From assembly GCF_000018885.1 (NCBI RefSeq), contig NC_010168.1:806001-870000 (forward strand): a stretch of DNA of 64,000 nucleotides, in the 5' to 3' direction. Below the pieces are notes generated by a model. That model was not told where the DNA came from, ran no database searches, and saw only the letters and a program-made list of their open reading frames with translations. Shown piece after piece: positions 1-64,000 of the stretch (positions are counted from its first letter, which is position 1; each line of letters opens with the position of its first letter). Source of the DNA: Renibacterium salmoninarum ATCC 33209 (lineage in GTDB: Bacteria; Actinomycetota; Actinomycetes; Actinomycetales; Micrococcaceae). The position numbers and the translations under genes were made by a program.

Positions 1-499
1 CGTTGAGCACTAGCACGGTGTTCATAGAAGCACTCGCTGACCAGCCCAGGATCCTCCGAGAGTAGGCATCGATCACGAAGGCAACATAGACCCACCCGGA
101 CCAGGTCGAAACATAGGTGAAATCATCTACCCATAGCCGATCCGGTGCCGTTGGTGTGAAATCACGGCGGACCAAGTCCTTCGCTCGGGCTGCCTTCGAG
201 TCTTTGATCGTGGTGCGTTTGACCTTGCCACGGACCGCACCCTGTATGCCAAGTAACCCCATGAGCCGTTCTACCGTGCACCTGGCCACCGGCACACCTT
301 CACGGTTCATCGCCAACCAGACTTTCCTGGTGCCGTAAACCCCGTAATTAGCGGCATACACCTTCTGGATCACGGGCTTGAGCACCTCATCACGTTGTTC
401 TCGGTGAGATCGTGTTTTATCCACCCATTCGTAGTACGTGGACGGGGTGGTCTTCACCCCGTCCCAGTAAGCACCTGGCAGATCGACTCGACACCCCAC
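1..499 (-). CDS. IS3-family transposase OrfB (partial)
   Basis: Integrase-core transposase subunit of IS copy 1, cut by the window edge after about 166 residues. It matches the first part of the complete 296-residue OrfB at 39269-40159, including the VADFTYV or VDDFTYV segment with the first catalytic Asp of the DDE triad. The apparent start is GTG. It lies in the same frame as orfA, separated by a TAA, which is unlike the usual overlapping -1 arrangement of IS3 elements. The piece that links the two in other IS3 proteins sits in a different frame here. Confidence 0.88.
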   Translation of the reverse strand, partial: MGCRVDLPGAYWDGVKTTPSTYYEWVDKTRSHREQRDEVLKPVIQKVYAANYGVYGTRKVWLAMNREGVPVARCTVERLMGLLGIQGAVRGKVKRTTIKDSKAARAKDLVRRDFTPTAPDRLWVDDFTYVSTWSGWVYVAFVIDAYSRRILGWSASASMNTVLVLN

Positions 500-508
500 C
501 GCAATCCA

Positions 509-874
509 TTATTCTCGCGGTGACCGGCATGGTCCTTGATGTATTTCACGATCAGTGTTGTGGCGGTCGAGTTCGACCGCGAAAAAAGCTGAAGCACTCC
601 GAAGGATCGCGTTCGCCCGTTTCAGCTCAGCGTTCTCACGCCGTAACCGTTTCAGCTCGGCCGATTCCGTGCTCGTTGTTCCAGTTCTAGTACCAACATC
701 GATCTCGGCTTGCCGGACCCATTTACGCACCGTTTCCGGCACACCCACACCCAAAAGCTGGGCAACTTTTTGCATCGCCGCCCACTCCGAAGATGCACCC
801 TCCATCTCCGCCACCATGCGCACCGTACGATCCTTCAACTCCTGCGGATACCGTGTCGTAGTTTTCCCTGCCAT
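509..874 (-). CDS. IS3-family transposase OrfA
   Basis: A 121-residue DNA-binding subunit of the IS3 type. The N-terminal half is a helix-turn-helix (residues about 8-55, ending in the WVRQAEID motif). It is followed by a Leu-rich coiled coil (ELKRLRRENAELKRANAIL, about 72-92) used for multimerisation. It binds the element ends as part of the OrfAB transposase. It is almost identical to the OrfA genes at 40169-40534 and 24515 onward. Confidence 0.9.
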   Translation of the reverse strand: MAGKTTTRYPQELKDRTVRMVAEMEGASSEWAAMQKVAQLLGVGVPETVRKWVRQAEIDVGTRTGTTSTESAELKRLRRENAELKRANAILRSASAFFAVELDRHNTDREIHQGPCRSPRE

Positions 875-886
875 GTCCTGATCCTC

Positions 887-1186
887 TCAAACAAGAAAGT
901 CTCCGGACACACCGGGGCGATTCAGTTGCGTAGGTGGCTTGCATCGGAAGATCAGTCCTTTCGTCGGAGGGGTGCTGCCAGATGAGGAACAGGAAGTCGA
1001 GCTGCACAGTGTCAGGCCGCCGTCCATGGTGATCGTGCGGGAAACTGATCCACTGAACTCAAATTCAAGTTCTTTGAGTACTTCGGGCATAACCGTTCCG
1101 GGTGTGGTGTCCGCGAGTTCGAGATGCTGGATGGAAAGAATCTCGGGAACATCCGAGACGGTTTGCGGCGTTGCTAGCTGATCCAT
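887..1186 (-). CDS. Small Ser/Thr/Cys-rich peptide, candidate RiPP precursor, 3' end replaced by IS
   Basis: The ATG at 1186 has a good GGAG ribosome site 6 nt upstream; a start further upstream at 1234 lacks one. The peptide has an acidic leader-like half (residues 1-50, with EILSIQHLELAD and EVLKELEFEF). A Ser/Thr/Cys-rich tail follows (TMDGGLTLCSSTSCSSSG, about 53-70). This pattern recalls precursors of lanthipeptides or thiopeptides, but I do not recognise the family. About the last eleven residues are encoded by the IS end, so the natural C-terminus is lost or altered. One A fewer in the run near 965 would close the frame at a TGA just before a possible next start (ATG at 947, preceded by AAGGA), which the IS also interrupts. 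No modification enzyme is visible in the window. Confidence 0.55.
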   Translation of the reverse strand: MDQLATPQTVSDVPEILSIQHLELADTTPGTVMPEVLKELEFEFSGSVSRTITMDGGLTLCSSTSCSSSGSTPPTKGLIFRCKPPTQLNRPGVSGDFLV

Positions 1187-1227
1187 GTTTCTCCTTGTTC
1201 GATTCTTTGACCGGGACTGCGCAGGAA

Positions 1228-1340
1228 TGGGCACCTGAATCCGATAGTCCAGGTGCCCAAAAGTCAGTGAAACGCTCCGGTATATCTTCGATTGTCGAAG
1301 ACCTCTCGGTGACTCTAATTAGTCTTTGACGAATCGTCAA
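1228..1340. promoter_or_regulatory. Cluster of three short perfect palindromes upstream of the small peptide gene
   Basis: Three inverted repeats lie in the 5' region of the minus-strand peptide gene. Arms TGGGCACCTG/CAGGTGCCCA are at 1228-1237 and 1250-1259. CTTCGA-TTG-TCGAAG is at 1286-1300. TTGACG-AAT-CGTCAA is at 1326-1340. The first may fold in the leader RNA; the two short-spaced ones look like operator sites for dimeric regulators. Which gene they serve is inference; the divergent broken gene at 1456 is the alternative. Confidence 0.4.
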
Positions 1341-1455
1341 CTATTAAGGGACAAACTATTGAATTTGTGTTTAACTCCCGAGGCGCAAAGGTGCTTGAGT
1401 GGAGATTTTCCGCAAGGTAGTAGCCGTCTTGGTATCCAGATGGTTTGATGAACAG

Positions 1456-2537
1456 ATGCGGGTTTCTCGTGCGGGTATAGCGAATATGCGACAGCATGCG
1501 CAGCTTCTACTCGGCGCCGGGGTAGCTAGTCCACGCGAGGTCGCAGAAAAAAATGTTGGCCATGCAGGGGCAAGATTTAACTGGCGTGCTGTACTCACTT
1601 GTTCTGCGTACCCGGGGCAAAGCATTGTCCGAAGTTCGAGAAGCATTCGACTCGGGACAGCTGGTTAGTTCCTGGCCAATGCGTGGAACGTTGCATGTGT
1701 GTCTTGCTAAGGACTTGCCCTGGATACTCTCGCTCACTGCCGAGCGAACACTTGCCTCAATGCTTGGCAGGCAACGCCAGCTCAACATCTCGGCAACTGA
1801 TATTGCCGCAGTTCGGGAAACAGCCATTGACGTTACCGCCGGGAGCGGTGCTAGCCGCGATGAACTGTTCAGCGCTTTCGAAATGATCGGCCAAGATACC
1901 GGTGCACAACGCGGAATTCACCTGATCAACGTGCTCTGTATTCAAGGCCAGCTTGTCCAAGGTCCGTTTCGGGGCAATAAGCAGCTCTTTATGGTCAGTT
2001 CTGAATGGATTAAACAGCCCCGTCAACTTGAACGTGACGAGGCGCTTGCCGAAATTGCGACCAGGTACTTCCGTTCGCATGGACCAGCCACGCTCGCAGA
2101 CTTTGCTTGGTGGTCCAAACTAACGCTGACTGACGCTCGACGAGCTTTGGCCGCGATGGACCAATCAATTGTGATGCTTGAGCATGCCGGAACTGAGTAT
2201 TTTGTCGCAGAGGAGCTTCTTGCGCAATTACCGAGCGGCGTCGGCAGTCGTTCGGTCTTACTGCTTCCTGGCTTTGACGAAAATCTCTTAGGCTACGCTG
2301 ACCGTTCCGCAGCGCTCGCTGCTGAACTCGCTGTTCGGATTGTTCCCGGGAATAACGGGATGTTCATGCCGACCATACGTTTATGGTGGCTCAGTGATCG
2401 GCACCTGGCGTAAGCCGAGTTCAGTAAGTGGCGCCCGCGCCGACGTCGAACTGGAGCCATTTGCAGAGTTGCCGCCAAGAGTTCTGGCAGCTGCCCGGCG
2501 CGCAAGCACAGCATATTTGCAGTTTCTGCACAGTTGA
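1456..2537 (+). pseudogene. AlkZ-like winged-helix DNA glycosylase family protein, two frameshifts
   Basis: The protein belongs to the 'winged helix DNA-binding domain-containing' family related to AlkZ glycosylases. Typical segments are present: SPREVAEK, then MLAMQGQDL, SSWPMRGTLHV near the N-terminus and LLPGFDENLLGY with VPGNNGMFMPTI near the C-terminus. The frame changes at a run of seven A (1547-1553; six would restore it). It changes again near 2376-2378, where one extra base precedes the coding text YGGSVIGTWRK. The intact ancestor would be about 360 residues, starting at the ATG at 1456. Both lesions are single-base indels, so decay is recent. Confidence 0.82.
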
Positions 2538-2620
2538 ATCTTCTCTAGAAATCAGGCAACTCTTAGCTAGCTGATCGGGCCCCTACCCCGGTACGGGGGT
2601 GGATAGTTCGCCAGGGGGAT

Positions 2621-3778
2621 GTGCCCGTACGAATGGTTTCCGTAGAGTCTGATATTCAGACAAAGTTTTCGAAGTTTCAACGGAAAGGCCGCGCTGTGAC
2701 CCTCGCACCGACCGCACCACGTGTAAGTCCTGCCACCAACCGGCAGACGGCGGAGTTTATTGAGCTCGCCGAAAAAGTTCGGGCAACCGGGCTGATGGAA
2801 CGTGATGTTGCCTGGTACATATGGCGGATGATTCGACTTGGCCTAGGATTTGCTGCCGTCGGTGTGATGTTTGTGCTGTTGGGACAGTCGTGGTGGCAGT
2901 TGTTGACCGCAGTCGCCTTCAGCGTGATGTGCGGAATGGCAGGCTTCTTGGCGCACGACGCAGCGCATCGACAGATTTTTTCCAGCTCGAAGGCTAACGA
3001 GTGGACCGGGCGCGTAGTCGGTAATCTATTTGTGGGTCTGAGCTACGGCTGGTGGATGAACAAACACGGTAAGCACCACGCCAACCCAAACAAAATTGGT
3101 TCTGACCTGGATATTTCTGCCGGCGTTGTGGTCTTTGATCCTGAGTCAGCCGCACAACGAACTGGCTTTGCTCGCTGGTTTGCCGCACATCAGGGTTGGT
3201 TTTTCTTTCCGTTGTTGACTTTAGTCACCTTGGATTTGCACATTAACGCGACCAAACGAGTCTTGAACCGCCAGGAGATCGTACCGAAGCGGGGCTGGGA
3301 AGCAGCTATGCTCGCCGTCCGATTGATCGGCGTTCCGGTAGCAGTGTTTGCCGTCTGCGGCTGGGGTATTGGTGCGGTAGTTTTGGCCGTGCACATTGCC
3401 ACTTTCGGACTCTACTTTGGCGGAGTATTTGCGCCAAACCACAAAGGTATGCCTTTGGTTCCGAAGGACCTGAAGATTGATTTCCTCCGCCGCCAGGTCT
3501 TGATGAGCCGTAATATCTCAGGCGGTTGGTTGGTTTCGGTAGGTATGGGTGGCTTGAACTACCAGATCGAGCATCACTTGTTCCCCACCATGTCGTCGAG
3601 GAATCTTGCAAAAGTTCAGCCGATGGTTCGTGAGTTCTGCGCGGGAAAGCAGATTACCTACACGGAGACCACCTTGGTTGATTCATACGGGATTGTGGTT
3701 CGTTATCTCAACCGGGTAGGCCTGGGGCAGCGCGATCCCTTTGATTGCCCGCTAACGGCGCAGTTCCGCACCCGCTAG
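2621..3778 (+). CDS. Membrane fatty acid desaturase (acyl-CoA/acyl-lipid type)
   Basis: Introduces a double bond into acyl chains at the membrane using a di-iron centre. The three histidine boxes are present: HDAAH (about residues 112-116), HGKHHANP (about 149-155) and QIEHHLFP (about 315-322). Hydrophobic pairs lie between them (about 71-110 and 190-270). Length 385 is normal for the family (DesA3 and front-end-like relatives in actinobacteria). The start is unclear: GTG at 2621 is only 2 nt from the AGGGGG site, and ATG at 2633 is 14 nt away. The QIEHH form of the third box (no cytochrome b5 domain) suggests a stand-alone enzyme fed by a separate ferredoxin or reductase. Confidence 0.9.
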   Translation: MPVRMVSVESDIQTKFSKFQRKGRAVTLAPTAPRVSPATNRQTAEFIELAEKVRATGLMERDVAWYIWRMIRLGLGFAAVGVMFVLLGQSWWQLLTAVAFSVMCGMAGFLAHDAAHRQIFSSSKANEWTGRVVGNLFVGLSYGWWMNKHGKHHANPNKIGSDLDISAGVVVFDPESAAQRTGFARWFAAHQGWFFFPLLTLVTLDLHINATKRVLNRQEIVPKRGWEAAMLAVRLIGVPVAVFAVCGWGIGAVVLAVHIATFGLYFGGVFAPNHKGMPLVPKDLKIDFLRRQVLMSRNISGGWLVSVGMGGLNYQIEHHLFPTMSSRNLAKVQPMVREFCAGKQITYTETTLVDSYGIVVRYLNRVGLGQRDPFDCPLTAQFRTR

Positions 3779-3800
3779 GCAAAAATGTAGCGCACGCAGC

Positions 3801-4919
3801 TTAGAGTGCGCCGGTTGCAATATTGACCATTCGACGCAGCGGCTCCGCGGCACCCCAGAGCAATTGATCACCCACAGTGAAAGCACTGATGTATTGGGGG
3901 CCCATTTCTAGCTTTCGAATTCTGCCAACAGGGATATTCAAGGTGCCGGAAGTCGCCACGGGGGTCAGCGATTTCATCGTTGCCTCCTTGGTATTTGGTA
4001 CCACAGTCGCCCAGTCGTTATCAGCGGCCAAGATCCGCTCGATCTCTTCGACGGAAATATCTTCGCGTAGCTTGATCATCAGGGCCTGTGAGTGTGTGCG
4101 CATCGCGCCAATCCGCACGCAGAGTCCGTCCATCACCACTCGATCAGCGCCCGTCAGGCCCAAGATTTTATTCGTCTCGGCGTCGTTCTTCCACTCTTCT
4201 TTAGACTGGCCATTGCCCAGATCACCATCGATCCAGGGGATCAGCGAACCTGCCAGGGTGGCACCAAACTGACTTGAATCGACGGTGTGCTGGCTCGCGA
4301 TTACCGCTCGGTCAATCTCTAAAATAGCCGACGCCGGATCTGCCAGTTTGGTAGCGACCGCACCATGGATCTCGCCAAATTGATTGAGCAACTCGCGCAT
4401 GTGTTTAGCGCCGCCACCGGAGGCAGCCTGGTATGTCATCGAGGTCGCCCACTCGATCAGGCCGTTGCGGAAGAGCCCGCCGAGTCCCATCAACATGCAG
4501 GAGACGGTGCAATTGCCGCCAACGAAATCTCTTGTACCGTTAGCCAACCCCGCATCGATGACATCGCGATTGACTGGATCCAGCACAATGATGGAGTCGT
4601 CGTTCATTCTTAGCGTCGAAGCCGCGTCGATCCAGAGGCCGTTCCAGCCTCGAGCGCGTAACTGCGGATGCACTGCTGCGGTGTAGTCCCCGCCTTGCGC
4701 AGTCACGATGATTGGCAAGGCCGCAAGTGCGTCTATGTCAAAGGCATCTTGCAGCGTTCCGCTGTCTCCCTCGGCGAACGAAGGGGCCGCGCCACCGGTA
4801 TTCGAGGTGGAAAAGAATGTTGGTTCAATGCGTGCGAAATCGCCTTCCTGCCGCATCCGCTGCATCAAGACTGATCCGACCATGCCACGCCATCCGACGT
4901 AGCCAACACGTTGACTCAT
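3801..4919 (-). CDS. asd: Aspartate-semialdehyde dehydrogenase
   Basis: Reduces aspartyl-4-phosphate to aspartate semialdehyde, the branch point to lysine/diaminopimelate, threonine and methionine. The N-terminal [13 protein letters not shown] is the NADP-binding loop. [10 protein letters not shown] holds the catalytic Cys (residue 137), and [10 protein letters not shown] carries the catalytic His. At 372 residues it is of the Gram-negative-like long type. It is convergent with the desaturase gene, with only 22 bp between stops, and its promoter must lie in the short gap before folA. It appears intact. Confidence 0.97.
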
Positions 4920-4985
4920 CCTTCAATGGTACGGGGGACTGGGCTACCGAGCGAAGTAGATGAAGTGGCACATCAGCATGGCTAG

Positions 4986-5510
4986 CTAAGATTTTTGCCG
5001 GCGCCAGATCGTGAAACGGTAGCGTTCACCTTTTGTTGACTGATGCCAACCTGAAGCTGGATCCATCCGGTCAAGCGTCCAGCTGCCAGCAAGCTGCGGA
5101 GCGAAAGTATCTCCGGCGACCTGCGAATCAATGATCGTGATGCTCGCAACTTCGGCAAGCTCCAAGGTTTGTTCGTAAACCTGGCCACCACCAATAACCC
5201 AGATCTTCTCCGAACCCGGTGCGTCCCGGGCCAAAGCAAGGGCCTCATCCAATGATGAAACGGCTTGCGACCCTGCGGCTTCGGGCGTTGCTGCCCACTC
5301 AGAGTCAGACGTCAGCACAATATTGGTTCGATCCGGGAGCGGACGGAATTTGGCTGGGAAAGATAGCCAGGTCCGTCGACCCATGATGACCGGATACCCG
5401 GAAGTCATCTCACGAAAATAGGTCATGTCCTCCGGCACGCGCCAGGGCATGTTGCCATCAGAGCCAATGACACCACTCGGAGTTTGCGCCCAGATAACGC
5501 CAATTGTCAT
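4986..5510 (-). CDS. folA: Dihydrofolate reductase
   Basis: Reduces dihydrofolate to tetrahydrofolate with NADPH. Recognised by [27 protein letters not shown] at the N-terminus (split here as substrate-loop motifs GVIG and MPWR), [10 protein letters not shown] and [13 protein letters not shown]. Length 174 is normal. The start ATG overlaps the thyA stop by 4 bp, so the two are translationally coupled. ThyA makes the dihydrofolate that FolA recycles. Confidence 0.97.
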
Positions 5511-6310
5511 ACTGCGATCGGTGCCTTGATCGTGGCGTGGTGCTGATAGTTCAACACTTCAAAGTCTTCAAAGTTGTAGTCGAAGATTGACGTGGGCTTC
5601 CGGTTGATCCGGAGCGATGGGTAGGGGAATGGTTCCCGGCTGAGTTGCTCTTCAACCTGAGCCAGGTGGTCATCGTAAATATGGGTATCGCCACCGGTCC
5701 AGATGAATTCACCTGGTTCTAGGCCGACTTGCTGGGCAACCATCAAGGCGAGGAGCGCATATGAGGCAATGTTGAAGGGAACGCCTAAGAACATGTCAGC
5801 GCTGCGCTGGTAAAGCTGGCAGGAGAGTTTGCCATCCGCAACGTAGAACTGGAAAAAAGCATGGCAAGGTGGAAGAGCCATCTTGGACAGTTCCGCGACA
5901 TTCCAGGCCGAGACTATGTGCCGGCGAGAATCCGGATTGGCTTTCAACGCCTCGATCAGACTAGCAATCTGGTCAATATGTTGGCCGTCTGGTGTGGGCC
6001 ACGAGCGCCACTGGACGCCATAGACCGGACCAAGCTCGCCGTCGTCGTCCGCCCATTCGTTCCAAATCTTGACGCCGTTTTCCTGTAACCAGTGGACATT
6101 GGAATCACCACGTAGGAACCAAAGCAGCTCCATGGCCACCGATTTGAAGTGCACGCGCTTGGTGGTGATCAGCGGAAATGACTGGGCCAAATCAAAGCGG
6201 ATCTGGCGGCCGAATACACTGCGAGTACCGGTGCCGGTACGGTCCGATTTGGTGGTGCCGTTGGCCAGTACGTCGCGTAGCAAGTCTTCGTAGGGAGTCT
6301 GAACCGTCAT
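5507..6310 (-). CDS. thyA: Thymidylate synthase
   Basis: Methylates dUMP to dTMP using methylene-tetrahydrofolate. The active-site segment [13 protein letters not shown] holds the catalytic Cys, and [18 protein letters not shown] is the nucleotide-binding region. Length 267 matches the E. coli enzyme. Upstream, the reading frame of the DUF1648 gene runs 119 bp into this gene on the same strand, which is probably an artefact of that gene having lost its own stop. Confidence 0.97.
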
Positions 6311-7070
6311 GTTCTGATCCTATCCTCGGCTGCTGACAATATGGGTTCACTAAGGTAGTGCTTGCCCAAATTGAAAGCCCGATCACCACCACCGGAATTG
6401 CGCAGATACCGAGCAGAATGGCTTTGCCGCCTGGCCGGGCCCAATTCACTGTTGTACCCAAGCCAGAGCGTTTGGGCACAAAAACTTTTGTGTCGGCGGG
6501 ATTGTTGTAGATCAAGCCGGCAGCCCAAAATCTCTCGTCATCGTATGATTCTGAGTTGTTTTTATCAGCGTTATCTGGCTGCGGATGTTTTAGCCGTTCA
6601 GCTTTGTGCCTTCGGTTTGCGAAGATCACGGCAATGATCAGGGTCAGCAGAACGAGTAGCAGAATCAAGAGGCCATTGACGGTGTTGCCGGTGCCGGCCC
6701 AAATTTGCATGCTGACTAGCCAGAAAACCAAAGAAAGTCCGATTGCTGTCACGCCAAGAAAGGTTTGGGTGGCTGCCAGTGCGAAATCTGTTACCGGGTT
6801 GGGCGCCCGGCGAATTCGAGGCATGACCATACTGATCAGCGTAAATAGCACCAAGATTCCGTAGCCAATGAATACCGCTGAAAATGCGGACGCGATGCTC
6901 TTGTCAGCGAAGCCGTTTGCTGTACCAGCGCCGTTCCAATGGACTGCGAAGCGTTCTGGCAGGCTCGGGTAACGCAATGCGCCATGCACGGTCGCCACAA
7001 TCATGATCAAGAGCGCGACGGCAAGGAGCGCCCATGCCGGTCTGTTGGCTCTACTAATTTGTGCTGGCAT
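6192..7070 (-). CDS. DUF1648 membrane protein, C-terminus probably shifted
   Basis: The N-terminus has one membrane helix followed by a DUF1648-like motif ([22 protein letters not shown]). Helices follow at about 65-90, 105-125 and 130-155, then a cytoplasmic stretch and a last helix near 225-245. DUF1648 proteins are often encoded beside GntR or SdpR-type regulators, as here (GntR at 7080-7472). The final ~40 residues are read from thyA sequence in another frame and look non-native; a one-base change near 6340-6355 would give a stop before thyA. The function of DUF1648 proteins is not established; some relate to SdpI immunity proteins. Confidence 0.7.
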
Positions 7071-7079
7071 GCTCTCAAC

Positions 7080-7472
7080 CTAGCCTTTTTGTAATCTGCT
7101 GCGCAGTAAGTCGACGGTGATCTCCTGACCAAGACCGGCTGCCTGGCTGCTCAGGATAAGCTGCTCGATAGCCGCCAGCACGGAATCACGGTGCGCCGAG
7201 CTGAGCATGCTGAGTTGAGCGGCCGGCACCTGGGCTGCAACAACGGTGCCTGACCGTCGTCGGCTCTCAATGAGGCCTTGAGATTCTAACTCCTTATATG
7301 CCCGGGCTACAGTTCCTGCGGCCACGCCCAAGTCAGAAGCTAGTGCACGCACCGTTGGCAGGCGCGACTCGGCAGATAATTCGCCCAAAGCAATGAGCGA
7401 GGTGATCTGGGACCTAATTTGTTCGTAGGGCGGAGTGGGGGAGGACAGATCTACAGCTAGCCGGGGGCTCAT
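7080..7472 (-). CDS. GntR-family transcriptional regulator (YtrA-like)
   Basis: A 130-residue protein with a winged helix over residues about 10-75 (PPYEQIRSQI, LPTVRALASDLGVAAGTVARAYKELE, GLIESRRRSGTVV) and a short helical tail. The short effector-free tail is typical of the YtrA subfamily, which usually controls its own operon of membrane or transport genes. It overlaps the upstream membrane-protein gene by 4 bp and is followed by the DUF1648 gene 9 bp later, so the group is one operon. Confidence 0.9.
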   Translation of the reverse strand: MSPRLAVDLSSPTPPYEQIRSQITSLIALGELSAESRLPTVRALASDLGVAAGTVARAYKELESQGLIESRRRSGTVVAAQVPAAQLSMLSSAHRDSVLAAIEQLILSSQAAGLGQEITVDLLRSRLQKG

Positions 7473-7843
7473 CCTTCCGCTCGCTGGTTCTCAACGGTTA
7501 TGGGAGTAGATCCCGGCGAAACTGCGCGTCGAGTAGGACCAGGGAAGATGGCAAGGAAGATCGCCAACAACGTAAGCGCAGCAAGCCCAAGCGGATAATT
7601 CTGCCCTGCACCTGGAAGAACTGATTCAGCGAGGCTCAGCAACTGAGCTGCGGACGCACATAGTGTCGCCGCAGTTAGCCGGATGGACCGAAACGCCGAT
7701 ACCTTACGCCATGTATCGTCCAGCGAAGCTGAGATATTCCTTGTCGTTGGCCGCAATCTCGCCACCGTGATGACTATCGCGCACATAAGCAAAAGCATCA
7801 AAGGCGCCCAGCGCGGCAGCGAGCCACGGGAGTTCTTTACCAT
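7469..7843 (-). CDS. Small membrane protein of unknown function (124 aa)
   Basis: Not recognised. Predicted helices lie at about residues 12-30, 52-72 and 83-100. The start ATG overlaps the stop of the preceding gene (ATGGTAA), and its own end overlaps the GntR start, so it is co-translated with its neighbours. It could be the second half of a protein once continuous with the 99-residue gene upstream, but the tight coupling makes two genes equally plausible. Confidence 0.6.
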   Translation of the reverse strand: MVKNSRGSLPRWAPLMLLLMCAIVITVARLRPTTRNISASLDDTWRKVSAFRSIRLTAATLCASAAQLLSLAESVLPGAGQNYPLGLAALTLLAIFLAIFPGPTRRAVSPGSTPITVENQRAEG

Positions 7844-8136
7844 TGAAATATTCCATATTGTTTTTGGCGAAGATACCGCAACTGACTAAAGATGCTGAGC
7901 GAGATAACGAGCGCCAGCAAAATCCACCAAGGAACAAGCTTCCAATTGCACTGCTTAGCCGGCAGCCAGCCGCCCCGCCGACGCAGATACTCATTGGCGG
8001 AGTCGCCAATGAGTAAGAAGAGTTGTGCTGCCAAGCCTAGGAAGAGCCAGCCCACTGACATTGAAAGCTGGCTGAGGTAATTGCCAGTTGCAGTCACGGT
8101 CCTCAGAGCCAAGAGCGCGCTTAAACTGACGCCCAT
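7837..8136 (-). CDS. Small membrane protein of unknown function (99 aa)
   Basis: Not recognised. Two hydrophobic segments (about residues 22-45 and 66-85) flank a basic stretch (YLRRRGGWLPAKQ). It begins 6 bp after the stop of the 200-residue membrane gene upstream and overlaps the next gene. Context suggests a small multi-component membrane unit under the GntR regulator. Confidence 0.6.
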   Translation of the reverse strand: MGVSLSALLALRTVTATGNYLSQLSMSVGWLFLGLAAQLFLLIGDSANEYLRRRGGWLPAKQCNWKLVPWWILLALVISLSIFSQLRYLRQKQYGIFQW

Positions 8137-8142
8137 AATAAC

Positions 8143-8745
8143 TCAGATCCGAGCAGCATTACTAGATTCAATCGCGTCGAATTCGGCTTTGTGCTGGCGC
8201 CGTAGCAGGGAATCTAAGATCTCTTCAGCGGTATCGCGGCCATTGAGCGGATCAAGTTTTGGTGGTTGACTCGCGATCACCACAACGACGATCAAAAGAC
8301 CAACGATTCCGTAAATCCCCTGCGGAACTGACCAGATACTGAGGGAGTCCGAGCCGCCAGGGGTCTCCAGCCCAGATCGCCGAGTGGCAAATTGCACGGC
8401 AAACGATGCCACTCCGCAGCTTAGGAGTGCGCCAATTCGCAACGCGCGGTTCATGGCAATTGTGCGCAGCAGGACGTTGTTGCTGTTACTAAGTCCCTGA
8501 AGCGGGCGACGTCGGGAGATCACGGACAAGGTCAAGATCATGCCCAGGGCCAAGACCAACAAAGCTGCCCAGAGAACAAATGCGAGTGCCCAACCGTCGA
8601 TTCGGCCAGGTACAAACGAGCTGGAGAAGGTTGACGGGTTGCTTGGATTCGCAAGGTAAATTGATCGATCCACCGGACTGAAGCCGGGCAGCCAGAAGAT
8701 TCCGGCGATGACTATGCCAGATCCGCACCAGATCACCGTGCTCAC
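8143..8745 (-). CDS. Membrane protein of unknown function (200 aa)
   Basis: Not recognised. Hydrophobic segments lie at about residues 5-20, 55-75, 100-118 and 135-155, with a charged C-terminus (DTAEEILDSLLRRQHKAEFDAIE). It is the first gene of the minus-strand operon that continues with two small membrane proteins, GntR and DUF1648. The 90 bp upstream to the next gene contain no obvious terminator. Confidence 0.6.
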   Translation of the reverse strand: MSTVIWCGSGIVIAGIFWLPGFSPVDRSIYLANPSNPSTFSSSFVPGRIDGWALAFVLWAALLVLALGMILTLSVISRRRPLQGLSNSNNVLLRTIAMNRALRIGALLSCGVASFAVQFATRRSGLETPGGSDSLSIWSVPQGIYGIVGLLIVVVVIASQPPKLDPLNGRDTAEEILDSLLRRQHKAEFDAIESSNAARI

Positions 8746-8835
8746 GAGCGCTAGTCTGCGCGGGAGGAAATTGTGAACCCGGCGTCTGCTGAGATCGGCC
8801 TGGCGGACCTGCCCCTGCGGCTTGGGGAAAGTAAA

Positions 8836-9162
8836 TTAGCTTAGCACGTAGAGACCAACTGATAGCACAATTGGTAAAAGTACAACAAACAAGTTGTGCC
8901 AGGTTTGATCGGGGTAGCGCGAAGGGTCCCAGACCTTTGGCTGGTAGTTCCCATCAGCCAAAGAGCCGATCTGGCCAAGAGGAGTGTTGACGGTGGCCAG
9001 GCTTGCAAGGTATGCCAGAACTCCAGTCCAAAGCGCGTGGCCGTGGGCAGCATTTACCGGATCGGTGTCAGCTGGCCGCCAGCGAATCCAGTGGACGACG
9101 CCGTAGACCAACAGGCCAACTCCAATGACTAGGCCGAACTCTAAGCCATTGATGTTGAACAT
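8836..9162 (-). CDS. Small membrane protein of unknown function (108 aa)
   Basis: A strong ribosome site (AAAGGAG, 6 nt before ATG at 9162) supports this start. Hydrophobic segments lie at about residues 8-27, 43-60 and 88-107. They are separated by a loop with HWIRWRPADTDPVNAAHGHAL and a WDPSRYPDQTWHN stretch. No family recognised. Confidence 0.65.
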   Translation of the reverse strand: MFNINGLEFGLVIGVGLLVYGVVHWIRWRPADTDPVNAAHGHALWTGVLAYLASLATVNTPLGQIGSLADGNYQPKVWDPSRYPDQTWHNLFVVLLPIVLSVGLYVLS

Positions 9163-9262
9163 CGAGACTCCTTTGTGTCAATGTGTCAGTCATTTGATAC
9201 AAAGCGAATTTCGTCAAGCGAATAGCAAAATTTTGCAATGCAGTCAGCCGCTCCATCCCGGA

Positions 9263-9344
9263 CGTGCACGCCCGTCCAATGGTGCAGATTTCTGGGCAGG
9301 AAAGTTTCTACCCACCGACATGCTGAGGTGGACGGGTGTGCACG
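9263..9344. repeat. Long imperfect intergenic hairpin
   Basis: Arms at 9263-9278 (CGTGCACGCCCGTCCA) and 9329-9344 pair over 16 bp with one mismatch. The 50-nt loop contains a second weaker stem. It sits upstream of the 108-residue membrane gene and downstream of the Nudix gene. It resembles the other long intergenic hairpins in the window in size and placement but shares no obvious sequence with them. Confidence 0.7.
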
Positions 9345-9361
9345 TACATGAGTGCGACTTC

Positions 9362-9392
9362 GGACTAAGCCCGGTAAGCTCAGGCTTAGTCC
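9362..9392 (-). terminator. Hairpin at the end of the Nudix/phosphatase gene
   Basis: Perfect 10-bp arms GGACTAAGCC/GGCTTAGTCC with an 11-nt loop. The TAA stop of the upstream gene lies inside the first arm, so the structure forms exactly at the end of the message. There is no strong U-run after it, so it may act in termination or in mRNA protection. Confidence 0.6.
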
Positions 9393-10333
9393 TCAAACGG
9401 TTTGTGTTGCTCCAAAGACACCACGCGATTGCCGGCAATTTGGCAAACGACCAATTCACCCGGGGCCAGATACGGATCGTCCACCGGTAACAGTGCTCGC
9501 AATTTCGGGCTCATGTACCGCGCCAGCTGTTTGAAAACGCTAGGTAGTGCGGGCCGATGCGTGCACAGCAGTACCGCTCGTTCCTTATCGAACAGCGTGT
9601 CTACCACTGCTGCGGTTTTCGCTGGCTTGCGCTGATGGTTGGCTTCGGTCAACGCATCGACCAGCTTGACCTTAGCTTCGCTCGCCTTGGCATAGGGCGA
9701 AATTGTCGCAATACAACGGACCCAGGGGCTGCTCACTATCCGGTCCGGACGCCAAGCAAACATTAGCCTTTTCACCGCAGCAGCTTGCCGTTGACCAGTT
9801 GCCGCCAATGGCCGATCGCCTTCGGCTCGCGTCCAGGACGAGCGCGGTTTGGCTTTGGCATGGCGCAAAATAATCAGCGGCCAAGTGCGCAATTCTTTAC
9901 GTCGGTGCGCTTCTTCTAAAGCATCTAGCGGCTTGATATCAGTCGAGTTGCTCAATAACTGCCGGGCCCGATCAGGTGTGCACCAGAGCACGTCGTCGAC
10001 TTCTTTGCGATCAGGAGCCGGTTTTTGATCAACGAGTTCGCACGCCCAGTAATAGACCAGTTTGAGACCAGAGGAAACCGGATAATCGGTATGCGGCAGC
10101 GGAATGCCTAAGCTGACCTTTACGCCAATTTCCTCGTCGACTTCGCGAATCGCAGTCTCTGGAAGTGTCTCGCCGGGATCTTGCTTGCCTTTCGGCCAAG
10201 ACCAATCGTCGTATCGTGGCCGGTGGATCAGTAGCACCCAGAGTTGTTTCTTTTGGACTCGCCAACACAGTGTGCCAGCGGCCAATACCGCAAACGATTG
10301 CGCGGGAGCTGACGAGAGAGCGGGATCTTCCAT
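9386..10333 (-). CDS. Nudix hydrolase fused to histidine phosphatase (MutT1-like)
   Basis: Two domains. Nudix is at about residues 12-135, with the box GKQDPGETLPETAIREVDEEIGV (shown here by its parts GETLPETA and REVDEEIG). A SixA/phosphoglycerate-mutase-like phosphatase is at about 150-315 with LRHAKA as the RHG-type motif. In mycobacteria this architecture (MutT1) hydrolyses 8-oxo-dGTP and diadenosine or dinucleotide polyphosphates. Its TAATG overlap with the ppk stop makes the pair an operon, a common actinobacterial arrangement that links nucleotide clean-up with polyphosphate metabolism. Confidence 0.92.
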   Translation of the reverse strand: MEDPALSSAPAQSFAVLAAGTLCWRVQKKQLWVLLIHRPRYDDWSWPKGKQDPGETLPETAIREVDEEIGVKVSLGIPLPHTDYPVSSGLKLVYYWACELVDQKPAPDRKEVDDVLWCTPDRARQLLSNSTDIKPLDALEEAHRRKELRTWPLIILRHAKAKPRSSWTRAEGDRPLAATGQRQAAAVKRLMFAWRPDRIVSSPWVRCIATISPYAKASEAKVKLVDALTEANHQRKPAKTAAVVDTLFDKERAVLLCTHRPALPSVFKQLARYMSPKLRALLPVDDPYLAPGELVVCQIAGNRVVSLEQHKPFED

Positions 10334-12573
10334 TACCGGCGAACGGCCGATCGCTGACGGGAACGGCTAGCCAAAAGCCAGGACTGAACATCAATCAACG
10401 TGCCGCCCTCCGCATTGAGATGGTGCCTGGTCCATATCCCGTTCTGATCAAGGTGCCAGCTAGAGGTGCCAATGTCTACGTAACGGTCTAGAAGTGAAAC
10501 CATCTCCGCCACGTCGTCCTGATTGGACAGCTGAACTAAGGCCTCAACTCGACGATCAAGATTCCGGTGCATCATGTCAGCGGAGCCGATCAAAACTACC
10601 GGATTTCCACCATTTCCGAATGCGAAGACCCTGGAGTGCTCTAGGAACCGGCCCAATACCGAGCGCACCGTAATGTTTTCGCTGAGACCAGGAACGCCTG
10701 GCCGCAGCGAGCAGATGCCGCGAACAATGACATCAACGCGGACGCCTGCCTGCGAAGCCCGGTACAGCGAGTCAATGATGGCCTCATCAACCATGGAGTT
10801 GACTTTGATCTGCACTTTGCCGGGCAGCCCTGCCCGGGCGTTGCTTATTTCCTTCTCGATTCGATCAATGAGGCCGGACCGTACCGAGCGGGGTGCCACC
10901 AGTAGCCGCTTGAAGGCGGACTTTGGTGCGTAGCCGGAAAGCTGGTTGAACAACCGAGTCAGGTCCTCACCCACTTGGTTATCCGCGGTAAGCAGGCCCA
11001 AATCTTCGTAGTAACGCGCAGTGCGAGGGTGGTAATTTCCGGTGCCAATGTGGCAGTAGCGACGCAGGCCGTCTTGCTCTTGCCGGACAACGAGCGAAAG
11101 TTTGCAGTGTGTTTTCAGGCCAACAATGCCATAAACCACATGCACGCCAGCCTGCTCAAGCTTGCGAGCCCAGGAAATATTAGCTTGCTCGTCGAAGCGC
11201 GCTTTGATCTCTACCAGAGCCAGAACCTGCTTGCCAGCCTCCGCTGCGTCGACTAGTGCATCAACAATCGGCGAATCGCCACTGGTGCGGTACAATGTCT
11301 GCTTGATCGCCTGGACCTTAGGGTCTGCGGCAGCTTGTTCCAAAAATGCTTGCACTGAGGTAGAGAACGAATCGTAGGGATGATGTAGCAAGATATCTCG
11401 ACGGCGCATCGCGGCAAAGACGTTGGCGTCCTTGGATGTCTCCGATTCGTTGAGGTATCGCGAGGTGTGCGGAACCTGTTTGGGGTAGTGCAAGTCAGCA
11501 CGGTCGACGGCGGCGATGACACTCAGACCGCGCAAATCCAGCGGCGCTGGCACGGCATAAACTTCCGATTCTTCGACGTCGAGCTCGCGAACCAACAGTG
11601 CGCGGATGTTTGGGTTGATATCGGTCGTGACCTCGAGCCGGACTGGCGGGCCAAAGCGGCGTCGCAAAAGCTCCTTTTCGAGCGCCTGCAGCAGATTCTC
11701 GGCGTCGTCCTCTTCTACCTCGAGGTCTTCGTTTCGCGTCACGCGGAAGGTGTGGTGTTCCAAAACTTCCATACCCGGGAAAAGCTGATCCAAGTGGACC
11801 GCAATAACTTCTTCGAGCGGAATGAAGCGCGCCACCCGGCCGGGTACAGTCCCTGCGCGCGGCCCGTCCACGGCGACCATCCGTGGCAGCTGGTCTGGAA
11901 CTTTGACTCTGGCAAAGAGTTCCTTATCGCTCACCGGATTGCGCACGACGACGGCAAGGTTCAGCGATAGTCCAGAAATGTAAGGGAATGGGTGCGCTGG
12001 GTCCACCGCGAGCGGCGTCAGAATAGGAAAGACCTTTTCCGCAAACATGCTGCTCAGGCGGGTCTTGGCTGCATCGTCGAGTTCATCCCAACGAACTAAA
12101 TGGAAATGTTCGTAGGCAAGAGCCGGTCGAATCTGATCGGCAAAAATGTGCGCATGCCGCGCTTGTAAGCGGTGAGCTTCTTCGCTGATCTGTTCCAAAA
12201 CTTCGATCGGGCTGAGGCCAGCAGGCGAAGGCACTGCAAGGCCGGTCGCGATGCGACGCTTAAGCCCGGCGACGCGAACCATGAAAAACTCATCCAAGTT
12301 AGAAGCAAAGATGGATAAGAAATTGATTCGTTCGAGTAGCTGCAGATCCGGGTCTTCTGCCAACTGCAGCACCCGCGCATTGAATGCCAACCAGCTCAAC
12401 TCGCGGTCTAGGAAGCGGTCAGCGCTAATTTCGCCGTCCGGAATCAGACTTGGTGCGAATTCTGGAATGTCGATGCGGTCTTGGGTGGCGCGCGCTGCGG
12501 GCACCTCTGAACTACCGAATCGATCGGATCCGCTACGAATGGTGATTGCTGCTCCCGTTGATTCGGCCTGCAT
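10333..12573 (-). CDS. ppk1: Polyphosphate kinase
   Basis: Makes inorganic polyphosphate from ATP, reversibly. Domains in order: N-terminal helical domain ([17 protein letters not shown] near 56; FMVRVAGLK near 98), head domain, then two phospholipase-D-like catalytic domains. The autophosphorylated His is residue 489 in VGLKTHCKL, and a second signature is [20 protein letters not shown]. Length 746 is slightly above the E. coli enzyme because of an N-terminal extension of about 40 residues. It appears intact and is translationally coupled to the downstream Nudix gene. Confidence 0.97.
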
Positions 12574-12646
12574 GATTCCCTACTTCCCTGATGCTCAGTA
12601 CAAGCCTACAAGCGGCGGGCCGGAGTTGTTCATTCGATGCGTTCAG

Positions 12647-13663
12647 CTACTGGAACTTGTTATTGCTATTTGTTGCAGAAGGGTAGGAATACATAGTGTC
12701 AGCGTCCCAACGGGCGAATCCGAGGCTTTGGTACAGGCTGACTGCTGCCGTGTTGTCGGCATCGACGTACAACATGATTGAGCTCAAGCCCTTTTTCTGT
12801 AAGTAGTCGATTCCAGCAAGAGTCAAAGCTTTGCCTAAGCCCTTGCCCTGTGCTGCCGGAGCGATGCCGACGACGTAGACCTCACCAATAGCCTGATGAC
12901 CGGCCGGCGCAGCATGGATTTTAGTCCAGTGAAACCCCATGATTTGGTCTGTTTCGTCAACGGCAAGCAAGAATCCAGCGGCGTCAAACCACTGTTCCTC
13001 CATCAACGACTTCAGATCGGCCAGCGATGTTTCGCCTTGTTCGGGGTGATGAGCAAAAGCAGCGGCGTTGACCGCTAACCAAGCAGCTTCATCTTGATCT
13101 GGTACAAAACTGCGCAATGAAATATTCGTAGGCAAACTAGCGGCGGGCAGCTGATGACCGGCATCAAGAGCCAGTCGCAATCGCCGCAGGGCGCGGACTG
13201 CTTCGAAGCCAAACTGATCGGCAAGTTGTTGCGCTGCAGCATGGCTACCATGTGACCAGGCATTGAGCGACTCGAAGCCACGTGCTGATTGCAAACTTTT
13301 CAACAGGACTTGGCCAACGCCTTGATTCCGATACGTCGGGTGAACAACCAGCTCCAAGGTTCCGCTCGCCGGCTGCCCATCATGTTCCAGCACCACGGCG
13401 ACGCCGGCGAGTGCTGCTGGCACCTCTGGCGCGGCGGGAACATAGCTCAGCAGGATCAATAGCGGGGCGTTAGCACTGCGTAATTGAATCAAAGTCTGGT
13501 CTGAAAACGGCGGATGTCCGTCAGTATCGATGGCAACTTCGGCCAGCTTGAGGATCTCTTGCAGCAGGTAAGTCTCCGGAGCAGCCCGTAAGACCTGAAT
13601 CGGCCATTCGGTGCGATCTTCAGCGTGATTTGTTTGCGGAGGTGTTGCTGGCCCAGTCGTCAT
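12647..13663 (-). CDS. mshD: Mycothiol synthase (mycothiol acetyltransferase)
   Basis: Last step of mycothiol synthesis: acetylates Cys-GlcN-inositol with acetyl-CoA. It has two GNAT domains in tandem. The first contains ELVVHPTYRNQGVGQVLL (about 104-121). The second contains GEVYVVGIAPAAQGKGLGKALT (about 256-277, with the CoA loop QGKGLG) followed by LYVDADNTAAVSLYQSLGF. Length 338 is normal. It is next to glnR, as in mycobacteria (Rv0818-Rv0819), which supports both assignments. Confidence 0.95.
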   Translation of the reverse strand: MTTGPATPPQTNHAEDRTEWPIQVLRAAPETYLLQEILKLAEVAIDTDGHPPFSDQTLIQLRSANAPLLILLSYVPAAPEVPAALAGVAVVLEHDGQPASGTLELVVHPTYRNQGVGQVLLKSLQSARGFESLNAWSHGSHAAAQQLADQFGFEAVRALRRLRLALDAGHQLPAASLPTNISLRSFVPDQDEAAWLAVNAAAFAHHPEQGETSLADLKSLMEEQWFDAAGFLLAVDETDQIMGFHWTKIHAAPAGHQAIGEVYVVGIAPAAQGKGLGKALTLAGIDYLQKKGLSSIMLYVDADNTAAVSLYQSLGFARWDADTMYSYPSATNSNNKFQ

Positions 13664-13787
13664 TCCTAGAGCCTAGCCGTGGCTGAAATTCAGGTATAGT
13701 TGTCGGACGGTCATCAAGACCGCAAGGGGGATGCGCCAGTGGGGTGCCGCGATACGTTCGACCCGTATGTCCTCCACCAATGGGTGC

Positions 13788-14488
13788 CTAAGCTTCTGAA
13801 AGTTCCTCATCTGGCACGCGCATTAGCGTCAATCGGTAACCAACATTTCGCACTGTGCTGATCAGATTCTCGTGATCTGAGCCCAATTTTGCGCGCAGTC
13901 GTCGAACATGCACGTCTACGGTCCTGGTGCCGCCGTAGTAGTCATAGCCCCAAACTTCATGAAGTAACTGGGCTCTAGTGAAGACCCGCCCCGGGTACTT
14001 CGCTAAATACTTGAGCAGTTCAAACTCTATATATAGGTCAGATTCAAGGCATTGCCGTTGACTCGCGCTGTGTAGGAAGACTCATCGATGACTACGCCGG
14101 CAGCCCGAATCTCGTTGCTGGTATCTTCGGTGACTTCTTGCGTCCGAGCAATAGCTAAGCGGAAACGCGCCTCAACTTCGGCCGGACCAGCCGAATCAAG
14201 CACAATGTCGTCGGCGGCCCAATTGGCAGAAATCACCGCCATGCCGCCTTCGGTCAGCACTAACAGCAGGGGAGCGCCGGGGCCGGTGGCTCGGAGAAGT
14301 TGAGTGAGTGAGCGGGCACCAACAAGATCTTTACGAGCATCTAGCAAGATAATGTCTGCCGGTTCAGCATCTAGTAACGCTGACGGCTCGGCCGGCAAGA
14401 TGTGTACTCGATGATTGAGCAGCTCTAAAGCAGGCAAGATGTCCACCGAGGACCCGATGCTATTGGTCAGTATTAGGATGTGGGACAT
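13788..14488 (-). pseudogene. glnR: GlnR-type response regulator, frameshifted by TA-repeat slippage
   Basis: GlnR is the OmpR-class master regulator of nitrogen assimilation in actinobacteria. The receiver half (MSHILILTNSIGSSVDILPA at the start, ATG at 14488 with GGAGGA 5 nt upstream) ends early at NALNLTYI. The winged-helix half is intact in another frame: [20 protein letters not shown], then [20 protein letters not shown]. Between them is TATATATA (14029-14036); removing one TA unit restores [11 protein letters not shown]. The neighbouring mshD matches the usual glnR-mshD order. Nitrogen control is probably lost, unless the length of this repeat varies between cells. Confidence 0.88.
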
Positions 14489-14678
14489 TCGTTCCTCCAA
14501 TGTGCTCAGGCGCGCATCTTCGGGCGTCTTCGGCCTCCGGCCAAGGCTTAAGACGCCAAGGTTCGGTTCCGTATTGGATACGAGTATAGCGCTAGCTCAT
14601 GGGCGCTTCTGCTGTGTGACTGGAGACGCGCGCCTATTCGGCAGGGCAGATCTTCGCCGAATAGGGCAGGATGAGTAT

Positions 14679-15413
14679 GTGAAAAGTTGGAGTGTTGGCC
14701 TGACCGGTGTGCTGAGCCTGGTCGCGATTATTGCTGCCTCTTATGGGCCTTCAGGGCTTGCGCTCACAGTGGGCATTGTCTTTTCGGCACTCTTTGGCTA
14801 CGGCTGGCCGCATTACTTGGCAATTCCGGCAAAAAAGACACTCGGCGCGGTCATCGCGATTTGTGGTGCGCTTGCCGTGTTCATTGCTAGATTCTCACCG
14901 GGTCCTGGTTATTTGGCCTGGTTGCCGGCCGTGATAGCGCTGGGCGTTGGTGCGGTGTTTGTCATTCAACTCATTCGAGGAACCGGGCAGAGCCACCGTT
15001 TAGAGTCCACTTTCGGCTGTGTAGCTGGCGTACTGATAGTTACGGTTGGTGCGGGCTGGATTGCGGCGCATCGCTTTACCGGCGAAAGCGCGATGACCTG
15101 GATTGCGGGGCTAAGCGCCGTCGTCGTACTGCTTTTGGGTATGATCCGGTGGCCGGATCGAATCATTGCGCCACTTGGCTTGGTACTGGGCGGCCTGGCT
15201 GGTCCGTTAGCCGCGCTGTTATTTTCCGATGTACATATTTTGCCTGCCGCGGTGATTGGCCTAGTTATTGCCGCGGTATTACTGAGCTTCCGACGACTGG
15301 CGAGTATTGCCTCGCCATTAGGAAACGTCGCCGGGAGCATCGCCATGGGACTAGCCCCGGTGCTGTCTTTGGGCGCGATGGTTTACTTCATCGACAAACT
15401 CTTATCGGCCTGA
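14679..15413 (+). CDS. Multi-spanning membrane protein of unknown function
   Basis: GTG at 14679 is taken as start. The open frame extends further upstream, but that part reads through the glnR promoter region. About 244 residues with roughly seven hydrophobic segments, starting with SVGLTGVLSLVAIIAASYG and ending with LAPVLSLGAMVYFIDKLL. It contains no recognised transporter motif. It is divergent from glnR. Confidence 0.65.
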   Translation: MKSWSVGLTGVLSLVAIIAASYGPSGLALTVGIVFSALFGYGWPHYLAIPAKKTLGAVIAICGALAVFIARFSPGPGYLAWLPAVIALGVGAVFVIQLIRGTGQSHRLESTFGCVAGVLIVTVGAGWIAAHRFTGESAMTWIAGLSAVVVLLLGMIRWPDRIIAPLGLVLGGLAGPLAALLFSDVHILPAAVIGLVIAAVLLSFRRLASIASPLGNVAGSIAMGLAPVLSLGAMVYFIDKLLSA

Positions 15414-15459
15414 ATTGCTACGTGCCAGCGCTGGTCAAATCTCACGATAAGATGAAGCC

Positions 15460-15573
15460 ATGTCGACCCTTGGTTTGGAAATTTTCTTCATTGTCCTGTT
15501 GGTGATCGCTAGCCTGTCGATGGCTTGGTTCGCCGGGCTCGTTGTCTGGCGGTTGTTCAAAGGCCAGAAGTAA
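15460..15573 (+). CDS. Single-span membrane microprotein (37 aa)
   Basis: ATG at 15460 to TAA at 15571. The peptide starts MSTLGLEIFFIVLLVIASLS, continues with a single hydrophobic helix, and ends in a basic tail (WRLFKGQK). It lies 4 bp before the nitrobindin-like gene, so the two are co-transcribed. Similar tiny proteins occur at this place in related actinobacteria by my recollection; function is unknown. Confidence 0.6.
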   Translation: MSTLGLEIFFIVLLVIASLSMAWFAGLVVWRLFKGQK

Positions 15574-15577
15574 CCAC

Positions 15578-16210
15578 ATGCCGGTTGAGATCCCTAGGGA
15601 CCTGACTCCGGAGCTGGTGCCGCTTTCCTGGCTTCTAGGTCAGTGGGAGGGGCAGGGGCGCTTAGGCACCGGAGAAGCAGAATCAGAACACTTCTTCCAG
15701 CGTGTGACCTTTAGCTCCAACGGGCTACCGTATTTGGAATACGTTGCTGAAAGCTGGCTCACCGACGAAGAGGGCATGAAGTTACGCCCGTTGAGTGTGG
15801 AAATGGGCTTCTGGGCGCTTGACCGAAAACTCGGTGAAGCCGACGGCGGGCCAGGGTTAATCCCGGCAGATATCGTGCCCGCGCTGACCACGGCAGACGA
15901 CGTCGAAAAATTGCGCAACGATACCAGTGGCTTCGACATCACCGCGACTATCGTGCACCCCGGCGGCATATCTGAGTTGTATTACGGCACCATCAAAGGT
16001 CCGCAGATCGAATTGTCCACCGATGCGGTAATGCGCGGTGCTGGCGCAAAAGACTACAGCGCGGCAACAAGAATTTTCGGTTTAGTCAACGGAGACCTGT
16101 TCTGGCGCTGGGATGTTGCTGCCGAGGGCAACTCGCTCGAGGCGCACGCCTCCGCAATCTTGAAGAAAACTGCAGCCCCCGAGTCAGCCGAACAGCGACC
16201 TTCGGAATAG
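15578..16210 (+). CDS. Nitrobindin-like heme-binding beta-barrel protein (FABP-like, DUF1794)
   Basis: ATG at 15578 is chosen because it follows the microprotein stop; the frame is open further upstream. The signature LLGQWEGQGRLGTGEAE (about residues 19-35, GxWxGxG) marks the THAP4/nitrobindin barrel, with a C-terminal strand FWRWDV. Members bind ferric heme and may handle peroxynitrite or NO. The Mycobacterium homologue Rv0813c sits in the same neighbourhood as glnR and mshD. Length 210 is normal. Confidence 0.85.
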   Translation: MPVEIPRDLTPELVPLSWLLGQWEGQGRLGTGEAESEHFFQRVTFSSNGLPYLEYVAESWLTDEEGMKLRPLSVEMGFWALDRKLGEADGGPGLIPADIVPALTTADDVEKLRNDTSGFDITATIVHPGGISELYYGTIKGPQIELSTDAVMRGAGAKDYSAATRIFGLVNGDLFWRWDVAAEGNSLEAHASAILKKTAAPESAEQRPSE

Positions 16211-16238
16211 TGCGGCCAAATTCTTGGTTGCCAACGCT

Positions 16239-17309
16239 ATGACCTATCGTTCCGTAGTGCTCTCACGACCCGGTGCTGTCGCGGCCGCTGGCCTAGATTC
16301 CGGCGTAGCCGCGCATTACGGCGATCCGTTCCGCGAACAACGTGCACTCGCTGAAGGCAAAGCTCTTGTCGATCAATCTCAGCGCGGTGTAGTCACCGTG
16401 TCCGGACAGGACAGGCTGACCTGGCTGACCACCTTGTCCTCACAAGATGTGTCGAGGCTCAAAGCCGGAGATTCCGCGGAGTTACTGCTGCTGAGTGTGC
16501 AGGGACGCATTGAGTATGACATTCATGTGCTTGACGACGGCGAAACTGCTTGGTTGCTGGTCGAAGCTGCTGAGGCTTCGCCGCTAGCGGCATGGCTCAA
16601 CTCAATGAAGTTCATGCTTCGAGTGGAGGTTAACGAGGTCTCGGAGGAGTGGGGCGTGCTTGCCTCGACCGCGGCGCTACTTGACGGCCAGCCGGTATGG
16701 CAAGATCCGTGGCCCGGCGTTGTGCCCGGCGGCTTTGCCTACTCGAGTCAAGAGGGTCACCCAGGTGTGGATCGGCCATGGTTCGAGTATTTGGTACCAA
16801 TCGAGAAGCTGACCGAACTGATTGCTGAGCTTCCTCTTGCCGGGAGTTTGGCGGCCGAAGCCCTGAGAATTGCTGCCTGGCGGCCGCGGTGGGGTGCCGA
16901 GACGGATGAGAAAACCATTCCGCACGAGCTTGATCTAATGCGCACTGCGGTGCATCTTTCTAAGGGTTGTTACAAGGGCCAAGAGACTGTGGCTCGAGTG
17001 CACAATCTAGGCCACCCGCCGCGCCGATTGGTCTTTTTGCAGCTCGACGGGTCGCAGCACACATTGCCCGTGGTTGGCTCGGCGATTCAGAACGGCGAAC
17101 GCCAAGTGGGTCTACTGACCTCAGTGGCGCAACATTACGAGATGGGCCCGATTGGCCTGGCAGTTATTAAGCGCAATACCGATGCCAACGCCGAGTTGAC
17201 CGTACTTGACGACGGCGAAGCCTATGTTGCTGCGCAGGAAATTGTGGTGGCAACAGATGCTGGCCAAGTTGTTGGCAGGCAGACTAGTTTTCTCAAACCC
17301 GTTCGCTAA
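16239..17309 (+). CDS. ygfZ: Folate-binding protein YgfZ
   Basis: A GcvT-like fold protein that binds tetrahydrofolate and supports Fe-S cluster enzymes such as MiaB. The diagnostic motif KGCYKGQETVARVHNLG is at about residues 245-261, and RLTWLTTLSSQDVS lies near the N-terminus. ATG at 16239 is preferred; a TTG 15 bp upstream is in frame, and neither has a clear ribosome site. It follows the nitrobindin-like gene closely, as in mycobacteria. Confidence 0.92.
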   Translation: MTYRSVVLSRPGAVAAAGLDSGVAAHYGDPFREQRALAEGKALVDQSQRGVVTVSGQDRLTWLTTLSSQDVSRLKAGDSAELLLLSVQGRIEYDIHVLDDGETAWLLVEAAEASPLAAWLNSMKFMLRVEVNEVSEEWGVLASTAALLDGQPVWQDPWPGVVPGGFAYSSQEGHPGVDRPWFEYLVPIEKLTELIAELPLAGSLAAEALRIAAWRPRWGAETDEKTIPHELDLMRTAVHLSKGCYKGQETVARVHNLGHPPRRLVFLQLDGSQHTLPVVGSAIQNGERQVGLLTSVAQHYEMGPIGLAVIKRNTDANAELTVLDDGEAYVAAQEIVVATDAGQVVGRQTSFLKPVR

Positions 17310-17330
17310 TCTCCAACCAACCTATTTTCC

Positions 17331-17393
17331 AAACGCTGCACCACTTTTGGGCCTTAAAACAGGGTTTTAAGGCCCAAAAGTGGTGCAGCGTTT
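17331..17393. repeat. 30-bp perfect inverted repeat, hairpin family 1 copy A
   Basis: Arms 17331-17360 and 17364-17393 are perfect reverse complements over 30 bp with a 3-nt loop. The outer part AACGCTGCACCACTTTTGG is shared with 18126-18188, while the inner 10 bp differ. It lies between the convergent ygfZ and acetyltransferase genes, 21 and 17 bp from their stops. It could terminate transcription from both sides, though no U-run is evident. Confidence 0.95.
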
Positions 17394-17410
17394 GTAGCTG
17401 GGGCGGAATG

Positions 17411-18103
17411 TTAGGGCTGAAGTAGTACCGAGGTTTGCAATCCGGCGGCGACGAAGCCCAACTTGGTGGCCAATGCCTGTGAGGCTTGGTTTGAAATCGA
17501 GACTCGCCATTGCGGAATGAGTCCGGCGCCGAGGGCCTCCTGGGCTGCAATACCTGCTACGGTCAGGCCGAATCCATTTCTGCGCATATCTGGCCGTACT
17601 AGCAAGCTCAAGTGCGCCAAAAGCCCTTGCCATTCCTGGTACCCGGCGCTAGCAAATGCCTCTTGCTCGGAAACGATCGTGAATTGGTGCGTGGTCTCGG
17701 CAATTCCAGATTCGTTGACGTCGTCCACAGGGCAGAGGGTAGAAAGCAAAGCCTTGTCCGCCGCTGCCAAAGAGACGGTAGTTTCCGTGCTGGGATCGAT
17801 AATCTCCAGGTCGTCCGCAAACATCAGTTCAGCGGCGCCTAGACCGCGAGCGCCGTGATCTGCACCCAAACTCAACAGCGTGGAGTGTTGTACTAATTCT
17901 TCGTCGCTGAGCCCTGCTGCTCGGTCGAGGAACCATTGCGGTCCAAGCAGGGCCTTACAGTCGAATAGTTGGACAAAGGATCCGGTGCCAGAATCGGTCA
18001 CCTTGGTGAGCCTGCCGCCCGGCTGAAATGCGCCGTCGTCGAACCCTAAGAGTCTTTCCCAAGCCAGTTTAACTATTGCGGCCGAGGCAGTTTCGAATGC
18101 CAT
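17411..18103 (-). CDS. GNAT-family N-acetyltransferase
   Basis: The C-terminal half holds a GNAT core: SLLVRPDMRRNGFGLTVAG (about 165-183, the acetyl-CoA loop R-R-N-G-F-G) and SNQASQALATKLGFVAAG (about 203-220). The N-terminal half is a less conserved domain seen in actinobacterial GNAT proteins of about 230 residues. Substrate unknown. Confidence 0.85.
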   Translation of the reverse strand: MAFETASAAIVKLAWERLLGFDDGAFQPGGRLTKVTDSGTGSFVQLFDCKALLGPQWFLDRAAGLSDEELVQHSTLLSLGADHGARGLGAAELMFADDLEIIDPSTETTVSLAAADKALLSTLCPVDDVNESGIAETTHQFTIVSEQEAFASAGYQEWQGLLAHLSLLVRPDMRRNGFGLTVAGIAAQEALGAGLIPQWRVSISNQASQALATKLGFVAAGLQTSVLLQP

Positions 18104-18125
18104 GTTTTCCTTTGACGATGCTCTT

Positions 18126-18188
18126 CAACGCTGCACCACTTTTGGTCGTTATGAGCGTCCCATAACGACCAAAAGTGGTGCAGCGTTG
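18126..18188. repeat. 28-bp perfect inverted repeat, hairpin family 1 copy B
   Basis: Arms 18126-18153 and 18161-18188 match perfectly over 28 bp with a 7-nt loop. The outer arm AACGCTGCACCACTTTTGG equals that of the copy at 17331. The inner arm (TCGTTATG here, GCCTTAAAAC there) differs but is still fully paired. It lies between pfkA and the acetyltransferase gene upstream of it, so the two copies flank the acetyltransferase gene. Confidence 0.95.
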
Positions 18189-18212
18189 AGATGTAGATGT
18201 AGATGTAGATGT
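18189..18212. repeat. Hexanucleotide tandem repeat (AGATGT)x4
   Basis: Four exact AGATGT units directly abut the hairpin arm at 18188 and end 5 bp before the pfkA stop. Such repeats can vary in copy number by slippage. Here it is non-coding and downstream of pfkA. Confidence 0.9.
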
Positions 18213-18217
18213 GGGTG

Positions 18218-19240
18218 CTAGCCGAAAAGAATGGATGCTTCGTCGTAGCGGCTTTGCGGCACAGTTTTGAGATTGCCAAGCGCCGCCTCAAAGCCAACGT
18301 GCTGAATTTCGGTTCCAGTCAAAGACACCATAGTGTCCCAACGTCCCTCAACAACTGAATCGATCGCGGCCATACCCAAACGGGTGGCCAGCACGCGGTC
18401 AAAGGCGCTCGGCACGCCGCCGCGTTGAATGTGCCCCAAAATGGTGGCCCGAGTTTCGATGCCTGTGCGGGCTTCTAGCTCCGGTGCCAGTTGATCGGCA
18501 ATGCCACCTAACCGCGGCCGGCCAAAAGTGTCCAGCCCACGCACTGAATGCGGGGATTCCAAGTGATCCGGTACGAAGCCTTCGGTAACCACCACCAAGG
18601 GTGCTCGGCCACGTTCGTGTGCTTCAGTGACCCAGCCAGAGATCTGCTCGACGCTGACCTTTTGCTCAGGAATCAAGATCGCATGCGCGCCGGAAGCCAT
18701 TCCAGCGTGTAAGGCAATCCAGCCGACGTGCCGGCCCATGACCTCAGCAATCATGCAGCGGTGGTGCGATTCGCCGGTGGTACGCAGCCGGTCAATCGCC
18801 TCGGTGGCAATTTGGACCGCGGTATCGAAGCCGAAGGTGTAGTCGGTTGCGTCAAGGTCGTTATCAACAGTTTTCGGAACGCCAACTATTTTGAGGCCGA
18901 CGTCGGTCAGCCGCTTTGCCGCTGCCAGGGTGCCCTCGCCGCCGATCGCGATGATCGCATAGATACCCAGCCGTTGCATATGAGTTTTGACGGCTTCTGG
19001 GCCGCCGCCGTCGAACGGATTAGTCCTAGAGGTGCCAAGAATGGTGCCGCCTTGTTTCGAAATGCCGCGCACGCTCTGCCGTGGTAGTTCCATGATGTCG
19101 CCTTCGACGACGCCACGCCAGCCATCGCGGAATCCAACGAACTCCTGGCCGTGTACTTTGATGCCTTTGAGCACCGCGCCGCGGATAACGGCGTTCAGCC
19201 CGGGGCAATCGCCACCGCTGGTCAGGATTCCAATCTTCAT
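18218..19240 (-). CDS. pfkA: 6-phosphofructokinase
   Basis: Phosphorylates fructose 6-phosphate, the committing step of glycolysis. Seen: GILTSGGDCPGLNAVIRG at the N-terminus, IGGEGTLAAA (the Gly after GGE marks the ATP-using form rather than the pyrophosphate form) and PKTVDNDLDATDYTFGFDTA. The substrate segment MGRHVGWIAL is also present. Length 340 fits the actinobacterial group with a Lys in PKTVDNDL. No lesions seen. Confidence 0.96.
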   Translation of the reverse strand: MKIGILTSGGDCPGLNAVIRGAVLKGIKVHGQEFVGFRDGWRGVVEGDIMELPRQSVRGISKQGGTILGTSRTNPFDGGGPEAVKTHMQRLGIYAIIAIGGEGTLAAAKRLTDVGLKIVGVPKTVDNDLDATDYTFGFDTAVQIATEAIDRLRTTGESHHRCMIAEVMGRHVGWIALHAGMASGAHAILIPEQKVSVEQISGWVTEAHERGRAPLVVVTEGFVPDHLESPHSVRGLDTFGRPRLGGIADQLAPELEARTGIETRATILGHIQRGGVPSAFDRVLATRLGMAAIDSVVEGRWDTMVSLTGTEIQHVGFEAALGNLKTVPQSRYDEASILFG

Positions 19241-19442
19241 GCAGGCTCAATCCTCAAGTAAGTCGTGGGTAAGGGCTGAGCGCCCCATTGAGCTCTGTTG
19301 ATGATTCTAGACAATTCTCTACGCTAGGTGTGACCTAGGCTACTTTTGTTGCGCATTTCCGATCTAATTGCCTGGAATCGCTAGAACTTTCGGCTATCTT
19401 CGAAAGTGGGGGATTTACAATCCCTAGCAGAAGGAAACTTCA

Positions 19443-20219
19443 ATGGCTAAGCATGAAGAAGCTGAAATTGCGGTGACAAGCCCCGGGCCCACCGTTCTCA
19501 GTACCTTGAGCGCACGATGGGGAGCCGAAATTTTCGGCACCTTTCTCCTGGTCTTTGGCGGTGCTGGTACCGCAATATTCGCCGCAAAATTTGGCGGTGA
19601 TGGAAATCCGCTTGGCGTTGGATTTCTAGGTGTGGCGTTGGCTTTCGGGCTGACTGTTTTGGCGGGAGCCTATGCGGTGGGGCCGATTTCTGGTGGTCAC
19701 TTCAACCCTGCCGTGACCCTGGGCCTGGCCGCATCCGGTCGCTTCCCCTGGAAAGAGGTGCTGGGCTACATTGTTGCCCAGCTAGTTGGCGGTGTGATTG
19801 CCTCGGCTCTTTTGGCCGCGATTCTGGCCGGATCGAAAGAGGGCTTGCAATCGTCTTCCTTCGCTGGAGCTTCAAACGGATTCGCTGAAGGCTCGCCCAA
19901 CGGGTTCTCGATGCTTTCGGTGATCCTGATCGAGGTCATTTTGACGGCGGTCTTTGTCTACGTCATCCTGGGCGTCACCAGCGCCCGTGCCGCAACCGGG
20001 TTTGCGCCATTGGCAATCGGACTGACGTTGACGCTCATCCACTTGATCAGTATTCCGGTGGATAACACCTCGGTGAATCCGGCTCGTTCCCTAGCAACTG
20101 CAATTTTCGGCGGCAGCGTGCCACTGTCTCAGCTTTGGGTATTCATCGTGGCACCTATTGTTGGTGCTTTGTTGGCGGGATTCACTTTCAAAGCGTTCTT
20201 TGAATCGGTCAAAAAGTAG
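19443..20219 (+). CDS. aqpZ: Aquaporin (MIP family, AqpZ-like)
   Basis: Water channel with six helices and two NPA boxes: [11 protein letters not shown] (about 81-91) and [15 protein letters not shown] (about 205-219). The His-free first-box environment and the Arg after the second NPA are typical of the selectivity filter. A GAAGGAAAC ribosome site precedes ATG at 19443. The 200-bp upstream region carries two small inverted repeats, CTAGG-TGTGA-CCTAG near 19323-19340 and CTTTCG-N8-CGAAAG near 19387-19406, possibly operator sites. Water rather than glycerol specificity is inferred. Confidence 0.9.
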
Positions 20220-20248
20220 TCCAACTAAATACAACGATTCGCTCGCGG

Positions 20249-20278
20249 ACGGCGCGCCTGGATTTTCAGGCGCGCCGT
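20249..20278. terminator. Bidirectional terminator hairpin between aqpZ and the PspC gene
   Basis: Perfect 12-bp arms ACGGCGCGCCTG/CAGGCGCGCCGT with a 6-nt loop and a following TTTGTT on the plus strand. It serves the aquaporin gene and reaches into the last codons of the convergent PspC gene (stop at 20266). Confidence 0.85.
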
Positions 20279-20514
20279 TTGTTGAGCAACTGCTCCGTCA
20301 CGATTGTCTGGTTCTGATCCGGTACCAGGAGCCACAGCGCGGCATACAGCACGAATGCGGGGCCAGGCAGTAAGCAAAGCAGCAGGAAGCCAATGCGCAT
20401 CCAGGCAACATCAATTTTGGTCAAAGCCGCGACTCCGCCAAGGACGCCGCCAATCCAACGTTGCGGACCTCGACGTAATGGCTGATTTCGCAGCGCTTTG
20501 TAGATTGAATTCAT
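20266..20514 (-). CDS. Small PspC-domain membrane protein
   Basis: An 82-residue protein consisting almost entirely of one PspC domain: RRGPQRWIGGVLGGVAAL, then a helix (IGFLLLCLLPGPAFVLYAALWLLVPD). PspC domains sit in the membrane and take part in envelope-stress sensing. It is the last gene of a minus-strand group with two further membrane proteins and lies opposite a PspC-type histidine kinase gene. Confidence 0.85.
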   Translation of the reverse strand: MNSIYKALRNQPLRRGPQRWIGGVLGGVAALTKIDVAWMRIGFLLLCLLPGPAFVLYAALWLLVPDQNQTIVTEQLLNKRRA

Positions 20515-20523
20515 CGATTCAGC

Positions 20524-20820
20524 CTACTCATTCCGGTCGTTGAGAAGCGCATCGTCAACGGCCGTATCGTTCTCGACTGCATCGGTGGGAACTTTTCGGC
20601 GCCGTTTTGAGAGCGCGCTGAATGCGCCGCCCAACAACAGCAGCAGACCAGCCACCAGCAGGGTGACAATGGCAACAAGCCTGGGGTCGAGTTCGACGGC
20701 GGTGTAGCGGGCCACCACGATCAGCGCGGCTAAGGCGATAAGCAGCAGGCCCCAGCCCAAGGTGCCAATCCGCACTGGGCGTACTTCTGGAGCTTTTATT
20801 GCGTTCGTCTCAGTAGTCAT
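20524..20820 (-). CDS. Small two-helix membrane protein
   Basis: ATG at 20820, preceded by AAAGG, gives 98 residues. Two hydrophobic segments (about 22-40 and 48-70) are followed by a basic then acidic tail (SKRRRKVPTDAVENDTAVDD). It lies between two PspC genes and is co-directional with them, so it is probably an accessory part of the PspC module. No family recognised. Confidence 0.65.
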   Translation of the reverse strand: MTTETNAIKAPEVRPVRIGTLGWGLLLIALAALIVVARYTAVELDPRLVAIVTLLVAGLLLLLGGAFSALSKRRRKVPTDAVENDTAVDDALLNDRNE

Positions 20821-20833
20821 CGGTAGCGACCTT

Positions 20834-22165
20834 TCAGTTCGACCCGTTAGAGCTGATTCGCACATCGCCAACCGAGCCCTGCAACTGCAAGGTCAAGGCC
20901 GGGCCATTTGCGTTCGGATTCAGCACCAAATCACGCTGTGAATTACTTGCTTTCTGTCCGTTGATCCAGGTGTTAGGCAGCCACATCTGATTTTTGACCA
21001 CCACCCGAATGTTGTCCGGAACTTTGATATTCGCCGACCCGGCATTGACCACAACTGGTACCGATAGGTCATTACCGATCGAGTTAAGCCCTTGCAAGTT
21101 GATGTTTCCCGTTGCGGCTGCAACGCTATAGCCGCTGCCGGTATCTGCTATTGATTGCGTGGTCCAATCGGCTGTGCGGGCAAAGACCCAATTGCTATTG
21201 CTGGGGATCACTGCGAAGAAGGCAGATACCAGGAGCGCAACTAGGGCAAAGAAACCTAATGCTCCAGAGCTGCGTCCACGCAGGGCAGCAACGACAATAC
21301 CAACCCCACACACTGCGGCTGCCGAAGCCCAAGCGATTGGTGCTACAGGGCCGTTCAAAAAGCCCATAAGCTCCGCAAGAAGAACACCTCCTGCAACCAA
21401 GGCAGCAAGGCCTAAGGTTGCGCCAACTGTTGCAGCGCCCGGTCCGTAGCTACGGCGAACAGGCCTTGGCTGAAAGGTTGGCATCGTGAAGTTGCTTGGC
21501 TGGGCTGGCGTGGCCGGAGTGAATCCCTGATACGCCTGCGTCGGTGCTGAGAATCGTTGTTCAGCGGCCGGTCGATACGGAGTCGGGTACGGCGTGGTCA
21601 TTTGCGCGGCTTCAGTTCCGCTATCGGCTTGGGCGTTGCCAGTCGGGGGAGTGGGCTGATGCGAGCGGCTCGATTTATTTGAATTCACCGCCCAGATGAT
21701 CAGCCCGGCAATGCCCGCCAACCAGAGCAGCGGCCAGGGGAACCAGCCACCGGTGCCGAAGCTGAAGAACAGCAGGCCTCGCCACGCGGGAACGATCGCT
21801 AAACCTACGAAGATCGCTGCGCCAGTCATTCCAGCGCTCCAACGCCCCTTAGCAACTTCTTGGACGTGAATCCGACCGTCTGGCTCCGGAAGTAGCGCCC
21901 AAGTAACTCCGTAAGCAAACAGGCCAATTCCGAAGAAGATAATTGAAACTACCACAATGCCACGCACAATAACAGGATCAATGCCGAGCCGGTGCGCAAT
22001 GCCACTGGCAACACCGCCAAGCCAACGATCTTGCCCGCGAACAATTTTCAGCGTGCGAATCCAGTCAAAGAAGTTTTTTGCCTGAGTGGCGTACTGCGAA
22101 GGTTGGGGAGTTTGTTGCTGATTTGGTGTGGCGGGCCCGCTAGGACCGCCGATGTTTTCACTCAT
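20834..22165 (-). CDS. PspC-domain protein with C-terminal adhesin-like region
   Basis: ATG at 22165 (MSENIGGPSG) is chosen over an upstream ORF start. About 443 residues: a Gln/Pro-rich N-terminus, a PspC domain at about 35-100 (VRGQDRWLGGVASGIAHRLG), several helices, and a Pro/Gln-rich linker. The C-terminal beta-rich stretch (SIGNDLSVPVVVNAGSANIKV) is like that of proteins encoded beside LiaSR-type systems. Divergent from the PspC histidine kinase gene, so likely its partner. Confidence 0.85.
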   Translation of the reverse strand: MSENIGGPSGPATPNQQQTPQPSQYATQAKNFFDWIRTLKIVRGQDRWLGGVASGIAHRLGIDPVIVRGIVVVSIIFFGIGLFAYGVTWALLPEPDGRIHVQEVAKGRWSAGMTGAAIFVGLAIVPAWRGLLFFSFGTGGWFPWPLLWLAGIAGLIIWAVNSNKSSRSHQPTPPTGNAQADSGTEAAQMTTPYPTPYRPAAEQRFSAPTQAYQGFTPATPAQPSNFTMPTFQPRPVRRSYGPGAATVGATLGLAALVAGGVLLAELMGFLNGPVAPIAWASAAAVCGVGIVVAALRGRSSGALGFFALVALLVSAFFAVIPSNSNWVFARTADWTTQSIADTGSGYSVAAATGNINLQGLNSIGNDLSVPVVVNAGSANIKVPDNIRVVVKNQMWLPNTWINGQKASNSQRDLVLNPNANGPALTLQLQGSVGDVRISSNGSN

Positions 22166-22278
22166 AATCCAATCTTGGGCGTTCCAAAGCGCGCAAACCA
22201 TCGGTGATCCCCCTGATTGAACCCTGAATCGACCCCGGAAGACCTAAGGTTGGCGACCAGGCATACTTGAATCGAGAT

Positions 22279-23500
22279 ATGGAAGCACGGATGTATCGCA
22301 GCAAAGCTCGCGTTCTCGCGGGCGTATGCGCGGGTTTGGCGCAACATCTTGGCTGGAGAGTTGCCGTGCTGCGCTGGGTATTCGTGTTGAGCACCTTGTT
22401 TTTCGGATTCGGTGCTTTGCTTTACGCCTGGTTGTGGATCATGGTGCCGGACGAATCAGGATCACCGACAAACCAACCAGTGCCTGACCTAGCCGCGACC
22501 GCAAAGAAACTTGCGGCGAATCCGGCGTTGTTATGGCGCCGTCGGGGTGTAAAAGAAGTTCTTATCGGCGCTGGCTTGCTCATCCTTGCAGGGCTGTTGG
22601 TTGCGCAGATTGTCGGTATCGATCTACAACTCGGAATTTTCGTGCCCTTGATCGTGATCGCTGCTGGCGCGGTTCTAGTTTGGTTGCAATTGGATGCATC
22701 GCGGCGGGCGCTGCTTTTGGACCGGGCGCAAGCTAATACCGCGCTCGGTGCTTTACGGCTGGCCGCTGGACTGTTGCTGGTAGTACTCGGGGTCATTGTG
22801 CTGGTCCTGGGTGGCGGCTGGGATCGAGTGCTTCCCGCGGTGGGAGCGGCATTTGCCGTGCTTGCCGGCGTCGGCTTAGTGATGGCACCTTGGGCAATTA
22901 GGGTCTGGCGCGACCTCCAGGATGAGCGAGCCGCCCGAGTCCGCGAAACCGAGCGAGCAGAGATCGCCGCACACCTGCACGATTCGGTGCTTCAGACCCT
23001 TGCTTTAATCCAGCGCCGAGCTGGCTCAGAACAGGATGTGTTGACGCTGGCGCGGGCACAAGAACGAGAACTGCGGGAGTGGATTTATCAGGACGCTAGC
23101 CGGCATCCGGGAGACTTAGTCGCTAGATTACGCGCAATTGCGGCCGAGCTCGAGGATGCGCACGCCGTGAGCATTGAACTTATCGCCGTTGGTGATGCCG
23201 CAATGGACAACAGGGTGGACGCCCTAGTGCAAGCGAGCAGAGAGGCGATGCTCAACGCCGTGCGCCACGGTCTCGGTCTACGTTGAAGCTGATGCGGAAA
23301 CGGTCGAAGTTTTCGTCCGAGATCGAGGAAATGGCTTCGATCTAACGAATGTTCCTGAGGACCGATTAGGGGTCAAAGAATCCATCGTGGGCAGAATGAG
23401 TCGGCACAATGGCAAAGCGCGAATCAGCTCGTCCAGCTCCGGCACCGAAGTCCAACTGAGCTTGCCCTTGAAAGACGCCAACCACCAGGAGGAATCATGA
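22279..23500 (+). pseudogene. PspC-type sensor histidine kinase, frameshifted in the ATPase domain
   Basis: N-terminal PspC domain (YRSKARVLAGVCAGLAQHLG), several membrane helices, then a HisKA_3 phosphoacceptor region (ERAEIAAHLHDSVLQTLALI, His in LHD) and the start of the HATPase_c domain (REAMLNAVRHG). At about 23268-23272 the frame shifts and stops. The rest is intact in another frame (SVYVEADAETVEVFVRDRGNG, ending QEES). The last codon overlaps the start of the response regulator gene (ATGA), the usual LiaSR-type order. A small deletion is likely; the bases between NAVRHG and SVYVE are too few. Confidence 0.87.
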
Positions 23501-24126
23501 TCAACGTTGTGGTGGTAGATGACCACGCAATTTTCCGGTCCGGATTACGCGCAGATCTTGATCAAGATGTCTCTGTTTTGGCTGAGGCCGCGACCGTAGA
23601 TGAGGCTGTGGCCCTGATTTCAACGCATCATCCCGAAGTGGTTTTGCTCGATGTGCATCTGCCGGGAGGCAATGGTGGCGGTGGGCGTGAAGTGATTGAA
23701 CGCTGCGGCAACCCGGAGGTGAGATTTTTAGCGCTGAGTGTCTCTGATGCGGCCGAAGATGTTGTTTCGGTGATTCGGGCCGGTGCGCGCGGATACGTCA
23801 CGAAAGCTGCTTCGGGAGCCGAGATTTCTGCCGCGGTGCGGACAGCGGCTAGCGGGGACGCTGTATTCTCGCCAAGGCTGGCCGGTTTCGTCTTAGACGC
23901 CTTCGGTGGTGCGGTGCCGGTAGATGATGAGTTAGACCGGCTCTCTGCGCGCGAACGTGAGGTAATGCGGCTTATCGCCAGAGGGTACAGCTACAAAGAG
24001 ACGGCTAAAGAGCTCTTCATCTCTGTGAAGACCGTCGAAACCCATGTTTCAGCGGTGCTTCGAAAGCTGCAGCTCTCATCACGGCACGAACTAACTCGCT
24101 GGGCGGCGAACCGTAGGTTGCTCTAG
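23497..24126 (+). CDS. LuxR/NarL-family response regulator
   Basis: The receiver domain (residues 1-120) has the phospho-acceptor Asp in VVLLDVHLPGG, the acidic pair VDDH at the N-terminus and a conserved Lys in GYVTKAAS. The LuxR helix-turn-helix is at about 145-205 (LSAREREVMRLIARGYSYKE, VKTVETHVSAVLRKL). It overlaps the broken kinase gene by 4 bp. With its kinase frameshifted, it may be an orphan or signal through another kinase or small phosphodonors. Confidence 0.92.
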   Translation: MINVVVVDDHAIFRSGLRADLDQDVSVLAEAATVDEAVALISTHHPEVVLLDVHLPGGNGGGGREVIERCGNPEVRFLALSVSDAAEDVVSVIRAGARGYVTKAASGAEISAAVRTAASGDAVFSPRLAGFVLDAFGGAVPVDDELDRLSAREREVMRLIARGYSYKETAKELFISVKTVETHVSAVLRKLQLSSRHELTRWAANRRLL

Positions 24127-24148
24127 CGTCTCAGAACACACCACGACT

Positions 24149-24248
24149 CAGAACACGCCACAACAGATTGTGGTGCTGGAGTGATCATTGTGGCTGTTGC
24201 GCAACCCAAATCGACTGAAATTGGCTCAATCTGTTGTGGAATGTTCTG
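24149..24248. repeat. Intergenic inverted repeat with 21-bp arms
   Basis: Arms 24149-24169 and 24228-24248 pair over 21 bp with two mismatches (outer sequence CAGAACA, inner CCACAACAGATT). The loop is 58 nt. It lies just after the response regulator gene. A related half-sequence (GTTGTGGAGTGTTCGGA) occurs at about 27210-27240 beyond the IS, next to the aminotransferase gene. It may be a decayed member of the long-hairpin group. Confidence 0.75.
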
Positions 24249-24312
24249 CGGAGTTATCCACAGCTGGTGGCTAGCCCTTATTTACGCTGAGTTTTCTGGG
24301 TAAAACAATCTT

Positions 24313-24464
24313 ATGGACCCGTGCAAAGTACTGGAAAAATTTGGTGGATCGGCTCGGTGGTCCCAACTGCGGACGGCGGGAGTGGCACGGAAAGCCTTGG
24401 TTGCAGCCGTTCTGTCAAAACAGATCCTTCGGCCGGCTCGAGGTGCCTCCGGCAGTGCCCTGTG
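24313..24464 (+). pseudogene. N-terminal fragment of AbiEi/DUF559-type protein cut by IS
   Basis: An open frame begins MDPCKVLEKFGGSARWSQLR, a winged-helix-like start typical of actinobacterial proteins related to AbiEi antitoxins and DUF559 (Vsr-like) nucleases. It runs into the IS at 24465 after about 50 residues. No continuation is seen on the other side of the IS (27158 onward), so the rest was probably deleted. The family assignment rests on this short start only. Confidence 0.5.
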
Positions 24465-24855
24465 TGAATCGCCCCGGTGTGTCCGGAGACTTTCTTGTTT
24501 GAGAGGATCAGGACATGGCAGGGAAAACTACGACACGGTATCCGCAGGAGTTGAAGGATCGTGCGGTGCGCATGGTGGCGGAGATGGAGGGTGCGTCTTC
24601 GGAGTGGGCGGCGATGCAAAAAGTTGCCCAGCTTTTGGGTGTGGGTGTGCCGGAAACGGTGCGTAAATGGGTCCGGCAAGCCGAGATCGATGTTGGTACT
24701 AGAACTGGAACAACGAGCACGGAATCGGCCGAGCTGAAACGGTTACGGCGTGAGAACGCTGAGCTGAAACGGGCGAACGCGATCCTTCGGAGTGCTTCAG
24801 CTTTTTTCGCGGTCGAACTCGACCGCCACAACACTGATCGTGAAATACATCAAGG

Positions 24856-26199
24856 TGAACCGTTACCGGTTTTATGCCGCTTCCTTTTGAGTTTGGAAGG
24901 AAGCATTGATGGTTATGAATCGGAAGTTTTCGCGGGAGGTTCGGGACAGGTCGGTGCGGCTGGTTTTGGATCATCTCCAGGAGTATCCATCGTTGATGGC
25001 TGCTTGTGCTGCTGTGGGCGGCAAAGTCGGGGTTGGGAAGGAATCCCTACGTCGTTGGGTGAGGCAGGCCTAAATTGATGCCGGGACCAGGGTAGGGATG
25101 TCCACGACGGAATCGGAGCAGGTACGTGCGCTCAAACGTGAGAATCGTGAGCTGCGTGAGTCGTTAGAGATTGTGAAGGCTGCGTCGGTTTTCTTCGCGG
25201 GGGAACTCGACCCCCGCGAAGCATTGATCAGGGGATTCATCGATGAACAACGCTTCCTTGGCTGGGCAGTCGAGGTGATCTGCAAGGTCCTGCGTGGCCA
25301 GGGCTTAACGGTCACTGCCCGGACCTACCGTAGTTGGAAGGTCTCCACCGCTTCGGTCCGGGACATGGCAGAGGCTTCGGTTATGGATGCGTTGCTAGGA
25401 ACGGTAGGGACACCGGAGGGAATGTACGGGAGGAGGAAAATGACGGCTTGGCTGCGTCGGAAAGGATTCGAGGTCTCTTACCGGCAGGTGAACCGGCTCA
25501 TGAGCTTGTTGAGTTTGAAAGGCCGGGTACGGGGCAAAGGTGTGCGCACCACGGTGCCGGACCGAAACCATGACCGTGCCCCGGATTTATTGGATCGGTG
25601 CTTCACCGCAGCTGGCCCAAATCAGCGCTGGGTTGCGGACTTCACCTATGTGCGCACCTGGGCAGGTTTCGTCTATGTCGCGTTCATCATTGATTGTTTC
25701 TCCAAGTACATCGTGGGCTGGAACATCTCCACGATCAAGGACACCGCCCTGGTGAGCACAGCACTCAGGATGGGCTTATGGCAGCGGACACGCACCAGGC
25801 ATCCGGTCGCAGAAGGGCTGATCCATCATTCCGCCGCCGGGTCCCAGTACACTTCCTTGCATTTCGGGGAAACCCTGACTCTGGAGGGCATCGCAGCATC
25901 AATCGGCTCTGTCGGGGACGCCTACGATAACGCCTTGGCCGAGTCCACCATCGGCCTGTTCAAGACTGAAGCCGTCCGAGAAGATTCTCCCTTCCGCAAC
26001 GGGCCGTTGAAAACCATCGATGAGGTTGAATGGGCCAGCTTGGCCTGGATCGATTGGTACAACAACGACCGCCTACACACCAGCATCGGAGACATCCCAC
26101 CGACAGAACACGAAGTAGTGTATTACGCTAAAGAAACCATCCCGGCCCAACCGGTGCAGGGACTCGCATAAAAGCGGCAAGAAACCGGTAACGGTTCAC
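24856..26199 (+). mobile_element. Second IS3-family element nested in copy 3
   Basis: 1344 bp. Terminal inverted repeats of 25 bp with two mismatches start TGAACCGTTACCGGTTT. The host triplet AGG is duplicated at 24853-24855 and 26200-26202. It encodes one transposase frame spoiled by a stop and by loss of a catalytic residue. It differs in sequence from the host IS and occurs once in the window. Confidence 0.92.
24909..26171 (+). pseudogene. Transposase of nested IS, nonsense codon and catalytic Asp changed to Ala
   Basis: One frame covers both OrfA- and OrfB-like parts. ATG at 24909 (MVMNRKFSREVRDRSVRL) leads to RRWVRQA, then TAA at 25071-25073 where relatives have Glu (RQAEID). The frame then continues through the coiled coil and the rve integrase core. 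The first catalytic Asp (VADFTYV) and the region of the last Glu (NALAESTIGLFKTE) are present. The middle Asp of the DDE triad is Ala (HHSAAGSQYTS, codon 25833-25835). With two independent lesions the element is dead. Confidence 0.88.
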
Positions 26200-26236
26200 A
26201 GGACCATGCCGGTCACCGCGAGAATAATGGATTGCG

Positions 26237-27127
26237 GTGGGGTGTCGAGTCGATCTGCCAGGTGCTTACTGGGACGGGGTGAAGACCACCCCGTCCACGT
26301 ACTACGAATGGGTGGATAAAACACGATCTCACCGAGAACAACGTGATGAGGTGCTCAAGCCCGTGATCCAGAAGGTGTATGCCGCTAATTACGGGGTGCA
26401 CGGCACCAGGAAAGTCTGGTTGGCGATGAACCGTGAAGGTGTGCCGGTGGCCAGGTGCACGGTAGAACGGCTCATGGGGTTACTTGGCATACAGGGTGCG
26501 GTCCGTGGCAAGGTCAAACGCACCACGATCAAAGACTCGAAGGCAGCCCGAGCGAAGGACTTGGTCCGCCGTGATTTCACACCAACGGCACCGGATCGGC
26601 TATGGGTAGCTGATTTCACCTATGTTTCGACCTGGTCCGGGTGGGTCTATGTTGCCTTCGTGATCGATGCCTACTCTCGGAGGATCCTGGGCTGGTCAGC
26701 GAGTGCTTCTATGAACACCGTGCTAGTGCTCAACGCAGTTAATCAGGCAATCTGGAGTCGTGAACGGGCCGGGGCTGAGATTTCCGGGGTGATTCATCAT
26801 CACGATGCCGGGGCTCAATACGCCTCCTTGGCCTTCACCGAACGCCTGGCCCAGGCCGGTATCCGCCCCTCGATCGGTTCTGTGGGTGATAGTTACGACA
26901 ACGCCTTGGCGGAAACCATCAACGGGCTTTATAAGACCGAGCTGATCAAACCCGGCAAGCCCTGGCGGACTCTAGAAGAAGTCGAAATCGGCACCGCTGA
27001 ATGGGCCGATTGGTACAACCACCGAAGGCTCTACCAGTACTGCGGAGACATCCCACCAGTAGAGCTAGAAAACCACTACTACAATCACTACCAGAGCACG
27101 GCAGCCGCCGACAGGCTCATCGTCTGA
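26237..27127 (+). CDS. IS3-family transposase OrfB (copy 3)
   Basis: A 296-residue integrase-core protein, GTG start. It has the DDE residues in VADFTYVSTWSG, HHHDAGAQYAS and the NALAETINGLYKTE block. It differs from copy 2 in VADF versus VDDF. The frame itself is intact, but without a whole OrfA upstream this copy probably moves only if OrfA is supplied in trans. Confidence 0.9.
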   Translation: MGCRVDLPGAYWDGVKTTPSTYYEWVDKTRSHREQRDEVLKPVIQKVYAANYGVHGTRKVWLAMNREGVPVARCTVERLMGLLGIQGAVRGKVKRTTIKDSKAARAKDLVRRDFTPTAPDRLWVADFTYVSTWSGWVYVAFVIDAYSRRILGWSASASMNTVLVLNAVNQAIWSRERAGAEISGVIHHHDAGAQYASLAFTERLAQAGIRPSIGSVGDSYDNALAETINGLYKTELIKPGKPWRTLEEVEIGTAEWADWYNHRRLYQYCGDIPPVELENHYYNHYQSTAAADRLIV

Positions 27128-27243
27128 GAAACCCTCAGGACACACCGGGGCGATTCAGATAGTGGTACCAGAGTGACAGAACTTGCTGCTGGGGCAAATT
27201 CTGACCGCTCAAGCTGGCTATCAGTTGTGGAGTGTTCGGAAAG

Positions 27244-28428
27244 CTAGGCCAAGAACTCTTGCAATCTACGTACACCCTCAGCCAGATCGTCGTCGCCCAG
27301 CGCGTACGACAAGCGCAGGTAGCCGCTAGGCCCAAAAGCTTCACCAGGCACTACCGCAACCTCGGTTTTCTCCAGAATGAGGTTGGCAAGCTCGGCTGAG
27401 CTGGCAACGTTCATTCGCTCCAACAACCCACGCACATCGGCATAAACGTAAAAGGCCCCGTACGGAGTAGGGCACTCAAGCCCTTGAATTTGGTTTAGTC
27501 CGGCGACAATCGCTTTGCGACGGCGGTCGAAGGCCACGCCCATATTACGCACCGCGTCCAGCGGGCCAGATACCGCGGCTAACGCAGCCCGCTGCGATAG
27601 ATTGGCGACGTTCGACGTGGCGTGCGACTGCAAGTTGGTCGCAGCTTTGATGACGTCCAACGGCCCTACCATCCAGCCAACGCGCCAGCCGGTCATGGCA
27701 TAGGTCTTTGCTACGCCGTTAACCAAGATCACCTTGTCGCCAAGCTCAGGCGCGGCTGCAGCGATTGAAGTGAAGGGTACGCCGTCGTAGGTCAGGTGTT
27801 GATAAATCTCATCACTGACTACCCACAGTCCCTTTGACGCAGCCCATTGGCCAATCGCTCGTGTCTGTTCTGGCGAGTAGACCGCTCCGGTTGGGTTGGA
27901 GGGCGAGACGAAAAGCAACACCTTGGTCTTTGGCGTCAGCGCAGCCTCAAGTTGTTCGATCGTGACCAAATAGCCTTGATCCGCGCCAGCGAAAACTTCT
28001 ACCGGGACGCCATCGGCCAACCGGATAGCTTCTGGGTAGGTGGTCCAGAATGGGCCTGGAGCCAGAACCTCGTCTCCTGGATCAAGTAGCGTTGCAAAGG
28101 CTTCATAAACAGCTTGTTTACCGCCGTTGGTCACCAGAACCTGGGACGGTTCGACGGCGTAACCGGAGTCCCGTAGCGTCTGGGCGGCAATTGCTTCGCG
28201 CAGTTCAGGCAAGCCGGCCGCGGGCGAATAGCGATGATTCTTCGGATCTCGAGCAGCTTGGATGGCAGCTTCCACAATGTAATCAGGCGTGGGGAAGTCT
28301 GGTTCACCAGCACCGAAACTAATTACTGGTCGCCCTGCCGCTTTGAGTGCTTTGGCTTTGCCATCGACGGCGAGAGTTGCTGATTCGGCAATTGATCCGA
28401 TGCGCTGCGAGACACGGCTGGAAGTCAT
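27244..28428 (-). CDS. aspC: Pyridoxal-phosphate aminotransferase, probably aspartate aminotransferase
   Basis: Class I aminotransferase of 394 residues. Seen: [34 protein letters not shown] (PLP phosphate), [24 protein letters not shown] and [16 protein letters not shown] with the PLP Lys. The C-terminal LRLSYAL carries the Arg for the substrate carboxylate. The position just before tRNA-Trp and secE (divergent) is conserved in Micrococcaceae, where it is annotated as aspartate aminotransferase. Exact amino donor is inferred. Confidence 0.92.
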
Positions 28429-28606
28429 GACGGTACCTGGAGTCCTTCGTTTCGGCGGGTGATACAGCCAACTTTAGGCGCTATTGATCCCGAGTTCGAC
28501 GTCGACGCTCAGATTGCGTAGACTTATACCTCGGTGTTGAAATTACCATGATGGTTTGCGCCCTCATGGCTCTCACGAATGTGGGTTGAAATCAACGCAC
28601 CAACCT

Positions 28607-28679
28607 AGGGTAGTGGCGCAATTGGTAGCGCAGCGGTCTCCAAAACCGCAGGTTGCAGGTTCGAGTCCTGTCTACCCTG
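28607..28679 (+). tRNA. trpT: tRNA-Trp (anticodon CCA)
   Basis: Cloverleaf: acceptor AGGGTAG/CTACCCT, D-arm GCGC-AATTGGTA-GCGC, anticodon stem GCGGT/ACCGC with loop CTCCAAA, T-arm GCAGG-TTCGAGT-CCTGT, discriminator G. CCA is not encoded. The location before secE-nusG is the classic bacterial one. Confidence 0.97.
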
Positions 28680-28730
28680 CGCAATATGCACAACCCGTAG
28701 AATCCGAACTTCAAATCGAGTGAGGCACAG

Positions 28731-29027
28731 TTGACTGAAACAGCTGCCAGCAGCTCCCAAGGCCGTCCTGCTAAGAAATCTGGCAAGACTGGCGAGGGTG
28801 CCAAGTCCGGCAAGCCAGGGTTCTTCGGGTGCATCGCGCTCTTTGTCCGGCAAGTGATCGGCGAGTTGCGCAAAGTGGTCACCCCGACCCGTAAAGAACT
28901 AATCAACTACACAATCGTGGTCCTGGTATTCGTGATCATCATGATGGCGATCATTTGGGTTCTCGATTTTGCGTTCGGTTTTGGCGCAGGTTGGTTATTC
29001 GGCGGCGCCGGTCCGGTTGAAAAATAA
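28731..29027 (+). CDS. secE: Preprotein translocase subunit SecE
   Basis: Single-span subunit of the SecYEG channel. TTG start with GAGG upstream. A Ser/Lys/Gly-rich N-terminal tail is followed by the amphipathic helix FVRQVIGELRKVVTPTRKEL and a membrane helix (TIVVLVFVIIMMAIIWVLDF). A short Gly-rich tail follows. At 98 residues it is typical of actinobacteria. Confidence 0.96.
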   Translation: MTETAASSSQGRPAKKSGKTGEGAKSGKPGFFGCIALFVRQVIGELRKVVTPTRKELINYTIVVLVFVIIMMAIIWVLDFAFGFGAGWLFGGAGPVEK

Positions 29028-29101
29028 CTTCCTTTTGCGGATGTCCCGAAACTCGGGGCTAGAAACCTTGGGTAGTAAGCACTAAGAAAGCAGGAAGCAC
29101 C

Positions 29102-29896
29102 TTGTCTGAGCAGGAGCTCGATATGACTGAACAGAGCGAAGAGCCCAGCGCCGAGCAGAATGCTGCCCAGGTTGAGGACGTCGATTCTGCTGAAGTCGAC
29201 CAGGCTGACGTTGATTCAACCGAAGCTGACGAAGAGTCAGAGGCGGAAGAAGCCGAAGACGCCGAGGAATCTGAAGCGGCTGAAGCCGTCGATCCGGTCG
29301 AAGAATTTAAATCCAAACTTCGCCGCCAAGAGGGTGACTGGTACGTCATTCACTCTTACGCTGGCTATGAAAACCGGGTAAAAGCAAACCTGGAAACCCG
29401 TGCGCAGTCATTGAATATGGAAGAGCACATCTTCGAAATTCAGGTCCCGATGGAAGAAGTCGTCGAGATCAAGAACGCGCAACGCAAGGTAGTTAACCGC
29501 GTACGCATTCCCGGCTACGTGCTAGTCCGGATGGAGCTGACGGATGCTTCGTGGGGTGTTGTTCGCCACACTCCCGGTGTCACCGGTTTCGTCGGCAACG
29601 CGCACAACCCCGTTCCCTTGCGTCTAGACGAAGTTTTCTCGATGCTAGCGCCGGTCTTTGAAGACGAGCAGGCAGCAGAATCCGGTAAGGGATCTGCTAC
29701 CAAAGCTGCGCAGGCACCGATCGCGGTGGACTTCGAAATTGGCGAATCTGTCATTGTTAAGGAAGGTCCGTTCGAGACGCTTCCAGCGACGATTTCCGAG
29801 ATCAAACCCGAGTCGCAAACGCTGGTTGTTTTGGTTTCCCTGTTCGAGCGCGAGACTCCGGTTACGCTTTCGTTCAGCCAAGTCACCAAGATCTAG
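29102..29896 (+). CDS. nusG: Transcription elongation factor NusG
   Basis: Links RNA polymerase to Rho and ribosomes. An acidic N-terminal extension of about 70 residues rich in Glu, Asp, Ala and Ser is followed by the NGN domain ([29 protein letters not shown] [10 protein letters not shown]). A linker with basic and Ala residues follows. The C-terminal KOW domain has [24 protein letters not shown] at 29102 has AGGAA 5 nt upstream; ATG at 29123 with AGGAG is an equally good start and removes seven residues. Acidic extensions are known in actinobacterial NusG. Confidence 0.95.
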
Positions 29897-30036
29897 TAGA
29901 CTTAATAGATTCGAAAAGACTTAGTCGTCACTCGCCATGCTTTAGGCGGGGGACGACGTCGGTCGTCTTGCCATGACGACCCCCCCCTCAGATGCGCTCC
30001 GGCAGCTGAGGACAGCAATTGAGAGAAGGACCTGAA

Positions 30037-30468
30037 GTGGCTCCCAAAAAGAAAGTCACCGGCCTCATCAAGTTGCAGATCCAGGCAGGCGCCGCTAACC
30101 CGGCACCGCCTATCGGTCCTGCACTTGGTCAGCACGGTGTTAACATCATGGAATTCTGCAAGGCGTACAACGCTGCGACCGAATCCCAGCGTGGAAACGT
30201 CATCCCGGTGGAAATCACGGTCTATGAAGACCGTTCATTCACCTTCATCACCAAGACCCCGCCGGCTGCCGAGCTCATCAAAAAGGCTGCAGGCGTTGCC
30301 AAGGGTTCAGCTACCCCGCACACCGTCAAGGTTGCCAAGCTGACCAAGGCAAAGGTAAATGAAATCGCAACTCAGAAGCTCGTTGATCTGAACGCGAACG
30401 ACGTCGAGGCTGCGGCCAAGATCATCGCTGGTACCGCCCGCTCGATGGGTATCACCGTAGAGGGCTAA
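30037..30468 (+). CDS. rplK: 50S ribosomal protein L11
   Basis: GTG at 30037 with GAGAAGGA upstream gives 143 residues, the usual length; a TTG 18 bp earlier would add a non-conserved tail. Recognised by [20 protein letters not shown], which holds the thiostrepton/RelA region. The 140-bp leader after nusG includes the hairpin GGTCGTC-TTGCCAT-GACGACC near 29970-29990, which may matter for control of the operon. Confidence 0.96.
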
Positions 30469-30571
30469 TCCCTCCACGGACTAAAAACATATTGAAGCCA
30501 CCTGTATCGGTGGCTGTGGCAGGGCCCAGCGCGGTCCGACAGACCACAACTGCACAAGGAGAAAGAGCAGC

Positions 30572-31279
30572 ATGGCAAAGCGCAGCAAAGCATATGAGGC
30601 AGCAGTAGCCAAGATCGAAGAGGGCAAGTTCTACGCCCCCGCCGATGCGGTTACGCTGGCCCAAGACACTAACCCGTCCAAGTTCGACGCTACCATTGAG
30701 GTCGCGTTCCGCTTGGGTGTTGACCCCCGTAAGGCCGACCAGATGGTCCGCGGCACCGTTATCTTGCCGCACGGCACCGGTAAGACCGCCCGCGTCCTGG
30801 TTTTCGCAACCGGTGACCGCGCAGAAGCAGCTATTGCTGCAGGCGCTGACTTCGTCGGTTCTGACGATCTGATCGAAAAGATCGCCGGTGGCTGGACCGA
30901 CTTCGACGCCGCAGTTGCGACGCCGGACTTGATGGGTAAAGTTGGCCGCTTGGGTAAGGTTCTTGGCCCGCGTAACTTGATGCCGAACCCGAAGACTGGC
31001 ACCGTGACCGTTGATGTTGCTAAGGCTGTCAACGAGATCAAGGGTGGCAAGATCGACTTCCGCGTTGACAAGCACTCAAACCTGCACTTCATCATTGGCA
31101 AGGTGTCCTTCGGCGCCCAGCAGCTCGTAGAGAACTACGCCGCTGCTCTTGACGAAGTTCTTCGTTTGAAGCCGTCCACTTCGAAGGGACGTTACTTGCA
31201 GAAGGCAACCGTGACCACCACCTTCGGCCCCGGCATCTCCGTGGACCCGAACGTGACCAAGGTTCTTGCAGACGCATAA
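30572..31279 (+). CDS. rplA: 50S ribosomal protein L1
   Basis: L1 builds the ribosome stalk near the exit site and represses its own mRNA. Recognised by [23 protein letters not shown] (here as [17 protein letters not shown]). 235 residues. The spacer after rplK has the hairpin AGCCACC-TGTATC-GGTGGCT near 30496-30515, a candidate regulatory element. The gene is followed at once by a strong terminator. Confidence 0.96.
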
Positions 31280-31297
31280 GCTACAAAATTTATTCAC

Positions 31298-31331
31298 GAA
31301 GGGCCGGGAAGTGGAAGCTTCCCGGCCCTTC
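31298..31331 (+). terminator. Terminator after rplA
   Basis: Perfect 14-bp arms GAAGGGCCGGGAAG/CTTCCCGGCCCTTC with a 6-nt loop, 18 bp after the rplA stop. It separates rplKA from the acetyltransferase genes. Confidence 0.9.
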
Positions 31332-31360
31332 GTCATTCCGAATTGGATACACTCGATTTC

Positions 31361-31900
31361 ATGCCTGACTCTCTTGAAGTCTTTCGTGCCGCGAGTACGG
31401 CAGACCTGGCCGCCGTCGTCGAACTTGCTGCTTTAACCTTCCCCTATTCGGCGCCAGCTGGTTCCGATCCAGCCAACATCAATTTTCATATTGCGAACTT
31501 CTTAAATGCGGAAAGATTCGCTGAGTACATCGCGCAAGAATCTGCACATTTGTCGCTGGCCGAAATAGATGGAGCATTGCGCGGCTACAGCTTGCTCCTA
31601 GTGCAGCAACCGCAAGATCCCGATGTGCGCAAAGCAGTATTGGCTAACCCAACGGCCGAATTGAGCAAATGCTACGTGCATCCAGAAGAGCACGGTTCAG
31701 GCCTGGCGGCGCGGCTTATGGTGCGAAACCTGGAGATCGCCAAGGCTGAAGGTGCGGCTACGGTTTGGCTGGGCGTCAGTAGCGTCAATGAGCGGGCCAA
31801 GCGTTTTTATCAAAAACAGGGCTTTAGATCAGTTGGGAAGAAATATTTCATGTTTGGCGGCGAACAAGAACGCGATGATGTCCTAGAGGTGGTCTTGTGA
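31361..31900 (+). CDS. GNAT-family N-acetyltransferase
   Basis: ATG at 31361 gives 179 residues (MPDSLEVFRAAST). GNAT motif A is ELSKCYVHPEEHGSGLAARL, with the acetyl-CoA loop HGSGLA. Motif B follows (TVWLGVSSVNERAKRFYQKQ). The substrate is unknown; close family members include ribosomal-protein and amino-acid acetyltransferases. The stop overlaps the next acetyltransferase gene by 4 bp (GTGA). Confidence 0.85.
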   Translation: MPDSLEVFRAASTADLAAVVELAALTFPYSAPAGSDPANINFHIANFLNAERFAEYIAQESAHLSLAEIDGALRGYSLLLVQQPQDPDVRKAVLANPTAELSKCYVHPEEHGSGLAARLMVRNLEIAKAEGAATVWLGVSSVNERAKRFYQKQGFRSVGKKYFMFGGEQERDDVLEVVL

Positions 31901-32430
31901 CCGGAGCCGTGGAGATACGTCTGAGGACAGATCAAGACTTAGCGCCGATTTTGACCGTACTGGCCGTGTGTGCCGGCGACTCAGGCTACTTTGCGGACGA
32001 CGACGGTCAATTGGTACCGCACGCGTTGGAATCTCTCGATGATCCGAGGTTCACCGGATCCTGGGTTGCTAGCATCGACGGCGAAGTTATTGGCCAAATT
32101 TCGATCATGCCGCTCGCGCTGAACGAAGACCCGGAATATCTGCCCTTTTGGTTGGCGGCAACTGCCCAGCCAATTGAGCGGCACGCGCTGATCAAAAGAC
32201 TTTGCGTGCATCCGAAAGCACAAGGTCGTGGCGCCGCTAGTTTGCTGATGGAGACTGCGATGACGGAGCTAGCAGCCTCTGGTTTAATCGGCGTGCTAGA
32301 CACTGCCTCGATCGCCCAGTCTGCAATGGCCCTCTACCGAAAACTTGGTTGGCGCGAAGTCGGCAGAACTAAACCAACTTGGACAGACGAACCATTCGAT
32401 GCCGTGTTATTTGTACAGCCGGGCCATTAG
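31897..32430 (+). CDS. GNAT-family N-acetyltransferase
   Basis: 177 residues with the CoA-binding stretch LIKRLCVHPKAQGRGAASLL and the C-terminal pair ALYRKLGWREVG. GTG start overlaps the upstream acetyltransferase stop, so both are made from one message. Substrate unknown. Confidence 0.85.
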   Translation: MTGAVEIRLRTDQDLAPILTVLAVCAGDSGYFADDDGQLVPHALESLDDPRFTGSWVASIDGEVIGQISIMPLALNEDPEYLPFWLAATAQPIERHALIKRLCVHPKAQGRGAASLLMETAMTELAASGLIGVLDTASIAQSAMALYRKLGWREVGRTKPTWTDEPFDAVLFVQPGH

Positions 32431-32498
32431 AAAAAATTCGTGGGATCTGTAGCGAAATGGCTATGTTGCCAGAATCGTCCGGCTAGTAGGCTCGTTAC

Positions 32499-33584
32499 AT
32501 GACTTTCGAATTGATTATTACGCCGTTGCAGTTGCCGGACGCTCTTGATTCGGCAGATGCTACTGACTTTCACGAGGCGAGCGCGGCGATCGATGAGGTC
32601 AAATTGGAAATTTGGGGAAATCGCGACCGAATTTCTACGCCGGAGGCGCGTTTAACCAATTGGCGGGACAATGAATATTCCCAGAATCAAATGTTCCTAG
32701 GTCGCCTGGATGGCAAACTTGCTGGCTATGCCTCTGTGCATTTCTCTTTGAAAGATAACCTCAATACCGCTTATCTCTACGCTGCGGTATTGCCCGAGCA
32801 CCGCCATCGGGGTTTCGGTAGGCAATTGTTAGCCAAAGCCGAACAATTTGCGGCCGAAAATGGTCGAACCGTAGTGCAGTCCAACACTGAGCATCCGTCT
32901 GGGTTCCCGTTTGAAGGGGCTTTGGTGCCCAAGCCAGGTAGCGGAGCCTTACCTGCGGATTCGGCAGGTGTGCTTTTCGCGCAAAAATATGGTTTCGAGT
33001 TGGAAATGGTTGAGCGGTTCAGCGAGCTGTCCGTGCCAGTTTCAGCTGAGAGACTGGCTGAGTTCCGTATCGCATCTCAGGCCAAGGCCGGGTCCGACTA
33101 TCAGATTGTGTATTGGCATGACCGAGTGCCGGAAGAAATTGCGGAAGAACTCGCTAAAGCGTTGACTCAGATGACCATCGACATGCCCAGCGCTGGGCTG
33201 GAGTTTGAGGTAGAGCGTTGGGACGTTGCCCGGCTCCGCAAATCGGAGAAAGATAGTTTGGCTTCGGGCCAGCAATCCTTTGGCCTTGCCGCAATGCATG
33301 CACCTACCGGTGAGGTGGCGGCGTATACCTATATTCACTAAGATGCCAAGAATCCGGAAATCCTCTCGCAGGAGGACACCTTCGTTTTTGGCAACCATCG
33401 GGGAAAGCGCCTTGGCATGTTGGTCAAAGCCGCGATGCTGGAATACCTGGCTGAGGAACTGCCGCAAACTCGTAAGGTAATTACCTGGAATGCTGCTGAG
33501 AACGACTACATGTTGGCGATCAACATAGACCTGGGTTTCACACCCGCTGGTTACGACGGCGCGTGGCAGAAGGTGCTGCGTTGA
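32499..33584 (+). pseudogene. Two-domain GNAT acetyltransferase with in-frame TAA
   Basis: The first GNAT domain has AAVLPEHRHRGFGRQLLAKA. The second starts near residue 190 and is broken by TAA at 33339-33341 (TYIH, stop, then DAKNPEILSQEDT). The same frame then runs without fault to TGA at 33582 through GNHRGKRLGMLVKAAML, the second acetyl-CoA loop. A single nonsense substitution explains the break. The architecture resembles actinobacterial tandem-GNAT proteins of about 360 residues. Confidence 0.87.
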
Positions 33585-33768
33585 CCTTTGCTCTGGTTAC
33601 CGAGGCGAAACGAAGAACTACTACTGCGGGGCGAACGATAGTTGGGAAGCAGGTTTGCGGGCAGCTCGGAAACGTTGGCAGGAGCTGGGGCTGATACACG
33701 CTGACAATGCTAAAGGAAAACGAGCCAATGCTCCGAATCAACCACGCAATGGGTTTCACAAAAGATAA
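33583..33768 (+). pseudogene. Possible gene remnant between GNAT and rplJ
   Basis: An open stretch without a start codon reads YYCGANDSWEAGLRAARKRW and ends NAPNQPRNGFHKR before TAA at 33766. The composition looks protein-like rather than random, but I do not recognise it. A TTG overlapping the GNAT stop (33581) opens a different frame that ends early, so a frameshift near 33625 is possible. Evidence is weak. Confidence 0.25.
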
Positions 33769-33934
33769 GACCGTGCTTTGTCTAGATCTGAGGCTCTGAG
33801 ACCGATCTTTCGCTGCCAGATAGGGTGATTTGGTGCACTTCGCGATGATGCCGTAAGCTTGAGCTACCAAAGACCGCCGGTTGATTAGTTGTGTGCGCTG
33901 AATCCTCGGTAAATACATCGATCCGAAAGTTCTC

Positions 33935-34060
33935 TTCTGAGAATGGCCTGCGCAGGTGAACGAAGCAATGTTCTCCGAAATGCTGAATGCACGTCGGATC
34001 GAGCTTAGCCCCGTGCATCTGCGCGGGGCATTGTTGTTGAAGGACCCGCTCCACCGGCAT
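33935..34060 (+). promoter_or_regulatory. L10 leader (autoregulatory rplJL mRNA leader)
   Basis: The 300 bp between the GNAT remnant and rplJ contain CTGCGCAGGTGAACGAAGCA near 33950 and CATCTGCGCGGGGCATTG near 34013. These can pair as the kink-turn-containing helix bound by the L10-L12 complex in other bacteria. The assignment rests on position and these short motifs. Confidence 0.55.
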
Positions 34061-34081
34061 TGAAATCCCGGAAGGAGGGTT

Positions 34082-34729
34082 ATGGCAACGCCGAACAAGG
34101 TGGCAGCCGTGGAGGAAATCACCACCGATTTCAAAGAATCCACCGCAGCAGTCCTGACCGAATACCGTGGGCTCACCGTTGCGAAGCTCAAAGAGCTGCG
34201 CGTATCCCTGGGCGCCGAGACCAAGTTCTCGGTCGTCAAGAATACGTTGACCGCTATTGCTGCGAAGGAAGCTGGTGTTGACGCTTTCGAAGGTCAGCTC
34301 GCCGGCCCGACCGCAATCGCGTTCATCAAGGGCGACGCTGTCGCCGCAGCAAAGAGCATGACGGATTTTGCTAAGACCAACAAGGAACTGGTTATCAAGA
34401 CCGGTATCTTCGAGGGCAAGGCATTGAACGCCAGCGAGGTTGCCGCACTGGCAGCACTCGAATCCCGTGAACTGCAGCTGACCAAGGTTGCCAGCATCCT
34501 CAAGGCTCCGATTGCAGCAGCTGCGCGCTCCATTGACGCGCTGCGCATCAAGCTTGCCGAGGGCGCTCCGGCTGCTCCGGTCGAAGAGGCTGCTCCTGTA
34601 GAGGCTCCGGCCGCTGAGGAAGCTCCCGCTGAAGCTGCTCCGGCAGCCGAAGAGGTAGTAGTCGAAGAAGCAGCAGTAGCGGCCCCGGCCGAAGCTGCTG
34701 CTGAGACCGAGACTCCTACCGAGGCTTAG
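34082..34729 (+). CDS. rplJ: 50S ribosomal protein L10
   Basis: Base of the L7/L12 stalk. The N-terminal region is conserved (VLTEYRGLTVAKLKELRVSL, KFSVVKNTLTAIAAKEAG, GPTAIAFIKGD), and the helix for L12 binding is at about 135-165. A C-terminal tail of about 50 residues is Ala/Glu/Pro-rich and low-complexity, making the protein 215 residues, longer than the usual ~170. The ribosome site GGAAGGAGGG lies 3-8 nt before ATG. Confidence 0.96.
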   Translation: MATPNKVAAVEEITTDFKESTAAVLTEYRGLTVAKLKELRVSLGAETKFSVVKNTLTAIAAKEAGVDAFEGQLAGPTAIAFIKGDAVAAAKSMTDFAKTNKELVIKTGIFEGKALNASEVAALAALESRELQLTKVASILKAPIAAAARSIDALRIKLAEGAPAAPVEEAAPVEAPAAEEAPAEAAPAAEEVVVEEAAVAAPAEAAAETETPTEA

Positions 34730-34828
34730 TCTCCGCGGGCGCAAGCCCTGGAACCAACCTGGTCCGCAACGGAATCAGGATTCAGACCCGGCCCACGCGG
34801 TCAAAGAAGAAGAGAAGGAGCGCCAACC

Positions 34829-35209
34829 ATGGCAAAGCTCACCAACGACGAGCTCATTGAAGCTTTCAAGGAACTGACCATCATCGAGCTCTCCGAGTTC
34901 GTGAAGCAGTTCGAGGAGACCTTCGAGGTCACCGCTGCTGCTGTTGCAGTTGCTGGCCCCGCAGGCTGCAGCGGCGAAGCTGCTGCAGAGGAAGAGAAGG
35001 ATTCCTTCGACGTTATCCTCGAATCCGCTGGCGAAAAGAAGATTGCAGTCATCAAGGAGGTGCGCGCGCTGACCTCCTTGGGCTTGAAAGAAGCAAAGGA
35101 CGTTGTCGACGCCGCTCCGAAGGCTGTTCTCGAAGGCGCCACCAAGGAAGCTGCCGAGAAGGCAAAAGCTCAGCTCGAAGAAGCTGGCGCAACCGTTACC
35201 CTCAAGTAA
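34829..35209 (+). CDS. rplL: 50S ribosomal protein L7/L12
   Basis: 126 residues. The N-terminal dimerisation helices ([20 protein letters not shown]) and an Ala-rich hinge lead to the C-terminal factor-binding domain ([20 protein letters not shown]). The hinge contains Cys in [10 protein letters not shown], an uncommon residue there. Ribosome site AGAAGGAG. Confidence 0.96.
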
Positions 35210-35226
35210 CTCAACGCCTGATTCAA

Positions 35227-35265
35227 GAAAAGCCCCGAACTCGCGATGCGAGTTCGGGGCTTTTC
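35227..35265 (+). terminator. Strong terminator after rplL
   Basis: Perfect 18-bp arms starting GAAAAGCCCCGAACTCGC with a 3-nt loop, followed by TTTGT. It begins 18 bp after the rplL stop. In contrast to the nearby hairpin at 35283, it has the A-tract/U-tract form of an intrinsic terminator. Confidence 0.93.
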
Positions 35266-35282
35266 TTTGTGCTGCTCAACCT

Positions 35283-35345
35283 CGTCGAGTGTCGACTTAT
35301 GGCTGGTTTGCGAGGGATTTACCAGCCATAAGTCGACACTCGACG
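35283..35345. repeat. 25-bp perfect inverted repeat, hairpin family 2 copy A
   Basis: Arms 35283-35307 and 35321-35345 are perfect over 25 bp with a 13-nt loop. The outer part CGTCGAGTGTCGACTT is shared with 40954-41016. The second arm ends directly at the stop codon of the GH85 gene (35346). A separate normal terminator for rplL lies just before it, so termination of rplL does not need it. Confidence 0.95.
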
Positions 35346-37523
35346 CTAGAGCTGGAAAGTGGTCGTTGTGACGCTCGAGCGGGTTCCGCCTTTGGAGATG
35401 GCCTCTAGTGCGAAGTTAAGTGTTCTGTTGCTTGGAATAGCTACCCCCGTGGCAAAGAAACAGTCTCGGTGGCAGCGGCCAAGCCAGCTTCGGGTTTGGC
35501 CATCGACGACGAAGACGTCGTAGGCGTAGGCGTCCGAGCTCTTGTTCCAGCTGAAAAAGACGTCGGCGCCCTGACTCGTGGTGCTAGCCGAAGGCGCGGT
35601 GAAATTCTTCGGCGCAGCTGGGGCCGAGCCGCTGCCGCCAATCCGGACTTGGCCAAGGTTGAGGTCAAGAGCACCAGTCGCGGTGAACTTAAGGCTGATT
35701 TTCGCTACTTGGCCAAGTGAACTAGGCAGCGCGGCGGTGTATGCTGTCCACCCATTGACCGCCGGACCGCTAGCCGAAAGCGCCACGGGGCTGACCGTCG
35801 TCGGGCTGGCTTTTGGTACCAGGATCAGTGACAGGGCAACGGTCGACGCGGTCTTAGCCATAACTGTCACCGTCGCCGAAGGTGCGATTGCGAGGTCAGT
35901 TTTGAACAGATGCAGCGTGGTCTCTGGCTTATTGCCAGCGGTGCTTTGCACCCTTAGCGAATGCGAACCTTCCCACGCCGCCGTCTCGTCCAGGGTGACT
36001 TTGCTTGTGGTTCCGGCCTTATCGCTGGACCAGAACTGCCAGCTGAGTACCGGATCGGCAAGCCCTGCGTTTTTCCAGGGCTTGATTGCGGCACTCGCGC
36101 CTTGCAGATTGAAATAGGAGCCGACGCCGATGTTGAAGTTGGTATTGATCGGTAGCGATGAATAGGGCGACTTTTCCACGACCGAATGCGCGACGCCGTC
36201 GAAGCGATTGGTGTCCCAGGTGTTCTGCCGATATGGCTGGGTTGGTTCGCTAATCCGTCCGCTCTGCGCCGGATCACCCTTGGGCCCAGACCAGAATTTT
36301 TGTTCCAGATCGCGGAACAGCGAACGGCCCAAAACAGTCCGCGTTGTGCCGTCGCTGCAGCCGCGATTCCAGAATTCGCTAGGCACAAACATGCCCCAAC
36401 TGACCGGCGGGTTCTTGCTCGGCGTAGCTAAACCACCAAAAATCTCGGAGGGGTTGAAGCCGCCTTGCTGGAACTCGGTAGTGCCGTAAGCCACTTTCTT
36501 CGCATCAAAGCCCTTGTCCATGAACGTTTTTGCGCTCTTGGTCAGATCCGGATCCGGCCCACCAGTGCCGCTAACACCCCATCCGCGCAGCCAGCCGTAG
36601 TTCATGAAAATCGAATCCATCAGAGGTTTTTGCGGGGTACCGAGCCAGCCGACGTTCTTCGAATTGATCATGTTTTGGTAGGACAACGAGCCGCTTTCCA
36701 GCATCGCATCGTAATACTGCAAGTAGCACTGCGGATCTTTAGATTTTAAATAGGCGACCATGGCCTTGAAAGCCTTGGCGTCCGTACCGGAGACCGTCGC
36801 TTCCTGATTCAAAAAGTAGCCGTCAAAGCCAAAGTACTTGCGGATCTCGATCATCTTGTCCGCGACGGGGTAACTGCCATCCGGGATCTTTTTGACGAAA
36901 TCACTGAAGCTAGCGCCATCCCGAGGCCAGAACCAGCAACCAATCGACAGTGCACCGTTCTTATGTGCGGCCTCGGTCCAACCGGTATTGGGCACTTCGA
37001 GGACACCGTAAGTGCGGCCGGAAGCGTTCTTGTCCGCCACCTTGTCCGCGGGGACATTCGGTGTGAGTTGACCGTGCCAGCTGGAGAAAACATCCAAATA
37101 CTGCCAGTAACGGAAAGTGTAGACGTAGGATTCATCGCCGATGGCGCGAGCACGTTCGTCGTAGATACTGCCACGGTAGTCGCCATCGATCGTAAGTACT
37201 TGCGTACCGGGATCGAGGGTCGGGTGCGCTTGGGTAGCGGCGAACGGCGCGATTCGAGCGGCGCGTGGGATGTGGCAGACAAAGTGCTTGGCATTCGGGT
37301 CAAGATCGGGACTCCAGCCCGTGATGTCGCTGGCCCAGAACCCGTACGACGCCGGCCCCGCCGGGATACCTCCACCCCGGCCGTCCGGCAGTACCGGGCC
37401 GGGAGCGTTCGGATCGGTCGGTTGCGGCACATCGGCGGCAAAGGCCGGGCTGGCACCCATGCTGAGCATACTGGGTGCCGCGATGGCCGCTGCCGCGCCT
37501 AGAGTTCCGTAGCGAATAAACAT
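35346..37523 (-). CDS. GH85 endo-beta-N-acetylglucosaminidase, secreted
   Basis: Cleaves the chitobiose core of N-glycans. The GH85 barrel spans about residues 60-420. The catalytic segment FDGYFLNQEA has the Asn and Glu of the family motif (Asn-x-Glu). A beta-sandwich follows at about 470-640, then a fibronectin-III-like domain (PKNFTAPSASTTSQGADVFF). The Ala-rich N-terminus ending ASPAFA is a signal peptide. In-frame codons before the ATG at 37523 read NTGISRA, like a Tat signal with one Arg missing, and no good ribosome site precedes this ATG, so the start is uncertain. Next to sugar ABC permeases, it likely frees glycans for uptake. Confidence 0.88.
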   Translation of the reverse strand: MFIRYGTLGAAAAIAAPSMLSMGASPAFAADVPQPTDPNAPGPVLPDGRGGGIPAGPASYGFWASDITGWSPDLDPNAKHFVCHIPRAARIAPFAATQAHPTLDPGTQVLTIDGDYRGSIYDERARAIGDESYVYTFRYWQYLDVFSSWHGQLTPNVPADKVADKNASGRTYGVLEVPNTGWTEAAHKNGALSIGCWFWPRDGASFSDFVKKIPDGSYPVADKMIEIRKYFGFDGYFLNQEATVSGTDAKAFKAMVAYLKSKDPQCYLQYYDAMLESGSLSYQNMINSKNVGWLGTPQKPLMDSIFMNYGWLRGWGVSGTGGPDPDLTKSAKTFMDKGFDAKKVAYGTTEFQQGGFNPSEIFGGLATPSKNPPVSWGMFVPSEFWNRGCSDGTTRTVLGRSLFRDLEQKFWSGPKGDPAQSGRISEPTQPYRQNTWDTNRFDGVAHSVVEKSPYSSLPINTNFNIGVGSYFNLQGASAAIKPWKNAGLADPVLSWQFWSSDKAGTTSKVTLDETAAWEGSHSLRVQSTAGNKPETTLHLFKTDLAIAPSATVTVMAKTASTVALSLILVPKASPTTVSPVALSASGPAVNGWTAYTAALPSSLGQVAKISLKFTATGALDLNLGQVRIGGSGSAPAAPKNFTAPSASTTSQGADVFFSWNKSSDAYAYDVFVVDGQTRSWLGRCHRDCFFATGVAIPSNRTLNFALEAISKGGTRSSVTTTTFQL

Positions 37524-37642
37524 TGCCCGGCTGATACCAGTATTCGGCGCTGTGGAATGACCTGACTTTTCCTTTGGCAGGACACTCTCCTTGACGATGG
37601 ATGATACGCCCCGACGCTGGAACGTAGCCGAGCTTTGGTGAA

Positions 37643-38563
37643 TTAGCCTTTGACCGCACCCTCACCAACACCGCGGAAGAACCAGCGTTGTGCGAGCACA
37701 AAGACGATGGCGATGGGAATGAAGGCGATCATGGCACCTGCCGCGATCAGACGAGGATCGTTGCTGAAAGTGCCTTTGAGATATTGCAAACCCATGGTGA
37801 GCGTGAAGTTATCTGGTGTGTTCAAAACGATTAGCGGCCAGAGGAAATCGTCCCAAGTGCCAATAAAGGCGAAAATCAGCACAATGGCCAGCGTGCCCTT
37901 AACTGCGGGGAACCCGATGTAACGAATCCGCTGCCAGACATTGGCGCCGTCGACGATTGCGGCTTGATCGATTTCTTCCGGTACGCCCCGGAAGGCATTC
38001 CACATCAACAGAACGTTGATCATGCTGAGCATGCCTGGCAGGGCGACGCCGAGCAGAGTGTCCGCCAAGCCAATTTCTTTCACCGTGACGAACTGCGCAA
38101 TGATGGTCGCCTCGCCCGGGAGCACCATGGTCACCAGGATGAGCCCAATAACCAGATTGCGTCCCCGAAATTTAAGGCGAGCCAGCGCAAATCCGGCCAT
38201 AGTGCAGCCAATAACATTTCCGGCCACTACCAAAATGGCCACGATGACCGAATTGCCGATGTACTTCATCACTGGAATGGCATTGTTGACGGCACCGAAG
38301 TTTTCCACGGTTGGGTTTTGCGGAATGAGTCCGCTCGCCGCGCCGTAGATGTCCTCCGAAGGTGATTTGAGGGCCGTGGACAGTTGCCACAGGAAGAGAC
38401 CAATACTGATCGCCAACACAATAAACAGCAGGACGTAACGAATGACCAGCTCACGCGGCGAGGAACTATTAAACCCACGACTGCGTGGCCGCTTTGGCCT
38501 GTTGGTGATCGATTCAGCGGCCAAGGCCGCCCGGCGGGAATCCTGTTCAGCGATATTTACCAT
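37643..38563 (-). CDS. Sugar ABC transporter permease, MalG type
   Basis: 306 residues, six helices after a basic N-terminus (RPKRPRSRGFNSSSP). The EAA loop that touches the ATPase is EEIDQAAIVDGANVWQRI (about 205-222). It follows the partner permease by 2 bp on the same strand. With GH85 downstream, the transporter probably imports N-glycan-derived oligosaccharides. Confidence 0.92.
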   Translation of the reverse strand: MVNIAEQDSRRAALAAESITNRPKRPRSRGFNSSSPRELVIRYVLLFIVLAISIGLFLWQLSTALKSPSEDIYGAASGLIPQNPTVENFGAVNNAIPVMKYIGNSVIVAILVVAGNVIGCTMAGFALARLKFRGRNLVIGLILVTMVLPGEATIIAQFVTVKEIGLADTLLGVALPGMLSMINVLLMWNAFRGVPEEIDQAAIVDGANVWQRIRYIGFPAVKGTLAIVLIFAFIGTWDDFLWPLIVLNTPDNFTLTMGLQYLKGTFSNDPRLIAAGAMIAFIPIAIVFVLAQRWFFRGVGEGAVKG

Positions 38564-38565
38564 GA

Positions 38566-39238
38566 TTAGCTTTCCTTCCGGTTCTGCCGGGCCAGAATGA
38601 GCATCGGGATAAGGCAGACGAAGAACAAGACCACGGACAGCGCGGAGGCGTAGCCCAAATTACCGAGTAGTCCGCGCGCGTATTGTTGAATGATCATCAC
38701 AAAGCTTGACGCGTAGCCGCCTGGCCCACCGGTGGTGTTGGTGAGGAAGTACGGCTCGGTAAAGATTCGCAGGGCCGATACGCAGATCATGATCGCAACC
38801 AAGATCATGGCGCCGCGCACGCCCGGCACCGTAACTGACCAAAACCGCCGCCAAGCTCCCGCACCATCCAGTGCGGCAGCCTCGTGCAGATCTTTGGAGA
38901 CGTTGCCCAGGGCGGCGATGTAAATCACCATGTAGTAGCCCAGTCCCTTCCATACCGTGAGGCTGATTGAGCTAAAAACAACCAGCCAGCGATCAGTCAG
39001 AAAGGGAATTGGGCCCCGTACCCACTTCAGCGATTGCGCAATGTTGTTCACCACACCGCCGTCGTCTAAAACAAGATTCCAGAGCAAGGCGACGACGACG
39101 GCGCTCGCGATCACCGGCAGGTAGAACGACGTCCGGAAAAAGGTAATGCCAGGAATCTTCTTCTCGACCAGGATCGCAATTCCCAGCGGTAACAAGGTCA
39201 GAAGTGGCAAATTTAATCGCCCCGGTGAATCGCCCTGG
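38566..39238 (-). pseudogene. Sugar ABC transporter permease, MalF type, 5' end removed by IS
   Basis: The C-terminal ~215 residues of a permease remain: FFRTSFYLPVIASAVVVALL, then the EAA loop VSKDLHEAAALDGAGAWRRF. About 80-90 N-terminal residues, the first helices, are missing where IS copy 2 begins. The TTG at 39210 that opens the remaining frame is not a real start. The sugar-binding gene expected upstream is also absent: beyond the IS lies a DUF4235 gene. The uptake system is therefore inactive. Confidence 0.88.
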
Positions 39239-39253
39239 TGAATCGCTCCGGTG
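39215..39253. repeat. Three tandem 13-bp copies of the IS terminus
   Basis: AATCGCCCCGGTG, AATCGCCCTGGTG and AATCGCTCCGGTG follow one another at 39215, 39228 and 39241. The last is the end of IS copy 2. The first two look like remains of earlier element ends at the same place, or slippage products. Confidence 0.85.
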
Positions 39254-39268
39254 TGTCCGGAGGGTTTC

Positions 39269-40159
39269 TCAGACGATGAGCCTGTCGGCGGCTGCCGTGC
39301 TCTGGTAGTGATTGTAGTAGTGGTTTTCTAGCTCTACTGGTGGGATGTCTCCGCAGTACTGGTAGAGCCTTCGGTGGTTGTACCAATCGGCCCATTCAGC
39401 GGTGCCGATTTCGACTTCTTCTAGAGTCCGCCAGGGCTTGCCGGGTTTGATCAGCTCGGTCTTATAAAGCCCGTTGATGGTTTCCGCCAAGGCGTTGTCG
39501 TAACTATCACCCACAGAACCGATCGAGGGGCGGATACCGGCCTGGGCCAGGCGTTCGGTGAAGGCCAAGGAGGCGTATTGAGCCCCGGCATCGTGATGAT
39601 GAATCACCCCGGAAATCTCAGCCCCGGCCCGTTCACGACTCCAGATTGCCTGATTAACTGCGTTGAGCACTAGCACGGTGTTCATAGAAGCACTCGCTGA
39701 CCAGCCCAGGATCCTCCGAGAGTAAGCATCGATCACGAAGGCAACATAGACCCACCCGGACCAGGTCGAAACATAGGTGAAATCATCTACCCATAGCCGA
39801 TCCGGTGCCGTTGGTGTGAAATCACGGCGGACCAAGTCCTTCGCTCGGGCCGCCTTCGAGTCTTTGATCGTGGTGCGTTTGACCTTGCCACGGACCACAC
39901 CCTGTATGCCAAGTAACCCCATGAGCCGTTCTACCGTGCACCTGGCCACCGGCACACCTTCACGGTTCATCGCCAACCAGACTTTCCTGGTGCCGTAAAC
40001 CCCGTAATTAGCGGCATACACCTTCTGGATCACGGGCTTGAGCACCTCATCACGTTGTTCTCGGTGAGATCGTGTTTTATCCACCCATTCGTAGTACGTG
40101 GACGGGGTGGTCTTCACCCCGTCCCAGTAAGCACCTGGCAGATCGACTCGACACCCCAC
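39269..40159 (-). CDS. IS3-family transposase OrfB (copy 2)
   Basis: 296 residues, GTG start. The integrase core has D in VDDFTYV, D in HHHDAGAQYAS and E in the last block (DNALAETINGLYKTE), so the catalytic DDE set is whole. The linking sequence normally joining OrfA and OrfB in IS3 proteins is coded at about 40130-40220 in a frame different from both annotated frames. Confidence 0.93.
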   Translation of the reverse strand: MGCRVDLPGAYWDGVKTTPSTYYEWVDKTRSHREQRDEVLKPVIQKVYAANYGVYGTRKVWLAMNREGVPVARCTVERLMGLLGIQGVVRGKVKRTTIKDSKAARAKDLVRRDFTPTAPDRLWVDDFTYVSTWSGWVYVAFVIDAYSRRILGWSASASMNTVLVLNAVNQAIWSRERAGAEISGVIHHHDAGAQYASLAFTERLAQAGIRPSIGSVGDSYDNALAETINGLYKTELIKPGKPWRTLEEVEIGTAEWADWYNHRRLYQYCGDIPPVELENHYYNHYQSTAAADRLIV

Positions 40160-40168
40160 CGCAATCCA

Positions 40169-40534
40169 TTATTCTCGCGGTGACCGGCATGGTCCTTGAT
40201 GTATTTCACGATCAGTTTTGTGGCGGTCGAGTTCGACCGCGAAAAAAGCTGAAGCACTCCGAAGGATCGCGTTCGCCCGTTTCAGCTCAGCGTTCTCACG
40301 CCGTAACCGTTTCAGCTCGGCCGATTCCGTGCTCGTTGTTCCAGTTCTAGTACCAACATCGATCTCGGCTTGCCGGACCCATTTACGCACCGTTTCCGGC
40401 ACACCCACACCCAAAAGCTGGGCAACTTTTTGCATCGCCGCCCACGCCGAAGACGCACCCTCCATCTCCGCCACCATGCGCACCGTATGATCCTTCAACT
40501 CCTGCGGATACCGTGTCGTAGTTTTCCCTGCCAT
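40169..40534 (-). CDS. IS3-family transposase OrfA (copy 2)
   Basis: 121 residues, nearly identical to the OrfA at 509-874 (Ala for Glu at position 30, His-Thr for other residues). Helix-turn-helix plus Leu-rich coiled coil. The TAA stop lies in the same frame as the downstream orfB GTG start. Confidence 0.93.
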   Translation of the reverse strand: MAGKTTTRYPQELKDHTVRMVAEMEGASSAWAAMQKVAQLLGVGVPETVRKWVRQAEIDVGTRTGTTSTESAELKRLRRENAELKRANAILRSASAFFAVELDRHKTDREIHQGPCRSPRE

Positions 40535-40685
40535 GTCCTGATCCTCTCAAACAAGAAAGTCTCCGGACACACCGGGGCGATTCATGGTCTGCCTCCGCGC
40601 AGTTGGACTACAAAAACACCGTAAGCTGCGTTCCGCCTGCGCAGCTTGGCAAGCTGAAATAGGTTGAGGGAAGTAGGCTGGGAAT

Positions 40686-40946
40686 ATGAATCTGCTCTTC
40701 AAACTTTTGGCCACTGGAATTAGCCTCGGTGCAGGTTTTGCCGCGAATAAAATCGTGGACACCGTCTGGGCAAAAACCACCGGAAATGCGCCGCCAAAAG
40801 ACGGTAAAAACTTGGAACACAGCCTGCGATCTGCGCTGACTTTTGCGATTGTCTCGGCCACTGTTGCGGCAGTGATTCAAACCGTGACCAGCAGGGGCAC
40901 TCAGCGCGCGATGGCAAAATTCAACAAATCACGCGATCTGACCTAA
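40686..40946 (+). CDS. DUF4235 small membrane protein
   Basis: 86 residues, MNLLFKLLATGISLGAGFAA at the start, then a Trp-Ala-Lys segment, and a second hydrophobic stretch (LTFAIVSATVAAVIQTV). DUF4235 proteins are small actinobacterial membrane proteins of unknown role. The ~100 bp between the IS and this gene contain an 8-bp hairpin (AAGCTGCG/CGCAGCTT, 40623-40647). Confidence 0.85.
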   Translation: MNLLFKLLATGISLGAGFAANKIVDTVWAKTTGNAPPKDGKNLEHSLRSALTFAIVSATVAAVIQTVTSRGTQRAMAKFNKSRDLT

Positions 40947-40953
40947 CCATTTC

Positions 40954-41016
40954 CGTCGAGTGTCGACTTGTGGTTGGTTTTGACGTCGTTTAACCGCCAC
41001 AAGTCGACACTCGACG
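40954..41016. repeat. Long inverted repeat, hairpin family 2 copy B
   Basis: Outer arms 40954-40973 and 40997-41016 pair perfectly over 20 bp (CGTCGAGTGTCGACTTGTGG). The stem continues inward with one bulge. It shares the outer 16 bp with 35283-35345. It begins 7 bp after the DUF4235 stop and ends about 40 bp before the TPP riboswitch. Confidence 0.93.
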
Positions 41017-41054
41017 TCGGGTGGTGGGTGTAAACTTGCACAGCAATCAAACGA

Positions 41055-41144
41055 CAGGGGAGCGCCGCCGCAGGGTGGGCGCTGAGAGTGCGGACAGCCG
41101 CAGACCCTCGAACCTGATCCGGTTAGTACCGGCGAAGGGAGTCG
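41055..41144 (+). promoter_or_regulatory. TPP riboswitch (THI element)
   Basis: Thi-box core is present: GGGGAGCGC, GCGCTGAGAGTGCGGACA, ACCCTCGAACCTGATCCGG and GTACCGGCGAAGGGA. It binds thiamin pyrophosphate and turns down the downstream ykoEDC genes. A likely -10 (TAAACT, 41030) precedes it. Confidence 0.95.
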
Positions 41145-41174
41145 AGTGCTCTTCGGCGTACCGAATACGCCGCC

Positions 41175-41189
41175 CCTCCTGAAAGGAGG
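41175..41189 (+). promoter_or_regulatory. Shine-Dalgarno-sequestering hairpin of the riboswitch
   Basis: CCTCCT-GAA-AGGAGG forms a perfect 6-bp stem that hides the ykoE ribosome site 5 nt before ATG. A second stem, GGCGTA/TACGCC, lies just upstream. This suggests the TPP switch acts on translation. Confidence 0.8.
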
Positions 41190-41194
41190 ATCTC

Positions 41195-41800
41195 ATGGCA
41201 ACAAATCAGTCTTTAGCGGCGCGTTCTTCGTGGCGCGTAGTGGACATCGTGGTCGCTGCGGTGCTTGGCGTAGCCGTCGGCGGGGTCTTTTGGGCTTGGT
41301 CTGCGCTCTACGGGCCCGTATCAGCTGTGTTCACCGTCTTCCCGCCGCTTGGCGGCCTATACGGTGGCGGTTGGCTTATTGCTGGTGTTATCGGTGGTCT
41401 AGTAATTCGCAAACCGGGCGCAGCATTGTTCTGCGAGCTGATCGCGGCCGCGGTCGAAGGCGTTTTAGGCACTCACTTTGGCCTCACGGTGTTGCTCTCA
41501 GGGCTGGTGCAAGGCATTGGCGCAGACATTGGCTTCGCTATTTTCCGCTACCGACGTTTCACGCTGCCGCCCGCGCTGCTCGCAGGAGCACTGGCCGGCG
41601 CCGCGATGGGGTTGAACGACAACCTGATTTCCAACGTGGCTTGGGAATTTAGCTGGAAAGTGCTTTATTTCGTCTTTGCAGTAATTTCCGGGCTGCTCAT
41701 TGCTGGCCTGGTTTCCTGGTTAGCCACACGCGGCTTGGCAAGGACCGGAGCGCTCGGAAATCTGTCCTCACGTAAGGCTGCAGCGGAGCCAGTGTTCTGA
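41195..41800 (+). CDS. ykoE: ECF transporter S component for hydroxymethylpyrimidine/thiamin (YkoE)
   Basis: 201 residues with about five helices: VVDIVVAAVLGVAVGGVFWA, then VFTVFPPLGGLYGGGWLIAG and others. YkoE binds the thiamin precursor. The TPP riboswitch and the adjacent double ATPase and T component make the assignment safe. Confidence 0.94.
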   Translation: MATNQSLAARSSWRVVDIVVAAVLGVAVGGVFWAWSALYGPVSAVFTVFPPLGGLYGGGWLIAGVIGGLVIRKPGAALFCELIAAAVEGVLGTHFGLTVLLSGLVQGIGADIGFAIFRYRRFTLPPALLAGALAGAAMGLNDNLISNVAWEFSWKVLYFVFAVISGLLIAGLVSWLATRGLARTGALGNLSSRKAAAEPVF

Positions 41801-41802
41801 GA

Positions 41803-43308
41803 ATGCCAGGATTCGGCAGTACGGCGACGACGGTCGCGCCGCTAAGCGTTGAGGCGACAGCTTGGGGTTGGCAACATGCCGATCGGCCGCAACCGGCACT
41901 AGCCGGCCTCGACGTCCGGATCGAACCAGGGGAACGAGTGTTGCTGCTGGGCCCATCAGGTGCCGGAAAGTCAACATTTCTTCATGCGGCTGCTGGACTG
42001 CTCGGCGATAATCTTGATGCGGAGGAAATTGGCTCGCTGCGCCTTTCTGGCGCTGCTCCAGTTTTGCAACGCGGCCGGGTTGGCTTGATGCAGCAAGATC
42101 CCGACGCTCAAGTTGTGCTCTCCCGAATTGGCGACGACGTTGCTTTCGGCGCCGAGAATCTGGCCGTGCCGCGCGATGAGATTTGGGCACGTGTGTGCTC
42201 CGCGCTAGCCGATGTAGGTCTCGATCTTCCTTTGGACCATCCCACCGGAAAGCTTTCCGGCGGTCAGAAACAACGGCTGGGTTTGGCCGGTTTACTCGCC
42301 ATGCAGCCTGGGCTGTTGCTACTGGATGAGCCAACGGCAAATCTTGATCCCGCTGGCGTCATCGAAATTCGAGATGCTGTTTTGCGCTCAGTTGAGCACA
42401 GCGGTGCGACGTTAATCGTCGTCGAACATCGAGTTGCTGTTTGGCTCGAAGTTGTCGATCGGATCATCGTTTTGGGCGGAGCGGGTCAAGGGGTGCTGTT
42501 CGATGGGAGCCCAGCCCAGAGTCTTGATGTGCAGTCTCCCGCGCGTGCATCGCTGCGTTTAGCCGGAGTGTGGCTTCCTGACGAAATTCCAGCCACAAAA
42601 CCGCGTCGCAATTCGAACTCGAATGCTCCGCTTTTACTGCGAGCAACCGAACTTGCCGTCTCCCGCAAAGCGCGGCGCCGTCGTCGTTCGAGTGCCCAGG
42701 TTGAACCGGTCGCGAGCGGAATTGATCTGCAGATTCAGGGCGGTCAAGCGCTTACGGTCTTTGGCCCAAACGGTTCAGGGAAATCGACCCTTGCCCTGAC
42801 CATGGGTGGCCTATTGGCGCCAGCAGGCGGAGTGCTTCAGGCAACAGCGAAGTTGGCGGGCGGCGGCGCCGTTGAGCCGCTGCGTTGGAACAGTGCGGAG
42901 CTCATTGAACGAATCGGCACAGTCTTCCAGGAGCCTGAACACCAATTTGTCACCGGGACCGTGGCAGATGAGCTGTCATTCGGACCGCGGCTTTTGGGTC
43001 GGGGCGTTGAACGGGTGGATGAAATTCTTGAGCGGCTGCGGCTGAATCATCTACGCGAAGCAAACCCCTACACACTTTCCGGCGGCGAAAAGCGACGGCT
43101 TTCGGTTGCAACAGTACTTGCGGCGAGTCCGCAGGTATTGATCCTTGACGAGCCGACCTTTGGCCAGGATGCGAATACTTGGGCAGAACTAGCTGATCTG
43201 CTGATTGGATTGCTTGATGAAGGGGTTTCCGTGGTTGCGGTGACTCACGACGCCGATTTCGGTGCCGCAATTGGTGGCAGCAGCTTGGAATTGCAGGTTA
43301 GCCAATGA
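41803..43308 (+). CDS. ykoD: ECF transporter double ATPase (YkoD)
   Basis: 501 residues with two ABC domains in one chain. The first has Walker A LLGPSGAGKST (about residues 48-58), signature LSGGQKQRL and Walker B LLLLDEPTANLDP. The second has VFGPNGSGKST (about 323), LSGGEKRRL and LILDEPTFGQD. It powers YkoE/YkoC. Starts 3 bp after ykoE. Confidence 0.95.
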   Translation: MPGFGSTATTVAPLSVEATAWGWQHADRPQPALAGLDVRIEPGERVLLLGPSGAGKSTFLHAAAGLLGDNLDAEEIGSLRLSGAAPVLQRGRVGLMQQDPDAQVVLSRIGDDVAFGAENLAVPRDEIWARVCSALADVGLDLPLDHPTGKLSGGQKQRLGLAGLLAMQPGLLLLDEPTANLDPAGVIEIRDAVLRSVEHSGATLIVVEHRVAVWLEVVDRIIVLGGAGQGVLFDGSPAQSLDVQSPARASLRLAGVWLPDEIPATKPRRNSNSNAPLLLRATELAVSRKARRRRRSSAQVEPVASGIDLQIQGGQALTVFGPNGSGKSTLALTMGGLLAPAGGVLQATAKLAGGGAVEPLRWNSAELIERIGTVFQEPEHQFVTGTVADELSFGPRLLGRGVERVDEILERLRLNHLREANPYTLSGGEKRRLSVATVLAASPQVLILDEPTFGQDANTWAELADLLIGLLDEGVSVVAVTHDADFGAAIGGSSLELQVSQ

Positions 43309-44114
43309 GCTTTGCCGGAGTCGAAACAATGAGTGCCTCCGGAGTTCGGGGACCGCTACTAAGCCGGGCCAACCCGCTGAGCAAATTACTGGCTGCACTG
43401 GCCTTGGCTGTCGCTTTGGTCCTGAGCCTAGATGTTGTCTCGGCGTCGGCAGCCTTAGTAATGGAACTGGCACTTCTACCGCTGGCCGGGCTTAGACTCC
43501 GAACACTATTCGTGCGAGGGTGGTCGGTGTTGCTGGCCGCGATAGCTGGCGGCTATGGCACCGCACTGCTCGCGGCGAAAACCGGCGCGGTGGTCTTGGA
43601 CTGGGGGCCATTTCTACTTACCTCCGGTTCTTTGACGTCGGCGCTCGCCGTTGTATTGCGCAGTATGGCGATTGCGCTGCCGGGCATTCTCCTGCTGGTT
43701 TGCACTGATCCCACCGACCTGGCCGATTCCCTGGCTCAGCGGGCCAAGTTGCCAGCACGATTCGTTTTGGGCGCACTCGCGGCGATGCGGCTGGTCGGTC
43801 TACTTCTCGAAGAATGGCAAACGCTGGGCATGGCGCGACGTGCTCGCGGAGTGGGTAGTAATGCTGGAATTTTCGGTCGGTTGAAGGCTTCACTTGGTCA
43901 GGGGCTGGCTTTGTTAGTTCAGGCTCTGCGCCGGGCGGGAAGATTGGCAGTGACTATGGAGGCCAAAGGATTTGGTACCGCACCGCGCAGCTGGGCCCGG
44001 GAATCACACTTCACTGCTGTTGATAGCTGGGTTGCAGCTGGCTCGACGGCGATGATTGCCATATCGGTTGGCCTCGCGGTGATGTTAGGTAGCTGGAATC
44101 CTGTTTTTTGGTGA
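43305..44114 (+). CDS. ykoC: ECF transporter T component (YkoC)
   Basis: 269 residues. Membrane helices lie in the first half (LAALALAVALVLSLDVVSAS; VLLAAIAGGYGTALLAA). The family's cytoplasmic helices carry the Ala-Arg-Gly coupling motifs MARRARGVG and MEAKGFG. ATGA overlap with ykoD. Completes the HMP/thiamin uptake set. Confidence 0.94.
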   Translation: MSFAGVETMSASGVRGPLLSRANPLSKLLAALALAVALVLSLDVVSASAALVMELALLPLAGLRLRTLFVRGWSVLLAAIAGGYGTALLAAKTGAVVLDWGPFLLTSGSLTSALAVVLRSMAIALPGILLLVCTDPTDLADSLAQRAKLPARFVLGALAAMRLVGLLLEEWQTLGMARRARGVGSNAGIFGRLKASLGQGLALLVQALRRAGRLAVTMEAKGFGTAPRSWARESHFTAVDSWVAAGSTAMIAISVGLAVMLGSWNPVFW

Positions 44115-44219
44115 CTGAATTTATGCCAAAATATCGCATGTAACGAATAGATCACGTCGAACTTCAAGTCTTAGAGTGTAGAATTGTCCATTTTATGCGA
44201 TTTGTGATATTTTTTGTCT

Positions 44220-45761
44220 GTGACGACTGAAGTGCAGGAAACCGCAGAGACCGTAGCTCAAATCCTTCGTGATGCACGCTTGGATCGTGGCTGGACGCAA
44301 GGCCAGCTTGCTGCCGAACTGGGCACGAGCCAAAGTGCCGTGGCCAGGATGGAGCAAGGCAAACAAAATTTGAGCCTGAAGATGATCCAACGGATGGAGA
44401 CTATTTTCGGGCACAGCATCGTCAATGTCGGCGGCGCAGTGAAATCGAAGATGACGCACCTTCGGGTTACTGGTGGGCATCGGCTATCTGGCGTCGTTGA
44501 TGTCAATTCCTCGAAGAATGCCGGGGTCGCATTGCTTTGCGCCTCGCTGCTCAACCGGGGCACCACTACGCTGCGTCGACTCTCGCGGATCGAAGAGGTT
44601 AACCGGATTGTTGAGTTACTAACCAGCATTGGCGTTGAATGCACTTGGCTTAACGCCAATGACCTGCAAATCCGCCGTCCTGAGGTTTTGGATCTGGCTT
44701 CGATGGACGTCGAGGCAGCTCGGCGAACCCGCAGCGTGATCATGTTGTTGGGGCCATTGCTGGACGAACGCGGTTTGTACCGGCTGCCGTATGCAGGCGG
44801 TTGTGACCTTGGCACCCGGACCGTGGAGCCGCATATGCAGGCACTGCGCCAATTTGGCCTTTCAGTTGAAGCGCACAACGGCTTTTATGCGGTGCAAGCA
44901 CCGCCGTCGGACCAACTGGACCGAACCTTTGTCCTGACCGAACGCGGTGATACCGTCACCGAAAACGCAATCATGGCTGCGGCGCTGCGCGAGGGTAAAA
45001 CTGTTATTCGCAATGCCAGCCCAAATTATATGGTGCAAGACTTGTGTTTTTACCTCGAAGGTTTGGGTGTTTCGGTCGAGGGTATTGGCTCAACGACGCT
45101 CACAATTCGCGGCAAGGCGGAAATCGACGTCGATATTGAGTACGCGCCGTCAGAAGACCCAATCGAGGCAATGAGCCTGATTACCGCTGGTATTGTCACC
45201 GGATCGAAAGTGACGATCCGTCGCGTGCCAATTGAATTTATGGAAATTGAGCTTTCAGTACTTGAGCAAATGGGTTTCAAGTACAGCAAGACGGAAGAAT
45301 ATGTGGCCCGAAACGGGCGCACACGTTTGGCTGATATCACCACGAGGCCATCTGAGCTGAAGGCAGCGCCGGACAAGATTCACCCGATGCCGTTCCCTGG
45401 CCTGAACATTGATAACTTGCCGTTTTTTGCGGTGATTGCCTCTTGTGCTGAAGGCACCACACTGATTCACGACTGGGTATACGAAAACCGCGCAATTTAT
45501 TTGACTGAGTTGAACAAGCTCGGTGCCAGGGTGCGGCTACTCGATCCGCATCGGATCGACGTCGATGGCCCGATTCGTTGGCGAGCTGCGGAAATTGGTT
45601 GTCCGCCAGCCCTGCGCCCCGCCGCCTGTATTTTGCTTGCGATGCTTGCGGCTCGGGGGACCTCGGAACTGCGGAACATCTACGTGATTGAGCGCGGCTA
45701 TGAAGATCTCGCCGAGCGCCTCAACACCTTGGGTGCCGAAATCGAGTACTTCCAGGACTAG
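44220..45761 (+). CDS. HTH-XRE domain fused to MurA-like enolpyruvyl transferase
   Basis: Two parts. An XRE helix-turn-helix covers about residues 12-70 (LDRGWTQGQLAAELGTSQSA, ARMEQGKQNLSLKMIQRME). A full MurA/EPSP-type fold covers about 78-515. The substrate Lys-Asn pair is kept in NSSKNAGVALLCA and the catalytic Cys in AGGCDLGTRTVEPHM. Ordinary MurA has no DNA-binding domain; the fusion is known in some actinobacteria beside a normal MurA. It may be a regulator sensing UDP-GlcNAc or an active isozyme. GTG at 44220 is chosen over TTG at 44214. Upstream, ATATCGCAT (44131) and TTATGCGAT (44193) face each other and could be its own operator. Confidence 0.85.
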   Translation: MTTEVQETAETVAQILRDARLDRGWTQGQLAAELGTSQSAVARMEQGKQNLSLKMIQRMETIFGHSIVNVGGAVKSKMTHLRVTGGHRLSGVVDVNSSKNAGVALLCASLLNRGTTTLRRLSRIEEVNRIVELLTSIGVECTWLNANDLQIRRPEVLDLASMDVEAARRTRSVIMLLGPLLDERGLYRLPYAGGCDLGTRTVEPHMQALRQFGLSVEAHNGFYAVQAPPSDQLDRTFVLTERGDTVTENAIMAAALREGKTVIRNASPNYMVQDLCFYLEGLGVSVEGIGSTTLTIRGKAEIDVDIEYAPSEDPIEAMSLITAGIVTGSKVTIRRVPIEFMEIELSVLEQMGFKYSKTEEYVARNGRTRLADITTRPSELKAAPDKIHPMPFPGLNIDNLPFFAVIASCAEGTTLIHDWVYENRAIYLTELNKLGARVRLLDPHRIDVDGPIRWRAAEIGCPPALRPAACILLAMLAARGTSELRNIYVIERGYEDLAERLNTLGAEIEYFQD

Positions 45762-45774
45762 AGTCTTTCGCCAG

Positions 45775-45862
45775 CCCCGTTTCGGATAGCTACCCAGCAT
45801 TGCGATAGCAACCTGACGTGGGTTCTTGTTATCTGAATACTGGGTGGCTATCCGAAACCGGG
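45775..45862. repeat. Long inverted repeat, hairpin family 4
   Basis: Arms 45775-45799 and 45838-45862 pair over 25 bp with three mismatches, one a G-U in RNA (core GTTTCGGATAGC). The 38-nt loop can form a second stem. It lies between the convergent MurA-like and PucR genes, 13 and 6 bp from their stops. A lone copy of one arm (CCGGTTTCGGATAGCC) sits after the metZ stop at 48013-48028. Confidence 0.9.
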
Positions 45863-45868
45863 TCAAGT

Positions 45869-46867
45869 TTAGCTGAGTCGCAGCGCGATCCGGGCGCAGT
45901 TCAACCGAAATATGCCAGCAGGGTTTAACGGGTCGACGGCGAGTGCTTCGTGGAGTTCTGCGACTCGATGCTGAACCGTGGAGTGGTGCAGACCTAGCCG
46001 GGCCGCCGCCGCTCGAAGACTGGAGCTGCGGCATAGCGCATCAACGGTAGACAACGCCCAGGAGTGCTGCGAGACAAAGGCAGCGAGGGCTTCAACATCT
46101 GGGTCTAGGGCCAGTTGCGAGGCTGGTACTGTGCCCAAATGGCTTGCAGCACCAAGCTCAGTAGCATCGACAACTGGCTCGTCCGGGCTAGCGATGAGCA
46201 GAGCCACCAGCGCCGATTGCTATGATTCGCGCAGACGCGAGGGAAAGCTAGCTCGGCCGATGCCTAACGGAGTGCGCACTGTGTTGAAATCTCGGTCAAG
46301 CTGAGTGCTGATTCCGACCCTGACTAGCCCGTGTCGAGTACTCAGCACAGCCTGGTGAATCGCATCGGGCAAGCTGAATTCGACCCGGCAAGCGAGCACC
46401 TTGACCCGTTGCCCGTTTGGTAATTGCAATGCCGCAATAGCGGCAGCCCGATCAGATTCTGCCGTACCTTCAGCTAAGGCCAACTCTAGATACCGTTGCG
46501 GTTCACCGATCCGGCCTTTGGCGATGGCTATTGCTAGGCCCAACCGTTCTAGCACCAGAGCATCGTTGGCGTGTTCGACGCCGTCGCGCTCTAACCACAG
46601 CTGACCGCCGTCATCGAGCGTCAATCGTTGGCCGCCCTGATCGGGCGCGAAGTGCGGCGAGGTTCGTTGGCCATCAAGACTCAGCCGAATTGATCTGCCA
46701 GCGGCAGGTCGATAGCCGCAAGCACAACCGGTCAAAGTGACGGTTGCCCGCAATAGCGCCTCAACGCTGACTTTTCCATTGATGAGCGCCTCAAAGTAAC
46801 TAATCACTTTGAGGCTTTGGCTAGCCTGGGGGTCAAGCGACTCTATTCGGCCGGTTAGTTCGTGCAT
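45869..46867 (-). pseudogene. PucR-family transcriptional regulator with in-frame TAG
   Basis: The frame from 46867 reads through a sensor region (ISYFEALINGKVSVEALLRA; RTPLGIGRASFPSRLRES) to TAG at 46220-46222. It continues in the same frame to the PucR C-terminal helix-turn-helix (SSSLRAAAARLGLHHSTVQH, then RVAELHEALAVDPLN). One nonsense mutation splits sensor from DNA-binding domain, so the regulator is probably inactive. What it controlled is unclear; the esterase next to it is a candidate. Confidence 0.88.
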
Positions 46868-46887
46868 CGCCGTTAGTTTACGCGCAC

Positions 46888-47903
46888 TCAGACGTCCAAA
46901 ATGCGGCGTAACCAGGAATCTCGGGCGGTTTGAGCAGTTTTACTTACCAAGGCGGTGCTAAACCTTTCCGATCCATGAAAAGCACCCGCCAAATGTGCAG
47001 TTCGGCCTGCACACCAGCGGCCCATAACCGGCTGGCGTAGTCGACCCCCTCATCACGGAAAACTTCGGCCGAACCGTCATCAATATAGGCAGACGGCAAG
47101 CCGCTGAGGTCAGTAGCCCTGGCAGGTGACGCGTACGGCGAAATCTCGGCGTCCTGGTGACCTTCACCAAGCAATGCGGCCCAGCCGAATTCATTGCTTT
47201 CTCGATCCCACTGGCCGAAGCCGGCGTACTGCTGGCTGGAGACGGTAATGTTCCGATCATCTAGCATTGGGCAGGCAAGCAATTGTCCAACTAGCGTTGG
47301 GCCTTTTCGGTCGCGGGCGATCAACGCGGTAGCGGCTGCGAGTCCGCCGCCAGCGCTCACTCCGCCAAGCAAAATACGCTGCGCATCAATACCTAATTCA
47401 GCCGCGTGTGTTACGCTCCAGAGCAAGCCGGCATAGCAATCTTCTACCGGAGCTGGATGTGGATGCTCCGGCGCTAAGCGGTATTCCACCGATATGAGCG
47501 TTACGCCATATTGTTCCACCCAGTCCACTTGTTGCGGTGTGATGGCGTGCCGATCGCCCACGATCATGCCACCGCCGTGAATGTAATAGAGCGCCGGTCG
47601 AGGCCCGCTGAACTCGGTGGAGCGGAGGACGAGCAGCTTGATTTCCGGTGCACCGTCAGGGCCGGGCACCTGGTATTCCTAGGTTTCAATAGCTCTGTCA
47701 GCGAGTAGTGCTTCAAGTTCGGAAGGTCCGTGTGTCGTGCGAATTTGCGCAACAAGTTCCGCGCTAAATGGTGGGATGGTGAGTTCTGGATTGGCTTGTA
47801 ATAATGTGGCCAACTCGCGATCGTAGCGTGGTCGATTGCTGACATTGGCAGACAGCTCGGCTGGCTCAGAGCGTAGATCAGACACGTGAAATCCTTTGGT
47901 CAA
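46888..47903 (-). pseudogene. Alpha/beta hydrolase (HSL/acetyl-esterase type), TAG plus frameshift
   Basis: The frame opens at 47903 and meets TAG at 47679-47681 (DRAIET, stop, EYQVPGPDGAPEI). It then covers the HGGG oxyanion loop (YYIHGGGMIVGDRH), SVEYRLAPEHPHPAP and the nucleophile elbow GGVSAGGGLA. Near 46985-46991 a G is missing: the correct end (AGAFHGSERFSTALVSKTAQ, with the catalytic His) is in the next frame, ending at TGA 46888. Two lesions make it a clear pseudogene of a LipH-like esterase. Confidence 0.9.
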
Positions 47904-48012
47904 GACGAGTTATTCTCATCATGCCACCCAGTGCGTCGGCGAGAGAACCGCCGTCGGAACTCAGTCTTTGCTCGAGTTACCGCCACCTGGCGGTTGGGCT
48001 CGCGTTGGTCCT

Positions 48013-48028
48013 GGCTATCCGAAACCGG
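48013..48028. repeat. Solitary arm of hairpin family 4
   Basis: GGCTATCCGAAACCGG, identical to the inner and middle part of the second arm at 45838-45862, abuts the metZ stop (48029). No matching partner arm is found within about 100 bp, only a small hairpin CCGCCA-CC-TGGCGG at 47980-47993. Confidence 0.75.
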
Positions 48029-49252
48029 TTAGAGGGTGGCTAGGGCCTGCGCTAGGTCGTTGCGCAGGTCGTTGAGGTCTTCCAGGCCCACGGAAAGCCG
48101 GACGACGCCGTCGGACAGCCCGATGGCGGCGCGACCCTCGGGACCCATCGCTCGGTGCGTCGTGGTCGCCGGATGCGTAATGAGCGATTTTGAATCGCCC
48201 AAGTTGTTCGAAATATCGATAATCTTCAGCGCGTTGAGCAGCGAAAACGCCTGGTCCTTGCCGCTGCTGCCGGTTGCCCCGCGCCCGTTAGTACTACGCA
48301 GCGCGAAGGTCAGCACAGTGCCGCCGGCTTTCATTTGAGTGGCAGCCAGCTCGTACTACGGATGCGATTTGAGCAACGGATACTTGACCCATTCGACCGC
48401 TGGCTGCTGCTCCAAAAACTCGGCCAGCGCTAAAGCCGAAGCGGATGAATGATTCACGCGCAATGCCATCGTTTCCAGGCCCTTGGTCAACACCCAGGCA
48501 TTGAACGAAGACAATGAAGGCCCGGTGTGCCGCATGAGCTGTTTGACCGGCCCATCGATGAATTCCTTGCTGCCCAGAATCGCCCCACCCATCACGCGGC
48601 CCTGGCCGTCAATGTGTTTAGTGCCGGAATAAACCACGACGTCGGCGACTAGGTCGGTGCAGCGTTGCAGCAGCGGGGTGGCGAAGACATTGTCCGCAAC
48701 GACAGTTGCGCCAGCGGCGTGAGCCAAATCGCAGACCGCCCGGATGTCTACAATCTCTTGCATCGGGTTTGACGGCGACTCGAAGAACACCGCATTAGTC
48801 GGCACCGAAAGCGCTTCACGCCATTGGTCCAGGTCCAGCCCGTCAACGAAGACCGTCTCCACGCCCCAGCGCGGCAGAATTTCATTTAAGATCACGAAGC
48901 AAGAGCCGAAGAGCGATCGCGAAGCGACCACGCGATCGCCAGCGCCAAGCAGCGCACCCAATGCGACGAATACCGCGGACATTCCGGAGGCAGTCGCGAA
49001 GCAGTCTTCGGTGCCTTCGAGCAGCCGTAACCGCTCTTGGAACGTTGCCACGGTGGGATTTCCATAGCGCGAATAGACGAAGCGCTCGTCCTCGCCAGTA
49101 AAGGCACGCTCGGCGGCTTCAGCGGATTCGTAAACAAAACCAGAATTGGTAAAAATCGGCTCCGACGTTTCAAAGAAACCGGTTCGATCTAGGCCGCCAC
49201 GCACGGCCTGCGTATCCGCGGACCATTCAGCCGCTGCGGGATTGAAGCTCAT
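48029..49252 (-). pseudogene. metZ: O-succinylhomoserine sulfhydrylase / cystathionine gamma-synthase family, in-frame TAG
   Basis: PLP enzyme of the trans-sulfuration family, which makes homocysteine from an activated homoserine. YSRYGNPTVATFQERLRLLE and the PLP Lys in VVYSGTKHIDGQGRVMGG (residue 212) are present. TAG at 48356-48358 ends the product after 298 residues (LLKSHP, stop, YELAATQ), where relatives have Gln (CAG to TAG). The remaining ~108 codons run on in frame to TAA at 48029 through NLGDSKSLITHPATTTH. ATGA overlap with the rhodanese gene and the SAM riboswitch upstream support a methionine role. Confidence 0.9.
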
Positions 49253-49671
49253 TCGCTCTGACCCTCGTTATGAGTCGCACTGGTCCAGGGCAGCTTGCGA
49301 TTCTTCCAACCGTTCACGGTGCGATCACCGTAGGAATTTGGCACGCCTTCAAAGCCTTCAAGCACGTTGTATGAGATAAATCCAGCCTCGGTAGCGGTTT
49401 CAGCGGCCGAGATTGAGCGGGCACCAGAACGGCAGAGGAAGACCAGCTCTGAATCAGCTGGCACCGCTGCTTTTAGCTCAGCAAGGAACGCGGTATTCCA
49501 GACATTTCCGGCCAAGTTCCACTGCACAAACTTCGGCTCGACGGCGATTGAGGAAGTGTCCGGAACGCCAATGATCTGCCACTCGGCTTCGGTGCGCACA
49601 TCGACCAAGGTGGCGCCGTCGGCTACTTTCTGCCAAGCCTCTTCCGGGGTGAGGTCTCCCGCGTAGCTCAT
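49249..49671 (-). CDS. Rhodanese-like sulfurtransferase
   Basis: 140 residues, a single rhodanese domain. ATLVDVRTEAEWQIIGVPD is the N-terminal signature, and the active loop FLCRSGARSISAA holds the persulfide Cys. It overlaps both neighbours by 4 bp in a sulfur-metabolism operon under the SAM riboswitch, so it probably supplies or handles sulfane sulfur for homocysteine formation. Confidence 0.92.
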   Translation of the reverse strand: MSYAGDLTPEEAWQKVADGATLVDVRTEAEWQIIGVPDTSSIAVEPKFVQWNLAGNVWNTAFLAELKAAVPADSELVFLCRSGARSISAAETATEAGFISYNVLEGFEGVPNSYGDRTVNGWKNRKLPWTSATHNEGQSE

Positions 49672-49880
49672 TGCGCGCCATCGCTCAGTGCGTTGGACTG
49701 GGCCGCGTTGAAACCGGGCAAAATCACAGCTTGCGCGGCGATCGCGGTGCCATCATTTGAGGTTACAGCGGGACTGCCGTAGAGCACATAGCCTTCGGCG
49801 AGTGCGTCAGTCACCCTCTGACAGAACGCATGATCATCCGGACCGGTTAATAACCGGTAGATTAGGCGGGATTCAGCCAT
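49668..49880 (-). CDS. DUF1737-containing small protein
   Basis: ATG at 49880 with AAGGAG 7 nt upstream gives 70 residues; a far-upstream in-frame ATG lies within the riboswitch and is not used. The core SRLIYRLLTGPDDHAFCQRV and GYVLYGSPAVTSNDG is the DUF1737 fold. First gene of the riboswitch operon; function unknown. Confidence 0.85.
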   Translation of the reverse strand: MAESRLIYRLLTGPDDHAFCQRVTDALAEGYVLYGSPAVTSNDGTAIAAQAVILPGFNAAQSNALSDGAQ

Positions 49881-49914
49881 TGAAGACTCCTTTTGCAGTG
49901 GGTGCAAGAAGGAG

Positions 49915-50050
49915 TGAATCCGCTTGCAACCCGTGAACGTTGCCGAGTAGTCACCTGAGGCACCCCACCGGAAGAGAGGGTTGCCGGACAGCAACTCAGG
50001 GCAATGCGACGAAAATTCCGAAGCGTGCTGGCGCTCGTTACTCGAGAGCA
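49915..50050 (-). promoter_or_regulatory. SAM-IV-like riboswitch
   Basis: Read on the minus strand, the leader of the DUF1737-rhodanese-metZ operon has CGAGCGCCAGCACG, then GTCCGGCAACCCTC and CGGTGGGGTGCCTCAGGTGA. These match the conserved core of actinobacterial SAM-IV/SAM-I-type S-adenosylmethionine riboswitches by memory of their consensus. It should reduce expression when SAM is plentiful. Confidence 0.75.
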
Positions 50051-50103
50051 AAATTAGCACAAATGCGCTCGGCAACCGGCATAGATGTGACTTTGTTTCG
50101 TAG

Positions 50104-51969
50104 CTACTCAGAAGCGGAGTTGATTTGCTCCGAATACAGTGCGGCATAGCGCCCTGCGAGTGCGAGCAGCTCTTGATGGGCCCCGCGCTCCACAATTCGT
50201 CCTTGTTCCACCACGAAAATCACATCTGCCCCGACGACAGTGGAAAGTCGGTGCGCAATGGCAACCGTGGTGCGCCCATGCGAGGCAGTTTCCAAAGCTG
50301 CCTGCACTACGCGCTCCGAAATCGAATCTAGTGCACTGGTAGCTTCATCGAGCACCAAAACTGCAGGATCTTTGAGCAGCACTCTGGCGATCGCAATTCG
50401 CTGCTTCTCGCCGCCGGAAAGCCGGTAACCGCGCTCACCAACCAAGGTGGCAAAGCCATCGGGAAAGCTCATGATGGTTTGATAAATGTTTGCGCGCTGC
50501 GTCGCCTCGTGAAGTTCTGCATCAGTAGCCTCGGGCTTGGCGTAACGGAGGTTCTCGGCAATGGTGGCGTGGAAAAGATAGGTTTCTTGGCTCACAATGC
50601 CGATACGGGCAACCAAAGAGTCCTGCAAGAGATCCTTCACATCACTGCCGCTAAAACGGATCTGGCCGGAACTAGCTTCGTAGAGCCGGGGGATCAAATA
50701 AGAAATGGTGGTTTTGCCCGCCCCAGAGGATCCGACAAAAGCGGAAAACTGCCCCGGCTCAATACTGAAGCTGACGCCGTCTAGGGTGGGGCGTTCACCA
50801 GCCTGCGCATCTGGATAGGCGAAGCTGACATCTTGAAATTCAATGCGGCCCAGTTCGCTCAGTTCCCGCAACGGATGGGCGTCCGGACGATCTTCAATCG
50901 CCGGTTTGAGATCGAGATACTCGAAAATCCTGGAAAACAACGCGCCCGACGTCTGCAGATCAAGGGCCACCCGCATCAGACTCGTCAGCGGAAACAATAA
51001 TCTCGCTTGGACCGTAGTGAACGCCACAATCGTTCCGGCGGTGATTGCTTGCGCGCCAGCATCAACCAGTAAGCCAGCCACGAAATAGACGATTGCCGGA
51101 ATCGAAGACAAGAAGATCGTGACGATTGCAAAGAACCACTGACCGCTCATTGCTTGGCTTACTTGCAGCCGGATCTGGTTCTTGTTCTCGGCAGAATAAC
51201 GCTGTACTTCAGCCCCTTGCATATTGAAGCTCTTTGAGAGCAATATTCCAGAGACGCTCAAAGTTTCCTGGGTGATGGCGGACATCTCGGAGAGTGATTC
51301 CTGGGTTTTTGTGGCTATCCGAGCACGAACCCGGCCCACTTTCCGTTGCGCGATGACCAGGATTGGCATCAAGACCACGGCGACTACCGTCAATTGCCAA
51401 TTCAGCAGCAACATAGCCACGAATGCCGCGATTACGGTCACGGTATTGCCGAGAATCGCTGAAACCGTATTGGTCAATACGCTTGCCACGCCGCCGACGT
51501 CGTTTTGCAGCCGCGATTGAATGACTCCGGTTTTGGTGCGAGTAAAGAAGCTCAGATCCATCGCCTGTAGGTGCCCAAAAAGTCGCACGCGGAGTGCGCC
51601 CATGACCTGGTTGCCCACTGAAGCTGTGAGATATGTTTGCCAAACACCCAAGAGCGCCGAACCGATGTAAACCAGGATCATCGCACCAACAATGAGGCTC
51701 AAGACCGGCAAGTCCGGTTTGCCTGATCCAGGGAAAAGGCCGTCATCGAAGGCGCGTTGGGTGAGCAGCGGGGGTACTACCGAAAGGGCGGCCCCCACCA
51801 AAACCAGAACCGCCGTGATGACCAAAGCGCGGCGATGCGGAGCAAAAAGACTGTAGACCCGGCGAAACAGATGCTCGATGACTGGTGCCTGCGCATTAGC
51901 CGCTCGCTGAGCTTCCTCGTCGCCGCCGCTCAACCGTCCTCTGGCACCTACCGCTCGCATCCCGCTCAT
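50104..51969 (-). CDS. ABC exporter, fused membrane and ATPase domains
   Basis: A six-helix membrane domain (about residues 45-345) is followed by an ATPase with Walker A AFVGSSGAGKTTIS, signature YRLSGGEKQRIAIARVLL and Walker B AVLVLDEATSALD. About 620 residues, a half-transporter that works as homo- or heterodimer (MsbA/LmrA type). ATG at 51969 (MSGMRAVGA) is preferred over 52011. Substrate unknown; relatives include lipid and drug exporters. Confidence 0.9.
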   Translation of the reverse strand: MSGMRAVGARGRLSGGDEEAQRAANAQAPVIEHLFRRVYSLFAPHRRALVITAVLVLVGAALSVVPPLLTQRAFDDGLFPGSGKPDLPVLSLIVGAMILVYIGSALLGVWQTYLTASVGNQVMGALRVRLFGHLQAMDLSFFTRTKTGVIQSRLQNDVGGVASVLTNTVSAILGNTVTVIAAFVAMLLLNWQLTVVAVVLMPILVIAQRKVGRVRARIATKTQESLSEMSAITQETLSVSGILLSKSFNMQGAEVQRYSAENKNQIRLQVSQAMSGQWFFAIVTIFLSSIPAIVYFVAGLLVDAGAQAITAGTIVAFTTVQARLLFPLTSLMRVALDLQTSGALFSRIFEYLDLKPAIEDRPDAHPLRELSELGRIEFQDVSFAYPDAQAGERPTLDGVSFSIEPGQFSAFVGSSGAGKTTISYLIPRLYEASSGQIRFSGSDVKDLLQDSLVARIGIVSQETYLFHATIAENLRYAKPEATDAELHEATQRANIYQTIMSFPDGFATLVGERGYRLSGGEKQRIAIARVLLKDPAVLVLDEATSALDSISERVVQAALETASHGRTTVAIAHRLSTVVGADVIFVVEQGRIVERGAHQELLALAGRYAALYSEQINSASE

Positions 51970-52169
51970 AGTCCAGAGCCTATCCTGCAGTGACGACAAG
52001 CTAGTCTTCAACTGCGTCGTGAGCTACCTAGCGAACTGCTGACAAAGTTTCCCTTGAATTCGCCCTGAAGCCTTGCGCCCGAAAGATGATGGACAGAGAC
52101 TGAAATCTTGGTCGACGGCCGAGGGCTGTCGATTTTGAACAGCCTCATTTCACTGCCTTGGAGTGCCGC

Positions 52170-53184
52170 GTGGCTATAGCGCTGAGCAAAACCAGATCTG
52201 ACCGATCTGGTGCAGCCAAAAACGGCTCCGCGAACGCTCGAATCCCCAAAATGCGTAAGTCCTCCGGTCTGCGTTCTCTGCTGGCCTACTTCTTCTTGTT
52301 GCCAGCGCTGGCGATTTTCGCGGTTTTCGCGATCGGGCCAACGGTCTTCACTTTTGTGATGAGCGGGTTCAAATGGAACTGGCTCAACGCATCGCAAAAC
52401 AAGTTCAGCGGCCTGCGAAACTATCAAGACATGCTTGACGGTTCAGCCGATCCGCCGTTCTTTCAGACCCTCGGCGTCAGTGCATATTTTGTGCTGGCCA
52501 TGGTGGTCGGCGGCACTGCGCTCTCGCTCGGTCTTGCCTTAATTACTGCGCACTGCGGCCCGGAGCTGGTCCAACCGAGTTTTTGTGGCCGCCCGCACTG
52601 CGGTCTTTCTAGCTCACGTCACGCCACTGGTTGCCACCTCAATTGTTTGGGTGTGGATCTTCAACCCGCGTTATGGGCTGGCGAACCTGGTGCTGAGCTG
52701 GTTTGGCATTCCGAATATTGATTGGCTAGGCAACTCGACCTTCGCGATGCCAGCGGTGATTATCTACTCGCTCTGGCACGAAATTGGCTTCATTACCGTA
52801 ATTTTCTTGGGTGGTCTAACCACCATGTCGCCAGAACTTTCCGAAGCCGCCAAATTGGATGGCTGCAGCCGTTGGCAAGAATTCTGGTACGTGACTTTCC
52901 CGCAGCTGCGGCCGTTCATTGTATTTGTCGTGGTGATTTCTTCGGTGTCTTCGCTGCAGGCATTTACCCAATTCTTCGTGATGACCAATGGTGGCCCGGA
53001 CGTAGCCACGCTTGGTTTCCAGCTCTACCAACAAGCCTTCGTGTTCCGGAAGACGGGGTACGCTGCCGCGCTCGCCGTCGTCCTTTTTGCCATCACTGTA
53101 CTTTTGTCCATCCTGCAATTACGCAGTACTCGATCAATGAATAGCCGGTCTCTCGACCGGAAAACTCGCACTGAGAAAAACTAG
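52170..53184 (+). pseudogene. Sugar ABC transporter permease, MalF type, frameshifted
   Basis: GTG at 52170 has GGAG 6 nt upstream. The first part (LLAYFFLLPALAIFAVFAIG) is correct until about residue 130. The frame then changes between 52547 and 52575, and the intact remainder reads RTAVFLAHVTPLVATSIVWV through the EAA loop (MSPELSEAAKLDGCSRWQEF). One base change near the ACTGCGCACTGCGG run (52546) is the likely cause. The transporter, with its binding protein and second permease intact, is probably lost. Confidence 0.88.
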
Positions 53185-53192
53185 GGAGAAGC

Positions 53193-54503
53193 ATGTTTTT
53201 TGCAAAAAAGCGTTCGACGGCGGTCGGCACCTTCGCAGTGTTGGCAGCCAGCGCTCTGCTCGTGACAGCCTGCGGTGGCGGATCTACTGCGGCCTCTTCA
53301 AACACTCCGCCGACCGATTCAAAGGATCCGGTGACCATCAGCTTCATGCACGCGATGTCCACCGGGGCGTTGAAGACCTCCTTGACCAAAATCACCCAAG
53401 ACTTCATGGCCAAGAATCCCAACATCACCGTGGATCTTCAGGAACAGCCGGATTACGCAACCCTGCAAACCAAAATCAATGCGCAGACCGCAGCCGGAAC
53501 ACCGCCAATGATCGCCCAAGTCTATAGCAACTTGGCCGATGAGTTTGCCAGCTCGAAAGTTATTGTGCCGCTGGACGACTATGTTTCGCAGAGTAAGGAT
53601 TACGGCAACTTTTACGACGGCGTCAAGAAGGATCTCAAACTCACTGACGGCAAAACCAGGATGTGGCCGTTTAATAAGTCTGTGGTGGTTCAGTACTACA
53701 ACCCCACGATGGTTCCGGAGGCTCCCAAGACCTGGGACGATTTCGCTACTGCCGCTAAGAAGGCATCTACCGGTAACGTGGTGGCGCTTTCAATCGACCC
53801 GGGAAACTCTTCTGGCCCGGCCGGCGGTACCGCATTATTTGAAATCATGGCGCAGTCTTTTGGCGATCCGGTCTTCGCTAGTGATGGCACTCCGCAGTTC
53901 ACCAAAGACGGTGTGGTCAAAGCTTTGGATTACCTCAAGCAGATGAAGAAGGACGGCTCGCTCGCGCTAGGTACCAAGTACCCGGGACAAGCTGCTTTGG
54001 GCGGCCAAACCGGAGCCTTCGATATCTCCTCTGTGGCAAGCTACCAATTCAACAAAGCTGCGGTGGGGGATAAGTTTGCCATGGGCGTGGCTGCACTTCC
54101 TTCGGGCCCCGCCGGAACCGCGAATCAGCTGGCTGGCACCAAGATTGCGCTCTTTGATAAATCGACTGATGCGCAAAAGGCCGCTGCTTGGAAGTTCATG
54201 CAGTTTCTGACTTCGCCGGAAGAGATGGCGTACTGGTCCTCCACAACCGGCTATCTTCCAGTTTCCAAAGACACCTTGGATCAGCCGGTGTTTAAGGATT
54301 ACGTGGCCAAGAACGCCTGTGTTGTTGAGGCGACTAAACAGCTTGACTCGGCAAGCTCGCTACCAGCGAAATCCTGGATCAACAAAGCCTCGGGACCGCT
54401 CACGCTCGCGATTCAAGATGCGATAAACAACGGCACCGACTCCAAGCAAGCTTTGGAAAAGGCGCAAGACGCTGCCCTGAAAGCACAAAAAGATGCATCC
54501 TAA
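53193..54503 (+). CDS. Sugar ABC transporter substrate-binding lipoprotein
   Basis: Signal peptide with a lipobox (LLVTACGGG, Cys 27), then a family-1 extracellular solute-binding fold of 436 residues (VTISFMHAMSTGALKTSLTK; WPFNKSVVVQYYNP). ATG at 53193 with GGGAGAAGC upstream. Gene 2 of the operon, between the two permeases. The sugar is not predictable from sequence. Confidence 0.92.
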   Translation: MFFAKKRSTAVGTFAVLAASALLVTACGGGSTAASSNTPPTDSKDPVTISFMHAMSTGALKTSLTKITQDFMAKNPNITVDLQEQPDYATLQTKINAQTAAGTPPMIAQVYSNLADEFASSKVIVPLDDYVSQSKDYGNFYDGVKKDLKLTDGKTRMWPFNKSVVVQYYNPTMVPEAPKTWDDFATAAKKASTGNVVALSIDPGNSSGPAGGTALFEIMAQSFGDPVFASDGTPQFTKDGVVKALDYLKQMKKDGSLALGTKYPGQAALGGQTGAFDISSVASYQFNKAAVGDKFAMGVAALPSGPAGTANQLAGTKIALFDKSTDAQKAAAWKFMQFLTSPEEMAYWSSTTGYLPVSKDTLDQPVFKDYVAKNACVVEATKQLDSASSLPAKSWINKASGPLTLAIQDAINNGTDSKQALEKAQDAALKAQKDAS

Positions 54504-55428
54504 TCCCGTTGAGGGGTCGCAAAATGACGCTATTGTTCCCGCATTGCGTCATTTTGCGACCCCTCAACGGGACCGGCAAGCGGATCGGCGACGGCGCAGG
54601 CGGCCCGCCGAAAAGTTGAGTCGGGGCGTGCGGGTGCTGGCCGCCGTCGTGATTGGCTTTTTGTTTTTGCTTCCGGTGCTCTGGATGCTGCTCACCTCGG
54701 TATCGCTGGACTCGGATGTCTTCCAATTCCCGCCCAAGCTTTGGCCGGCCTGGGATTGGTCGAACTATGCACGAGCTTGGGGCAAGAGTCCCTGGCTACA
54801 GTATTTTGGCAACACGGTTTTCATCGCGGTCTGCGTGATTGTCTTGGTGCTGTTCACCTCGCTGCTTGCCGGGTTCGCCTTTGCGGTGATGCGGTTCAAA
54901 GGCCGTACAGCGTTATTTCTTGTGGTTATGTCGGTGATGATGGTGCCGCAAACCGTGTTGTTGATCCCGAACTTCCTGATCGCGCAAAGCACCGGTCTCT
55001 ACGACACCTACTTGATTCAGATTCTGCCGTGGGGTGCCTCAGTATTTGGTATCTTTCTGCTCCGGCAGTTCTTCAGCACGCTACCCAAAGAACTCTTTGA
55101 AGCTGCAGAGATCGACGGCGCGGGGCCTCTTCGGATGCTGTGTTCAGTAGCTGCTCCGCTGGCTGCGCCGTCGTTAGTCCTCATCGGCTTGAACTCCTTC
55201 ATGGGCACCTGGAATTCCTTCATTTGGCCTTACATCATGACCAAATCAGATTCAGTGCGGCCGATCGAAGTGGGGTTGCAAGCGTTCTATGGCTCGGACG
55301 GCACGGACTGGACTGGGCTCTGTGCTGCAGTTTCCTTTACCTCTTTGCCGATCATTATCTTGTTCTTGTTTTTGCAGAAGTATTTTGTTACCGGTGCATA
55401 TGGCACCCAAGGGAGTGTTCGAGGATGA
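54493..55428 (+). CDS. Sugar ABC transporter permease, MalG type, start region invaded by hairpin
   Basis: The membrane part begins about residue 48 (VRVLAAVVIGFLFLLPVLWM), with the EAA loop LPKELFEAAEIDGAGPLRML. The open frame reaches back to ATG 54493, but residues 5-30 are read from the 54506-54572 palindrome and a basic RRRRRR stretch. The original start was likely between, and has no clear ribosome site now. Overlaps the hydrolase gene by ATGA. Confidence 0.85.
   Translation: MHPNPVEGSQNDAIVPALRHFATPQRDRQADRRRRRRPAEKLSRGVRVLAAVVIGFLFLLPVLWMLLTSVSLDSDVFQFPPKLWPAWDWSNYARAWGKSPWLQYFGNTVFIAVCVIVLVLFTSLLAGFAFAVMRFKGRTALFLVVMSVMMVPQTVLLIPNFLIAQSTGLYDTYLIQILPWGASVFGIFLLRQFFSTLPKELFEAAEIDGAGPLRMLCSVAAPLAAPSLVLIGLNSFMGTWNSFIWPYIMTKSDSVRPIEVGLQAFYGSDGTDWTGLCAAVSFTSLPIIILFLFLQKYFVTGAYGTQGSVRG
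54506..54572. repeat. 26-bp perfect inverted repeat, hairpin family 3
   Basis: Arms 54506-54531 and 54547-54572 are exact reverse complements (start CCCGTTGAGGGGTCGCAAAA) with a 15-nt loop. It begins 2 bp after the stop of the binding-protein gene and is inside an operon, between co-directional genes. A terminator here would cut off the permease, so insertion as a repeat or a role in setting unequal expression are the better explanations. Confidence 0.95.
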
Positions 55429-56768
55429 ATGTCTCAGTCGAATTTTTCGGCGGATTACGCGTGATTGGCTCGTCAAAAATTATGGTGAGTACTCCCACAG
55501 CGCGAGTGCTGCTGGATTTCGGTCTCGACATCCCTGGCGAAGTGGATCTGTTCCGTGCACCGGTGCTTGAGCGTTCGGAACATCGGCTCCGGGATCGGTT
55601 GGCGGTTGGATTCGCCCCGGAAGTGCCTGGCATTTACGATCCGCTGCAATTGCCAGAAGATTCACCGTTGGGCCTTTCGGATAGCCGCGAAACGGCAATT
55701 TTTCTTTCCCATGCCCATATTGATCACGACGGCGCACTGGGTTTTGTGCGCCCAGAGTTACCAATTTACGCGCACCCGGATACCGCACGGCTAGAGGAAG
55801 CTATTGTGCTTGCCGGCACCGGCGTGGCGTTCAAAGTTCGAGCGATGCCGGCTGAGATCACTGTGGGTGATCTTCGCGTCGAGGCGATTCCGGTCGATCA
55901 CGATATTCCCGGTGCTTGTGTGCACACGCCAGAAGGAACATTGGCCTATACCGGTGATCTGAATTTTCACCGTGACTCCGCTTTGCGCTCTGAAGCTTTT
56001 GTTCGAGCAGTTTCCGACGCGGATATGTTGGTTACCGAAACCACAATGCTCAGTTTTGTGCCAAGTGAAGACCAGCCGTTTGCGGCGCCACGAAGCGAAA
56101 CTGAGGTTCTCACCGTGGCTGGCGACGCCATCGAGTCAGCGCCCGGGATCGCGCTTTTGAGCATGTATGAACGCGACGTTGAGCGGGCGCAACGGATCAT
56201 CAATCTTTGCCGGCAAAAAGGCCGAGTGCTGGTCTGGCCGGGGCAACAAGCAGTGCTTCTGGCGAGTTTTGGCGTATCGGGCGTGGTCACTTGGGACAAA
56301 TCTAGGCCGCAGCGCGCCGCGCACCGTGAAGCTCTGGTTCGGCTTGCCGTCGTCGCGCCGGAGCGGATGCCGCAACAGGTGAGCTTGCCTTCGGTGCGGG
56401 CTTCGCCGTCGAACTTTGTTGTGCAACCCGATGTGCAGGACGTACCTTCGCTGCTGGACCTGCCGTTGCAAAACTTACCGGAAGCCTCTGTGCCGTTTAT
56501 CCACGCTCAAGGTGAACCGCTGGGCCCGTTTATGGCCAATTGGGCTACTTGGCTGGAGTGGTTGGAAAAACTTGGCATCTTGTTTGTTGCCGCTGGTTCT
56601 TCGGGGCACGCGACTGGTGAATCTCTGCACAAGATGGTGATGGATATTCATCCGGGCGTTGTGGTGCCAATTCACGGATTCCGGCCGGAGGCCTTGCAAG
56701 TCGATGTACCCACCTTGCTGCCGAACTACGGCGTCCGCTATCGGCTTGACGGAACCATACTCCAGTAG
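55425..56768 (+). CDS. Metallo-beta-lactamase-fold hydrolase (RNase J/CPSF-like)
   Basis: ATG at 55425 overlaps the permease stop; the longer open frame is the permease shadow. Metal motif FLSHAHIDHDGALGF, later Asp in LAYTGDLNFHRDS and His in VVPIHGFRPEAL. The central part resembles the beta-CASP region of RNase J-type enzymes. 447 residues. In a sugar-transport operon its role may be as a hydrolase of a transported ester or phosphoester; an RNA role is also possible. Confidence 0.8.
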   Translation: MNVSVEFFGGLRVIGSSKIMVSTPTARVLLDFGLDIPGEVDLFRAPVLERSEHRLRDRLAVGFAPEVPGIYDPLQLPEDSPLGLSDSRETAIFLSHAHIDHDGALGFVRPELPIYAHPDTARLEEAIVLAGTGVAFKVRAMPAEITVGDLRVEAIPVDHDIPGACVHTPEGTLAYTGDLNFHRDSALRSEAFVRAVSDADMLVTETTMLSFVPSEDQPFAAPRSETEVLTVAGDAIESAPGIALLSMYERDVERAQRIINLCRQKGRVLVWPGQQAVLLASFGVSGVVTWDKSRPQRAAHREALVRLAVVAPERMPQQVSLPSVRASPSNFVVQPDVQDVPSLLDLPLQNLPEASVPFIHAQGEPLGPFMANWATWLEWLEKLGILFVAAGSSGHATGESLHKMVMDIHPGVVVPIHGFRPEALQVDVPTLLPNYGVRYRLDGTILQ

Positions 56769-56769
56769 G

Positions 56770-56788
56770 TTAGGTTAGGATTACCTAA
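56770..56788. promoter_or_regulatory. IdeR/DtxR iron box
   Basis: TTAGGTTAGGATTACCTAA matches the 19-bp consensus TTAGGTTAGGCTAACCTAA at 17 positions. It lies 18 bp before the start of the siderophore-interacting gene. Iron-loaded IdeR should repress it. Confidence 0.9.
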
Positions 56789-56806
56789 TCTCAAAAGGAG
56801 TTTACT

Positions 56807-57534
56807 GTGGGGGAACGATACGAACGGGCGATCCTGAAGGTCTTTGGTGCACCAGATTTCACCCTGCGGGTCCGCCAGAGCGAGCTTATTGCGCCCCGGT
56901 TGCTAAAAGTGGACTTCGAGAGACCGGAGATGTTGCGTGCCGTGCAGACGCATCCGGGATTCTGGTTGCGGCTCTGGCTGCCAGGGGCGGATGGTAACTA
57001 TCAGCGCGGATACACCGTAATCGACGCCGATCAAGAAGCGGGCACCTTCAGTGTTGAGTTCTACCTGCACGGTGCTGGCGGGGTAGCTGATACTTGGGCA
57101 CAAGCGGCGCAGCCCGGCGATGAAATCGAAGCGTCGCTGTATGGAGGCAAGGAAAAGTTCGACGTCGGCAACGCCAGCGCGGTGTTGTTGGTAGGCGACT
57201 TGACCTCCTTACCGGCGATCAACGAGATCGCGGCTAAAACCCAGCTACCAACAACTGTTTTGCTCGAAGCCACGAATCCTGGTGATGAGGATTTCCCTAC
57301 CACCTCACCGGATGCGCAGTGGGTGCCCCAGCAGCCGGGAAGCGCAAATACTCTGGCTGCCTGAGCCGGGCTGGACCTGACTGGGCATGCCTGTTTCGTG
57401 GCCGGCGAGACCTCGATGGTTCGCGTGGTCCGGAAGGAGATATTGGCCAAGGGCGCGGATAAGAAGCTGCTTAAAAGTGGTGGTTACTGGACGCGCGGCA
57501 AGTCAATGGGCACCGCCGCCAAGTCAGCTGGTTG
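56807..57534 (+). pseudogene. Siderophore-interacting protein (ViuB-like ferric reductase), in-frame TGA
   Basis: FAD-dependent ferric-siderophore reductase family. RGYTVIDADQEAGTFSVEFYLHG is the FAD-binding region (RxYT) and VLLVGDLTSLPAI the NAD(P)H part. TGA at 57362-57364 stops the product after 185 residues. The same frame then continues AGLDLTGHACFVAGETSMVR through KGYWTRG-like SGGYWTRGKSMG to TGA at 57532. A single base change (probably TGG to TGA) explains it. GTG start with AAAGGAG. Confidence 0.9.
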
Positions 57535-57542
57535 AGACGACT

Positions 57543-58385
57543 TTAGCTCAGCAGCGGGGTGAGAACCTGCTCCCAGAGCTGTTTTCGATCTGCGCGGAAG
57601 AAGCCAAAGTGACCGATCCGTTGCACGGCTAGCTCAGCTGGTGTGAACCGAAGCATCTGCCGATTAGTCTCTGGATAGGCTGAATGTAGCGCGGTAATGC
57701 TAGTACCAGAAAGCAATTCATCGTCGGTGAATGAAAGCGAAACCAGTGGGATGTGCACAGCGGCGAATCGCGTGCGTAGCTCGGGCAGCTCGCCGAGCAG
57801 ATAGTCCGGGTGCATGCACCATCTGGACCATTGCCGCATCATATTTGGCGGTAAGTCGCCAAGCACGCGTAGCGCACTACCAGGGTAGTAGCCAGTAAAT
57901 TTGATCGCGATTGGAGCCAGCGCTTTCCACAGAACCGGCGCAATGAACTTCAACGCGCCGGGATTAGTTCGCCAATACCCGCTGCCTGCGGCGATGGTGA
58001 TCGCCTGCTCCAAGTCTGAAAATGCGCTGAATGGCAATACTTGGCCGCCTAGACTGTGTCCAATCCAGGTAACTGGAGTTTTGGCCTGTGCTGATACCCA
58101 ATCCAACACATTTGCTGCGTCCTGAGCCCAACGAACTACATCGGCCGTTACCTGGCGCAGTTGGCCGTCGCCAGAGACGCCGTAGCCGCGATAATCAAAC
58201 GTCAAAGTGGCAATACCTTGTTCGCTAAGCCATTCGGCCAATGGCGCATAAAACCGCGACTTAGTAGCCATCGCTGGCACGATGATGACTGTTTTCGCAC
58301 CGGTCCAGACGGGTGGAACCAATGGCCGCCAAGCAGCACGCCGTCGTCGGCCGGAATCTGGACTGATTCGATGGTTGCTAGCCTT
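57543..58385 (-). pseudogene. Alpha/beta hydrolase, frameshifted near the N-terminus
   Basis: The main part (from 58322) has WIGHSLGGQVL with the nucleophile Ser, FDYRGYGVSGDG and the late His in GHFGFF. The upstream piece, ATIESVQIPADDGVLLGGHW through FHPSG, is in another frame, so one base is lost near 58318-58325. No start codon is apparent; an ATC stands where ATG is expected after AGAAAGG. TTG 58322 is not a natural start. Confidence 0.75.
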
Positions 58386-58394
58386 TCTGAGCGA

Positions 58395-59276
58395 TCAGTT
58401 CACGGTTGCTAACAAAGCGTTGAGCTCCGTGGTTAGTGCTGCATCCTGAGCGATATTTTTGCCGTCAATGGTGTTGACGGGTGCCAGCAGCCGAATGCTG
58501 GAAATGAGCCAGACGGCATCTGCGTCGAAAAGGTCCTCTGGCACGAGCGGCCCGTAACCTAGCTCCCAACCAGCTTCTTTAGCGGCAGCAAAAAGTGCGC
58601 CTTGGGTAGTGCCAGGAAGGATTCCAGAGTCTAGTTGGGTGGTGATAAGGCGCTTCGTGTCGCCTTCGCGATGCGCAATCAAGACCGACGACGTCGGCCC
58701 CTCCAAAACGCGCCCGTCAGCGCTCGTGAAGATGACGTCGTCGGCGCCGTTCTGGTGCGCATGACGCAAGGCTGCCATATTCACTGCATAAGAGAGTGTT
58801 TTGGCGCCAAGCAGCAACCAGGGTGCGCGATTGGCAAGACCTGAATCGTAGCCGCGATCTAGAAGCAACACAGCTAGCCCATTTTCACGCTGCGCTTTGC
58901 TGCTGGCGGGTAACGGCGAAACCTGAACCCACGCCGTCGGCTGGGTGGCTCCCTCAATGCCGCGGGTAACCAAGAGCTTGACGATCGCTTCTGCCTGGTT
59001 GAACTCGGCCAAGCCAGTGCTGATAGCGGTGAGCCACTGATCCGGGTCGGGGGCGTTGAGCTCCATCAACTTTGCCGAGGATGCCAACCTGGCCAAATGC
59101 GCCTGGACCTTGCGCGGCTGGTTGTCTATCGCCAACAACGACTCGAATATGCCGTCGCCGCGAGTTGCGCCGAGGTCGGTGGCGAAGAGCTGCGGCTCGG
59201 AGGCGTCGGCCAGCCGACCGGCGGAGTACCCGGAGTCGATGAAGACGAGAACTGTTTGCGGAGCGTGATCAGGCAT
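58395..59276 (-). CDS. pabC: Aminodeoxychorismate lyase (aminotransferase class IV)
   Basis: Converts aminodeoxychorismate to p-aminobenzoate and pyruvate for folate synthesis. Class IV PLP fold: ATRGDGIFESLLA, PLP Lys in LLGAKTLSYAVNMAALRHA and the GRVLEGPTSSVLIA, SGILPGTTQGALF signatures. 293 residues. Its partner pabB is 1.2 kb upstream on the same strand. Confidence 0.9.
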   Translation of the reverse strand: MPDHAPQTVLVFIDSGYSAGRLADASEPQLFATDLGATRGDGIFESLLAIDNQPRKVQAHLARLASSAKLMELNAPDPDQWLTAISTGLAEFNQAEAIVKLLVTRGIEGATQPTAWVQVSPLPASSKAQRENGLAVLLLDRGYDSGLANRAPWLLLGAKTLSYAVNMAALRHAHQNGADDVIFTSADGRVLEGPTSSVLIAHREGDTKRLITTQLDSGILPGTTQGALFAAAKEAGWELGYGPLVPEDLFDADAVWLISSIRLLAPVNTIDGKNIAQDAALTTELNALLATVN

Positions 59277-59304
59277 GGAATCAGATTACTTCTTCCTTGC
59301 AAAC

Positions 59305-59384
59305 TTATGTCCCCGAGTAAGCCCCAAAGCTGGGACATAAAACGCGGGAATGTTGAGCCCACTGAGGTGAGCCCAACATTCCGC
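59305..59384. repeat. Pair of intergenic hairpins between LLM gene and pabC
   Basis: First, TTATGTCCC (59305-59313) faces GGGACATAA (59332-59340). Second, GCGGGAATGTTGAGCCCAC (59344-59362) faces GTGAGCCCAACATTCCGC (59367-59384), with one bulge and two wobble pairs. The second, close to the LLM pseudogene end, could be its terminator; both resemble the long-hairpin group in placement. Confidence 0.7.
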
Positions 59385-59404
59385 CCCCAATAGCGAGTCG
59401 CGGT

Positions 59405-60441
59405 TAGTTGGTTACCGTGTTTGGCTGCACAACCGAGCTCAGGTGCCATGTGCTGAGCGAAAGATTCCAGCACATGCATGTTGTATTCGACGCCGAGCTG
59501 GGTCGGGATTGTCAGCATCAGGGTGTCGGCTTCCTGGACCGCAGAATCCTGCAGCAATTCCTCAATTAGCTGGTCTGGTTCGCCCGCATAGCTCTTGCCG
59601 AAAGTGGAGCGGAAACCATCGATGACGCCCACTTGATCAACGTCGCTGCTGCCGAAGTACATCCGATCTAGATCGTTCATGATCGGGAAGACGCTCCGGC
59701 TTACCGAGACTCGCGGAGTGCCCTGATGGCCAGCTTCTGCCCAAGACGCCCGGTATCGCCGGATCTGATCGGCCTGCAGCTCGTGGAACGCCATGCCGCC
59801 ATCTTCGGTGAGCAACGTTGAAGACATCAGGTTCACACCCATTTTGCCTACCCATTCGGCGCTTTCCTGAACCCCACCAGATGCGATTTCGCAAGCCGGA
59901 AGAATGCGGTTCAATGCGCAAGAGTTTGCTGCCCAAGGGCGAAGCTCCGGTGGTTCGTGGTTCGTGGATCGGCTGGCGCCATGCCTTCGCCGTCAATAGC
60001 GCGGAGAAATAGCTCAAACTTGTCCCGAGCGATGTCTCCACCGCGAGGATCCTTGCTGCTGGTGTAGCCAAAAGTTTCGTAACCCCGCAACGCGGTTTCT
60101 GGTGAGCCGCGGCTCATGCCGAGCGCCAGCCGGCCGTCGCTGATCAAATCGAGCGAGGCGGTCTCCTCGGCAAGGTAGAGCGGGTTTTCGTAACGAAGGT
60201 CAATGACTCCGGTACCGACTTCAATCCGTTCGGTACGTACCGCGATGGCGCTCAACAGCGGAAACGGTGCAGATTTCTGGGTGGCGAAGTGGTGAACGCG
60301 GAAATATGCGCCATTGACGCCGACTTGATCGGCAGCCACGGCGAGGTCAATCGCTTGGTGCAGTGAATCTTTCGCGGTCACGGTTTGAGAGCCGCGACCT
60401 GGTCCGTAGTGTCCAAATGATAAGAAGCCAAAACCTTTCAT
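59405..60441 (-). pseudogene. LLM-class flavin-dependent oxidoreductase, multiple frameshifts
   Basis: Luciferase-like monooxygenase fold. From ATG 60441, MKGFGFLSFGHYGPG runs through VHHFATQKSAPFPLLSAIA and GMSRGSPETALRGYETFGY. The frame shifts near 59925-59965 to IEPHSSGLRNRIWWGSG, again near 59872-59880 to QESAEWVGKMGVNLMSSTLL, and probably once more near 59430 before a native end around 59405. Three or more indels make this among the most decayed genes of the window. Confidence 0.82.
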
Positions 60442-60487
60442 GCCGACTATAACCATACGTTTGCATGTAATATTCCGCGCTCCAGGT

Positions 60488-62506
60488 TTAGCCGAGCGGA
60501 AACTCTAGACCCAGCGCGTTGAGCACGCCAAAGGCCTTGGTGAGGGCTTCTTGCCATTCCTCTTCGGGAGCGGAATCTGCTGTGATTGCACCGCCAACGC
60601 CGAGCGTTGCCAGCCCGTTGTCAATCACCAAAGTCCGGATAACCACTGAAAGATCCACGCCGCCGTCGCGCGAAAAATAGCCGATTGCGCCGGAATAGAT
60701 TCCCCGCGGCTGGCCTTCTAACTCATCCAAGATCCGCATTGTGTTGATCTTGGGTGCGCCGGTCATTGATCCCGCGGGGAAGGCAACTGCAACAGCTTCT
60801 GCGCGGGATGCTCCGGTACGCAATTTCGCGGTTACCGTACTGACCATATGATGTATGCTCGCGTAACTCTCAATAGCGCAGAGCCGGTCAACTCGAACGC
60901 TGCCTGGCACCGCAAAATGGGAAAGATCATTGCGCATGAGGTCCACGATCATGATGTTTTCCGCACGGTCTTTTTCGGAAGCTTCAAGTTCGGCGCGAAG
61001 CGCTGCGTCTTTCAGCGGATCTGCATCTCGACGGCGAGTGCCCTTGATGGGCTCGGCGGTGAGAGTGCCGGCTCGGGTAATCTGCAGCAGCCGTTCCGGG
61101 GATGTGCTCAATACGGCGAGCTTGCCGAAGCGCAAATAGGCAGCGAACGGCGCCGGGCTCGCCGAACGCAACAATGCATAGAGCGCCAGTGGGTCAGCAT
61201 TGAGCGGAAACTTAACCGCGGTGGTTAGGCAAATCTCATAGCTGTTGCCCTCGACAATTTCGGCCTGCGCCCGGGCAATTTTCGCTTTGTAGGCGCTGGC
61301 GGAATCCCGGACCGAAACTGCTGCGTTCACCGGTTCGGCCGCGAGCGTGACGCTTTTCGCACTTGCGGCTACCGCTGCCGCGACCTGATCGGCCCAACTG
61401 GGCTCATTTTCATCCGGGAGATTCAGTGCCCAGAGCAGCTTCTCTTGATGATCAATAACGACCGCGCGACCGGCGAAGATCAAATGGGCGTCTGCGCTAG
61501 TCGCGTTCTGATTGCTGCCACCAGTTTCGCGCTTCAACTCATAACCCAAATAGCCAATCCAACCTAGGGTGAAGGGGATCTCGGCAGAATCGTCCGAATC
61601 TTGAAACCCGGACCATTGTGCGTTGAGCCAGCGGAAGTACGCACCCGGCACGTGTGCCGTGATTCCGCGGAAGCGCTGGTGCGTCAGGCCTTCGGTATGC
61701 CAGGCAAATTGACCGGCCGGGCCGCCGTCGTCGGCCATGATGGAAAAGCGATTGCGGCTTCCTTTGGCTGCCGCATCCGAGCTGTCTAGCCACGCCGCAT
61801 TTTCGGAGTCGCCGTAAAGTGTGTGGAAAAGCGTAAGTGGGTCCCCGTCGAAGGGCATGTTGGTGGTTTGAGTGGATTGCGCTCGGGCCGCCTGGATTTC
61901 CGGGGCCAGTAAGGCCGAAAACTGCGGCAAAGCGGTCAAGGCTTTCACCAGGTCGGCGGGCGCAACCGGCGAGTTCGCCACGATATCCGCCTGTTCAGCC
62001 GGGTGGTCGATGGCGAGCATCTCGGTTTCTTGGGCAGCCCAGAGCTCCCAACACGGTGCGTAGGTTTCGCCGTCGCGCGACAGCGCTCTTTTCTTGCGAA
62101 CGTCGTCGGGGGCATCGACCCAAATCGCCACGTCAAGTAATGCTCGCGCGGCCGATTGCGCGGCACCAACTCCTTCCACAATCACGATTTCTGCGGCGTT
62201 AGTGAGCCTAGTTTCGCCGTCGAAATGGGCAGCCCAATCCCAGCTGGTCCACTGTGCATCGCGGCCAGCTGCGAGCGGCGTCAGCACAGTCTGCAAGTAG
62301 CGCTCGACGCCAGTCGCCAGGCCATTCCAACCTGGATAAATATCCTCTAAATGAAAGAGCGAGACTTTTCGATGCTCACGGAGCAATGAGGCGAGTTCCC
62401 CGGCGAGTGACGTCTTGCCGCTGCCAGATCGACCATCAATACCGATGATTACCGGCCGCGGCGAACTGCCTAGTTGAGATGGTTCCGTTGGTACAGGTTC
62501 AGACAT
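60488..62506 (-). CDS. pabB: Kinase-like P-loop domain fused to aminodeoxychorismate synthase component I
   Basis: Residues about 15-215 are a uridine-kinase-like ATPase: IIGIDGRSGSGKTSLAGELA (P-loop) and IVIVEGVGAAQS (Walker B). Residues about 230-672 are PabB, which aminates chorismate: GWIGYLGYELKRE, YEICLTTAVKFP, TAEPIKGTRRRDADPL, ENIMIVDLMRNDLSHF and AGSMTGAPKINTM. In most bacteria PabB stands alone or is fused to the glutaminase PabA. ATG at 62506 overlaps the phosphatase stop. The fusion may be real or come from a lost stop codon. Confidence 0.88.
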   Translation of the reverse strand: MSEPVPTEPSQLGSSPRPVIIGIDGRSGSGKTSLAGELASLLREHRKVSLFHLEDIYPGWNGLATGVERYLQTVLTPLAAGRDAQWTSWDWAAHFDGETRLTNAAEIVIVEGVGAAQSAARALLDVAIWVDAPDDVRKKRALSRDGETYAPCWELWAAQETEMLAIDHPAEQADIVANSPVAPADLVKALTALPQFSALLAPEIQAARAQSTQTTNMPFDGDPLTLFHTLYGDSENAAWLDSSDAAAKGSRNRFSIMADDGGPAGQFAWHTEGLTHQRFRGITAHVPGAYFRWLNAQWSGFQDSDDSAEIPFTLGWIGYLGYELKRETGGSNQNATSADAHLIFAGRAVVIDHQEKLLWALNLPDENEPSWADQVAAAVAASAKSVTLAAEPVNAAVSVRDSASAYKAKIARAQAEIVEGNSYEICLTTAVKFPLNADPLALYALLRSASPAPFAAYLRFGKLAVLSTSPERLLQITRAGTLTAEPIKGTRRRDADPLKDAALRAELEASEKDRAENIMIVDLMRNDLSHFAVPGSVRVDRLCAIESYASIHHMVSTVTAKLRTGASRAEAVAVAFPAGSMTGAPKINTMRILDELEGQPRGIYSGAIGYFSRDGGVDLSVVIRTLVIDNGLATLGVGGAITADSAPEEEWQEALTKAFGVLNALGLEFPLG

Positions 62507-63029
62507 GGTGCCGCGGATCGGCGGCACCGAGATGCTCAAGTACCCCAGGAATTACCGCGTCAATGAGTCGGTAGGCTTCTTCAAAGTCCTCGATGCCGCC
62601 ATACCAGGGGTCGGCAATACCCAGTTCACCCGGCTCGGCAGCCGGATCAAATTCGCGTAATAACCGGACTTTCGCTCGGGTTGCTGCACTTGGTGCATGC
62701 TCGCGTAGCCAGTCGAAATGATCGGTATCCATGGCCAAAATCAAATCGTTTTCCACGAAATCGTGTGAGCTAATTTGCCGTGCGTGATGAACCTTGTTGC
62801 CGTCGTCAAAACTTGCGCCGTGGTCGATGCCGTCCGCGAGGCCATGGCTGATCAGCACGGAGGCCGCCCTCGGATCAATTGGGTTGCCCTGTTCCCAGGA
62901 GGTGGTGCCGGCAGAGTCGACGACGATGTCTGCCGTGCTGCCAACGGCATGGCGCAACATAAGCTCCGCCATCGGAGAACGGCAGATGTTTCCGGTGCAC
63001 ACGGTGATGATCCGGTACGTCTGGGTCAT
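62499..63029 (-). CDS. ptpA: Low-molecular-weight protein-tyrosine phosphatase
   Basis: P-loop VCTGNICRSPMAELML (C-x5-R-S, residues about 10-18) and the general-acid loop IADPWYGGIEDFEE. 176 residues, typical of actinobacterial PtpA or Wzb-like enzymes, which dephosphorylate protein Tyr residues. Overlaps pabB by 8 bp. Confidence 0.94.
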   Translation of the reverse strand: MTQTYRIITVCTGNICRSPMAELMLRHAVGSTADIVVDSAGTTSWEQGNPIDPRAASVLISHGLADGIDHGASFDDGNKVHHARQISSHDFVENDLILAMDTDHFDWLREHAPSAATRAKVRLLREFDPAAEPGELGIADPWYGGIEDFEEAYRLIDAVIPGVLEHLGAADPRHHV

Positions 63030-63077
63030 GTTTTCAGCTTACCCAGAACTGTGCGGCAGATGCTGGGCAACGGAGAG

Positions 63078-64000
63078 TTAATCGCTCCGGTGTGTCCGGA
63101 GGGTTTCTCAGACGATGAGCCTGTCGGCGGCTGCCGTGCTCTGGTAGTGATTGTAGTAGTGGTTTTCTAGCTCTACTGGTGGGATGTCTCCGCAGTACTG
63201 GTAGAGCCTTCGGTGGTTGTACCAATCGGCCCATTCAGCGGTGCCGATTTCGACTTCTTCTAGAGTCCGCCAGGGCTTGCCGGGTTTGATCAGCTCGGTC
63301 TTATAAAGCCCGTTGATGGTTTCCGCCAAGGCGTTGTCGTAACTATCACCCACAGAACCGATCGAGGGGCGGATACCGGCCTGGGCCAGGCGTTAGGTGA
63401 AGGCCAAGGAGGCGTATTGAGCCCCGGCATCGTGATGATGAATCACCCCGGAAATCTCAGCCCCGGCCCGTTCACGACTCCAGATTGCCTGATTAACTGC
63501 GTTGAGCACTAGCACGGTGTTCATAGAAGCACTCGCTGACCAGCCCAGGATCCTCCGAGAGTAAGCATCGATCACGAAGGCAACATAGACCCACCCGGAC
63601 CAGGTCGAAACATAGGTGAAATCATCTACCCATAGCCGATCCGGTGCCGTTGGTGTGAAATCACGGCGGACCAAGTCCTTCGCTCGGGCCGCCTTCGAGT
63701 CTTTGATCGTGGTGCGTTTGACCTTGCCACGGACCGCACCCTGTATGCCAAGTAACCCCATGAGCCGTTCTACCGTGCACCTGGCCACCGGCACACCTTC
63801 ACGGTTCATCGCCAACCAGACTTTCCTGGTGCCGTAAACCCCGTAATTAGCGGCATACACCTTCTGGATCACGGGCTTGAGCACCTCATCACGTTGTTCT
63901 CGGTGAGATCGTGTTTTATCCACCCATTCGTAGTACGTGGACGGGGTGGTCTTCACCCCGTCCCAGTAAGCACCTGGCAGATCGACTCGACACCCCACCG
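63078..64000 (-). mobile_element. IS994-like element, copy 4 (partial)
   Basis: The left end (TTAATCGCTCCGGTGTGTCC, second base T instead of G) starts at 63078, 48 bp after ptpA start. The window edge cuts the right side. It has the same order and near-identical sequence as copies 1 and 2. Confidence 0.93.
63108..63998 (-). pseudogene. OrfB of IS copy 4 with in-frame TAA
   Basis: Equivalent to the 296-residue OrfB of copy 2, but the codon for Glu in AFTERLAQ is TAA (63393-63395). The product stops after 201 residues, before the catalytic Glu, so this copy cannot make a full transposase. Confidence 0.92.

Follow-up and report, generated by a model that had tools for sequence, protein, structure and literature searches.

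Dispersed 63-bp palindromes behind genes in Renibacterium salmoninarum: REPIN-like hairpins with arms apparently kept matched by DNA copying and exchange

We analysed a 64,000-nt stretch of Renibacterium salmoninarum ATCC 33209 (the window), which spans positions 806001–870000 of the 3,155,250-bp genome (G000). Pfam searches on three window genes identified a GCV_T domain, a GNAT acetyltransferase and a phosphofructokinase, and two hairpins flank the GNAT gene (Table 1). Both are perfect, as a preliminary description of this DNA had stated, with arms one base longer per side than it gave: inverted repeats of 100% identity with 31-nt arms at 17330–17360/17364–17394 and with 29-nt arms at 18125–18153/18161–18189. 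The predicted RNA folds reach −55.4 kcal/mol for hairpin 1 and −52.7 kcal/mol for hairpin 2. The 18-mer ACGCTGCACCACTTTTGG occurs four times in the window at up to three mismatches, every occurrence being exact and two falling in each hairpin, a count reached in 0 of 100 shuffles; the two hairpins cannot be chance. Their inner arms differ, with GGCCTTAAAAC in hairpin 1 versus GTCGTTATG in hairpin 2, and each is perfectly paired, again in agreement with the first account. The phosphofructokinase stop codon lies 30 nt from hairpin 2, and a GATGTA tandem repeat occupies 18190–18215 between the two.

Table 1. Hairpins, genes and terminator in the window, in window coordinates
Feature	Position	Strand	Remarks
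Gene with GCV_T folate-binding domain	16224..17309	+	stop codon 22 nt ahead of hairpin 1
F1 hairpin copy 1	17330..17394	no strand	inner arm GGCCTTAAAAC, loop 3 nt; between convergent GCV_T-like and GNAT genes
GNAT-type acetyltransferase gene	17411..18103	-	flanked by both F1 hairpins
F1 hairpin copy 2	18125..18189	no strand	inner arm GTCGTTATG, loop 7 nt; upstream of GNAT gene
Phosphofructokinase gene	18218..19240	-	3' end toward hairpin 2
Canonical intrinsic terminator, T-rich tail	35225..35267	+	distinct from the F2 hairpin downstream
F2 hairpin	35283..35345	no strand	63 nt; 73 nt past rplL-like gene (label by eye), directly after the canonical terminator
F2 hairpin, inner stem partly decayed	40954..41016	no strand	63 nt
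F3 hairpin	54504..54572	no strand	69 nt; like in kind, other arms

The window hairpins belong to a dispersed family, F1, which has a sister family, F2. The F1 outer arm GCTGCACCACTTTTGG matches the genome 41 times in the forward and 40 times in the reverse direction at up to two mismatches, versus 2 and 2 for the reversed control. Genome-wide there are 39 two-armed F1 copies plus two single arms, so the suggestion of a repeated hairpin element was borne out; 33 of the 39 are exactly 63 nt long when framed from one base before AACGCTG to one base after CAGCGTT. F2, with the arm CGTCGAGTGTCGA[C/G]TTGTGG, has 27 two-armed copies, two of them in the window and 26 of them 63 nt long, and F3 is represented by two two-armed copies. 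Arm mismatches per 24 pairs average 0.8 in F1 and 1.7 in F2. Conservation drops inward: the outer columns are near-fixed, the inner columns occur as two or three paired types, and the centre is free, with 32 distinct loops in 33 F1 copies and 26 in 26 F2 copies. In 26 pairs of copies the arms are identical over 48 positions and the central nine bases differ at 2–8. The sequence is neither restricted to the window nor tied to one shared inner arm, so what would have refuted the first account did not come about.

Near-invariant outer columns in F1 and F2, fixed spacing and centres that are nearly all different are the pattern expected of binding sites for a sequence-specific DNA protein, in which the outer arms would be conserved half-sites around a free centre. 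We consider this reading improbable. The copies were collected by outer-arm patterns at up to three mismatches, a search that misses decayed copies and overstates outer-arm conservation, which is thus partly an artefact; many columns covary rather than stay fixed; the outer arms are replaced outright from one lineage to another as well as at single sites; and in two close relatives, G004 and G006, the arms evolve no slower than their flanks (see below).

Copies cluster along the genome, with 10 gaps below 2.2 kb among 66 versus 2.9 expected under uniform placement (P = 0.0002), as might be seen if hairpin pairs marked inserted gene units, the role first proposed for the two copies around the GNAT gene. 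The eight other intervals between close copies, however, have no gene in common, and one holds an IS3-like transposase (labels by eye). Moreover, the GCV_T, GNAT and phosphofructokinase genes stand together without any hairpin in relatives G003, G004 and G005, and the gene is therefore independent of the hairpins. In G001, G002 and G006, we found neither a GNAT match nor a hairpin between the GCV_T and phosphofructokinase genes. With GNAT present and hairpins absent at the same place in three relatives, we rejected the inserted unit, which is hardly credible.

The hairpins sit close behind genes. Scanning from −20 to +80 nt, we found a convincing stop codon near 53 of 68 elements, and 59 of 64 gaps between stop codon and hairpin were at most 30 nt (median 15). 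With genes called by a crude codon-usage script, F1 copies lie between 20 convergent, 16 tandem and 3 divergent gene pairs, and F2 copies between 8 convergent, 9 tandem and 3 divergent pairs, with 7 unclear. On both strands the transcript-side flanks are rich in C and poor in G, the right flank being the mirror image of the left (p = 7e-8 versus 32 control gene ends). This placement, together with the continued occupation of F2 sites across species described below, argues for bidirectional 3'-end signals that would terminate transcription or shield mRNA 3' ends against exonucleases, with the pairing of the arms maintained because the RNA stem is selected for. Like intrinsic terminators, the elements are stable hairpins directly past stop codons, often between convergent genes. 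Unlike them, F2 has no T tract, with a mean of 0.9 T in the 8 bases made up of the last 3 of the element and 5 beyond; in the same type of stretch F1 has a mean of 3.9, which is weak and mostly the arm's own bases. Behind the rplL-like gene of G000, G004, G005 and G006, the hairpin follows a canonical terminator. Nor are G.U pairs favoured over A.C mismatches on the sense strand (8 versus 10), and the arms of G004 and G006 drift at the rate of their flanks. On balance we hold a 3'-end signal to be an unlikely explanation of the matched arms, if one to be taken seriously.

F1, F2 and G005 copies align in 63 columns without gaps (74 sequences), an alignment that comprises 59 of the 66 F1 and F2 copies, the seven that are not 63 nt being left out here and in the per-column counts, and 15 copies fetched from among those of G005. 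In this alignment, 94.4% of cells are paired. Changes on both sides were seen in 22 of 28 pairs versus 19.9 in shuffles, and 48 pair types versus 43.7, both slight excesses. Double-change cells numbered 592, versus 243 in shuffles and 80–171 in slid controls; relatedness alone, with no structure involved, can lift such counts above shuffles, and the slid controls preserve relatedness. Mismatched arms were mosaics of two established alleles, each seen matched in other copies, in 32 of 44 F2 cases versus 16.8 simulated and in 16 of 26 F1 cases versus 9.6, and G005 mosaics showed no excess (6 of 26 versus 5.4). The F1 and F2 mosaics agree equally with exchange and with stepwise compensation. In 3 of 66 copies the palindrome extends into unique flanks, by 20, 14 and 12 bp, and the longest extension makes it reach from stop codon to stop codon of the two neighbouring genes.

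The close pair G004 and G006 allows hairpins to be compared site by site. We aligned 20 shared sites, comprising 17 matched pairs and three more; over 450 bases, flank identity was about 97–99.8% in 16 of the 17 pairs, the exception being one flank of C2:369396 at 87%. The same hairpin occupies 18 of the 20 sites, and a hairpin of a different family stands at the other two within closely matching flanks. The first of these (G004 C1:115721, G006 2072731) also shows differences next to the hairpin, of a few bases to one side and about 35 to the other; the second (G006 2757150) differs as well in the short stretch that separates the stop codon from the hairpin. Across 16 same-family pairs, all of F2-type copies, the centre differs at 9 of 144 positions, and five of these stem from a single pair with a loop inversion, in which the nine central bases of one copy are exactly the reverse complement of those of the other. 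In the same 16 pairs the arms differ at 27 of 860–863 positions, compared with 44 of 1433–1436 in the adjacent flanks, with paired columns registered on the copy without a gap. Arms and flanks change at a like rate, and the arms therefore decay as neighbouring DNA does on the G004/G006 time scale. Mean mismatches per 24 pairs are 3.3 in G004 (14 of 18 listed copies) and 2.9 in G006 (19 of 22), higher than in F1 and F2 of G000. At one further site, G006 has a family hairpin at C1:3279653 where G004 has, within matching flanks, 599 nt with an unnamed ORF (C4:477269–477867).

Among the 27 arm changes, 26 were one-sided, none was two-sided, and one had its partner deleted. The preliminary description had argued that independent drift would leave mismatches, and it was right: none of the 27 was matched in the other arm. 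Any arm correction is therefore slow in this pair and cannot be the only force, and we rejected fast arm-to-arm correction as the sole one. The further proposal that one arm serves as template for the other stands in part, since the exact loop inversion and the three flank extensions are traces of such copying, and falls as a complete account. Together, the loop inversion, the flank extensions, the lack of a G.U excess and the mosaics favour copying and exchange of arms at the DNA level.

Over longer distances, we compared the orthologous 3' ends of 11 G000 genes that have a hairpin in up to five relatives (50 of 55 loci), with gene names assigned by eye and the relatives' hairpins placed in the family by eye from outer CG.CGAG-like ends and size. 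At the F2 sites behind infB, ech and rplL, hairpins of the same size and outer sequence with other arms are present in G004, G005 and G006, and likewise behind folD in G004 and G006; the G004 hairpins at rplL and folD are decayed. Those of G004 and G006 behind infB and ech are absent from the listed covariance-model matches. G004 and G006 also have a hairpin at a fifth F2 site, 747859. At F2 sites in G001 and G003 we found no family hairpin: the ech and rplL ends read had none, and unlike hairpins stand at infB in both and at folD in G001. None of the seven F1 sites among the 11 carries a family hairpin in G004 or G006; some hold unrelated hairpins, and the F1 site topA has an F2-type hairpin in G005.

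The same loci yielded two observations on other palindromes. Behind glpK (named by eye), G003 (L344) and G005 (L364) carry a hairpin of another type, 66–78 nt with GAGTTCG... arms, at the same place in both species and with changed arms. Behind the gene of the 1489081 site, G004 (L332) has a 64-nt palindrome of other sequence that is absent at the closely matching G006 locus (L333); the difference might reflect an insertion, or else a deletion that took place between short ATG repeats.

We then considered the distribution of the family in the genus and beyond. Matches to a covariance model (R1) turned up in each of the 7 same-genus genomes searched; of 52 other genomes, 7 had matches, which are rare there. 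The matches were drawn from at most 90 or 150 scored candidates per genome, and the copy numbers are at least those found. In a count that spanned G000 and 58 relatives, the F1 arm had 43 and 39 matches in G000 and stayed at about control level in the relatives, and the F2 arm is abundant in G005 only among the relatives searched. Arms are lineage-specific, and most copies read keep 63 nt and a common skeleton. F1 is a branch confined to this genome among those searched, mostly at sites without the family in the relatives read. A pattern scan of genome contigs was too permissive, returning at least 118 stretches; among 80 of these loci checked (L174–L253), a second arm was present in two, L227, which is palindromic, and L247 (Blastococcus MAG), where it is weak. 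The L227 palindrome, at 3342–3413 of a Solirubrobacterales MAG, has F2-like arms (CGAGTGTCGACTTG) in a distant actinobacterium. Distant BLAST searches of an F1 copy against phages and of an F2 copy against plasmids gave no match.

No mobilising enzyme was found in searches for DUF222 and for Y1_Tnp, the RAYT domain. Y1_Tnp had no match in six of seven same-genus genomes, and the sole G000 match (C1:113468–113831), split over two frames, is probably a broken IS200-type gene. DUF222/HNH proteins were rejected as partners: we fetched 16 loci out of 27 DUF222 matches, and none of the 16 held a family hairpin. Integron attC sites have GTTRRRY-type end boxes and stand in cassette arrays; they too were rejected, as the ends here read GCGTTT and then mostly G or C, and copies are single or loosely paired. 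One of ten arms typed (from G002) folds clearly better than shuffles, and the arms have no common REP-like fold. For a target-site duplication, close relatives offered no clean filled/empty pair of the 63-nt family, and distant relatives are too diverged.

The preliminary description knew of no named family for the element, and our searches agree: Rfam on window positions 16800–18700 returned 14 microRNA look-alikes, all below the gathering score, and the open-access literature searched gave no description of the family. The accessible portions of PMC3733652 and PMC12306157 do not mention Renibacterium, and a table in the latter has one Arthrobacter genome. The closest likeness is to REPINs of Pseudomonas and others, which, in the part of PMC3116915 available, have conserved ends and a spacer whose length and pairing matter, with compensatory changes. 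Likewise, the present elements are non-coding, extragenic and present in many copies of lineage-specific types, and have conserved inverted ends around a hairpin-forming spacer of kept length and pairing that compensates, the feature by which REPINs are recognised. This shared anatomy would suit classical REPINs moved by a RAYT (Y1 transposase), but the elements here are 63 bp long, their single arms do not form REP hairpins, a RAYT is missing from six of the seven genomes and G000 has one split frame, and whole-hairpin swaps and a loop inversion occur at fixed sites. We therefore regard the classical system as very improbable.

Other known systems share single features. GTAG/CGTC-tagged REPs, as described in the accessible part of PMC3733652, are also palindromic with alternative complementary stem residues, and F2 starts with CGTC by chance; they have stems of 5–13 bp and a tag at one end, whereas the stems here are symmetrical and about 28 bp long and F1 starts with AAAC. 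The repetitive hairpin-forming elements of sponge mitochondria, in the portion of PMC2800124 available, are likewise intergenic with conserved stems and differing loops, but belong to another compartment, have another sequence and are described there with no fixed 63-bp length. Template switching at inverted repeats predicts both homogenisation of arms and inversion of the spacer (PMC8794818 and PMC8604942, in part), and both outcomes are present here as traces. It is a mutation process rather than an element family, however, and leaves the spread to dozens of sites and the family swaps unexplained.

The reading we favour, with a probability of about 0.58, is that of a REPIN-like mobile or recombining 63-bp palindrome behind genes, whose arms are equalised by template switching within a hairpin and by replacement between hairpins. 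What keeps the two arms matching is apparently the copying of DNA and the swapping of whole hairpins rather than small compensating mutations in RNA. Within a hairpin, replication template switching would copy one arm, sometimes with some flank, onto the other, or may instead flip the loop. Between hairpins, whole elements would be exchanged or newly inserted, so that a site would stay occupied though the sequence of its hairpin is renewed, and the copies of a genome would come to have outer arms in common. If the hairpins act at mRNA 3' ends at all, that role would be a secondary one or one gained afterwards.

Pairs with identical arms and differing centres qualify this account. Replacement of whole hairpins would carry the loops along, yet loops differ among arm-identical copies; outer arms would therefore be recognised or selected in active lineages, or centres would change on copying. 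Neutral decay and whole-hairpin copying are insufficient alone to explain such pairs, which hint that outer arms are selected or recognised by sequence. Comparison of close genomes yielded no arm change affecting both sides. A possible though doubtful alternative is hairpin-for-hairpin replacement, in which sites behind genes would be fixed ports at which intact 63-bp palindromes, from whichever family is active at the time, replace decayed ones. Such replacement could proceed through a recombinase or replication-coupled exchange without a RAYT, and would amount to genome-wide concerted evolution with each site staying occupied.

How long palindromes keep their arms matched, by selection on RNA or by copying of DNA, is a long-standing question. 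A genus with dozens of equal-length hairpins, many of them at the same sites across graded distances, makes arm repair, loop flips and swaps countable. That sites are retained despite full turnover of their sequence, mostly without a RAYT gene, suggests an undescribed route by which short repeats spread or are renewed.
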